A stretch of 34,987 nucleotides of DNA from a virus, in the IMG/VR virus record IMGVR_UViG_3300020401_000044, positions 1-34,987 of that record; one strand, given 5' to 3'. Made by a program: the position numbers and the translations under genes. The notes beneath the pieces were generated by a model. The model saw only the letters and a list, made by a program, of their open reading frames with translations. It searched no databases and was not told the origin of the DNA. This document shows positions 1 through 34,987 of the stretch, one piece after another (the stretch's first letter is position 1; each line of letters starts with the position of its first letter).

Positions 1-29
1 TAAAAAGAAACATCAATATTTACATCTAC

Positions 30-58
30 TTGACAAAGAGTTAAATATGTATTATAAT
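30..58 (+). promoter_or_regulatory. sigma70-type promoter for tmRNA-pqqA unit
   Basis: TTGACA at 30-35 and TATAAT at 53-58 are separated by exactly 17 bases, a perfect match to the bacterial housekeeping consensus. It lies about 85 bases before the mature tmRNA region and is the only promoter seen ahead of it. The phage probably uses host RNA polymerase here without late factors. Confidence 0.8.
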
Positions 59-139
59 ACTGTAAAGACTGGTATATGAAAAATAACAGTTTATTCATAT
101 AACTTACAGAAATGTAATTTATAGATATATAGAATATGC

Positions 140-406
140 GTTGAAGGTAGTAAGACGATAGACTGGACGGCGGTGCGATTCCGCCTACCTCCACCAACCC
201 GAATGAGGGGGTAATGTAGGGTCGACAGGTATTAGAAGACTATTGGAGTATATGGGTGAACGCCTTATAGTTCAACACTAATAAATGCAAACGATAATTT
301 TGCATCTCAAGATTATGCCCTAGCGGCATAGTTTTATGGGTTCGGCAGTACCTGGAAACAGAAACTGCCATTGAGTGGGCTGCGGTCGTTGGGCAACCAG
401 CACTCT
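140..406 (+). ncRNA. ssrA: circularly permuted (two-piece) tmRNA
   Basis: Transfer-messenger RNA rescues stalled ribosomes and tags the unfinished peptide. The gene is permuted: the acceptor piece comes first, with a T arm (stems 169-173 and 181-185, loop TGCGATT), the 3' acceptor strand 186-192 and an encoded ACCA at 193-196. A short spacer (197-206) follows, then the coding piece starting with the 5' acceptor strand GGGGGTA (207-213). The two acceptor strands pair over 7 bp and include a G3-U70 wobble, the alanyl-tRNA synthetase identity element. The tag reading frame at 287-331 encodes ANDNFASQDYALAA and ends in TAG. Pseudoknot-like stems follow (for example GGCAGT with ACTGCC, and the hairpin at 373-405). 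Permuted tmRNA is known from alphaproteobacteria, cyanobacteria and some betaproteobacteria. The outer ends are approximate. Confidence 0.93.
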
Positions 407-430
407 TAATTCTAGAATAGGAGAAAAACT

Positions 431-508
431 ATGGCTTGGTCAAAACCAATTATTACTGAAATTTCAGTAGGTTTAGAAATCAATTCTTATGCCTGTGCTG
501 AGAAGTAA
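431..508 (+). CDS. pqqA: PqqA-like PQQ precursor peptide (25 aa)
   Basis: PqqA is the ribosomal peptide whose Glu and Tyr side chains are joined by PqqE and trimmed by other Pqq enzymes to make the redox cofactor pyrroloquinoline quinone. The 25-residue product starts MAWSKPIITE and continues with V-G-L-E-I-N-S-Y; E16 and Y20 have the obligatory E-x3-Y spacing. It follows the family pattern W-x-x-P, V-G-x-E, S-Y-x-x-A-E seen in methylotroph PqqA. A strong AGGAG lies 7 bases before the ATG. The gene sits just after the tmRNA and before a terminator, probably on the same transcript. No pqqB, C, D or E is in the window, so processing would need host enzymes. The short length limits statistical support, but the match is hard to explain otherwise. 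Confidence 0.85.
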   Translation: MAWSKPIITEISVGLEINSYACAEK

Positions 509-526
509 TAAACACAAATATATATT

Positions 527-576
527 TGGGTGGTGTATAATACCCTAGAGGTTTGAAACCACCCACTTATTTTTTT
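527..576 (+). terminator. intrinsic terminator after pqqA
   Basis: TGGGTGGT (527-534) pairs perfectly with ACCACCCA (558-565) over 8 bp, followed a few bases later by a run of seven T (570-576). It closes the tmRNA-pqqA unit and lies directly before gp33. Confidence 0.6.
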
Positions 577-591
577 AATGAAGTTAATATT

Positions 592-801
592 ATGACACCT
601 AAATCATTTTCAATTTTTATAGAAAAACAAGTTCAAGAAAAAAAGATTACTCACATGGAAGCTATTCTTGACTATTGTACAAGAAATCAATTAGAACCAG
701 ATAGTATCACAAATCTAATTCAAAAACCACTAAAAGATAAAATAGAAGCTAACGCAAGAGATTTAAACTTTTTACCAAAAATGGGTAAGTTACCAGTATG
801 A
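592..801 (+). CDS. 33: late transcription accessory protein gp33
   Basis: The 69-residue product resembles the T4 gp33 family, the RNA-polymerase-bound co-activator linking sigma-like gp55 to the sliding clamp for late transcription. The stretch THMEAILDYC followed by a helix and LNFLPKMGKLPV near the C-terminus is typical of the cyanophage and pelagiphage versions, which are shorter than T4 gp33. I chose the ATG at 592; a TTG at 553 would place the start inside the terminator hairpin. It overlaps gp59 by 4 bases, a usual T4-like arrangement. TATAAATA late promoters elsewhere in the window fit the presence of this co-activator. Confidence 0.8.
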   Translation: MTPKSFSIFIEKQVQEKKITHMEAILDYCTRNQLEPDSITNLIQKPLKDKIEANARDLNFLPKMGKLPV

Positions 802-1415
802 TTACTATGGAAGCTTTTGATGCATATAAGATATACATGGCTCTTAAAGCACATTTCAATTCTGATTATGACTTTAACAAGTATGGTGGTAAAACAACTG
901 TAACAAAACAAAGTTATTTAAAAAGAAAAGATAAATTCTTTTTTGGTAGAGTAGCAAGAAAATACAAAGAACAAGTAAAAGACTTTTTTATATCTAATTT
1001 TTTAGTAAAAGAAAAAGGTTACATTGGTTCTTTTAATGAAGATAATTATTTGTCATGGCGAAAAAGAGTTGAAAGTTTAAGATATAATTTTCAACAAGAT
1101 ATGGATATATTAGTAAATCAAGTAAATGATTTTAACAGTTTATTTAAAGTAGAAAATGGTCAACACCCTATATTGTTAAGAAATTATTTAGCAAATAGAA
1201 TAAGTGTTGAAACAATGGTAATTCTTATGAGTCTTTTAGAATTTGATAAAGATTGGGATAAAAAGATTCAAGAGAATGTCATATGGCCATCACATAAAAA
1301 AAGATTAAATAATTATGGTGGACTATTGACTTTTGACAAATCATACTATAAAATGATTCTTATTAATCTTATAAATGGAGTATATTATGACACCAACAAA
1401 CGAATCTCTGATTAG
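798..1415 (+). CDS. 59: gp59-like loader of the gp41 helicase
   Basis: This 205-residue protein matches T4 gp59 (about 217 residues), which loads the replicative helicase onto forked DNA coated with gp32. The family pattern is clear: an N-terminal A-Y-K-I-Y-M motif, then Y-x-K-R-x-D-K-[YF]-F-F around residues 40-50, a central F-I-S-N-F segment, and I-S-x-E-T near residue 135. It lies between gp33 and gp32 with which it works. The start overlaps the gp33 stop. Confidence 0.88.
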   Translation: MITMEAFDAYKIYMALKAHFNSDYDFNKYGGKTTVTKQSYLKRKDKFFFGRVARKYKEQVKDFFISNFLVKEKGYIGSFNEDNYLSWRKRVESLRYNFQQDMDILVNQVNDFNSLFKVENGQHPILLRNYLANRISVETMVILMSLLEFDKDWDKKIQENVIWPSHKKRLNNYGGLLTFDKSYYKMILINLINGVYYDTNKRISD

Positions 1416-1581
1416 AGAAAGAGATTTCTATCGTTCAAAACTAGAAGGTCTTGAAAAACAAGTTAAAGTTTTAGGAACTGATAATGCATATTTACAAAAA
1501 CAATTAGACTCTTTAAGAGTAAGACTTAAAGAAATGAATGAAAAATCTTTCCATAGAAATAAAAGATTTAGGAGAAACTAA
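1387..1581 (+). CDS. small coiled-coil protein
   Basis: The product has 64 residues, is charged and helical, and begins MTPTNESLIRERDF. Residues 5-55 have heptad-like spacing (L, V, L, L, L) suggesting a coiled coil, with a very basic tail. The ATG at 1387 has GGAG 7 bases upstream; an in-frame ATG at 1375 lacks a site. It overlaps the end of gp59. I do not recognise the family. Confidence 0.6.
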   Translation: MTPTNESLIRERDFYRSKLEGLEKQVKVLGTDNAYLQKQLDSLRVRLKEMNEKSFHRNKRFRRN

Positions 1582-1908
1582 ATGGAACAAAGATATACTT
1601 TCATTAAAACAAATGAAATTAAAGACGATACAATGAGTGAAGAAGAGAGAGTTGAAATAGAAGCAGTCATAGAAGAACATGATATGGATGCACTGGCCGA
1701 AAAACTAACTAACTTTTTAGCTGGTATAGGTCACTCTGATAAAATTGTCGAAATAAGAGATAAAGAATATACTGATGCATCAGTTGATGAAGAGGACCTA
1801 GAAGACGAACTTGAAGATATAAATGAAGTTGATAACATTCATGCCTTCAAGAAAAAACATATGTACACAGATGATTATGATGGAAGACCTTCAGACACCG
1901 AAAAGTAA
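1582..1908 (+). CDS. acidic hypothetical protein
   Basis: The 108-residue product is strongly acidic in the middle (an E/D-rich segment around residues 70-85) and has a short basic patch (FKKKH) near the end. AGGAGA lies 7 bases before the ATG, directly after the preceding gene. It overlaps the next gene by about 30 bases. Function is unknown; acidic small proteins of this kind can act as DNA mimics or partners, but nothing here proves that. Confidence 0.6.
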   Translation: MEQRYTFIKTNEIKDDTMSEEERVEIEAVIEEHDMDALAEKLTNFLAGIGHSDKIVEIRDKEYTDASVDEEDLEDELEDINEVDNIHAFKKKHMYTDDYDGRPSDTEK

Positions 1909-2794
1909 TATTTTTGTTTTAGGTAATGGTGAGTCCAGAGATGGTATCGAACTAAAACAATTTAAACAATGGGGTAAAATCTATGGGTGTAATGCACTTT
2001 ATAGAGATTTCAAACCAGATGGATTAATATCAACAGATTGGGCAATGATGCATGAGATATATTCATCTGGTTATTGTAAAGAAAATAAATGTTACTTTAG
2101 ACAATGGAAAATACTTCCTGAACAATTTTATGAGATGTTACAATATACTGGATTAGAACAATCAAGTATGGAACAATTAAACGAACAACTCAAAAAATTA
2201 GATTTAGATACAGTAGATAAGTTTCTACATCAAAATGAAAAAGGTAATCGTACCTCTTTAGTGTGTCATGGTATAGACCCAGAAAGATTTAAAGATACAA
2301 TATTAGAAGTTCTATCAACATTTAAAGGATTACCAAAAGGTGATGTTAGACAAAAACTAGGTAATGCAGGTTTATGGATTACATGGGTTGATGAGTTTGA
2401 TAAAGTAAAAGATTTAGACCAATTCTTTGATGGTGAATTCAGAGGTTGGAGTTCTGGTCCGACAGCAGTAAGAGTTGGTATTGAAGAGAATAAATCTTTT
2501 ACTACACAAGTTTTTTTACTAGGATTTGATATGACAAGAGAAGGTCTTGTTAATAATGTTTACAAAGATACTGATTGTTATATATCAAGTGATTGTAAAT
2601 ATGTTAGTCCTACAAATTGGATAGAGCAACACACGGATAATTTTAAGAGTTATCCTAAAATAAAGTTTTACAGAGTCATAGATGACAAGTCTGAAATAGA
2701 AGAATGGTCTCAATATGACAATGTGAAAACAATTAGTTATGGACAAATGTTTGGCCATCTGGTTCAACCAGGTTGTAAATTTAGTTCAATCTAG
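1880..2794 (+). CDS. conserved phage protein, sialyltransferase-fold-like
   Basis: About 305 residues. The N-terminus carries NIFVLGNGESR, a glycine-rich loop after a beta strand, and the second half carries SGPTAVRVGIE followed by VFLLGFDM. The same order of motifs (GNGPS, then SG...A-A-I-A, then strand-GxDF) marks the CstII/GT42 and DUF115 group of Rossmann-like transferases, so a nucleotide-sugar or related transferase fold is possible. I cannot confirm catalytic residues. In-frame ATGs at 1871, 1877 and 1880 are all possible; none has a good ribosome site. It lies directly before the gp32 promoter. Confidence 0.65.
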   Translation: MEDLQTPKSNIFVLGNGESRDGIELKQFKQWGKIYGCNALYRDFKPDGLISTDWAMMHEIYSSGYCKENKCYFRQWKILPEQFYEMLQYTGLEQSSMEQLNEQLKKLDLDTVDKFLHQNEKGNRTSLVCHGIDPERFKDTILEVLSTFKGLPKGDVRQKLGNAGLWITWVDEFDKVKDLDQFFDGEFRGWSSGPTAVRVGIEENKSFTTQVFLLGFDMTREGLVNNVYKDTDCYISSDCKYVSPTNWIEQHTDNFKSYPKIKFYRVIDDKSEIEEWSQYDNVKTISYGQMFGHLVQPGCKFSSI

Positions 2795-2797
2795 TTG

Positions 2798-2805
2798 TAT
2801 AAATA
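2798..2805 (+). promoter_or_regulatory. T4-type late promoter upstream of gp32
   Basis: An exact TATAAATA box followed by ATACTA lies 59 bases before the gp32 start codon. This is the T4 late promoter -10 consensus. Confidence 0.6.
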
Positions 2806-2864
2806 ATACTATATTATGATTAAGTGAAGATAAAATAGCATATAATAGCATACGGAGAAAATAT

Positions 2865-3758
2865 ATGTCATTAGATACACTCAAAAAGTCTAATTCTTTA
2901 GACAAAATATTGGCTGCAGTTGAAAAAGAATCTGCACCAGTAGAAAAACAATCATATGTAGATGAAAGACTCTGGAAACCAGAACTAGATAAATCTGGTA
3001 ATGGTTATGCAATCATTAGATTTCTACCTGCACCTGATGGTGAAGAAATGCCATGGGTAAAGTTATGGAATCATGCATTTCAAGGTCCAACTGGTAAATG
3101 GTATATTGAGAATTCACTCACTACACTAAATCAGAAAGACCCAGTTTCAGAGTATAATAGTAAGTTGTGGAACTCTGGTGTTGAAAGCGATAAAGAAATC
3201 GCTAGAAAACAAAAGAGAAAACTACAATACTACTCAAACATTTATGTAGTTTCTGACCCGAAGCATCCTGAAAATGAAGGTAAAGTTTTCTTATTCAGAT
3301 ATGGTAAGAAGATTTACGAGAAAGTGATGGAAGCTTTACAGCCTCAATTTGAAGATGAAACTCCTGTGAATCCATTTGATTTTTGGGAAGGTGCAAACTT
3401 TAAATTGAAAATCAGAAAGGTTGACGGCTATTGGAATTACGACAAGTCGGAGTTTGATAGTGCATCAAAGTTAAATGAAGATGATTCTGAACTAGACAAG
3501 ATATGGAAATCAGAATATTCGCTAAAAGATTTTTTAGCTGCATCTAATTTTAAGACTTATGATGAACTTAAAAATAGACTTGACGATGTTCTTACTGGTA
3601 GTCAATCAACATCTGGTTCTGCAGAGAATGTAGAACTTGATGATACTCCAGAAGTTGATGTTGAAGACAAACAATATGTAGATAATGTTGTCAAAACAAC
3701 TTCTACTGAAAGTGACGATAGTTTGGATTACTTTCAGAAACTAGCAAAAGAAGCCTAA
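2865..3758 (+). CDS. 32: gp32 single-stranded DNA-binding protein, no zinc cysteines
   Basis: The 297-residue protein corresponds to T4 gp32 (301 residues), the cooperative ssDNA-binding protein of replication and recombination. It has the basic N-terminal helix, the OB core (GKWYIE near residue 79, ENEGKVFLFRYGKKI near 137, NPFDFWEGANFKLKI near 165) and an acidic Ser/Asp-rich tail for partner binding. T4 gp32 binds zinc through one His and three Cys. Here the His region is kept (NHAF) but the three Cys positions read S, D/P and S, and the whole protein has no cysteine. GGAGAAA precedes the start. Confidence 0.93.
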   Translation: MSLDTLKKSNSLDKILAAVEKESAPVEKQSYVDERLWKPELDKSGNGYAIIRFLPAPDGEEMPWVKLWNHAFQGPTGKWYIENSLTTLNQKDPVSEYNSKLWNSGVESDKEIARKQKRKLQYYSNIYVVSDPKHPENEGKVFLFRYGKKIYEKVMEALQPQFEDETPVNPFDFWEGANFKLKIRKVDGYWNYDKSEFDSASKLNEDDSELDKIWKSEYSLKDFLAASNFKTYDELKNRLDDVLTGSQSTSGSAENVELDDTPEVDVEDKQYVDNVVKTTSTESDDSLDYFQKLAKEA

Positions 3759-3783
3759 AACTTCTTTTTGTTTCTCCTTATTG

Positions 3784-3816
3784 TGAAAGCGTGGCATTTT
3801 ATGTCACGCTTTTTTT
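3784..3816 (+). terminator. intrinsic terminator after gp32
   Basis: AAGCGTG and CACGCTT form a stem around GCATTTTATGT, followed by a run of T to 3816. It ends the gp32 transcript and abuts a late promoter. Confidence 0.85.
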
Positions 3817-3817
3817 A

Positions 3818-3825
3818 TATAAATA
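3818..3825 (+). promoter_or_regulatory. T4-type late promoter
   Basis: An exact TATAAATA immediately after the gp32 terminator, 16 bases before the next start codon, with the ribosome site AGGAGAGG between. Terminator followed directly by promoter is good evidence for a real transcription boundary. Confidence 0.7.
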
Positions 3826-3841
3826 GTAGTAGGAGAGGCAT

Positions 3842-4288
3842 ATGGTAGACCCAATTTCAGCTTTTGGTATGGCAACGGCAGCTTTCAATGCAATTAAAAA
3901 AGGTTTTGAAGTCGGTCGAAGCGTAGAAACTATGTACGGTGACATAGGTCGCTGGATGAGCTCGTGTGAAAAAATCAATACAGAAGCAAAAAGTGCAAAG
4001 ACAAAAGGTATGAGTGTAGAAGAAGAAGCACTTGAGATATTTGCACATCAGAAAAAAGTAAAAGCGATGGAGGAAGAGTTAAGAACATTTATTAACTTAT
4101 CTCATGGTCCTAACGCATGGAATGAAGTATTAAGAATTCAGGCAGACATTAGAAAGAAAAGAAGAGAAGCAATTTTGAGAGCAAAAAAAGAAAGAGAACA
4201 AATGATTATGTGGGTGTTGGTAGGTTTAGGTTCATTATGTTCACTATGGGTAGTGTTTTATGTAATTTGGAAAGCAATGGGAAACTAA
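3842..4288 (+). CDS. membrane-anchored helical protein, possibly virion
   Basis: The 148-residue product has an Ala/Gly-rich N-terminus (AFGMATAAFNAIKKGFEVG), a long charged helical middle, and one C-terminal transmembrane segment (about residues 121-143). It is the first gene after a late promoter and heads a short operon, so a late, structural or lysis-related role is plausible. No holin or spanin signature is clear and I do not name it. Confidence 0.7.
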   Translation: MVDPISAFGMATAAFNAIKKGFEVGRSVETMYGDIGRWMSSCEKINTEAKSAKTKGMSVEEEALEIFAHQKKVKAMEEELRTFINLSHGPNAWNEVLRIQADIRKKRREAILRAKKEREQMIMWVLVGLGSLCSLWVVFYVIWKAMGN

Positions 4289-4289
4289 A

Positions 4290-4406
4290 ATGAAATTAGA
4301 AGATTTGCCACTCAAGTTGATGAGAAGTCATTGGTTTTGGATATACTTGTTAGTCATAATACTATTTGCATTATTAACCTTCATTGATTTCATAACAACA
4401 ATATGA
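4290..4406 (+). CDS. 38-aa single-TM peptide
   Basis: Begins MKLEDLPLKLMRSHW and then has one hydrophobic segment (WIYLLVIILFALLTFIDF). It starts one base after the previous stop and its TGA overlaps the next ATG (ATGA), which supports translation in this tight operon. Function unknown. Confidence 0.55.
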   Translation: MKLEDLPLKLMRSHWFWIYLLVIILFALLTFIDFITTI

Positions 4407-4591
4407 AAAAATTTAAATGGAACCGCTGGCCTAGACCTAAAAGTAAATTTTCACTACCTTATGTAAGTCCTGTCAGAATGTGGAAAAGTGAAGTCGTATT
4501 AGTAAGATATGAAGAGGTAGAAGGCCAGAAAGTTCCAGTCTATATGGTAAGAGGTATTGATACTAGAAAGTATGGGCAGCAAGACTTCTAA
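4403..4591 (+). CDS. small basic hypothetical protein
   Basis: 62 residues, basic and aromatic at the N-terminus (KKFKWNRWPRPKSKF), then a beta-like segment. Linked to the preceding gene by ATGA. Its 3' end overlaps the convergent tape measure gene by 29 bases. Not recognised. Confidence 0.55.
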   Translation: MKKFKWNRWPRPKSKFSLPYVSPVRMWKSEVVLVRYEEVEGQKVPVYMVRGIDTRKYGQQDF

Positions 4592-6380
4592 AATTATAAT
4601 CTTGAGTTACAGGGTCTATTATTTGTTTTGACATTGTATTATTATTTTGTGTAGAATTATCGACAACAGCTGTTGAAACATTGTTTTGACCCATACCTGC
4701 AACTTTATTCTTTAACATTTGATTTTCCATAGCCATAGCATTCACACCTGCATCTAATAATCTATCTGCTTCTGCAGTAGTAAACTTTGACCTTTGACTT
4801 GCATCAACACCAAGTGAACCACCCGCGGCGAGTGTACCTGCTTTGATTTGTTTTGCAAACTCATCTTGATTTGCAGAACCATATGCTGCATCCATTAACT
4901 CTTGTTTTTGAGCCTTTAAACTTTCTCTTAATTCTTTTTGTGTTTCACTTTCTAATTTAAAATCTTTTGCTTTAGGTCCAGAAATAAAATCTTTTATATT
5001 TGCAAATACACTTTTTTGTAAAAAACTCTTTTTCTTTTTTTCATTTTGGTCTTCTATTACTGATGCACCTTGAGTATCTTGTGCACTTGTATCTGGTGGT
5101 GTAACTGTATCTTCACCAGCTTCATCGCCACCAAAACCTAAAAACTTTTTAAGTTTATCAGGTATAATACCTTTCAGAAAACTTGCAATCTTTCTAGGTA
5201 TAAACAATATTACATCAGAAATAAACTTAAATGCTTTTAGTAAGCTTTCTTTTGTTTTATCATTTAATGAGAATTTTTCTTTTAAAAAGTTACCTATATT
5301 AGTAAACAAATTACTAAAAAATTCAAGTGGATTAAAACCTTTAATTGCAGCTGCAAACTTTTCAAACCCTAATTTTTCTGCAATAAAACCAAAAATATTT
5401 TGAAATAATCGAACTGGTGCAAGAAATATTTCTTGTGCTATAATTTTTATTCTTTCGAGAACTGTTTGACCTTCTGTAAATCTTGCTCTAATATTTTGAA
5501 TTGCAGTGACAACAGCACCAAATGCAAGTAAAACAGCGGCACCTATTGCAATAAATGGTAAAGCTGCTGCAGCCATGGGTATGATAGATGCCATCAAGGT
5601 ACTACCAATTAACATTAATTTACCACCTACAAAAATTAATGCAGTTTTCAGTAAACCTGCAGTGACCATCATGCCTTTCATAACAAAACTTGCACCACTT
5701 ATAATACCACCTACACCAAACATATTTAATGCTAACAACCCAATCGCAGCTGATAATATACCAGCATTTTCTGTTAATATATCCATACCACTTTTTGATT
5801 CATCATTAATATCTCTAAACAAGTCCATTAATTTTTCACCAATAAATGCTGCAAATGGTTTGATAAAGTTCTCATATAACTTGATTAAAGCTGGTATAAT
5901 AACATCAGTAATCGTTTTTTGTATTTCTAGAAATAGTGGACTATTTAATAACTCTGGTAATTTTTTTAAAAATAAAAATAAAAAACCACCAACAACAATA
6001 CCTTTAAGAGCTGTAACTAAAGGTGCAAAGAAACCACCTACAGCATCTTTACCTTTTGAAAACCCTTTACCGATAACACCAGCTAGTCCTTTAAATTTAT
6101 CACCTAGACCTTTTAGAAAATCTGCAAAACCTCTTCTCTGTTCACCCTTTTCTTCTTGACTTGGCATAAGACCTTTTATGCCTTCTTTTAATCCTTTAAA
6201 TTTTTCACCGATAAAATTACTTGCCTTCTCTTCACCTCTTGCAATAGATTCACCTAAACCAAGAAGAACAGAAGTACCTTCATTATTAGTGGAAGTATTA
6301 TCTTTCGCTAATCTGTTGGCTTCTTCTTGTTTTTCATTAAGAGCACTTAAATTTGCATTTACTTGAGCTAAATCTGACAT
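4563..6380 (-). CDS. tape measure protein (gp29-like)
   Basis: A 605-residue protein, close to the 590 of T4 gp29, which sets tail length and plugs the hub. It has a charged helical N-terminus, amphipathic Gly/Lys/Phe repeats (FKGLKEGIKGL, FKGLAGVIGKGFSKG), several hydrophobic membrane-like segments (KGIVVGGFLFLFLKKL near residue 127; an Ala/Ile-rich stretch near 240-290) and a polar tail with Q/N-rich sequence. This mix is usual for tape measures. It lies downstream of gp26 and gp51, the likely tail assembly chaperones, as expected for the chaperone-then-tape-measure order. The identification rests on context and composition more than on motif. Confidence 0.7.
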   Translation of the reverse strand: MSDLAQVNANLSALNEKQEEANRLAKDNTSTNNEGTSVLLGLGESIARGEEKASNFIGEKFKGLKEGIKGLMPSQEEKGEQRRGFADFLKGLGDKFKGLAGVIGKGFSKGKDAVGGFFAPLVTALKGIVVGGFLFLFLKKLPELLNSPLFLEIQKTITDVIIPALIKLYENFIKPFAAFIGEKLMDLFRDINDESKSGMDILTENAGILSAAIGLLALNMFGVGGIISGASFVMKGMMVTAGLLKTALIFVGGKLMLIGSTLMASIIPMAAAALPFIAIGAAVLLAFGAVVTAIQNIRARFTEGQTVLERIKIIAQEIFLAPVRLFQNIFGFIAEKLGFEKFAAAIKGFNPLEFFSNLFTNIGNFLKEKFSLNDKTKESLLKAFKFISDVILFIPRKIASFLKGIIPDKLKKFLGFGGDEAGEDTVTPPDTSAQDTQGASVIEDQNEKKKKSFLQKSVFANIKDFISGPKAKDFKLESETQKELRESLKAQKQELMDAAYGSANQDEFAKQIKAGTLAAGGSLGVDASQRSKFTTAEADRLLDAGVNAMAMENQMLKNKVAGMGQNNVSTAVVDNSTQNNNTMSKQIIDPVTQDYNFRSLAAHTF

Positions 6381-6758
6381 TTATTTTTTTACCTGCATAC
6401 TACTTTGTTTACTTTTTACATATGCTTCTTTACCAAAGAAAGCTGCTACGATAGCTGCAACTGATACAAAGTATGTTGCTGCCATATCACCAAGTATTTT
6501 ACCTGCTGTTTCTAATCCAATCCAGTGAGAAAACACCACTGCAAACGGATATAACAACATACCAGCAAGTGCAAACCATGCCATCTTTCTTTGTGCATCT
6601 TCTTTTTTATCTTCATTTTCAAGCCTCATCATTCTTTCGTCCATTTCAAGCTCCTTATCAGTAATGACACCATCTCCGTCTAAATCATATTGGCTATATT
6701 TAGTACCATGTTGAAACTTTTTATTTTTGTTTTCGTTGTTGTTCTTTAAGTCGTTCAT
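6381..6758 (-). CDS. EF-hand protein with two membrane segments
   Basis: The 125-residue product has a canonical calcium loop, YDLDGDGVITDKEL, with acidic residues at loop positions 1, 3, 5 and 12, near residues 24-37. A charged helix follows, then two hydrophobic segments (about 61-83 and 92-110). Its start overlaps the end of gp51 and its end is one base from the tape measure gene, so it is made with tail assembly proteins. A calcium-sensing or membrane role in tail assembly or entry can only be guessed. Confidence 0.75.
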   Translation of the reverse strand: MNDLKNNNENKNKKFQHGTKYSQYDLDGDGVITDKELEMDERMMRLENEDKKEDAQRKMAWFALAGMLLYPFAVVFSHWIGLETAGKILGDMAATYFVSVAAIVAAFFGKEAYVKSKQSSMQVKK

Positions 6759-6915
6759 TTTCTTCCTTTATGTGTTGTTGTAGTAAATTCACATAAATAT
6801 CTCTTTCCCATGGCATCATATTTTCAATATCATTTAAACTATACTTATGATGTTGCATCATTGCAAAAGTAGTTTTAAAGTAATTCTCTAAATTATTATG
6901 GGAAAGAGAAACTAA
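6721..6915 (-). CDS. 51: gp51-like baseplate hub chaperone, probably by -1 frameshift
   Basis: This reading frame, -1 relative to gp26, encodes 64 residues after the slip site. It includes NNLENYFKTTFAMMQHHKYS and MMPWERDIYVNLL, the pattern of gp51 in cyanophages and pelagiphages (hub assembly catalyst). No ATG, GTG or TTG lies in this frame between its last upstream stop and the internal ATG pair at 6861-6856, which would remove half of the conserved region. At the end of gp26 the minus strand reads T-TTT-TTT (6921-6915) inside a run of eight T, a perfect -1 slippery heptamer. Slippage would give a 294-residue gp26-gp51 fusion, as in the lambda G/GT tail chaperones. Alternatives are an ATT start, an internal start or a sequencing error in the T run. 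Confidence 0.65.
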   Translation of the reverse strand, partial: LVSLSHNNLENYFKTTFAMMQHHKYSLNDIENMMPWERDIYVNLLQQHIKEENERLKEQQRKQK

Positions 6916-7604
6916 AAAAAACTTTGCAGACCCTCCAATGTTACATCAGACTCAACTTGAGTATGAGGGTTTTTAACTTTTACATCGTGTTTTAGTTTAG
7001 GCATTGTAACAAAAAACTTTTGTATATTACCAAACTGCTGTGAGTTTAAACTATTAATAAACTCTTCTGCTTCATCTTTAGTAAAATCTTCAATTATATT
7101 TTCACCTTCATATACACTTTCAATACAATTTGGTATGACTTTAAAAAGTTCATTCAAATTTTTCATATCAACAGTTGTAACATCTTTTAGTGTAGGGTAT
7201 TTCATAACAACTTTTATATTATCGTTCACATTTACCACATTTTTATGTTCTTCAGTAAGGTGTACTTTTACATCATTTAAATTTATTTCTTTACTGACCA
7301 TTGTTTTATTATCATCAGGACATTTTACATTTACCTTTACTGATTCACCTACTGATTTTGAACGAATATTTAAAAACAAATATTCTACATCAAAAATCGG
7401 TAGTTTTGTTACATCAATTTTATTAAAAGTACATTCCTTTACAATATCAATAACTGCGTTTATTACATTTGTATCATTACCAGTTTCAGCTGCAACCATT
7501 AATATCTTTTCTTCTTTTACAAGAAAGGGTCTATACTTAACAGGTTCTTCAATAGTTCTCAACTTCAATTCATAAGTTGGTGTATTAATTTTAGGTAAAG
7601 CCAT
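6912..7604 (-). CDS. 26: gp26-like baseplate hub / tail assembly chaperone
   Basis: The 230-residue protein carries the T4 baseplate family pattern: PKINTPTYELKL at the start, then RPFLVKEEKILMVA near residue 26, and a central P-I-F-D-V-E-Y-L-F-L-N-I-R segment. T4 gp26 acts in hub assembly but is not found in the mature tail, as expected for a chaperone. It ends L-Q-S-F-F at a run of eight T that may allow -1 frameshifting into gp51. The start follows gp54 by 8 bases with a GGAGAAA site. Confidence 0.88.
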   Translation of the reverse strand: MALPKINTPTYELKLRTIEEPVKYRPFLVKEEKILMVAAETGNDTNVINAVIDIVKECTFNKIDVTKLPIFDVEYLFLNIRSKSVGESVKVNVKCPDDNKTMVSKEINLNDVKVHLTEEHKNVVNVNDNIKVVMKYPTLKDVTTVDMKNLNELFKVIPNCIESVYEGENIIEDFTKDEAEEFINSLNSQQFGNIQKFFVTMPKLKHDVKVKNPHTQVESDVTLEGLQSFF

Positions 7605-7612
7605 AATTTCTC

Positions 7613-8356
7613 CTATTCATCTAATATTAAATCTGCAGCTGCTCTTGAACCAGCAATCACAGAAGGTTTCGCCCCTGCCTTTCCTAGTATGTCCGTAAGA
7701 ATACCTTTTGGACTTACTAAATTATATTTACCTCTCGGTGTGCTTTTTAAATAATCTTCAATATTACCTGAAGGTTCAGCACCTATTCTTTCCCAATATC
7801 TGTATGCGAATGAAACAGTAAGTTTTTGCATTTCATTACTATTTCCAACATTTAAATCTTGAGAATTAATTGCTTTTGGGTAAACTTCAAAAAGTTTACA
7901 ACCATAACTTGATTTCTTTTCTTGTGCACCACTAAATGTCACAAAGTTACCAGGTAAAGATGCACTTCTACCTTTTGATAATTGAAATACTTCTATTGTA
8001 CCAACAAAATCATTATAGTATTCCATATTGTAAGTACCTGCATCATAAATTCTTTTTTGCCATTCTTCAAAGAATATCTTTTCTGACATATCAACATTAC
8101 AAAAGAAAGTTCCTGTAACTGTTTCAAACTGTACTAAATTTTGTGGTATCTCTCTTGCCGGACCATATATGTTATCATCAGGTGCAGACAAAATAGTTCT
8201 ACCTGGAAATTGAAAAGTTTCACATCTTAATGAAATATATCTTGAATTTTCATTGTTGAATATTTTTGGACATGCGATTGCAATCTCAAAACGATTAGTC
8301 ATTGCTGGTTCTTGACCATACAATGAACTCTTAAATTGATTAATTGAAAATACCAT
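7613..8356 (-). CDS. 54: gp54-like baseplate-tail tube initiator
   Basis: The 247-residue protein has the tail-tube-like fold pattern: N-R-F-E-I-A-I near residue 22, CETFQFPGRT near 45, then IYGPAREIPQ and a beta-rich core ending LTVSFAYRYWERIG. gp54 is the first tube-like ring on the baseplate that starts gp19 polymerisation; T4 gp54 is longer. gp54 fits because gp26 is next and gp48 is encoded separately nearby. A gp19-like tube protein is the main alternative. The start overlaps the previous stop (TAATG). Confidence 0.68.
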   Translation of the reverse strand: MVFSINQFKSSLYGQEPAMTNRFEIAIACPKIFNNENSRYISLRCETFQFPGRTILSAPDDNIYGPAREIPQNLVQFETVTGTFFCNVDMSEKIFFEEWQKRIYDAGTYNMEYYNDFVGTIEVFQLSKGRSASLPGNFVTFSGAQEKKSSYGCKLFEVYPKAINSQDLNVGNSNEMQKLTVSFAYRYWERIGAEPSGNIEDYLKSTPRGKYNLVSPKGILTDILGKAGAKPSVIAGSRAAADLILDE

Positions 8357-8895
8357 TAAATTATTTTCCTACTGTCAGACCACACTCTACTTGTAGATGA
8401 TTTTTTAAATCGTTGTACAGGTAACATTAATGCAGTCAAAAAATCTTCACTATCTATTCGTCTAAATCTACTTCTTACTTTACTATTTAAGTATTTTTTT
8501 AAAGTAGGTTTTACAATGTTTACATTTTTTAATTTATTATAACTTGTAATTATTCTCATATCATCATCAGGACCTCTGGCATCTCTTTCTAATCTATCTA
8601 ATAATCTTGCTCTTAATGCATAAGGTAGATAATGAAAGTTGATACCTAAAAAACCACCAGGTATACCTCCTATAGGTAACACTAATGGAAACACATCATA
8701 ATAAGGTAATTTATCTTTATACTTCGGGTCATAAACATACATATTTAATCTACCAAAGTTTACTCTACCAGTTAGTTTACCATCTCTTAACAATTCACTT
8801 TGAGATGGTGTACCTAATTCTCTGATACGATTTCTGTACCATTGAAATGGTTCTTCACCAGACTTTCTGGCTCGTATATCGTTAAAAATACTCAT
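8356..8895 (-). CDS. conserved T4-like structural or head-tail protein
   Basis: 179 residues: an N-terminal helix (FQWYRNRIRELG), then NMYVYDPKYKDKLPYYDVFP, a Pro/Gly-rich loop, GFLGINFHYLPYALRARLLDRL, and a basic C-terminus. This pattern recurs in T4-like phages next to gp4 and gp53, but I cannot assign it safely to a numbered T4 gene. Its neighbours (gp4 upstream, gp54 downstream) suggest a role in head completion or baseplate assembly. A TATAAATA box sits just before its start. Confidence 0.7.
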   Translation of the reverse strand: MSIFNDIRARKSGEEPFQWYRNRIRELGTPSQSELLRDGKLTGRVNFGRLNMYVYDPKYKDKLPYYDVFPLVLPIGGIPGGFLGINFHYLPYALRARLLDRLERDARGPDDDMRIITSYNKLKNVNIVKPTLKKYLNSKVRSRFRRIDSEDFLTALMLPVQRFKKSSTSRVWSDSRKII

Positions 8896-8900
8896 TACTA

Positions 8901-9344
8901 TTATTTATACTTGGGCATCAAATGTTGTTCTGTAAGAATTAAAAAGTCCATACCACGGTCTTTACAATACTCTAACGCTGATTTCCACTTTGCTTCATTT
9001 CTACCCCATTCATAAACATCTTTTACATAAGATTTTGTTTTTTTCTTGGGCATAACCGGTGGTTTAGTATATTTTTCTGGTTTTATTTCAACAATCATTT
9101 TTTTTATATTACCATCTTTTCTTTTGACTTTGATGTAAAAATCTGGAAAATATCTGTGTATCTTACCATCAGTAGGTAAAAAATAAGGAATATAAATCTC
9201 TTCAGAACCCCATTGTAATATATTTGGATTTTTATCACAATAGACCATAAATTTTCGTTCCCATAAACTTCTATAATAAATAGTAGTATAATTGCCCTTG
9301 TATTTTTTAGGGTTTGTAGGAACAAATCTACCAGTATAACTCAT
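8901..9344 (-). CDS. 4: gp4 head completion protein (TnsA-like nuclease fold)
   Basis: 147 residues matching T4 gp4 (also called gp50), needed for the head to accept a tail. It opens Y-T-G-R-F-x-P-x-N-P-x-K-Y, then IYYRSLWERKFMVYCDKNP, IPYFLPTDGKIHRYFPDFYIK and IVEIKPEKY. The E (in WERKF), D (in PDFY) and E-x-K (EIK) resemble the catalytic set of TnsA-like endonucleases. It is the first gene of the minus-strand block, diverging from gp48. Confidence 0.9.
   Translation of the reverse strand: MSYTGRFVPTNPKKYKGNYTTIYYRSLWERKFMVYCDKNPNILQWGSEEIYIPYFLPTDGKIHRYFPDFYIKVKRKDGNIKKMIVEIKPEKYTKPPVMPKKKTKSYVKDVYEWGRNEAKWKSALEYCKDRGMDFLILTEQHLMPKYK
8902..8909 (-). promoter_or_regulatory. possible late promoter box
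   Basis: TATAAATA on the minus strand, overlapping the gp4 stop codon and ending 6 bases before the next start codon. The consensus is exact, but in AT-rich DNA chance matches occur. Confidence 0.4.
9275..9282 (+). promoter_or_regulatory. possible late promoter for gp48 block
   Basis: AATAAATA within TATAATAAATAGTAGTA, about 75 bases before gp48, on the strand opposite gp4. The flanking AGTAGTA resembles the exact late promoter at 3818. One base departs from TATAAATA. Confidence 0.35.
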
Positions 9345-9349
9345 AGGAA

Positions 9350-9357
9350 TATTTATA
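9350..9357 (-). promoter_or_regulatory. late promoter box for gp4 block
   Basis: Exact TATAAATA on the minus strand with only 5 bases between it and the gp4 ATG. With T4 spacing, transcription would begin at the A of the start codon. No ribosome binding site is visible before gp4. Confidence 0.55.
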
Positions 9358-10481
9358 TGAACTTTTCAAACAACTTTTTCTCAAGCGTATTGAGTAGTAA
9401 ATTTGGTTCAATGTTTCAAGGTAGACAGGCTTTACCTACAAATAATTTATCAAACCCATTCTCACCTAACGATTCAGTTGCAGGTAATCACCCACAAAAA
9501 ACAGTATTACAATATCCTTTAGACATTGGTGGTACACCTAATCAAGGACATTTTGTATTATTTAAGATAAAAAAACAACAACCAGGTGAATTAAAAAAGA
9601 ATGGACAAGGTGGTGTTAAAACAAGTGCATCTGAAAATGCTGTTAATGGTGTCACAGGTGAAACAGTTTCATCTCAAGGTGGTGGTGGTGCAACTTCCTC
9701 ATTTAATTTAAATAGTAATACTGGTAGAAGTAAAATGAAACCTTCTACACAAAATCAAGGTGAACAATTAACATTTAAAAGAGCACCAACAGTAGAAACT
9801 AATCAACTTATTGCATTATATATGCCGGCGACAGTAGAAGTACAATATCAATCAGCGTATGAAGATAAAGAAATAGGTGTTCTTGCAAAAGCTATTACTG
9901 CAGTTGGTGATGCCGAAAGTGGAAGAAAGGTAGATGAAGCTGGTAATCAATTAAAAGGTGAAGTAATACCTGAATTAACAAGAAACGCAATGGACGGTGC
10001 TGCTGGTGGTATGAAAGCAATTGAGTTTGCAAGGTCAGGTAAAGTTGTTACTAGTAGAATGGAATTGATTTTTAGTGGTGTGTCTAAAAGAGAATTTAAT
10101 TATAGTTTTAAATTTTTACCAAAAAGTGTTGAAGAAGCAAATATGGTTTATGAAATCATACAAGTTTTTAAAAAACATATGTTACCAAGATTAGAAGGTG
10201 ATGTAGGTACTTCTAGAACTTTTGTAACACCTGATGTATTTGAAATAGAATATCATTGGATAGGTGGTAAAGGTGCAAACGCATATTTGAATAAAATTTC
10301 AACCTGTGTATTACAAAATTTATCGGTAAAATATGGTGGTGGTAGATTTTCTGCACATACACCAACTAGTAGAGGACCAGATAATTTAGTAGGTTCTACA
10401 CCACCAGTAGAGTCTGAAATTAGTTTGTCATTTAAAGAACTAGAAATAATTACACAAAACAATGTAGGTAGAGGATTTTAA
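9357..10481 (+). CDS. 48: gp48-like tail tube cap
   Basis: 374 residues, close to T4 gp48 (364). gp48 sits between the hub and the first tube ring. The N-terminus is polar, a Gly/Ser/Asn-rich loop lies near residues 90-130, and the C-terminus reads VESEISLSFKELEIITQNNVGRGF, paralleling the T4 gp48 ending. The central block holds beta strands typical of tube-like proteins (SRMELIFSGVSKREFNYSFKFLPKS). It opens the plus-strand block gp48-gp53-gp27 with one-base overlaps. Confidence 0.8.
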   Translation: MNFSNNFFSSVLSSKFGSMFQGRQALPTNNLSNPFSPNDSVAGNHPQKTVLQYPLDIGGTPNQGHFVLFKIKKQQPGELKKNGQGGVKTSASENAVNGVTGETVSSQGGGGATSSFNLNSNTGRSKMKPSTQNQGEQLTFKRAPTVETNQLIALYMPATVEVQYQSAYEDKEIGVLAKAITAVGDAESGRKVDEAGNQLKGEVIPELTRNAMDGAAGGMKAIEFARSGKVVTSRMELIFSGVSKREFNYSFKFLPKSVEEANMVYEIIQVFKKHMLPRLEGDVGTSRTFVTPDVFEIEYHWIGGKGANAYLNKISTCVLQNLSVKYGGGRFSAHTPTSRGPDNLVGSTPPVESEISLSFKELEIITQNNVGRGF

Positions 10482-11014
10482 TGAGTTATTTTTCAAAGTT
10501 TCCTAAATTAGTTTATGATATCAAGGGTAATGGTAATGATGCGTTATTTACTCATATTTTAAAAAGAGTAAAATTACATTCTGCTGCTTCTGCAAATTCA
10601 AAAGTATTCGATTATTATCAAGTAGTAGAAGGTGAAAAACCAGAGGATATTGCACACAAATATTATGGTGATGCAAATTATCATTGGGTTATATTATTAG
10701 TAAATGATATTACAGATAGATATCATCAATGGCCAATGACAGTACCACAGTTTGAACAATTTGTCGCTGATAAGTATAGTAATCCAAATGGATTACATCA
10801 TTATGAAATATCCCAAGACTCTGGTGAGTCAACAACTAAAATTAACATTGGTCAAGACAATACTGGTCACCCTACAGCAGACTCAATTAGTAATTATCAA
10901 TATGAAGAAGCACAACAATTATTGTATAGTCAGATAAGACTTTTGAAGAGTGAGTTTTTAATACAGTTTGTAGAAGAGTTTGAAGACCTAGTGAACGAAG
11001 ATACCGAGATTTAA
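10481..11014 (+). CDS. 53: gp53-like baseplate wedge protein
   Basis: 177 residues, a little shorter than T4 gp53 (196). The centre carries YYQVVEGEKPEDIAHKYYGD followed by HWVILLVNDITDRYHQWPMT, the LysM-like motif of gp53, which joins wedge to hub. The C-terminal helix ends acidic. The start codon overlaps the gp48 stop and its stop overlaps gp27, indicating coupled translation. Confidence 0.85.
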   Translation: MSYFSKFPKLVYDIKGNGNDALFTHILKRVKLHSAASANSKVFDYYQVVEGEKPEDIAHKYYGDANYHWVILLVNDITDRYHQWPMTVPQFEQFVADKYSNPNGLHHYEISQDSGESTTKINIGQDNTGHPTADSISNYQYEEAQQLLYSQIRLLKSEFLIQFVEEFEDLVNEDTEI

Positions 11015-12405
11015 TGGTTCAATCAACAAAAATACAATATGCTGGTGAGTTTAATATTAAGAAGTGTGAACTTATCACTCACAGCGGAAACAAATTTGAC
11101 TTAACACAAACTTTAGTAGAAGTAAATATCTACGAAAATTTGATGTCAAATAGTATCAATGCAAATATATCTTTTACTGACGATAAAGATGCAATTACAT
11201 TTTTTCCAATAGTTGGTAACGAATATGTCAAACTAGAAATAGAAACACCTGAATCAACTAACTCTGCTTCAATCAATTTTAGAAAGCATGTTTTTGTTGT
11301 ATATAAAATTTTACAAAAAGTTGATATACAACAAGCAAGTTTAATTTCATTATCATTAACAACAAATGAAATGTTTTCTAACCTTAGGAAAAGAGTATCA
11401 CAAAGTTATACTGGTGCATATTCAGAAATGGTAGAAAAAATATTCAGAGATAAAAATTATCTGAATTCAAAAAAACAATTAAATTTAGAAGATACAGTAG
11501 GTGGTCATTCTCTTATAGTACCTAATATGCATCCATTCGCTGCAATTAATATGATTGCACAAAGGTCATTCTCAAAAAATAATACATCATCATATCTTTT
11601 TTATGAAACAACAAAATCATATAATTTTAGAACTTTAGAAAGTTTATTTGAACAAGGTTCTGTATTTTCTTTTGTTGTAGGTGAAGGTGGTGATTATCAA
11701 GATGGTAAAGTAAATCCTATGATGGCGAATCTTCATCAGGTAGAAAAGAATGAAATAATAAGTAATAATGATATATTAACTAACACCAAGTTGGGAATTT
11801 ATTCATCAAAAATGATTGTTCATGATATATACAACAAAAACTTTAGTGTGAAAACATTTTCATACAAAGATGAGTTTGACAAAAAAGTTGATATCGAGAA
11901 TCTTGGTGGAAGTAAAGGACACCCATTGTTTCCTGTAAACAGTATATTAGACGAAGATAATAATAAAATATCTGATTTTTCTGATGCCAATCTGACAGTA
12001 CAATCAACATCTGCTGACGGCAACATTTTTGCCACTTCTACATATCCAAATCATAGAACACCCTATGGAAAAACAAATCCAAAAGAAGACATATTAAATA
12101 GGTTTTCAAAAATAGCACTTTTGAATAATGGTGTAAAACATTTTTTAGAAGTTGTGGGTAATACTGTGTTAGAAGTAGGTCAAATTATTACATTAAAAAT
12201 TCCTAAAAACCAGACACATGAAAAATTTTATGATGAAAAATTATCTGGTAATTATATGATAACAGAACTACATCACTTCTTTTCAGAAGGTGGTGACAGA
12301 AAACATAGAATTGGCATGACAATAGTAAAAGATAGTATCAAAGATGGTTATCCAGATGCACTTCCTAAAATGCCTAAAGGTAGAGGAGCTACTAAAAAGT
12401 TATGA
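11014..12405 (+). CDS. 27: gp27-like baseplate hub protein
   Basis: 463 residues against 391 in T4. Features of the hub family are visible: an N-terminal domain with strands such as LVEVNIYENLMSNSINANISFTD split by loops, PNMHPFAAINMIAQRSFS near residue 171, the F-Y-E-T-T-K-S-Y-N-F-R-T-L segment, and a late G-Q-I-I-T-L-K-I-P strand followed by GNYMITELHHFFSEGG. Together these form the two tube-like domains that carry the gp5 spike. gp5 is encoded far downstream, at 26569. Confidence 0.85.
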   Translation: MVQSTKIQYAGEFNIKKCELITHSGNKFDLTQTLVEVNIYENLMSNSINANISFTDDKDAITFFPIVGNEYVKLEIETPESTNSASINFRKHVFVVYKILQKVDIQQASLISLSLTTNEMFSNLRKRVSQSYTGAYSEMVEKIFRDKNYLNSKKQLNLEDTVGGHSLIVPNMHPFAAINMIAQRSFSKNNTSSYLFYETTKSYNFRTLESLFEQGSVFSFVVGEGGDYQDGKVNPMMANLHQVEKNEIISNNDILTNTKLGIYSSKMIVHDIYNKNFSVKTFSYKDEFDKKVDIENLGGSKGHPLFPVNSILDEDNNKISDFSDANLTVQSTSADGNIFATSTYPNHRTPYGKTNPKEDILNRFSKIALLNNGVKHFLEVVGNTVLEVGQIITLKIPKNQTHEKFYDEKLSGNYMITELHHFFSEGGDRKHRIGMTIVKDSIKDGYPDALPKMPKGRGATKKL

Positions 12406-12428
12406 TTGATTCACGAAAGGATATAAAC

Positions 12429-12596
12429 ATGCGTAATAAGAACTCAAAAAAATTAAGACAATTCAACTTTCAAAAACAAGAGAGAAGAGCAGCAACCATT
12501 ACAGATATGAATAAATATATTGAGTTAAACAAAGAAACCACGAAGAGATTCTTAACGCAAACGGAAGAAGATGAAAAGTTACAAGCAATTAATTGA
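12429..12596 (+). CDS. small basic helical protein
   Basis: About 55 residues, charged and helical, starting MRNKNSKKLRQFNFQKQ. The ATG at 12429 has AAAGGA about 8 bases upstream; an earlier in-frame ATG at 12402 overlaps the gp27 stop. It overlaps the kinase gene by 26 bases. Not recognised. Confidence 0.5.
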   Translation: MRNKNSKKLRQFNFQKQERRAATITDMNKYIELNKETTKRFLTQTEEDEKLQAIN

Positions 12597-13257
12597 AGGG
12601 GTATACGACCCTAATATTTTTAAAGCGTTTTTTCTTGCTGGAGGACCAGGCAGTGGTAAGTCATTTGTTGTTAGACGAGCCACTGGTGGTCTTGGTTTAA
12701 AGATTGTGAACTCTGATACTGCATTTGAAAAATTACTTAAAGATGCAGACTTTAACATGGATTTTAGAGATATGAGTCCAGAAAAAAGTTTAGAAAGAGA
12801 TGTAATAAGAAAAAAAGCAAAAGAAATTACAGATAGAATGCAAGGTAATTTTATCGCTGGTAGATTAGGTTTAATCATAGATGGTACTGGTGCAGAATAT
12901 GATAAAATTAAATCACAGCAAGGTAGATTACAACAACTTGGTTACGATACTTATATGATATTTGTGAATACTTCACTAGATACTGCGATAGAAAGAAATA
13001 ATGCGAGAAGTAGAAAATTACCTTTAGATATAGTCAAAACATATTGGAATAGAGTACAAGCGAATATAGGTAAGTTTCAGAATATGTTTGGTAGTACAAA
13101 CTTTATTATTGTTGATAATGATAATGCAAAAGAAGATGTATTTAATAAAGTATTCAAAAGAGTTAGAAAACTAACAAAGAAAAAAGTAAATAATTATTTA
13201 GCAAAACAATGGATTGAAAATCAATTAAGAATGAAAAAGATGTTATCCCAAAAATAG
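12571..13257 (+). CDS. P-loop kinase / zeta-toxin-like ATPase
   Basis: 228 residues. A Walker A motif, GGPGSGKS, lies near residues 24-31 after a hydrophobic strand, and a Walker B-like LIIDGTG lies near 102-108. NSD follows the first helix and R-x-N-x-R (ERNNARS) occurs in the lid region, as in polynucleotide kinases and zeta-type kinases. Similar proteins are common in T4-like marine phages beside baseplate genes. Substrate is unknown; a nucleotide, RNA end or peptidoglycan precursor are all possible. Confidence 0.8.
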   Translation: MKSYKQLIEGVYDPNIFKAFFLAGGPGSGKSFVVRRATGGLGLKIVNSDTAFEKLLKDADFNMDFRDMSPEKSLERDVIRKKAKEITDRMQGNFIAGRLGLIIDGTGAEYDKIKSQQGRLQQLGYDTYMIFVNTSLDTAIERNNARSRKLPLDIVKTYWNRVQANIGKFQNMFGSTNFIIVDNDNAKEDVFNKVFKRVRKLTKKKVNNYLAKQWIENQLRMKKMLSQK

Positions 13258-13263
13258 TCAGCA

Positions 13264-13291
13264 TTGACTTTCAAAAAATACCTGTTATAAT
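13264..13291 (+). promoter_or_regulatory. sigma70-type promoter
   Basis: TTGACT and TATAAT with a 16-base spacer, 25 bases before the next gene. The element CATTGACTT is repeated at 13745-13753, where it heads the following gene. Confidence 0.7.
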
Positions 13292-13315
13292 ATAATAAAC
13301 AACTAGAGAGGTTAT

Positions 13316-13744
13316 ATGGCCAGAAAGAAACTAACTCAAGAACAAAAAGAGGCTAGAGTTAAAATACTTGCGAAGGCGAGAGAAAAGAGATTCAAAGAGA
13401 ATCCACCACAATATAAGAACATATGTCCAGATGTTTTATCTTTACCTGATGATGCACCAATGTCATTTGCGAAAGTAAAACAGTGGATTAAAACACAAAA
13501 AGATATCGCATCTGAATCTGAAAGAGCATCTAGAAGACATGGTGTAGAAACAAAGATAAAATTTAAAGAAAAGTCTAAAGCTCTTAATGCAAGAGGTTAT
13601 ATTAGATGGTTAAAATATTATCTAGAAACTGGTATTTTTCCAGGTGACTTTGTAGGTGAATATGAAGATAAACCTGTACATAGAAGAATCATAGCAGGAC
13701 CCAGAGAAGGTTGTAGATTAAAGGGTTCGTTATTGGTTGAGTAG
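13316..13744 (+). CDS. basic hypothetical protein
   Basis: 142 residues, very basic at the N-terminus (ARKKLTQEQKEARVKILAKAREKRF), with a C-terminal segment ARGYIRWLKYYLETGIFPGDFVGEY. A similar helix-Y-Y-L-x-x-G-x-x-P-x-x-x-G-x-Y pattern appears in the next gene. It has its own sigma70-type promoter, suggesting early expression. AGAGAGG precedes the start. Possibly nucleic-acid binding by charge alone; no family recognised. Confidence 0.65.
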   Translation: MARKKLTQEQKEARVKILAKAREKRFKENPPQYKNICPDVLSLPDDAPMSFAKVKQWIKTQKDIASESERASRRHGVETKIKFKEKSKALNARGYIRWLKYYLETGIFPGDFVGEYEDKPVHRRIIAGPREGCRLKGSLLVE

Positions 13745-13746
13745 CA

Positions 13747-13774
13747 TTGACTTTACTGAAAAGTATGTTATACT
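13747..13774 (+). promoter_or_regulatory. sigma70-type promoter
   Basis: TTGACT and TATACT with a 16-base spacer, 34 bases before the next gene. Near copy of the promoter at 13264. It is the last clear sigma70-type promoter before the iscA-iscU-sdhB genes. Confidence 0.65.
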
Positions 13775-13807
13775 CTAAATAATAATAATATTAAACAATG
13801 AGGATAT

Positions 13808-14020
13808 ATGCAGAGTACAAAACAAGCATGGGATTGGCGTATCCAAGAAACGCTAGTAAAAGAAGTTCTTCGGTTAGACCCAGAGAATTCTTACATCAAG
13901 AAATGGTGTGAGATGCAAAATCATCACGGTGCAAATATTAGAAAAGCCCGAGATTATTATTTAAAACATGGTAAGTCTCCTGAAGAGAATGGTGATTACC
14001 CACCAGGGAGTTGTATATGA
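13808..14020 (+). CDS. small hypothetical protein
   Basis: 70 residues, helical, ending ARDYYLKHGKSPEENGDYPPG, which echoes the C-terminus of the preceding gene (WLKYYLETGIFPGDFVGEY). The two may be distant duplicates. GAGG lies before the ATG. The stop overlaps the next start. Confidence 0.6.
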   Translation: MQSTKQAWDWRIQETLVKEVLRLDPENSYIKKWCEMQNHHGANIRKARDYYLKHGKSPEENGDYPPGSCI

Positions 14021-14211
14021 TTGGAGTGAAAGCTGGTGTAGGTCATTTGAATCATAAGGGTGTAATGAAGTGGTTAGAGTCCATACATAAAGATACTTTA
14101 CAGTATGGTACTGAAGACCAACAGTTTGTCCTTGAACAAATGATTGATTATTTTAAACACGATTACAGAGAAGGTAAACCTCTTGTAAACAAAAACATAA
14201 TAGGATATTAA
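14017..14211 (+). CDS. small hypothetical protein
   Basis: 64 residues starting MIGVKAGVGHLNHKG, helical with several His and acidic residues. AGGGAG at 14005-14010 selects the ATG at 14017. Not recognised. Confidence 0.55.
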   Translation: MIGVKAGVGHLNHKGVMKWLESIHKDTLQYGTEDQQFVLEQMIDYFKHDYREGKPLVNKNIIGY

Positions 14212-14212
14212 A

Positions 14213-14458
14213 ATGGAAATTTTATCAATAGTTAGTATATTTTTTTCAATAGTTTCATCATTATTTGTATATGATGAATCAGAGTTTTTTGCACACAAAA
14301 AAAAGATGGAACGAATGTATGGCCCATGTGAATGGGAGTATGTAGGTAAACAAGAAGTAGACCCTACTGCAGAATCTATACCATTAATTCCACCAGTTGG
14401 TAAACCTTATATATTATTTAAACAAGTTTGTGAAAATGGACCAAAGAATAGTACATAG
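14213..14458 (+). CDS. small membrane-anchored protein
   Basis: 81 residues with an N-terminal hydrophobic segment (ILSIVSIFFSIVSSLFVY) serving as signal anchor, and a soluble C-terminal part with two Cys. It starts one base after the previous stop. Not recognised. Confidence 0.55.
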   Translation: MEILSIVSIFFSIVSSLFVYDESEFFAHKKKMERMYGPCEWEYVGKQEVDPTAESIPLIPPVGKPYILFKQVCENGPKNST

Positions 14459-14573
14459 ACTTTTAGATAATTGCTACAAAGCACACGATGAGTGTAAATC
14501 AGAAGATTGGAAACTCTTCTGGTTAAACACTGCAGAAAAAATATCTAAAAAATATAAAAAGTTTATACACTAA
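14436..14573 (+). CDS. 45-aa helical protein
   Basis: Begins MDQRIVHRLLDNCYKAHDEC and is predicted helical and basic at the end. It overlaps both neighbours (23 bases, then TAATG), which fits translational coupling. Not recognised. Confidence 0.5.
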   Translation: MDQRIVHRLLDNCYKAHDECKSEDWKLFWLNTAEKISKKYKKFIH

Positions 14574-15454
14574 TGTTTTTAGCTCTAGTAACTTTGTTCA
14601 TCGCACTGGCAATAAGTGCGGTTGCGGCGTTTTATAGTATCGTAGGATTGATGGCAATCTTTTCTGCATCTGCACTATCAATCGCAATAATGGGTGTCGT
14701 TCTTGAGATAGGTAAACTGATAACTGCATCTTGGTTATATCAAAACTGGAAAACAGTACCAAAGGTACTAAAGTATTATCTCACAACTGCAGTTGTTGTA
14801 TTAATGTTTATCACATCTATGGGTATATTTGGATATCTATCTAAATCACATATTGATGCTGGTACAAATACTTCTCAATTAACAGTAAAACTTGATAGAA
14901 TAAACAGTAGAATTACATCAGAACAAAAAGTAATTGATAGGGCAGAAAGACAATTAGAAAATTTAGATAAGGCACTAGAAAGATATGTAGAATTAGGTGC
15001 AGTAAGTAAAGGTTTAGATAGAAGAGAAAAACAAGAAGAAGAGAGAGAAAAGTTAACCAGTATGGTTAACAAATCACAGTTAAAAATAGATGAATATCTT
15101 GATGAGAAATCGAAATATGAATTAGAGATAAAGAATTTTGAAGTTGAAGTAGGACCACTAAAATATATTTCTGCGTTAGTTTATGGTGATAAGGCACTTG
15201 ATTATCTTGACAAAGCAGTTAGAGCAGTTATATTAATATTAGTATTTGTTTTTGACCCTTTGGCAGTTCTGTTAGTGGTTGCTGCAAATATAAGTATTAA
15301 TGACTATAATAATAAGAGAAGATTAGAGAGATTAAGAAAATTTAAAAAAGAAACTAAAGATAAAATTTTTGTAAAAAAAGAACCAGTTGGTGATGGTACT
15401 GCACAAAAAGTAACCAAAACTAAAAATGGTGTAACAATGGAATATTACGAATGA
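14573..15454 (+). CDS. membrane protein with long periplasmic or cytoplasmic coiled coil
   Basis: 293 residues. Three hydrophobic segments lie in the first 90 residues, then a long charged coiled coil (about 100-195), a further membrane segment (about 215-240) and a basic tail. Similar multi-pass coiled-coil proteins occur in T4-like marine phages without known function. It sits directly before iscA and overlaps it by 4 bases, so it is made with the Fe-S genes. Confidence 0.7.
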   Translation: MFLALVTLFIALAISAVAAFYSIVGLMAIFSASALSIAIMGVVLEIGKLITASWLYQNWKTVPKVLKYYLTTAVVVLMFITSMGIFGYLSKSHIDAGTNTSQLTVKLDRINSRITSEQKVIDRAERQLENLDKALERYVELGAVSKGLDRREKQEEEREKLTSMVNKSQLKIDEYLDEKSKYELEIKNFEVEVGPLKYISALVYGDKALDYLDKAVRAVILILVFVFDPLAVLLVVAANISINDYNNKRRLERLRKFKKETKDKIFVKKEPVGDGTAQKVTKTKNGVTMEYYE

Positions 15455-15771
15455 TTAGTCTAACTCAATCAGCAAAAGAATATTTATATAACATCGCCAA
15501 AAAGAATAATAAAGATATCGTATCTTTTGGTGTATCAGGAGGAGGTTGTGCTGGATTTAGTTATAAGTGGGATTATCTTGACAGTTACGATAACTCTTTC
15601 ACTATATTGCCAATTAAAGATAATGTTGTTCTTGCTATAGATAAAGTTGCAGAAATGTATATCATGGGTAGTGAAATAGATTATGTACAAGAACTTATGG
15701 GTAGTTTTTTAAAGATTAATAATCCACTCACGAAGTCAAGTTGTGGGTGTGGAGAATCTTTTAGTGTTTAA
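15451..15771 (+). CDS. iscA: A-type Fe-S carrier protein (IscA/HesB family)
   Basis: 106 residues, the usual length. A-type carriers receive Fe-S clusters from a scaffold and pass them to target enzymes. The three cluster-binding cysteines are present: C33 in GGGCAGFSY and C98 and C100 in SSCGCGESF. Members occur in many marine T4-like phages. Here the scaffold IscU and the Fe-S enzyme subunit SdhB lie in the same gene run, so a delivery role to SdhB is a natural inference. The start overlaps the preceding gene. Confidence 0.93.
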   Translation: MISLTQSAKEYLYNIAKKNNKDIVSFGVSGGGCAGFSYKWDYLDSYDNSFTILPIKDNVVLAIDKVAEMYIMGSEIDYVQELMGSFLKINNPLTKSSCGCGESFSV

Positions 15772-15868
15772 AACAACTATCTATGTTATATTACATGCAA
15801 TTGTATGGTTTACTCTTATGGTTGTGTTTCCAGATATAACATTTGGTAAAAGTAAATTAGATGTCTAG
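15764..15868 (+). CDS. 34-aa single-TM peptide (GTG start)
   Basis: A GTG start with GGAG about 9 bases upstream. The product is mostly one hydrophobic segment (YVILHAIVWFTLMVVFPDI). It overlaps iscA by 8 bases and the next gene by 8 bases. Small size makes this tentative. Confidence 0.4.
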   Translation: MFKTTIYVILHAIVWFTLMVVFPDITFGKSKLDV

Positions 15869-16172
15869 ATTGAAGAAATATTTATCTGCAATATTGTTTA
15901 GAGTCTTTGTAACAACAATATTATTTTTAATTATATGTTTCTCTATTGCGATTTCAGTATCAAAAGGTATAGACCCTAGTAAGGGTAGATACTATGGTGA
16001 ACGAAAAGAATATATTGTACATTGTAGAATATATGATGAAAAAATAGACAGAAGTAGGAAAGAAGAAGAAAGAAAATGTTTTTATGAGTGTTCTGATAAG
16101 GAAACAGTTGTTGTGACAACAAGTATAGGATATCCTTGTCAAAACATGATAAAAGAGAAAAGAAAACCCTAA
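15861..16172 (+). CDS. membrane-anchored protein with Cys-containing tail
   Basis: 103 residues: a basic N-terminus, one transmembrane segment (about 11-33), then a charged extramembrane domain with four Cys (C55, and others in CFYECS and YPCQ). The paired cysteines and likely periplasmic location suggest disulfide bonds. It lies between iscA and iscU. Not recognised. Confidence 0.6.
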   Translation: MSRLKKYLSAILFRVFVTTILFLIICFSIAISVSKGIDPSKGRYYGERKEYIVHCRIYDEKIDRSRKEEERKCFYECSDKETVVVTTSIGYPCQNMIKEKRKP

Positions 16173-16207
16173 ATATAAGGGTCAACAACTATTGTAGGAG
16201 GTTTTAA

Positions 16208-16597
16208 ATGGCGTACAGTAAACAACTAATAGACCATTATGAGAATCCAAGAAATGTGGGTTCACTTGATAAAGAAAAGAAAAATGTTGGTACAGGATTA
16301 GTCGGAGCGCCAGCGTGTGGTGATGTTATGAAACTTCAAATTGAAGTTGATGACACAGGTATAATAACAGACGCTAAATTTAAAACATTTGGGTGTGGCT
16401 CTGCAATAGCTAGTAGTTCATTAGTTACTGAATGGCTGAAAGGAGCTCACATTGATAAGGCACAATCAATTAAAAACACAGAGATTGCAACAGAGCTCGC
16501 ATTACCGCCAGTTAAAATCCACTGTTCGGTACTTGCAGAAGATGCTGTCAAAAGTGCAATCAATGATTATAAACGAAAGTGCAGTTGTAATGATTAG
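16208..16597 (+). CDS. iscU: Fe-S cluster scaffold protein IscU
   Basis: 129 residues, matching bacterial IscU (about 128). IscU is the scaffold on which cysteine desulfurase builds [2Fe-2S] clusters before chaperone-driven transfer. The full active set is present: C37 with D39 (GAPACGDVM), C63 (TFGCGSAIASSS) and H105-C106 (KIHCSVLAEDAVK). The LPPVK motif for the HscA chaperone lies at 99-103. An extra C-terminal CSC motif is unusual. A very strong AGGAGG site precedes the ATG. No desulfurase or chaperone gene is seen, so host partners are needed. Confidence 0.96.
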   Translation: MAYSKQLIDHYENPRNVGSLDKEKKNVGTGLVGAPACGDVMKLQIEVDDTGIITDAKFKTFGCGSAIASSSLVTEWLKGAHIDKAQSIKNTEIATELALPPVKIHCSVLAEDAVKSAINDYKRKCSCND

Positions 16598-16700
16598 TGG
16601 GAAATTTTGTAAAAGATGTGGTCACGATTCCCATTGTGGAATAGTCAATGAAAGTTGTAATAAATGCGAATGTGAAAAATGCCTAGACAAAGAAGATTAG
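16590..16700 (+). CDS. 36-aa Cys-rich mini-protein
   Basis: Seven cysteines in 36 residues, in pairs: CKRCGHDSHC near residues 7-16 and C-x2-C-x-C-x2-C near 23-31, with two His. This is a plausible zinc- or Fe-S-binding knuckle. It overlaps the end of iscU by 8 bases, suggesting a linked role such as metal handling, but no family is certain. Confidence 0.6.
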   Translation: MISGKFCKRCGHDSHCGIVNESCNKCECEKCLDKED

Positions 16701-16876
16701 GTGAGAAACCTATCGAGAAATATGAAGTTTATCACGGATATGACCAAGATGTACACACTTGGTTTATTGAAGTACAAATTCCAGAAATAGGCACTGGATA
16801 TATTTTAAAATGGTTCAAATCAGAAGAGGAATATGAGAAAGGTCTAAAAAAGGTATTATGGAGACTTTACCGTTAA
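16679..16876 (+). CDS. small hypothetical protein
   Basis: 65 residues starting MPRQRRLGEKPIEKYEVYHG, with an alternating beta-like middle and a basic, aromatic end (KKVLWRLYR). It overlaps the Cys-rich gene by 22 bases and the next peptide by 19. Not recognised. Confidence 0.5.
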   Translation: MPRQRRLGEKPIEKYEVYHGYDQDVHTWFIEVQIPEIGTGYILKWFKSEEEYEKGLKKVLWRLYR

Positions 16877-16926
16877 TACTATTTTTAATTATAATTCTTT
16901 CTATATTTTTAGGATTATGGGATTAA
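16858..16926 (+). CDS. 22-aa membrane peptide
   Basis: METLPLILFLIIILSIFLGL and two further residues: almost wholly hydrophobic, one membrane helix. The frame overlaps both neighbours. Too short for proof, but it belongs to a series of such peptides in this window. Confidence 0.35.
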   Translation: METLPLILFLIIILSIFLGLWD

Positions 16927-16976
16927 TTGGACTTTTAATCATACCTCTTCTGATTATATTGATGTGGAGAGATTAA
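16917..16976 (+). CDS. 19-aa membrane peptide
   Basis: A hydrophobic 19-residue frame, MGLIGLLIIPLLIILMWRD, overlapping the previous peptide by 10 bases. The positive-after-helix ending (WRD) suits a single membrane helix. Tentative because of size. Confidence 0.3.
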   Translation: MGLIGLLIIPLLIILMWRD

Positions 16977-16980
16977 TATA

Positions 16981-17076
16981 ATGTATAAATATATGTACCA
17001 TTCACATGGTTATAAAGTGGCTGATAGTCCATCAGTTAAAAGGGCATTATGTTTAACGATTACAAGGAGAATATAA
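16981..17076 (+). CDS. 31-aa hypothetical peptide
   Basis: A short basic frame starting MYKYMYHSHGYKVADSPS and ending where the next ATG begins. No ribosome site is obvious. Weakly supported. Confidence 0.3.
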   Translation: MYKYMYHSHGYKVADSPSVKRALCLTITRRI

Positions 17077-17195
17077 TGCAAGTAACCAAAAACATAATCA
17101 AATTTAATAAAATGTTAATCGATATACCTAACGAGTGTAAGAGAATATGGGATATGTCTGAAAATCGTTGGGGTTATAGGAAAGTAAAAAAATAA
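17076..17195 (+). CDS. 39-aa basic hypothetical protein
   Basis: AAGGAGA at 17064-17070 precedes the ATG. The product is basic and helical (VTKNIIKFNKMLIDIPNECK near the start). Linked to the next gene by a one-base overlap (TAATGG). Not recognised. Confidence 0.5.
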   Translation: MQVTKNIIKFNKMLIDIPNECKRIWDMSENRWGYRKVKK

Positions 17196-17308
17196 TGGAT
17201 AAAGATGTTGAATTTTGGGAACACTGGTGTCCTGTTGAACAGGACATCATTGGTACTGAAAAAGGTCATACTTGTAACTGGTGTGACGCAACTGAAAATG
17301 ATGAGTAG
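17195..17308 (+). CDS. 37-aa Cys/His/Trp-rich protein
   Basis: Acidic, with HWC near residue 10 and H-T-C-N-W-C near 25-30, a possible single metal-binding knuckle. Overlaps the previous stop. Not recognised. Confidence 0.45.
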   Translation: MDKDVEFWEHWCPVEQDIIGTEKGHTCNWCDATENDE

Positions 17309-17343
17309 TTATTTCCTTTGAAAAGAGAGAGGTTATAAGGAAC

Positions 17344-17466
17344 ATGAATGAAGAAGATTTCAAAAACTTTAAAAGGTTTGATAAGATATACTGGAAACTT
17401 AATTTAGTTGATACAGTTCTATTAATAATTGTGGTCGCTGTGGTTTTAGTATCTTTATATGTTTAA
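17344..17466 (+). CDS. 40-aa single-TM peptide upstream of sdhB
   Basis: AAGGA precedes the ATG. A charged amphipathic N-terminus ([16 protein letters not shown]) leads into one membrane helix ([19 protein letters not shown]). It overlaps the sdhB start by 8 bases. One could imagine a membrane partner for SdhB, but it has no haem ligand or SdhC/D signature. Confidence 0.5.
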
Positions 17467-18208
17467 ATTACCTAAAAATTCTACTATAACAAAAGGAAAG
17501 ACTTTTGGTAAACCAAAGAATCTGGTTCTAAACATTTATCGTTGGAATCGTGAGAGTGGTAAGAATCCTAGTATAGACAAATATCATTTGAACAAATCAA
17601 AAATAGGTCCAATGTTACTTGATGCAATAATGTATATCAAGAACAATCTAGACCCATCATTAACATTTAGAAGAAGTTGTAGAGAAGGTATCTGTGGTAG
17701 TTGTTCTATGAACATCAATGGTACAAATACTCTTGCGTGTTTAACACCCATCGATAAGAAAGAATTTAACATTTATCCATTACCACATATGAGTGTCATA
17801 AAAGATTTAATTGTAGATTTAAAACCATTCTTTGACCAATACAAAAGTATCAAACCATATGTCGTTACCGGAAAGAAACCTAAAAAAGAACATATACAAT
17901 TACCAGAAGATAGAAAAAAATTAGATGGATTATATGAGTGTATATTGTGTGCTTGTTGTTCAACATCATGTCCAAGTTACTGGTGGAATAGTGATAAGTT
18001 TTTAGGACCTGCGATACTGTTACAAGCGTATCGATTTATCGTTGATAGTAGAGATAAGAATAAAAAAGAAAGACTAAAACAACTAAACGATGCATTTAAA
18101 TTATATCGCTGTCACACCATAATGAACTGTACAAAAACTTGTCCTAAAGGTTTAAACCCTGCCAAAGCAATATCTGAAATAAAAAAATTACAAGTAATTA
18201 ATGACTAA
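17459..18208 (+). CDS. sdhB: succinate dehydrogenase iron-sulfur subunit SdhB
   Basis: 249 residues, full length compared with about 238 in E. coli. SdhB carries electrons from the flavin subunit to quinone in Complex II. All three cluster sites are intact: [2Fe-2S] C74, C79, C82 and C94; [4Fe-4S] C161, C164, C167 and C171 ([12 protein letters not shown]); [3Fe-4S] C218, C224 and C228 ([17 protein letters not shown]). The quinone-site residues W175, W176 and H219 are also kept. No SdhA, C or D gene is present, so the subunit would join host Complex II. Its neighbours in the same gene run include iscU and iscA. Base composition matches the surrounding phage genes, so transfer is not recent. 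Confidence 0.96.
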
Positions 18209-18746
18209 TTTAATAGAAGTATATAATTGTGATGTGAATTTTGATTTTCTAAAAGATATTCAAAGTAAATTAATAGATGGTGTGATTAAATTTGGTGATA
18301 ATAAACCAATGGTAGATAAATCTGTTAAGAGTTCTAAAGAATACGGATTTAAACCTGATGACCCAAGACTCATATCTTATAGAAATCATTTACAAGAGTG
18401 TTTAGAAAAATATATAAAGAAATATCATCATATAGTACATCACCCACATTTTAATGTAATAGAAAATATAAATTATCAAGTCTATGAACCTGGTGATGGA
18501 TATTATAATTGGCATTTCGAAGATATTGATATTGGTCGTGTATTAGTATTTACAACATATCTGACAGACACAAAAGATGCAGGTACAGAGTTTTGTTATC
18601 AAAATTATAAAAGTGAATGTAAAAAAGGTACAACTTTATTATGGCCAGCTTACTGGACTCATACACATAGAGGTATGATTAGTAAAACAGAAAGAAAAGA
18701 AATACTTACAGGTTGGTTTACTACGACAGGTAAAGTGTCAAATTAA
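18201..18746 (+). CDS. 2-oxoglutarate/Fe(II) oxygenase
   Basis: 181 residues of the prolyl-4-hydroxylase-like family. Iron ligands appear as H105-x-E107 (NWHFED) and a distal His in WTHTHRG (H154 or H156), with R165 in the 2-oxoglutarate position before LTGWF. A Glu in place of the usual Asp of HxD is tolerated in some members. Such enzymes hydroxylate proteins or nucleic acids and release succinate and CO2. The gene overlaps sdhB by 8 bases. Substrate unknown. Confidence 0.85.
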
Positions 18747-18771
18747 AAAGTCCGTCATTTTCTTGACAACT

Positions 18772-18779
18772 AATAAATA
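18772..18779 (+). promoter_or_regulatory. possible late promoter
   Basis: AATAAATA followed by TTAGTAGGAG, one base from TATAAATA, 16 bases before the next start codon with AGGAGAGAG between. The layout copies that at 3818-3842. Confidence 0.45.
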
Positions 18780-18795
18780 TTAGTAGGAGAGAGAA

Positions 18796-18939
18796 ATGTT
18801 AGAAATAGTAAATTCATTATGGCCAATGTTTATAGGATTTATTACACTAGTAGTGGTTCTGTCCCAAATGTATATGAGAATTCAAGTTCTTGAAGAAAAA
18901 GTCAAAGTTCTATTCGAACTTCACAACAAATCAAAATAG
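18796..18939 (+). CDS. 47-aa single-TM protein
   Basis: One N-terminal membrane helix (LWPMFIGFITLVVVLSQMY) followed by a short coiled-coil tail (IQVLEEKVKVLFELHNK). Good ribosome site and possible own late promoter. Not recognised. Confidence 0.6.
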   Translation: MLEIVNSLWPMFIGFITLVVVLSQMYMRIQVLEEKVKVLFELHNKSK

Positions 18940-19021
18940 TGTTGTATTTCTACAACAAATAAAAAAAAATTGCATTTTTTTTGCTTTTACCCTTGACAGT
19001 GCTATAAAAGCATAGTACAAT
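18940..19021 (+). promoter_or_regulatory. dyad, A/T tracts and sigma70-type promoter
   Basis: Perfect dyad TGTTGTA (18940-18946), 4-base loop, TACAACA (18951-18957). Then long A and T tracts with TTGCA, then CCCTTGACA (-35 at 18993-18998), 17-base spacer and TACAAT (19016-19021). The same order recurs at 22590-22673. The dyad could be an operator or the end of the upstream transcript; no T run follows it directly. Confidence 0.7.
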
Positions 19022-19052
19022 AAGTACATAATCAAGAAAGAAAGGAAAAAAC

Positions 19053-19340
19053 ATGATTAATTTTGTAACAAATAGAGAATACTCTGGTAAGAATGTTGAT
19101 ATTCTTATGGCGAGTGGTAAAGGTAGCGAGTTCGCTGGGTTTCATCAAGGTAAGAAGTTCTTTGGTGTAACTGGTAATCAACTAAAAGGTATGAAAGCTG
19201 CGGCTGTAGTACAATTTGTTGTAGAAAAGAAAGACTCTGAAGGTAAAGAATCAAAGTCTATTAGATATAAATCTGTATTCGCAAAATCTGATTTTGAGAA
19301 TGCAATTAAAAACAATAAGAAAGAGGTCAATAATGGATAA
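19053..19340 (+). CDS. ArdC N-terminal-domain-like small protein
   Basis: 95 residues. The order N-F-V-T-x-R-x-Y-S-G-x-N, then FAGFHQGKKFFGVTGNQLKG, a V-V-Q-F-V-V strand and R-Y-K-S-V-F-A resembles the N-terminal ssDNA-binding domain of ArdC-type antirestriction proteins. The metallopeptidase half is absent. It is the first gene after a strong early-type promoter, where anti-host genes are often found. The similarity is by eye and moderate; antirestriction function is inference. AAAGGAAA precedes the start. Confidence 0.55.
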   Translation: MINFVTNREYSGKNVDILMASGKGSEFAGFHQGKKFFGVTGNQLKGMKAAAVVQFVVEKKDSEGKESKSIRYKSVFAKSDFENAIKNNKKEVNNG

Positions 19341-19608
19341 ATTTGTTGAGAGAAGAAAACAAAGAGAAATTAATAGAATGTCTAAAGATAATCTTTACAA
19401 ACTATTAGATGGTACTGACTATATGAAAAATCCAGATAAGTTAGATGAATATAGAAATACCAAAAACAAAATGTTTGAAACTGTAAGTTGGTTTGAATTA
19501 GAAACTATGTCACTAAATCAGTTTTTAAAACTTGCAGACAAGGTTACTGTCGAGTCTCCAGGGACATATACTATTAGTGATTTAATCAGAAAGTTAGGTA
19601 GGGTATAA
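19333..19608 (+). CDS. hypothetical protein
   Basis: 91 residues, charged and helical (MDKFVERRKQREINRMSKDN at the start). AAAGAGG and overlap with the preceding stop favour the ATG at 19333. Not recognised. Confidence 0.6.
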   Translation: MDKFVERRKQREINRMSKDNLYKLLDGTDYMKNPDKLDEYRNTKNKMFETVSWFELETMSLNQFLKLADKVTVESPGTYTISDLIRKLGRV

Positions 19609-19787
19609 TGTATAATGAAATTTGGAAAGAAGATAAAATTAAGATGAAAAATCTAGTCAACAATCATAACGCTATGTTGGCTGGTCAGTATCCAGATGGT
19701 GAATACTTTGAAGAATTCAGTAACATTTGTAAAAAATATGATTTCAATCCAGTGTTGGCTTGGGAATATTTTGAGGAGTGTGTATAA
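19608..19787 (+). CDS. 59-aa hypothetical protein
   Basis: Acidic, aromatic and helical, starting MYNEIWKEDKIKMKN and ending NPVLAWEYFEECV. TAATG overlaps on both sides support translation. Not recognised. Confidence 0.55.
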   Translation: MYNEIWKEDKIKMKNLVNNHNAMLAGQYPDGEYFEEFSNICKKYDFNPVLAWEYFEECV

Positions 19788-19903
19788 TGAATAATTTATT
19801 CTGGATATGTGTTGGTATTGCACTTGGTGCATTATTTCCTAAACTAACTGATACTGCATCATTAGTTATGACAAGAATATTTGAATTACTAATAGGAGTT
19901 TAA
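19787..19903 (+). CDS. 38-aa membrane peptide
   Basis: A Gly/Ala-rich hydrophobic N-terminal helix (LFWICVGIALGALF) and a second hydrophobic stretch near the end. Overlaps the previous stop by one base. Not recognised. Confidence 0.5.
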   Translation: MNNLFWICVGIALGALFPKLTDTASLVMTRIFELLIGV

Positions 19904-19904
19904 C

Positions 19905-20111
19905 ATGAAAATGAAGTATGAAGAATTTGTATCAATTATGGACGAGTCGTTTAACTATAAATTAGACTTCAAGTCTTGGAATAGAGATGAGTTTTTACAG
20001 TTTTGTAGAGATTTTTTCAATGGTAAAACAGAGTATTATATGGACGAAAACTTCAAGAAATATTTTGCAAAAAAATGCAAAAAAACCCTTGACATTGGTT
20101 TCAGAGCATAG
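19905..20111 (+). CDS. 68-aa hypothetical protein
   Basis: Aromatic and charged, starting MKMKYEEFVSIMDESFNYK. The ATG follows AGGAG by 7 bases. Its 3' end contains the -35 box of the next promoter, so the C-terminal residues overlap regulatory DNA. Not recognised. Confidence 0.55.
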   Translation: MKMKYEEFVSIMDESFNYKLDFKSWNRDEFLQFCRDFFNGKTEYYMDENFKKYFAKKCKKTLDIGFRA

Positions 20112-20117
20112 TATAAT
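20066..20117 (+). promoter_or_regulatory. A-tract element with sigma70-type promoter
   Basis: TGCA repeats in A tracts (TTGCAAAAAAATGCAAAAAAA) lead to CCCTTGACA (-35 at 20089-20094), a 17-base spacer and TATAAT (20112-20117). Same design as the promoters at 18993 and 22645, but no upstream dyad, perhaps because it lies within a coding region. Confidence 0.75.
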
Positions 20118-20149
20118 AAAGACATAAAGTAAAGAAAGAAAGGTAAATT

Positions 20150-20566
20150 ATGAAAAATTATGTAAGTTTAGAAAGAGCAAAATCAGTTGATAAAGATGTA
20201 TTGATTGATAGAGCGTTTGATAAGTTCAACAAACAAAATGTTGACAAGAATGGTAACTATGTTAAGTATAGTGACCTAGAACAACACTTTGATGGTAATA
20301 CTCAAATGTATGAAGGTCTTCAACAGTTAGAAGACGGATTGATTGATTACATTGAGATTATTCAAACTGTTAAAAGTATGGTTAAGAACAAGTTAAGAGA
20401 TGGTAACTTTGGTGTTGACAAAGAAGTCAGAGATAAGTTATTCTATGAGATTCAAGACCTACAAACATATGCCAATCAGTGGTTACCTGATTACGCAGGT
20501 GATGTGATTGGTGGTTTTAACAAACTTGTCGGTGATACTGACGAAGAAAATTTTCATCAACTATAA
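20150..20566 (+). CDS. hypothetical early protein
   Basis: 138 residues, acidic and helical, starting MKNYVSLERAKSVDKDVLID. It has its own strong promoter and an AAAGG ribosome site, so it is probably abundant early. No motif recognised. Confidence 0.65.
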   Translation: MKNYVSLERAKSVDKDVLIDRAFDKFNKQNVDKNGNYVKYSDLEQHFDGNTQMYEGLQQLEDGLIDYIEIIQTVKSMVKNKLRDGNFGVDKEVRDKLFYEIQDLQTYANQWLPDYAGDVIGGFNKLVGDTDEENFHQL

Positions 20567-20579
20567 GAGAGAGGATATT

Positions 20580-20744
20580 ATGGAAAAAATACAATTACCA
20601 AAATGTGAAATTGAAAAAAGACAAAGAGTCCACGATTTAGAAAAAACTGTGTTGGCTCTAAATGAGTGGTTTGAGAAAGAACTCAATGGGTATATGTCAT
20701 CAAAAAATGTAATGACTATTCCGTCTGGAGGTAACAATGAGTAA
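20580..20744 (+). CDS. 54-aa hypothetical protein
   Basis: Helical, starting MEKIQLPKCEIEKRQRV with heptad-like leucines. GAGAGGA precedes the ATG at 20580. Not recognised. Confidence 0.55.
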   Translation: MEKIQLPKCEIEKRQRVHDLEKTVLALNEWFEKELNGYMSSKNVMTIPSGGNNE

Positions 20745-20907
20745 TAGAAAGGTTTGGAGAAATCTGGGTTATCCTCATTACGCCAGTAAAAAGTTTACAC
20801 CAGAAGAGTACAAGGTGTATGTAAAGAATAATAACAAGATTTTTGAGTACACAGGCGAAGATAAAATCGTGTCTGTTACTGAAAAAGAATATAAACTTCC
20901 ATTTTAG
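20737..20907 (+). CDS. 56-aa hypothetical protein
   Basis: Basic, starting MSNRKVWRNLGYPHYASKKF, with beta-like alternation after residue 30. GGAGG lies just before the start, inside the preceding gene. Not recognised. Confidence 0.5.
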   Translation: MSNRKVWRNLGYPHYASKKFTPEEYKVYVKNNNKIFEYTGEDKIVSVTEKEYKLPF

Positions 20908-20920
20908 AAAGAGGTAAATT

Positions 20921-21100
20921 ATGATGTTAGAAGGTTATACAGTAAACGAAATACAAGACATTATTCAAACTGCAATTGACAGTGCGAATGATGATAAGGG
21001 TCATGGTGTAGAAGGTGCACTTGACGATTTACAATCTTTGGTGAGTGATTTAGATGAACACCAAAATATACAAATACCATTAGTGAAAGAGGTGAAATAA
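20921..21100 (+). CDS. 59-aa acidic hypothetical protein
   Basis: Helical and acidic, starting MMLEGYTVNEIQDIIQTAID. GAGG precedes the start, and the stop overlaps the next ATG by one base. Not recognised. Confidence 0.55.
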   Translation: MMLEGYTVNEIQDIIQTAIDSANDDKGHGVEGALDDLQSLVSDLDEHQNIQIPLVKEVK

Positions 21101-21402
21101 TGTCATTCAATATAGGTGAGAGACCAAAATTCAATCATTACTCTGACCCAGGTCATTCTTGGGTTAGAGTACCTTTCTTATTCATTAACTATTTGATGTT
21201 AAAGAATAGGATTTCATCTTACTCATATGTAAAGGGTAAGTGGATATATTTAGAAACAGATTGTGATTACTCTGTATTTTTAGAAGCGTTTAGAGACCAC
21301 TGGGGAAGAAAAAAAGACCCTATATTAGTCGATAAGTACACGGACAATATATCGAGAATAAGATATTACGACTCTTATTCTTCCGATTTAGTCACGGTTT
21401 AG
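21100..21402 (+). CDS. hypothetical protein
   Basis: 100 residues, aromatic-rich (HSWVRVPFLFINYLM near residue 19), ending in a Tyr/Ser-rich tail. GAGG lies before the start. Not recognised. Confidence 0.6.
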   Translation: MSFNIGERPKFNHYSDPGHSWVRVPFLFINYLMLKNRISSYSYVKGKWIYLETDCDYSVFLEAFRDHWGRKKDPILVDKYTDNISRIRYYDSYSSDLVTV

Positions 21403-21417
21403 AAAAATTTTTATAAG

Positions 21418-21425
21418 AATAAATA
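21418..21425 (+). promoter_or_regulatory. possible late promoter box
   Basis: AATAAATA, one base from the late consensus, ending 7 bases before the next start codon. It would start the transcript carrying the SDHAF4-like and NDUFS6-like genes. Confidence 0.35.
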
Positions 21426-21432
21426 GAAACAA

Positions 21433-21726
21433 ATGGCAAAGATAATTAACTTTTCTGACCACTTTCGTAGAGAACAATCAGAAAATAAGTTGCGAAGAAT
21501 AAAACAACAATTAAACTCTGCATTAGGACTAAATCTATCAGACGATTCAATACGATATCTAATGACAGAACCTGGAGTAAATATGGAAGACCCAAAGACT
21601 AAATCACCCGAACAACTCACACTATTTGATTTTTTACCAACAGATAAAGAAACAGAAGAAATAGAGTTTATATCTGACGATGGTGATGAATTTATATTTG
21701 AACTGGAACCAGACTATGACGCCTGA
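21433..21726 (+). CDS. hypothetical protein
   Basis: 97 residues: a basic helical N-terminal half (FSDHFRREQSENKLRRIKQQ) and a very acidic C-terminus. It overlaps the SDHAF4-like gene by 11 bases and may be co-translated with it. Not recognised. Confidence 0.6.
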   Translation: MAKIINFSDHFRREQSENKLRRIKQQLNSALGLNLSDDSIRYLMTEPGVNMEDPKTKSPEQLTLFDFLPTDKETEEIEFISDDGDEFIFELEPDYDA

Positions 21727-21871
21727 TTGGACTAAACCAAAAATAGACGAACAACAATTAGGACAGTTTTCAGATAAACCAAAAAAACCAAAAGAAGTGA
21801 ATGGACCTAAAGGACTTGAACCTACGAGATATGGTGATTGGGAACGAAAAGGAATATGTTACGATTTCTAG
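21716..21871 (+). CDS. DUF1674 / SDHAF4-like Complex II assembly factor
   Basis: 51 residues ending NGPKGLEPTRYGDWERKGIC then YDF. This is the C-terminal signature of the DUF1674 family, whose eukaryotic member SDHAF4 (yeast Sdh8) binds flavinylated SdhA and helps it join SdhB. Alphaproteobacterial members are of similar small size and end the same way. The N-terminal half is polar and Pro/Lys-rich, as usual. Finding it in the same phage as sdhB makes a Complex II role likely. The ATG at 21716 overlaps the previous gene. Confidence 0.88.
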   Translation: MTPDWTKPKIDEQQLGQFSDKPKKPKEVNGPKGLEPTRYGDWERKGICYDF

Positions 21872-21880
21872 GAGAGAGAA

Positions 21881-21985
21881 ATGCCCTACATACCTGCAAT
21901 CAAAGTGATTATCACATTGTTAATCATACAACTAATACTACACATTACAGAAATATTAATCGATTTAAATCTAATAACAATCTAG
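21881..21985 (+). CDS. 34-aa single-TM peptide
   Basis: GGAGAGAG precedes the ATG. Nearly all of the product is one hydrophobic helix (IKVIITLLIIQLILHITEIL). It lies between the SDHAF4-like and NDUFS6-like genes. Not recognised. Confidence 0.5.
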   Translation: MPYIPAIKVIITLLIIQLILHITEILIDLNLITI

Positions 21986-21996
21986 GAGAGGAGAGA

Positions 21997-22191
21997 ATGG
22001 GATACGAACATATACAAAGAGGTGTATCAGAAGTATTACAGAAACAAGAAAAAGAGAAGCAAGACATACTACTTGTAACAGAAGAAATAGTATGTTGTGA
22101 GAAAGACCACCCAAAGGTATATATCAATGTACCATCAGGTGGAAAGGTGATGAGATGTCCATACTGTAATCAAGGATACATGAGAGAATAA
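21997..22191 (+). CDS. CHCC zinc-finger protein, NDUFS6-like
   Basis: 64 residues. The C-terminal half carries a Cys at 33/34, DHPKVYINV with H38, and CPYC with C54 and C57, the zf-CHCC pattern. In NDUFS6, a Complex I accessory subunit, the same zinc site reads C, GHPKVYINL, C-x2-C. Small proteins of this family are widespread in alphaproteobacteria. The N-terminal half is a charged helix. AGGAGAGGAGAG gives a very strong ribosome site. A role at Complex I is inferred from homology only. Confidence 0.78.
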   Translation: MGYEHIQRGVSEVLQKQEKEKQDILLVTEEIVCCEKDHPKVYINVPSGGKVMRCPYCNQGYMRE

Positions 22192-22433
22192 TGTATAGAA
22201 TTGTAACACAAAATAGATGTGTCTATTGTATTAAAGCGAAACAGTTAATGAACGAGAATGATATAGAGTATAGAGAGGATTCTTTGACCGGAAGTCCTTT
22301 TCTCAAAGAAGAAATGAAGCGTATGGGATATAAAACAGTACCACAGATATGGAATCATAGAGGAGAACATATAGGTGGATATGATGATTTAGTCAGATAT
22401 TTTGAAAGAACTATATTGAGTGAAACAAAGTGA
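22191..22433 (+). CDS. glutaredoxin
   Basis: 80 residues with the glutaredoxin active site CVYC at 10-13, the cis-proline motif TVPQI at 49-53 and the glutathione-binding GGYDD at 62-66. It reduces disulfides using glutathione; T4-like phages often encode one for ribonucleotide reductase. In this setting it might also serve Fe-S handling, but a dithiol site is more typical of a reductase. The start overlaps the zinc-finger gene (TAATG). Confidence 0.93.
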   Translation: MYRIVTQNRCVYCIKAKQLMNENDIEYREDSLTGSPFLKEEMKRMGYKTVPQIWNHRGEHIGGYDDLVRYFERTILSETK

Positions 22434-22521
22434 TTTAACCATATTGTCTATATGTGCGATAGTTTTACTACTATGTAATCTCTGCGTAGGAATCTATTTA
22501 ATTGTTTTAAAAATATGGTGA
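22420..22521 (+). CDS. 33-aa single-TM peptide (GTG start)
   Basis: A GTG start inside the end of the glutaredoxin gene. The product is one Cys-containing hydrophobic helix (ILSICAIVLLLCNLCVGIYL). Tentative. Confidence 0.35.
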   Translation: MKQSDLTILSICAIVLLLCNLCVGIYLIVLKIW

Positions 22522-22589
22522 AGTGTCCATTTGATTTTGTTGCATATCGGCTTTCGAAGCGATTTACCCCAAAAAATATATAGAGAATC

Positions 22590-22673
22590 TGTTGTAATAA
22601 TACAACAACCACCAAATTAATTTGCATTTATTTGCATAGGGCCCTTGACAACCCCTAGTATACCCTTTATACT
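22590..22673 (+). promoter_or_regulatory. dyad, A/T tracts and sigma70-type promoter
   Basis: Second copy of the module at 18940: TGTTGTA (22590-22596), 4-base loop, TACAACA (22601-22607), then TTTGCATTTATTTGCAT, then GCCCTTGACA (-35 at 22645-22650), 17-base spacer and TATACT (22668-22673). Dyad-to-promoter distance is within 2 bases of the first copy. Confidence 0.75.
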
Positions 22674-22706
22674 ATACTTGTAAACATTGAGAAAGGCATA
22701 TAAATT

Positions 22707-22934
22707 ATGAAAGATTCAGATAGATTCGAACAATATAGAACTGGTATGAATGTACTATTTAAGTATGTACCAGACTTTAGTGCACCCCTTATGATAGAAG
22801 GTGTGATTAAGAACATCGTTACCAATTCAACTGGAAAGAGATTAGAGTACCTCGAAGTTGAGGCGGTGAAGTCAAAGCTTATGCACTTCATAAGTAATGA
22901 TGAAGTTTATTCCACTATTGAGTATGGTGGTTAA
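22707..22934 (+). CDS. 75-aa hypothetical early protein
   Basis: Starts MKDSDRFEQYRTGMNVLFKY and has beta-like alternation, perhaps a small barrel. It is the first gene after the strong promoter at 22645 and is followed at once by a GC-rich structured RNA region. Not recognised. Confidence 0.6.
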   Translation: MKDSDRFEQYRTGMNVLFKYVPDFSAPLMIEGVIKNIVTNSTGKRLEYLEVEAVKSKLMHFISNDEVYSTIEYGG

Positions 22935-23067
22935 TATAGATTGAGGATTTGCACCTCCGACCCTACTGGAGTTCATATCGAACTAGGTGCTTAAAGAGCA
23001 CACTGCATAGGTCGGGGGCCTTACTGCGGCCGGCGGCGTAAAACATCACCGGCAGTTATAATCTATA
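22935..23067 (+). ncRNA. structured GC-rich RNA element, family unknown
   Basis: An outer stem pairs TATAGATT (22935-22942) with AATCTATA (23060-23067). Inside are: hairpin GAGG/CCTC with a 7-base loop (22943-22957); stem CGACC/GGTCG (22958-22962 with 23010-23014) enclosing hairpins AGTTC/GAACT (22970-22984) and GTGC/GCAC (22987-23001); and a compound GC-rich hairpin within 23023-23056. The stretch is much richer in G+C than its surroundings and has no convincing reading frame. It starts right after a stop codon, so it may be the 3' end of that mRNA or a processed RNA. The strand is inferred from the promoter; it could also fold on the minus strand. Confidence 0.5.
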
Positions 23068-23096
23068 AATGTAATAAAGATACAACGGAATATTTT

Positions 23097-23186
23097 ATGA
23101 TATGTAATTTTTATGGTAACCCAGACTACTGGCGAAATCACAATAACAAATGGTTAGAAGGTAAATGGTTAGTAAAGAAGAAATAA
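23097..23186 (+). CDS. 29-aa hypothetical peptide
   Basis: Aromatic and basic, starting MICNFYGNPDYWRNHNNKW, just after the structured RNA. It overlaps the next frame by 22 bases. Weak support. Confidence 0.35.
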   Translation: MICNFYGNPDYWRNHNNKWLEGKWLVKKK

Positions 23187-23278
23187 TCAAACGAATTAAA
23201 AAAGATATGCTTACAAAAGGTTATCTGAATAAGTATAGTAGTTGTTTAAGTAAGCCCACCCCCCGAAAATCTGACTAG
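23165..23278 (+). CDS. 37-aa basic peptide
   Basis: Starts MVSKEEIIKRIKKDMLTKGY and continues to a Ser/Pro/Lys-rich tail ending one base before the next gene. Weak support; helical N-terminus. Confidence 0.4.
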   Translation: MVSKEEIIKRIKKDMLTKGYLNKYSSCLSKPTPRKSD

Positions 23279-23279
23279 C

Positions 23280-23426
23280 ATGATTTCGACTCCTTGTATA
23301 AAGGTATGTAAACTGATTGGAAACAGATGTGTAGGGTGTGGTCGTACATTCAATCAAATTAGTAATTGGTTAAACTATACTGAAAGTAAACGAAAAAGAA
23401 TAATGGAGAAGTTGCATGGACAATGA
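23280..23426 (+). CDS. DUF1289 small Cys protein
   Basis: 48 residues. STPCIKVCKL, then CVGCGRTFNQISNWLNYTES and a basic helix, reproduce the DUF1289 pattern (S-P-C-x2-V-C, C-x-G-C-G-R-T-x2-E-I-x-x-W). Four Cys (C6, C10, C17, C20) suggest a metal or Fe-S site. The family is common in proteobacteria, often near respiratory or Fe-S genes, with unknown function. It overlaps the next gene by 11 bases. Confidence 0.75.
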   Translation: MISTPCIKVCKLIGNRCVGCGRTFNQISNWLNYTESKRKRIMEKLHGQ

Positions 23427-23577
23427 CCCTTATTTACAATTAATGAATGAAATGAAAAGTATTCGTAAAGAGATGAAAGAATTAAACGATAAACTGGACA
23501 GCCATATATCGTTTATAGAAGGCGTATATCGTGGACTACGACACCCACTTGACAAAGTAAAGGGTTGGTTCTCATGA
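23416..23577 (+). CDS. 53-aa coiled-coil protein
   Basis: Starts MDNDPYLQLMNEMKSIRKEM with heptad spacing through about residue 35, then a short basic end. Not recognised. Confidence 0.55.
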   Translation: MDNDPYLQLMNEMKSIRKEMKELNDKLDSHISFIEGVYRGLRHPLDKVKGWFS

Positions 23578-23585
23578 TATGCCTA

Positions 23586-23614
23586 TTGACAAATCGTAGT
23601 TACTGTGATATAGT
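23586..23614 (+). promoter_or_regulatory. sigma70-type promoter
   Basis: TTGACA and TATAGT with a 17-base spacer, 34 bases before the next gene. Confidence 0.7.
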
Positions 23615-23648
23615 AGCTACATAATAATAACTAAACTATGGAGTGTAT

Positions 23649-23921
23649 ATGTATAAAAAATTAAGTACAACACAAAAAATTATAAACAAACTTAACTCTG
23701 GTCGTAATGTGACTTGGTCTTATCTCAAGACAAAAGTTAAATCACCTAGAAAACTGATTGATTCATTGAGAGCATCAGGTATGTGTATCTATCGTAATAA
23801 TACTACACAAGGTGTTGCGTATAGAGTTGGTAGACCATCAAGAGCTATGATTGCTGCGGCAAATGTTGCTATGGGTTCTACTGCATTAGCTTACTTTGGT
23901 AATACTGGTGCGAATTCGTAA
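23649..23921 (+). CDS. winged-helix-like small protein
   Basis: About 90 residues. STTQKIINKLNSGRNVTWSY followed by KSPRKLIDSLRASGMCIYRN and then V-A-Y-R-V-G looks like a helix-turn-helix with a wing, as in small phage DNA-binding proteins. An Ala-rich C-terminus follows (MIAAANVAMGSTALAYFG). GGAG at 23640-23643 favours the ATG at 23649 over GTG at 23643. A regulator role is inference. Confidence 0.6.
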   Translation: MYKKLSTTQKIINKLNSGRNVTWSYLKTKVKSPRKLIDSLRASGMCIYRNNTTQGVAYRVGRPSRAMIAAANVAMGSTALAYFGNTGANS

Positions 23922-24063
23922 AGAAGTTTTAGCTGGATGGACACTCATTGCTTTGATAGTAATGAGTGTTTACTCTTTTTGCTCAATGTCGATGCAAGTG
24001 CTCGATGAGAAGCATAAGAATATGACTTACGAGGAATGGGTTAAGCCTCGTCTGTTACAGTAA
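23908..24063 (+). CDS. 51-aa membrane-anchored protein (GTG start)
   Basis: One N-terminal membrane helix (LAGWTLIALIVMSVYSFC) followed by a charged soluble tail (LDEKHKNMTYEEWVKPRL). It overlaps the preceding gene by 14 bases and uses GTG. Not recognised. Confidence 0.45.
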   Translation: MRIRKEVLAGWTLIALIVMSVYSFCSMSMQVLDEKHKNMTYEEWVKPRLLQ

Positions 24064-24067
24064 AAAA

Positions 24068-24121
24068 ATAGCGTAAAAAAAGCGTGAAGACCCTTGACTT
24101 ATATTGAGAGTATGTTATAGT
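24068..24121 (+). promoter_or_regulatory. A-tract element with sigma70-type promoter
   Basis: GCGT repeats around an A tract (GCGTAAAAAAAGCGT), then CCCTTGACT (-35 at 24094-24099), a 16-base spacer and TATAGT (24116-24121). Variant of the TGCA/A-tract promoters upstream. Confidence 0.65.
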
Positions 24122-24142
24122 AATATAGAAAAGAAAGAATTT

Positions 24143-24310
24143 ATGAAAAAAAGATTATTACCCTTTAGAAGTGACAGAGTAGCAAAGTATTATGCAGAGT
24201 ACCCTGGGTCAGTTTATATCGGTTGGGTCGATAAGAAAGACTTACCCTATCGTTGTGCCTTTGGTGATTACGATGGTGGTGCGTATTGTGTAGAAAGAGA
24301 TGATGAATGA
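24143..24310 (+). CDS. 55-aa hypothetical protein
   Basis: Starts MKKRLLPFRSDRVAKYYAEY; an acidic end follows (CVERDDE). The ATG at 24143 lies just after AAGAAAG and suits the promoter; an ATG at 24104 would lie inside it. Overlaps the next gene by 4 bases. Confidence 0.55.
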   Translation: MKKRLLPFRSDRVAKYYAEYPGSVYIGWVDKKDLPYRCAFGDYDGGAYCVERDDE

Positions 24311-24504
24311 GTTATACTTTGTTTATTGTTTTAATTTTTACAAATGTGTTTGAAGGTCAACAAAAGACTTTTAGTATTGATGTACCTGACCAGACGATTG
24401 AAACTTGCGATGAGGCAATTGAGAATCTACAAATTGATTTAGATTTTCCTGGTATGAAATTTAGTGTCGCTGCGTATTGTGAACCAGGAGGTACAAATGC
24501 TTAA
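24307..24504 (+). CDS. small exported protein
   Basis: 65 residues with a short hydrophobic N-terminus (SYTLFIVLIFTNVF) and an acidic soluble part with two Cys, consistent with export and a disulfide. Not recognised. Confidence 0.5.
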   Translation: MSYTLFIVLIFTNVFEGQQKTFSIDVPDQTIETCDEAIENLQIDLDFPGMKFSVAAYCEPGGTNA

Positions 24505-24643
24505 TGTTTGGTATAAAGTTTGTGACTTTGTTGAATTTAAAATGTGGCCACATAAATTAGAGATACTTGTATTGATACAAGCAATACTTTCTTTGATATT
24601 GATATTTGGTTTGTTTTATTCATTAGGAGTTGATTGTTCATGA
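24497..24643 (+). CDS. 48-aa single-TM protein
   Basis: Amphipathic N-terminus then one membrane helix (LEILVLIQAILSLILIFGLF). CAGGAGG precedes the start. Overlaps both neighbours. Not recognised. Confidence 0.5.
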   Translation: MLNVWYKVCDFVEFKMWPHKLEILVLIQAILSLILIFGLFYSLGVDCS

Positions 24644-24843
24644 GTTGGAAAGTAAATTCAGAAAGAATAGCAAAAAGACACAACATACAAACATTTGATA
24701 AGTTGACTTATGAACAAGCAAAAGAAATAGGTTTTTGTTATTGTGTACCTTACACAAACAAAGAAGCATCAAAAGAATATGCAAAAGGTGCGAAGGCAGA
24801 ATTAGATTATAAATTTGAACAATGGAAGAAAGGAGCATCATGA
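24640..24843 (+). CDS. 67-aa basic hypothetical protein
   Basis: Starts MSWKVNSERIAKRHNIQTFD; helical, with C-Y-C near the middle. Joined to its neighbours by ATGA overlaps. Not recognised. Confidence 0.5.
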   Translation: MSWKVNSERIAKRHNIQTFDKLTYEQAKEIGFCYCVPYTNKEASKEYAKGAKAELDYKFEQWKKGAS

Positions 24844-24998
24844 AACTATTAATTGGTATAATCATTGGATTCTTTTTGACTTGGTATTTTCCAATCGAAG
24901 ATGAAATTGAATCAGCATTTAATAACTCTGATAGATTTTTAGAAGCTGTCATGGACACAATGAATGAAGTCAAAGAAGATAATTCAGTTTCCGAGTAA
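24840..24998 (+). CDS. 52-aa membrane-anchored acidic protein
   Basis: An N-terminal membrane helix (KLLIGIIIGFFLTWYF) followed by an acidic helical tail. GGAG precedes the ATG. Not recognised. Confidence 0.5.
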   Translation: MKLLIGIIIGFFLTWYFPIEDEIESAFNNSDRFLEAVMDTMNEVKEDNSVSE

Positions 24999-25176
24999 AC
25001 AAGAGTTTCGTATAGAGTTTATGATAGATGATGAAATCTCTATGAGAGGCTCTAGTCAAAACATACATTGGAAAATAGAACATAATTATGGTATCGCTAA
25101 AGTACAAGCGAGAACAAGAAAACAAGCAAAAGAATTCATCTGTGAGTGTATAGATGTTTTAGAATGGATAGAATGA
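24964..25176 (+). CDS. 70-aa hypothetical protein
   Basis: Starts MKSKKIIQFPSKQEFRIEFM; mixed alpha-beta (KVQARTRKQAKEFICECIDV near the end). It overlaps the previous gene by 35 bases. Not recognised. Confidence 0.5.
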   Translation: MKSKKIIQFPSKQEFRIEFMIDDEISMRGSSQNIHWKIEHNYGIAKVQARTRKQAKEFICECIDVLEWIE

Positions 25177-25280
25177 AATATACTTTAATACTACTGGCAA
25201 CAATATTATGCTCAAGTTGTTCAAATGTACAACTTGGTTGGAATGAAGATTGTCAATGTCAATTACGAAAACAATTTTAA
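25164..25280 (+). CDS. 38-aa lipoprotein-like peptide
   Basis: A basic start then a hydrophobic core and C-S-S-C (TLILLATILCSSCSN), like a lipoprotein signal peptide although the lipobox is imperfect. Four Cys overall. An in-frame ATG at 25173 is also possible. It stands directly before a clearer lipoprotein. Confidence 0.5.
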   Translation: MDRMKYTLILLATILCSSCSNVQLGWNEDCQCQLRKQF

Positions 25281-25290
25281 GGAGAAGTAT

Positions 25291-25413
25291 ATGAAAATAT
25301 TTTTAGTTGCATCTTTACTGTGTATCAGTGCATGTGCAGATAAAGGATATGAAGCATTACCTAATCACGACCACATTAAGTGTACTGGTAAGTGTGATGT
25401 AAGATTAAAATAG
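25291..25413 (+). CDS. 40-aa lipoprotein
   Basis: MKIFLVASLLCISAC: a short signal peptide with lipobox I-S-A-C, then a small mature part with H-D-H and two further Cys. AAGGAG precedes the ATG. Two tandem small lipoproteins may suggest an envelope role (spanin-like or superinfection control), not proven. Confidence 0.65.
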   Translation: MKIFLVASLLCISACADKGYEALPNHDHIKCTGKCDVRLK

Positions 25414-25421
25414 GAGTTCGT

Positions 25422-25490
25422 ATGAACAAAGATAGATTATGTGCATACTTATTAGTAGCACTCTTTGCAATACTTTACATCATAGGATAA
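25422..25490 (+). CDS. 22-aa membrane peptide
   Basis: TAGGAG precedes the ATG; the product is one hydrophobic helix after MNKDRLCAY. Tentative because of size. Confidence 0.4.
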   Translation: MNKDRLCAYLLVALFAILYIIG

Positions 25491-25525
25491 CATCATGTGT
25501 GGTTGGTATCCTTTAGAAATAGAAC

Positions 25526-25672
25526 ATGGACGAAAGAATAAACGAAATATGGAACGAGTTACAAAACCACTTCTCAAGCGAAGTACCAAACCCATACAAC
25601 TATCCTAAATGTTTTTGGTATTATTTGCAAGTTTATAAGTTTGATAAAGATGAAGGTAGAGTTAATAGATAA
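25526..25672 (+). CDS. 48-aa hypothetical protein
   Basis: Starts MDERINEIWNELQNHFSSEV and has an aromatic middle (NYPKCFWYYLQVYKF). It overlaps thyX by 23 bases. A second frame from 25495 runs through the same bases but is less protein-like. Confidence 0.5.
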   Translation: MDERINEIWNELQNHFSSEVPNPYNYPKCFWYYLQVYKFDKDEGRVNR

Positions 25673-26285
25673 AATGGGAACTGACTTGTCTGTTGTAAAT
25701 GCAGCAAGAGTATCCTACGCAAAAGTAAAAGAGAAATTTGAAGCTTCAGATGAACGATTAATTCGTTATCTGGCAGAACACAATCACTGGTCGCCTTTCG
25801 CACATACCTTTCTTTCTTTTCGCATCAAGGCACCAGTGTTTGTGGCTAGACAATTAGTCAAACATCAAATAGGTTTAGTTTGGAATGAAGAGAGTCGTAG
25901 ATATATTTCTGATGATGTAGAAATATATCGCATAATAAACTGGAGAGAGAAACCACAACATAGTAAACAAGGTAGTGGTGAGAATTTAAAACTATCTATT
26001 GATATTCAAACTGAAATAAATGAACATTTAAATCAAGGTGTAAGTCTTTACAAAAAATTATTAAATGAAGGTGTTGCACCAGAACAAGCTCGTTCTGTAT
26101 TACCACAGAGTATGCACACGAATTGGATATGGTCTGGAACACTATATGCTTTTGCAAGAGTGTGTGGTTTACGATTAGATGACCATGCACAAAAAGAAAC
26201 GCAACAGATTGCAAAACAATTAGACATACATTGTGAAGATGCATTTCCTATCTCATGGAAATACTTGACAAAACATAAGGAATAA
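25650..26285 (+). CDS. thyX: flavin-dependent thymidylate synthase ThyX
   Basis: 211 residues from the ATG at 25650. ThyX makes dTMP from dUMP using FAD and methylene-tetrahydrofolate, supplying phage DNA synthesis. The signature region reads KHQIGLVWNEESRRY (from residue 71), a divergent RHRxxSxNExSxRY motif with one extra residue, as in other phage members. HWSPFAH near residue 46 and LPQSMHTNWIWSG near 150 are the other family blocks. An in-frame TTG at 25641 is less likely as start. Confidence 0.93.
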   Translation: MKVELIDKMGTDLSVVNAARVSYAKVKEKFEASDERLIRYLAEHNHWSPFAHTFLSFRIKAPVFVARQLVKHQIGLVWNEESRRYISDDVEIYRIINWREKPQHSKQGSGENLKLSIDIQTEINEHLNQGVSLYKKLLNEGVAPEQARSVLPQSMHTNWIWSGTLYAFARVCGLRLDDHAQKETQQIAKQLDIHCEDAFPISWKYLTKHKE

Positions 26286-26291
26286 AGTATA

Positions 26292-26366
26292 ATGAGTAAA
26301 TGGTGGAAAGGGTTTCTATTTGGAGTCCTCACAACAATAATAACTTTAATACTATTAATAAGATGA
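26292..26366 (+). CDS. 24-aa membrane peptide
   Basis: MSKWWKGFLFGVL then a hydrophobic stretch ending LIR; one membrane helix. Its stop overlaps the next ATG (ATGA). Confidence 0.4.
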   Translation: MSKWWKGFLFGVLTTIITLILLIR

Positions 26367-26560
26367 TATTAGAATCTGAAATCTTACGACAAGCAATCAA
26401 TGATTGTGGTTCTATGGTTCGTAAGTATCAATTTGAAAAAGACAAAAAAGATATATGTTCTTTTTGGTGGAAACAAATTATTCAACTTACAAAAAAAAGA
26501 AAAAAAGTTTTGAAAGAAGAACATCGACAGGCCAAAGAGATAGCTGATTATTTCGAATAA
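26363..26560 (+). CDS. 65-aa basic helical protein
   Basis: Starts MILESEILRQAINDCGSMVR; the second half is Lys/Arg-rich. It ends 8 bases before gp5 and contains the late promoter box in its last codons. Not recognised. Confidence 0.5.
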   Translation: MILESEILRQAINDCGSMVRKYQFEKDKKDICSFWWKQIIQLTKKRKKVLKEEHRQAKEIADYFE

Positions 26561-26563
26561 ATA
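26556..26563 (+). promoter_or_regulatory. possible late promoter for gp5
   Basis: AATAAATA ends 5 bases before the gp5 ATG, the same spacing as the exact box before gp4. A leaderless transcript would result. Confidence 0.4.
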
Positions 26564-26568
26564 AGAGT

Positions 26569-27663
26569 ATGGAAAATTCATACTTTATGGGCCGAGATGG
26601 TTTTATGTGGTTCATTGGTGTCGTTGAAGATAGAAACGACCCAGAGAGATTAGGCCGAGTCAGAGTTCGTGCACTTGGCTATCACACCGAAGATAAAACT
26701 AAAATCCCAACAGACAGTTTACCTTGGGCAACAGTAATGATGCCTGTTACTACACCATCTATGAATGGTTTAGGTCACACACCTTTTTTAGTACAAGGTT
26801 CGTGGGTAATTGGTTTTTACAGAGATTCTCAACATCTACAAGAACCTGTAATCATGGGAACTCTTCCAGGTAGACCAGCTGACTATTCAAATACTGATAC
26901 AGGTTTTAGTGACCCTGGTGATAATAAAGATTATGGTTATTACGATAAAGAAAAAGACACCTATACATATCCTGTAAGAAAAGAAGAGTCAGATATAAAT
27001 CGTTTGGCTGTACCAAGTGTAACTCATGGTAATCGTTCAGCCAGAGATGACGCAGCAACACTTGAAGTACCTTTAGCAAATACAACGACCACTTGGGACG
27101 AACTTAAAACAACTGATGAAACATCAAGAGGTAAAACAGAAGAACGAGGAACATCTACTGAAACAAATGATGAAAGAGAAGAAAAGAAAAGAGTTGGTTC
27201 TGAATATCCATACAATCATGTTAGAGAAACAGAATCTGGTCACATTGTAGAATTTGATGATACTCCGTTTGCAGAGCGTGTGCACGAATATCATCGTACT
27301 GGAACTTTTTACGAAGTAGATGCTGATGGTAATAAGGTAACAAGAATTGTTGGAAGTAATTATGAAGTTGTTGCAGGTTCTGAATTTGTAAATGTTAAAG
27401 GTGATTGTAATTTAACAATAGACTCTAATTGTAGAACTTATGTAAAAGGTAATTGGGATATACAAGTTGATGGTAACCTGACAGAAGTAATTAAAGGTAA
27501 TCATACTGAAACGATTGATGGTAGTCATTCTGAAACAATTAAAAAATCTCAATCATCAAGTGTAACAGGAAGTGTATCAGAAACTTATGGTGGAAACCAA
27601 GATACTAGAGTTACAGGTAATATAGATATTCGTGGTAAACGAATAGATTTAAACAAGGAGTAA
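26569..27663 (+). CDS. 5: gp5-like spike protein without lysozyme domain
   Basis: 364 residues against 575 in T4. The N-terminal OB-fold is clear (GVVEDRNDPERLGRVRVRAL, then LPWATVMMPV and QGSWVIGFYRD), followed by a polar linker and a C-terminal beta-helix of repeated V-x-G-N/D-type octads from about residue 270 (KGDCNLTID, KGNWDIQVDGN, KGNHTETIDG). The lysozyme domain between them in T4 is missing, as in cyanophage relatives, so cell-wall cutting must come from elsewhere. A PAAR tip gene lies downstream. Confidence 0.92.
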   Translation: MENSYFMGRDGFMWFIGVVEDRNDPERLGRVRVRALGYHTEDKTKIPTDSLPWATVMMPVTTPSMNGLGHTPFLVQGSWVIGFYRDSQHLQEPVIMGTLPGRPADYSNTDTGFSDPGDNKDYGYYDKEKDTYTYPVRKEESDINRLAVPSVTHGNRSARDDAATLEVPLANTTTTWDELKTTDETSRGKTEERGTSTETNDEREEKKRVGSEYPYNHVRETESGHIVEFDDTPFAERVHEYHRTGTFYEVDADGNKVTRIVGSNYEVVAGSEFVNVKGDCNLTIDSNCRTYVKGNWDIQVDGNLTEVIKGNHTETIDGSHSETIKKSQSSSVTGSVSETYGGNQDTRVTGNIDIRGKRIDLNKE

Positions 27664-27665
27664 TC

Positions 27666-27887
27666 ATGGGTCATGATGATAGTCCAATAATTATAGAGCA
27701 AAGTATAGATAACTTTGAAGGAACTAAAAGTATTAATGTTAATGCTTCAGAAGGTATGTCCGATGTAGAAGCTGGAATACAATTTATTTATGATATAAAA
27801 TATCATACAACAGATATTGCTATAGCAACAGCGTATGGTCTTTTCATTTATTTAATCGTTAGACTCATAAATAAAATTACATCATAG
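27666..27887 (+). CDS. small membrane-anchored protein
   Basis: 73 residues with an acidic N-terminus and a C-terminal membrane helix (IAIATAYGLFIYLIVRLI). AAGGAG lies before the ATG, directly after gp5. Possibly a virion or lysis accessory; not recognised. Confidence 0.6.
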   Translation: MGHDDSPIIIEQSIDNFEGTKSINVNASEGMSDVEAGIQFIYDIKYHTTDIAIATAYGLFIYLIVRLINKITS

Positions 27888-27896
27888 GAAGATATA

Positions 27897-28043
27897 ATGC
27901 CACCTAGAAAATCTAGAAAAATACAAGTGATAGTTCACGAACCTACATTTAAAAGAACATCTATTGGTAGAGGTAAAGTAAAAACATCTACAATGAATAA
28001 AAACAAAAGAAGAAGTTGGAAGAAGTATCGTGGCCAAGGGTGA
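27897..28043 (+). CDS. 48-aa very basic conserved protein
   Basis: MPPRKSRKIQV, then FKRTSIGRGKVKTS and NKNKRRSWKKYRGQG: a Lys/Arg-rich protein of a type often found near gp5 in T4-like marine phages. RNA or DNA binding is likely by charge. It overlaps the next gene by 14 bases. Confidence 0.65.
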   Translation: MPPRKSRKIQVIVHEPTFKRTSIGRGKVKTSTMNKNKRRSWKKYRGQG

Positions 28044-28236
28044 TGGAGAATATATTATACTGGTGAATGGTAGAGTGAAAACTTATACCAACTGGGAAGA
28101 TTTACCTAGTTCGTTTGAGAACATAATTAAATTTAATCCGACACCTCCTCCTTCACCTCACACAAAAGAAGACCACGACTATATAGAAACATTTGATAAG
28201 AAACTTCACGAACTTATGGATAGAGAGGAAGAGTAA
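28030..28236 (+). CDS. 68-aa acidic protein (GTG start)
   Basis: A GTG start inside the preceding gene. The product has a beta-hairpin start (GEYIILVNGRVKTYTNWEDL), a Pro-rich middle and an acidic helix. Its stop overlaps the next ATG. Not recognised. Confidence 0.55.
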   Translation: MAKGDGEYIILVNGRVKTYTNWEDLPSSFENIIKFNPTPPPSPHTKEDHDYIETFDKKLHELMDREEE

Positions 28237-28751
28237 TGGGAACATTAACAGTAGACAATTTAAATGTAAATAGTAATATTATCGGTGGTAAAATCAATGC
28301 ACCAATGTTTTTAGCAAATTTAAATTCTGACCAAACTGTAACAAATAATGCAAGAACTAAAATTCAATGTGCAACAGTAGTATTTGATACTGCTGGAAAT
28401 TATGATAACTCAACTAATTTTAGATTTACACCAACAACTGCTGGTAAATATTATGTATTTGGTCAAGTTGAAATTTATGCAACTGGTCAATCAAATTTGC
28501 AATGGTTATTAACTGAAGTATGGAAAAATGGAACAAGTAGCAGTAGTACTACTAATGTGTTTCAAGGTTATACTGACCATAGAAATAACTATGGTGATGG
28601 TGGTAATGCATATGCTGGTGGTATTTTTGATATGAATGGCTCAAGTGATTATTTGGAATTGTATGCTTATCCCAGCACAACAAGTGGAACACCCACAGCG
28701 GCGGCTGGTACTGATGGAAGTTATTTTGGTGCGTTTAGAATAGGAGTGTAG
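28236..28751 (+). CDS. C1q-like jelly-roll tail protein
   Basis: 171 residues. The pattern F-D-T-x-G-N-Y..., FTPTTAGKYYVFGQVEIYA, ...DYLELYAYPSTTSGT and final SYFGAFRIGV matches C1q/TNF-like jelly rolls found at the ends of phage tail fibres. N-terminus TVDNLNVNSNIIGGKI is a typical short attachment segment. It may be a receptor-binding or spike-decorating trimer. Confidence 0.75.
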   Translation: MGTLTVDNLNVNSNIIGGKINAPMFLANLNSDQTVTNNARTKIQCATVVFDTAGNYDNSTNFRFTPTTAGKYYVFGQVEIYATGQSNLQWLLTEVWKNGTSSSSTTNVFQGYTDHRNNYGDGGNAYAGGIFDMNGSSDYLELYAYPSTTSGTPTAAAGTDGSYFGAFRIGV

Positions 28752-28763
28752 AAAGGATTAAAT

Positions 28764-29084
28764 ATGGCAAGTCTTGATAAAAAAATAGAAGCATATATGG
28801 GAAGAAGTGTTGATTTTATGAAAGAAGTAACTTTGCAAGATGATGGTAAAGGTGCATATATTGCCGAATGGAATATTAAAGATAAAACTAAACCAACAGA
28901 TGACGAACTTAAAGCTAAAGAATCTGATGCAGATAAACTAGAAAAAAATGCAATAGTAATAGATAATAGAAAAGCAGAATATGGTTCAGTAGAATCACAG
29001 ATAGAATACATTACAGAAAATGGTATTGACAAATGGAAAGAAAAGGTTGATGCTATAAAAAAGAAATATCCAAAGGAATCGTAA
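28764..29084 (+). CDS. tail-fibre-associated small protein
   Basis: 106 residues, highly charged. The C-terminal part YGSVESQIEYITENGIDKWK followed by a Lys-rich helix resembles the ending of small proteins that accompany tail fibres in marine phages. Placement between the jelly-roll protein and PAAR supports a tail role. Chaperone function is a guess. Confidence 0.55.
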   Translation: MASLDKKIEAYMGRSVDFMKEVTLQDDGKGAYIAEWNIKDKTKPTDDELKAKESDADKLEKNAIVIDNRKAEYGSVESQIEYITENGIDKWKEKVDAIKKKYPKES

Positions 29085-29375
29085 ATGCCAGCAGTAACAA
29101 GAAAAGGTGACGCAGATGTCACTCATTGTTCAACACCATTTAGATTGGGTTGTTCAGAAGATGTATTTGTAAACAATATCGGAGTATCACGACAAGGTGA
29201 TGTAAATACAGTTCATGTATTACCTGGTTTACCTTGTCCTTCTCATCAACAAGTTATTACCACAGGTTCAACAACTGTCTTTGTAAACAATGTAGGTTGT
29301 GGTCGTATTGGTGATGGTATTACAGCTTGTACTTCAGTTGCACAAGGAAGTCCTGATGTTTTCGCAGGAGGTTAG
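29085..29375 (+). CDS. PAAR-repeat spike tip protein
   Basis: 96 residues with PAAR features: MPAVTRKGD-x-D-V-T-H at the start, two VFVNN-[IV]-G repeats, H-x-x-P, and GRIGDGI. Conserved His and Cys could bind the single metal at the tip. PAAR proteins (T4 gp5.4) cap the gp5 beta-helix and sharpen it for membrane puncture. Starts directly after the previous stop. Confidence 0.92.
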   Translation: MPAVTRKGDADVTHCSTPFRLGCSEDVFVNNIGVSRQGDVNTVHVLPGLPCPSHQQVITTGSTTVFVNNVGCGRIGDGITACTSVAQGSPDVFAGG

Positions 29376-29383
29376 TATAAATA
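29376..29383 (+). promoter_or_regulatory. T4-type late promoter for gp25-gp6
   Basis: Exact TATAAATA immediately after the PAAR stop, 16 bases before gp25, with CAGGAGAAA between. Same spacing as at 3818. Confidence 0.65.
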
Positions 29384-29399
29384 ATATCAGGAGAAACCT

Positions 29400-29840
29400 A
29401 TGCCAACTTCTGGAAGTTTAAATTACGATGCTAGTATTACGAATGAGAAACGAAGTGTTCGTATATACAAAGATTTAAATCTAAATTTTAATACTAATGT
29501 TGTAACAAAAGACATTGCTAAACTTACTGATGTTGAAGCAATAAAACGAAGTGTGAGAAATCTTGTACAACTTAATCATTATGAAAAACCTTTTCACCCA
29601 GAGATAGGTTCTAATATTCGTAGAACATTATTTGAAACTCTTTCACCAATTACAGCTGTTATGTTATCAGAGCAAATTGAAAATGTAATTAGAACATATG
29701 AACCAAGAGTTGAATTACATAGAGTTGACTCCATACCTAATTTAGATAGAAATGCATATGATGTTCGTATTGAATTTTTTATTGTTAATGCACCTGCAGA
29801 ATTAGTTGCACTTGATGTATTATTAGAAAGAGTAAGATGA
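29400..29840 (+). CDS. 25: gp25 baseplate wedge protein
   Basis: 146 residues of the GPW/gp25 family. Typical features are D-I-A-K-L-T-D-V-E-A-I-K-R-S-V-R-N-L, then HPEIGSNIRRTLFE and a final V-R-I-E-F-F-I strand. gp25 nucleates sheath assembly at the baseplate. It is first in the gp25-gp6 run after a late promoter. Confidence 0.93.
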   Translation: MPTSGSLNYDASITNEKRSVRIYKDLNLNFNTNVVTKDIAKLTDVEAIKRSVRNLVQLNHYEKPFHPEIGSNIRRTLFETLSPITAVMLSEQIENVIRTYEPRVELHRVDSIPNLDRNAYDVRIEFFIVNAPAELVALDVLLERVR

Positions 29841-30028
29841 TAGAAGATGGCCCTATGAAAGAACACATGGAAAGAAGTAAAGAAGGTGTTATCAAATCAC
29901 AGTATATAACATACACAGTTAAGAATGGTATGTTAGTAAAAGAAATTAGTACAAGAGATTATAAGAATTCAGCAAAAGGTGACTATGTTGATTCTATAAC
30001 TAGTGAACCAATAGTAGAGGTAAAATAA
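29837..30028 (+). CDS. 63-aa conserved small protein
   Basis: Starts MIEDGPMKEHMERSKEGVIK, then a beta-rich part (YITYTVKNGMLVKEISTRDY). It overlaps gp25 by 4 bases and gp6 by 1, so it is translated with the wedge proteins. Similar short genes separate gp25 and gp6 in other marine T4-like phages. Function unknown. Confidence 0.6.
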   Translation: MIEDGPMKEHMERSKEGVIKSQYITYTVKNGMLVKEISTRDYKNSAKGDYVDSITSEPIVEVK

Positions 30029-31926
30029 TGGCAACGACAGATAAAAGATTAGATATTTCAGAATTAGATTTTGATGACATTAAAACAAACTTAAAAACAT
30101 TTTTAAGAAACCAAACAGAATTTACTGATTATGATTTTGAAGGCTCAGGTATGTCTTCATTATTAGATTTATTATCTTATAATACTCACTATCTTTCTAT
30201 GAATGCAAATCTACTTGCAAACGAAATGTTTATCGATACAGCATCATTAAGGTCTTCAGTTGTGTCACATGCTAAAACTTTAGGTTACACACCAAGAAGT
30301 GTAAGAGCACCACAAGCAACAGTTGATATAACTCTTAACGATACCTCTGTCACTACAGCAACTCTTGCAAGAGGTACAAAGTTTTCAACAGTGGTAAACG
30401 ATGTAACTTATAATTTTTTAGTTAATACTGCAAGAACAAAATCAAGAGTTGATAATGTATTAACTTTTGATAATGTAGTTTTGTATGAAGGCTCTTTAAT
30501 CACTACAAGATATACAGCAGACTCAACAAATGTAGACCAAAGATTTATTATACCTGATAGTAATGCTGATACAACAACACTAACTGTAAGTGTACAAAAT
30601 TCGTCAACAGATACCACAACAACAGTTTTTACATTAGCAACAGATATATCTCAAGTATCAGATACATCTAACTCTTATTTTTTACAAGAGATAGAGAATG
30701 GTCAATTTGAAGTTTACTTTGGTGACGGAGTTATTGGTAAGGCTTTAACAGATAACAATATTGTTATACTAGAATATATTGTAACAAACAAATCAGCTTC
30801 TAATGGTGCATCTACCTTTACTCCGCCTGGTAGTATTAGTGGTTCATCTGATAATTCAGTTGCAACAGTTTCTACAGCGTCAGGTGGTGCTGAAGCTGAA
30901 AACATTCAAAGTATTAAATTAAATGCACCTTTAGATTATGCAAGTCAAGGTCGTGCAGTTACAACAAACGATTTCAAAGTTATTGTACCTACACTTTTTG
31001 CTAACACACAATCAGTTTCAGTATGGGGTGGTGAAGATAATGACCCTGCAAGTTATGGTAAAGTTTTTATATCTGTTAAAACAACAACAGGTTCAGACCT
31101 TACATCAACACAAAAAAGAAATTTAGAAAGTAGTTTAAAAAGTTATGTTGTTAGTTCTATTAGACCAGAGGTCGTTGACCCAGAAGTGATTTCTATTAGA
31201 TTAACAACAACATTTAAATATAACTCTACTGCAACAACTAAAACTAATAACGATTTAGCAGCATTAGTTTCAACCACAATAGCAGATTACAATACAAACA
31301 ATCTTGGATTATTTTCTGCACCATTTAGATATTCAGAATTGATAGGTCAAATAGATGATTCAGATACATCAATTAATTCTAACATTACTACTGTTCAAAT
31401 GTCTAAAACATTTACACCAACTTTAAATTCATCTAGTTCATATACGATTGCTTTTAATAATGCATTCTTCAATCCACACTCTGGACACTCAAGTGTAATA
31501 TCATCAACAGGATTTAAATTATCTGGTAATGAGAATGAATTATTTTTACAAGATGATGGCAAGGGTACATTACAATCTTATTATCTATCAGGTACAACAA
31601 GAATTATTGCAAATTCATCTTTTGGTACTGTTGATTATTTAAATGGTAAAATAGTTATCTCAAGTGCAACAGTTATTAGTGTATCTAATGTTGATAATGT
31701 TGCATCAACAAAAATAAGAGTTGTTGCTTCACCATCGTCTAATGATATAGTTCCTTTGAGAAATGACATTATAGAAATAGATACTTCTAATTCGTCTGTT
31801 ACTGGTATTGTAGATACTGTATCATCTAGTGCTGGTTCATCAACTACAACAAGTTCGTCAGCAGTTACTACTGCAGATACTTCTAGTTCGTATGTAAGTT
31901 CTTCTAGTTCATCAAGTGGATACTAA
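30028..31926 (+). CDS. 6: gp6 baseplate wedge protein
   Basis: 632 residues, near T4 gp6 (660). Shared features are the N-terminal L-D-I-S-E-L-D-F-D-D-I-K...L-R, Y-D-F-E-G-S-G-M-S-S-L-L-D-L-L-S-Y-N-T-H-Y and FIDTASLRSSVVSHAKTLGY, then the baseplate J-like core. The C-terminus is a long Ser/Thr run. gp6 dimers form the inner ring of the baseplate that triggers contraction. Confidence 0.94.
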   Translation: MATTDKRLDISELDFDDIKTNLKTFLRNQTEFTDYDFEGSGMSSLLDLLSYNTHYLSMNANLLANEMFIDTASLRSSVVSHAKTLGYTPRSVRAPQATVDITLNDTSVTTATLARGTKFSTVVNDVTYNFLVNTARTKSRVDNVLTFDNVVLYEGSLITTRYTADSTNVDQRFIIPDSNADTTTLTVSVQNSSTDTTTTVFTLATDISQVSDTSNSYFLQEIENGQFEVYFGDGVIGKALTDNNIVILEYIVTNKSASNGASTFTPPGSISGSSDNSVATVSTASGGAEAENIQSIKLNAPLDYASQGRAVTTNDFKVIVPTLFANTQSVSVWGGEDNDPASYGKVFISVKTTTGSDLTSTQKRNLESSLKSYVVSSIRPEVVDPEVISIRLTTTFKYNSTATTKTNNDLAALVSTTIADYNTNNLGLFSAPFRYSELIGQIDDSDTSINSNITTVQMSKTFTPTLNSSSSYTIAFNNAFFNPHSGHSSVISSTGFKLSGNENELFLQDDGKGTLQSYYLSGTTRIIANSSFGTVDYLNGKIVISSATVISVSNVDNVASTKIRVVASPSSNDIVPLRNDIIEIDTSNSSVTGIVDTVSSSAGSSTTTSSSAVTTADTSSSYVSSSSSSSGY

Positions 31927-34900
31927 TGTCTAAATCTGTCTTTGACAAAAAACTATCACCTATATTAAGTGACTTTCTACCAGAGTTTGTCAGAGCAGAC
32001 CATCCGAAGTTTGTAAGATTTTTAAAAGATTATTTTAAATTTTTAGAGTCAGCTGAACTAACCATATCTGGTACTGTTAATTATGTAGCTCAAGAAACTA
32101 TTAGTAAGAATTATGTTTTAGATGAGAATGGTGATAATATTGTTTTACAAGATTCTGTTTCTAAATTTACAGAAGGTGAAACAATCACAGGTTCTACTTC
32201 TAAAGCCACTGCACAAGTTCTTGTTGATGACTTTGATAGTAATCAAAAACTTTACATAACTTCTAATCAAAAATTTATTACTGGTGAAACTATCACTGGT
32301 GCCACATCTTTATCTTCAGCAACAGTTACAAAGTATCGTGCAAATCCAGTACAAAATATTCAGCAACTTTTAGAGTATGCAAATGTTGATAATACAATCT
32401 ATGATTTTTTAGATAAATTTAAAGATTCATTTTTAGAAGGTATTCCAAATACTCTTGCATCAGGTTTATCAAAAAGAAAATTAATTAAAAATATAAAAGA
32501 TTTATATTCTGCTAAAGGAACAGAAAAAGGACACCAATTATTTTTTAGAATGTTATTTGACGATGAAGCAGAGTTGTTTTATCCTAGAGATAATATGTTA
32601 CGAGTTTCAGAATCTACTTGGTCTGAAAATTCTTTCATGAGAATAATTGAAAACACAGGTTCAAACTTTACAGAATTACAAAATCAAACTATCACTGGTT
32701 CAACATCTGGTGCATCTATACTTATTGAAAATGTTACAAAGTTTACAGAAGATGGTGTTCAATATGCACAACTACAAGTTGCATTAGATTCTTTAGATGG
32801 AACATTTACTATTGGTGAAACTGTAACTGGTGCATCAAGTGTATCTGATGTTTCTATGAGTGGTACAGTTCAAGAATTACTTACAGGTGCAACAATAGAT
32901 GCAGGTGGGCAGTATTATGAAGTAAACGATAGTGTTACAGTTAGTGGTGGTAATGGTCAAGGTGAATTGATTGTTAAACAAGTAGGTTCTGGTTCAATAG
33001 ATGAAATTATTATTGATGATGCGGGTTCTGGTTATGCTGTAGGTGATAGTTTAATATTTAATAACTCTCTTACAAATGGCGGAGGGGCTGCAGCCGAAGT
33101 TGAAATCATAGGTGGTGCATTACAACTTGAAACAAAAACTTCACCTGGTAGGGTTATTACTGAAGAAAGAGAACAGATTGTTATCAATCACTCTTTTGGT
33201 TTTGATTTAGAAGAGGCAACTTATGAAAGTGCTTACATAGTTTTAAATAGAAGTGCAACACCTAATGTTGATGCAGGTGATAATATTATTTTAGAAGATA
33301 ACTCTGGTTTATTACAAGCAGAATTATCTGCAGTTGATTATGCAGCACAAGCTTCAGAATCGACAGATTTATCTGGTGAAATAATTTTAGAAGATGAATT
33401 GAGTAACAAAGATTTAAAAGAAGAATCTTTTGAGTTATTAGATTTAAGATTAGAACAAACTGTTGGTACTGAAGAAAATATTTTATATGAAGATGGCTCA
33501 TTAATACAATTAGAACCAAATACTTTACCATCAGGCGAAAGAGGTTCGATTCGTAAAGTTAAAATGTTATTAAAAGGTGACGGTTATCAAAGTCTACCTA
33601 CTGTTACAGTTTCAAGTTCCACTGGGTCAAGTGCAGCAGTTATTGCTAAATCTACATCAGGTGTAGGTTCTATTGCTCAGTTTGCTGTTCAAAACTTTGG
33701 AGCTAATTATACAACTTCAGATACGATTACTTTAAGAAGAAATGTTTTAGTCAAAGATATAACTAGTGGACCATTTTCTGCAGATGAATCTATAAGTCAA
33801 TTTACAGGACAAATAAAATCAATAGATGCTGATTTACAGATATTAGAATTATCTGGTACAAATATTCCTGATGAAGGTGATACCATTACAGGTTTAACAT
33901 CAAGTGCATCAGCCTCTGTTGTACAATGTGAATCTGCAAGTGCTAGTATTACAACAGGTGCAGTAGGTACAAGTGTTGCTGATTTTGTTGATACATCTGG
34001 TCATGTATCTGAAGACTCTATGAGAGTTCAAGATTCTTATTATTATCAAGATTTTTCATATGTTGTAAAAATAGGTAACTCAATTTCTGATTGGAGAGAT
34101 AGTATTAAAAAGGCTACTCACCCTGCAGGATTCCAAGTTTTTGGTCAAGTTACTTTTTCAAGTTTTGTACAAGCAACTATTCAAACTCCTACTGGTGGTT
34201 CAATCTCTGGATTTGTTGGTGATACAGAAACATTTACTCCAGAACTTGCTTCTACATTCTCTACATTATTCACTAGAGTATTTGGTAGAAGACTTGGTAC
34301 TACATCTGATGGTACAACTTTAAATACAACTCCAGAAAGTGGATTTGATGCAAACACAGATGGTGGTGGCACTGTATTACCATCAGGTAAAAGAGAAGTT
34401 ACACTTACAAGTTCCGTATCAGTTGCAACTGATGCTACAAGAGGTAAGAGTTCAACAGGACCATTCTTAAAGAACTTAACTTTATATGGTTTTATGGAAG
34501 ATGGTTTTTTAAGTGACGATGAAAACATAGATGCATATTATTCTATTGACCAATTTGCAACATTTAAAATAAATGATGTTGATGCAACTGGTGGATTTAG
34601 TGATACTGATGAAGAAAAATTTGATTCGACTACAAGAAGTTTTGACGAAGTAAGAAACTTTCATACAATTAAATCATTAACAACAAGAATAAATGTTCCT
34701 CCAAGAGGTGAATTGAGAATTACTAAAACTGGAATGTTCCAGACATTTGACATGGATTTCAAAACATTTGATGATATAAGACAAACATTTGATGAAGGTT
34801 CTGGTGGTGGTATCACGATTGATACACTAGGTACAGAGTTCATAGATTTCTCTGAAACAACTTCAAGATTCGATTCTACTGCTGTGAAATTTGATGTTGG

Positions 34901-34987
34901 TTTTGCAGGGTTAACTAATCCACTAGACTTCTCACAAACACTATACAAATTTGATGATACACTAGGTGGTGATTATGCAAGATTTGA
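31926..34987 (+). CDS. large baseplate wedge protein, gp7-like (partial)
   Basis: An open frame of 1,020 codons running off the window end. The start overlaps the gp6 stop (TAATG). The N-terminus, KKLSPILSDFLPEFVRADHP then FVRFLKDYFKFLE, opens the large wedge protein after gp6 in cyanophages and pelagiphages. The middle holds repeated short beta modules (E-T-I-T-G-x-T-S; D-x-G-S-G-Y-x-x-G-D), and the end has spaced F-D pairs (FDTFDMDF, FDDIRQTFDE). Position suggests the gp7 role (wedge initiator). The repeats differ from T4 gp7, so the numbered name is tentative. Confidence 0.75.
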   Translation, partial: MSKSVFDKKLSPILSDFLPEFVRADHPKFVRFLKDYFKFLESAELTISGTVNYVAQETISKNYVLDENGDNIVLQDSVSKFTEGETITGSTSKATAQVLVDDFDSNQKLYITSNQKFITGETITGATSLSSATVTKYRANPVQNIQQLLEYANVDNTIYDFLDKFKDSFLEGIPNTLASGLSKRKLIKNIKDLYSAKGTEKGHQLFFRMLFDDEAELFYPRDNMLRVSESTWSENSFMRIIENTGSNFTELQNQTITGSTSGASILIENVTKFTEDGVQYAQLQVALDSLDGTFTIGETVTGASSVSDVSMSGTVQELLTGATIDAGGQYYEVNDSVTVSGGNGQGELIVKQVGSGSIDEIIIDDAGSGYAVGDSLIFNNSLTNGGGAAAEVEIIGGALQLETKTSPGRVITEEREQIVINHSFGFDLEEATYESAYIVLNRSATPNVDAGDNIILEDNSGLLQAELSAVDYAAQASESTDLSGEIILEDELSNKDLKEESFELLDLRLEQTVGTEENILYEDGSLIQLEPNTLPSGERGSIRKVKMLLKGDGYQSLPTVTVSSSTGSSAAVIAKSTSGVGSIAQFAVQNFGANYTTSDTITLRRNVLVKDITSGPFSADESISQFTGQIKSIDADLQILELSGTNIPDEGDTITGLTSSASASVVQCESASASITTGAVGTSVADFVDTSGHVSEDSMRVQDSYYYQDFSYVVKIGNSISDWRDSIKKATHPAGFQVFGQVTFSSFVQATIQTPTGGSISGFVGDTETFTPELASTFSTLFTRVFGRRLGTTSDGTTLNTTPESGFDANTDGGGTVLPSGKREVTLTSSVSVATDATRGKSSTGPFLKNLTLYGFMEDGFLSDDENIDAYYSIDQFATFKINDVDATGGFSDTDEEKFDSTTRSFDEVRNFHTIKSLTTRINVPPRGELRITKTGMFQTFDMDFKTFDDIRQTFDEGSGGGITIDTLGTEFIDFSETTSRFDSTAVKFDVGFAGLTNPLDFSQTLYKFDDTLGGDYARF

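Follow-up and report, generated by a model that had tools for sequence, protein, structure and literature searches.

A PQQ precursor-peptide gene behind the tmRNA of a T4-like phage and its likely role in supplying host methanol dehydrogenase

Results

A pqqA gene lies between the tmRNA and gp33 of a T4-like phage

The window analysed here is the whole stretch of 34,987 nucleotides of IMG/VR record IMGVR_UViG_3300020401_000044, from a marine T4-like phage. At the locus of interest a promoter, a tmRNA, pqqA and a hairpin with a T-run precede the T4-like genes gp33 and gp59 (Table 1); the phage genes flanking pqqA are gp33, gp59 and gp32. The pqqA gene is an intact reading frame of 25 codons plus stop, running from ATG to TAA. 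Its peptide scored 32.8 bits against PF08042 (curated cut-off 21.1) and 38.9 bits (E 5e-10) against the NCBIfam equivalog TIGR02107 (cut-off 20), a profile without a match in 14 control genomes, and E16 and Y20, the pair from which PQQ is built in known PqqA, stand in the correct E-x3-Y spacing. PqqA membership was met for every sequence feature tested, and the gene is a genuine pqqA. PHROGs contains no PqqA family matching it. The first-pass annotation, made without database searches, had proposed a 25-codon PqqA gene with E16/Y20, a V-G-x-E and A-E context and a strong ribosome site, next to a tmRNA and with no PQQ enzymes nearby, and had suggested a profile search as a check. The profile match was obtained, and the description of the gene and its ribosome site held. 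So did the claim about the enzymes, within the 35-kb window: tblastn with the proteins of the putative host (see below) detected no homologues of pqqB-E or of PQQ methanol dehydrogenase there.

Table 1. Features of the window that bear on pqqA, its surroundings and the likely host
Feature	Position	Strand	Basis
Sigma-70 consensus promoter, TTGACA-17-TATAAT (12/12), upstream of tmRNA and pqqA	30..58	+	Sequence; function inferred
Permuted two-piece tmRNA, alphaproteobacterial type	80..420	+	RF04321, RF01849; 3' end past 372 approximate
Ribosome-binding site AGGAG of pqqA	418..424	+	Read from sequence; about 8 nt upstream of ATG
pqqA, PQQ precursor peptide MAWSKPIITEISVGLEINSYACAEK	431..508	+	PF08042 and TIGR02107 over cut-off; conserved in relatives
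Hairpin GGGTGGT...ACCACCC + T7, probable terminator of the tmRNA-pqqA unit	527..577	+	Fold and recurrence in relatives
gp33-like late-transcription coactivator (synteny marker)	592..801	+	phrog_254, E 3e-19
gp59 helicase loader (synteny marker)	798..1415	+	PF08993/PF08994, phrog_269
Phage-borne SdhB, host marker	17459..18208	+	NF004616 and TIGR00384 over cut-off

The neighbouring tmRNA was likewise confirmed, by RF04321 at 135-331 (98.1 bits) and RF01849 at 80-372 (81.6 bits); ARAGORN missed it. Its tag frame, read from the sequence at about 288-331, would encode ANDNFASQDYALAA. The hairpin behind pqqA folds at -16.5 kcal/mol, which is not significant on its own (z -1.5 against shuffles). Because of the promoter, we infer that pqqA is expressed early; the authors of the Melnitz paper likewise located that phage's tmRNA just behind an early promoter (PMC9004378). 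The window has two more sigma-70 promoters of 12/12 quality (TTGACA-17-TATAAT), at 20089 and 26265.

The peptide and the tmRNA-pqqA unit are conserved in T4-like relatives

Six related contigs (L002-L007) were fetched by gp59 alone, that is, without using pqqA. All six carried the peptide, identical in L002-L006 and with one residue changed in L007, and E16 and Y20 were kept throughout; conservation of the frame and of this residue pair in related phages, which the first-pass annotation had said should be sought, was thus found. The window differs from L007 (the same contig as L173) by 5 synonymous changes over 16.3 sites and 1 non-synonymous change over 52.7 sites. Across larger sets, pN/pS averaged 0.24 for the T4-like copies and 0.13 for the Methylophilales-type phage copies, averages that lean low because part of the set was found with a pattern fixing six residues.

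The operon-like anatomy is also shared. In L005, L173, L143, L164, L148 and L221 the 12/12 promoter lies 401-458 nt upstream of pqqA, a tmRNA is present in the record and the hairpin with its T-run occupies the matching place, as it does in L188. More distant T4-like phages (L138, L167, L214, L183 and L209; gp59 44-52% identical) keep the order tmRNA-pqqA-gp33 and have the hairpin without the T-run. Among 80 loci fetched with a gp59 alignment blind to pqqA, four carried the gene (L143, L285, L296 and L341), a count that is a floor since some contigs are short upstream of gp33. Being carried by few gp59 relatives, pqqA is therefore an accessory gene.

Viral pqqA genes are widespread and have no PQQ enzyme genes nearby

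Searching IMG/VR with a degenerate PqqA DNA pattern returned at least 120 contigs. Because W, P, E, G, E and Y are set by the pattern, the invariance of those columns in the 120 loci is circular and was excluded as evidence. A short PqqA-like reading frame was present in 120/120 pattern-found loci, and 120 of 121 viral pqqA frames were preceded by a Shine-Dalgarno-like 4-mer. With the putative host's proteins as queries, no homologues of PqqB, PqqC, PqqD, PqqE or XoxF were found in the fetched DNA of the 120 pqqA-bearing loci. The genomic contexts varied: besides the T4-like arrangement tmRNA-pqqA-gp33, pqqA lay directly upstream of a NifU/IscU gene in other T4-like phages (L107, L156, L215 and L219), near a portal gene (phrog_1216) in L109, L117 and L119, on loci with ribonucleotide reductase in L106, L116 and L144, and on a locus with tail genes in L176. 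The placement upstream of IscU may point to a connection with PqqE, an Fe-S enzyme; the window itself has two Fe-S assembly genes, an IscA/ErpA-like gene (15451-15771) and an IscU gene (16208-16597). A very large viral record of 329 kb (L170, IMGVR_UViG_3300021137_000001) carries a Methylophilales-type variant, MWTTPAVTEMRFGMEICMYVMNK.

Among 50,697 phage records, tblastn with the window peptide and two alphaproteobacterial types gave chance-level matches only. The Methylophilales-type peptide matched Venkman, P19250A, MEP301, MEP401, MEP402 and four Melnitz records, together with one spring podovirus and two doubtful "Acinetobacter phage" records. TIGR02107 scored over its cut-off in all six isolate types and in the podovirus. 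The isolates' genes lie at MT375522 9974-10045, KX815270 28082-28153, MW452941 3313-3384, OP830906 41899-41970, OP830907 43047-43118 and MZ577097 76134-76208, and the peptide is of the FEVTMY type in 6/6. None of the six types, nor the podovirus, has a PqqA annotation: five isolates have no feature at all at the site, and the opposite strand bears an overlapping hypothetical gene in Melnitz and in the podovirus. PQQ goes unmentioned in the Venkman, MEP301 and MEP401 papers and appears in the Melnitz paper solely as a growth-medium vitamin. The six types comprise Venkman, MEP301 and Melnitz, the sole earlier OM43 phage isolates according to a 2023 paper (PMC10580990), plus MEP401, MEP402 and the freshwater P19250A; they are the published OM43/LD28 isolate types known to us, and deposits were not exhaustively enumerated. 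No pqqA match was found in the SAR11 phages HTVC008M and Mosig (host HTCC1062), in three cyanophages or in virus AG-345-L05. Given the FEVTMY type in the methylophage isolates and the lack of matches in the SAR11 phages and cyanophages tested, we conclude that the type of PqqA follows the host.

We discounted the matches in "Acinetobacter phage MD-2021a", which are weak and come from an assembly that also has sdhB and looks bacterial. The INPHARED entries concerned, each with an sdhB or PqqA match (CAKLQF020000003, CAKLQF020000010, CAKLQH020000002 and CAKLQH020000055), are probably bacterial DNA.

The likely host lineage encodes PQQ synthesis beside methanol oxidation

The window SdhB is 79% identical to that of the single-cell genome (SAG) AG-911-L17, the next best match reaching 66%. 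This succinate dehydrogenase Fe-S subunit stands alone in the phage and is apparently host-derived, with no close viral SdhB among annotated phages. AG-911-L17 has four PqqA matches, three of which read MAWTKP[T/M]ISEISVGLEINSYACAEK and are 22/25 identical to the phage peptide; the fourth (L095, G007:C1:7245-7307) has SVALE instead of SVGLE and is possibly a paralogue that is diverging. A pqqABCDE operon begins with one of the copies, and its PqqB, PqqC, PqqD and PqqE score over equivalog cut-offs. The operon adjoins genes for a PQQ dehydrogenase of the methanol/ethanol family, a MoxJ-like protein and a methanol-type cytochrome, and shares its contig with fae. By our own reading of its sequence, the dehydrogenase has the WDYD motif of the lanthanide enzyme XoxF. 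The gene order, from lanthanide-uptake (lut)-like genes through PQQ synthesis and methanol oxidation to C1 transfer (fae), agrees with the "methylotrophy island" described for TMED127/Methylaequorales; we inferred both the label lut-like and the assignment to TMED127. At BATS, 16-57% of the transcripts that mapped to a TMED127 SAG came from xoxF5 (PMC12542740). In the AG-911-L17 family 31 of 32 genomes carry pqqA, in 1-5 copies, so extra orphan pqqA genes are the bacteria's own habit too.

G+C content is 31.7% in the window and 29.2% in AG-911-L17. When the other window proteins were compared by BLAST with the 0.91 Mb of the SAG, matches were weak or absent; SdhB alone was strong. RF01849 found no match in AG-911-L17, leaving the host tmRNA tag unavailable for comparison. 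A host resembling AG-911-L17 is thus inferred from SdhB, PqqA and G+C only, and we regard it as likely but unproven because the other window proteins lack strong matches in the SAG. With the same reservation, this likely lineage has pqqBCDE, without which, according to the first-pass annotation, the proposal would fail. AEGEAN-169/HIMB59 was dropped as a candidate, as the paper on that clade mentions neither PQQ nor methanol and TMED127 fits better.

Discussion

Proposed role in PQQ supply

We propose that phage PqqA supports the supply of PQQ to the host methanol dehydrogenase during infection. We hold this to be likely, with a probability of roughly 0.75, in the absence of expression, PQQ or infection data. 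PqqE together with PqqD cross-links the Glu and Tyr of PqqA, and PqqB and PqqC later complete PQQ; one PqqA is consumed per PQQ, and the enzymes turn over. The peptide is therefore the sole part of the pathway used one-for-one, which would explain phages that carry pqqA alone. Under this proposal tmRNA and pqqA would be transcribed early from a host-type promoter, yielding extra peptide, and host PqqD/PqqE (through the E16-Y20 cross-link), PqqB and PqqC would take it up and, by inference, convert it to PQQ. The cofactor would then serve XoxF, the PQQ methanol dehydrogenase that is very abundant in the host. If a phage needs extra PQQ at a time when host transcription is failing, the peptide is what would benefit it most. 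The sequences show that the enzymes are absent from the viral loci and present, with XoxF, in the likely host lineage. The view of the first-pass annotation that the phage feeds the substrate peptide alone to host enzymes remains the best reading; its suggestion of raised PQQ and dehydrogenase activity stays an inference, as do processing by host enzymes, maintenance of PQQ, a benefit to phage yield and any metabolic change in infection.

Published work bears on whether the peptide could limit synthesis. In work cited in PMC9851590, a Gluconobacter cell extract converted added PqqA peptide to PQQ at 70-80%. In Acetobacter, additional pqqAB gave a 29% rise in PQQ, whereas overexpression of the full operon gave an 8-fold one (PMC7936290), so enzymes can limit PQQ too; that PqqA rather than an enzyme is limiting in these cells is unproven. 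A methylotroph strain has five pqqA copies, three outside any operon, with very unequal expression (PMC9851590). Orphan pqqA is therefore normal bacterial practice, apparently copied by phages.

Alternative explanations

Could the locus be host DNA misassembled into viral contigs? The window is metagenomic and pqqA lies near a contig end; however, the tmRNA, gp33, gp59 and gp32 flanks are alike in six further contigs and pqqA occurs in complete genomes of isolated phages, which all but excludes misassembly here and already refutes it for the family. A captured host copy of little function, carried as a neutral passenger, would suit the patchy distribution (4/80 gp59 relatives) and the many loose pqqA copies in hosts. 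Against it, changes are mostly synonymous, a ribosome site precedes 120/121 frames, the gene is kept inside a promoter-terminator unit and methylophage isolates belonging to four or more separate groups have pqqA; we consider a passenger unlikely.

Two other readings grant the peptide a function, and we give both very little credence. As a decoy or brake, phage PqqA would flood PqqD/PqqE or downstream enzymes, slowing host PQQ synthesis or freeing S-adenosylmethionine. Short peptides can be competitors, and no enzyme is co-encoded with pqqA; but E16, Y20 and the whole tail are near-identical to the host substrate, and a decoy should not require the two cross-linked residues together. Alternatively, the peptide could be the substrate of a different radical-SAM product, PqqE-like enzymes being numerous. 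Against that reading, the match to PqqA is at equivalog level and the peptide is nearly identical to the putative host's PqqA whose gene immediately precedes pqqB.

Implications

A bolder version, for which we see as much reason to doubt as to believe, is that phages of aquatic methylotrophs repeatedly and independently took up the precursor-peptide gene alone, as a near-universal "substrate-only" auxiliary gene. Were it true, PQQ supply to methanol dehydrogenase would be a general bottleneck relieved by methylophages, and in some lineages an IscU scaffold carried alongside could help to mature the radical-SAM enzyme PqqE. The data suggest a general, testable rule, that viruses infecting aquatic bacteria that oxidise methanol encode the PQQ precursor peptide, and cultured phage-host pairs exist for testing it, such as Venkman or Melnitz on H5P1 (OM43). 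The proposed role would link phage infection to lanthanide-dependent methanol oxidation, which in some surface-ocean cells ranks among the processes with the highest transcription. The gene also represents a class of auxiliary genes whose products are very short cofactor precursors made on the ribosome; standard gene callers missed such genes in isolate genomes.

Comparison with known systems

The window peptide shares with bacterial PqqA (PF08042/TIGR02107) its length, WxxP start, VGxE motif, E16-x3-Y20 pair and CAE tail. Unlike bacterial pqqA, the gene lies on a phage, behind a tmRNA and without pqqBCDE. The tmRNA-gp33-gp59 locus resembles that of the pelagimyophage type: the tmRNA is permuted in Melnitz and HTVC008M, as in the window, and in Melnitz gp33 and gp59 follow it closely, again as here (the HTVC008M tmRNA is at KC465899 145161-145370, RF04321). 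In contrast to the window, neither phage has pqqA between tmRNA and gp33. Venkman, P19250A, MEP301, MEP401, MEP402 and Melnitz carry an orphan pqqA like the window phage but differ in their FEVTMY-type peptide and in its genome position.

The closest precedent that we found in the open-licence PMC literature is the Lake Baikal virus population VP_266, reported in 2020 with a virus-encoded PqqA and a viral methanol dehydrogenase (PMC7678222), and a survey of reservoir sediment includes pqqA, pqqD and pqqE in its list of viral genes (PMC13188868). The first-pass judgement that pqqA is not a standard phage gene accordingly needs adjusting, as one viral PqqA had been reported and all six methylophage isolate types checked carry the gene. 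The VP_266 peptide was suggested to help a methylotroph oxidise methanol, much as we propose here. VP_266, however, pairs PqqA with its own methanol dehydrogenase and has a freshwater methylotroph host, whereas the window phage is T4-like and has PqqA only, of alphaproteobacterial type and linked to a tmRNA. Viral PqqA is therefore not new in kind; what is new is the habit of carrying PqqA alone, its breadth, which appears to extend to phages of methylotrophs in general, the linkage to a tmRNA and the class of host.
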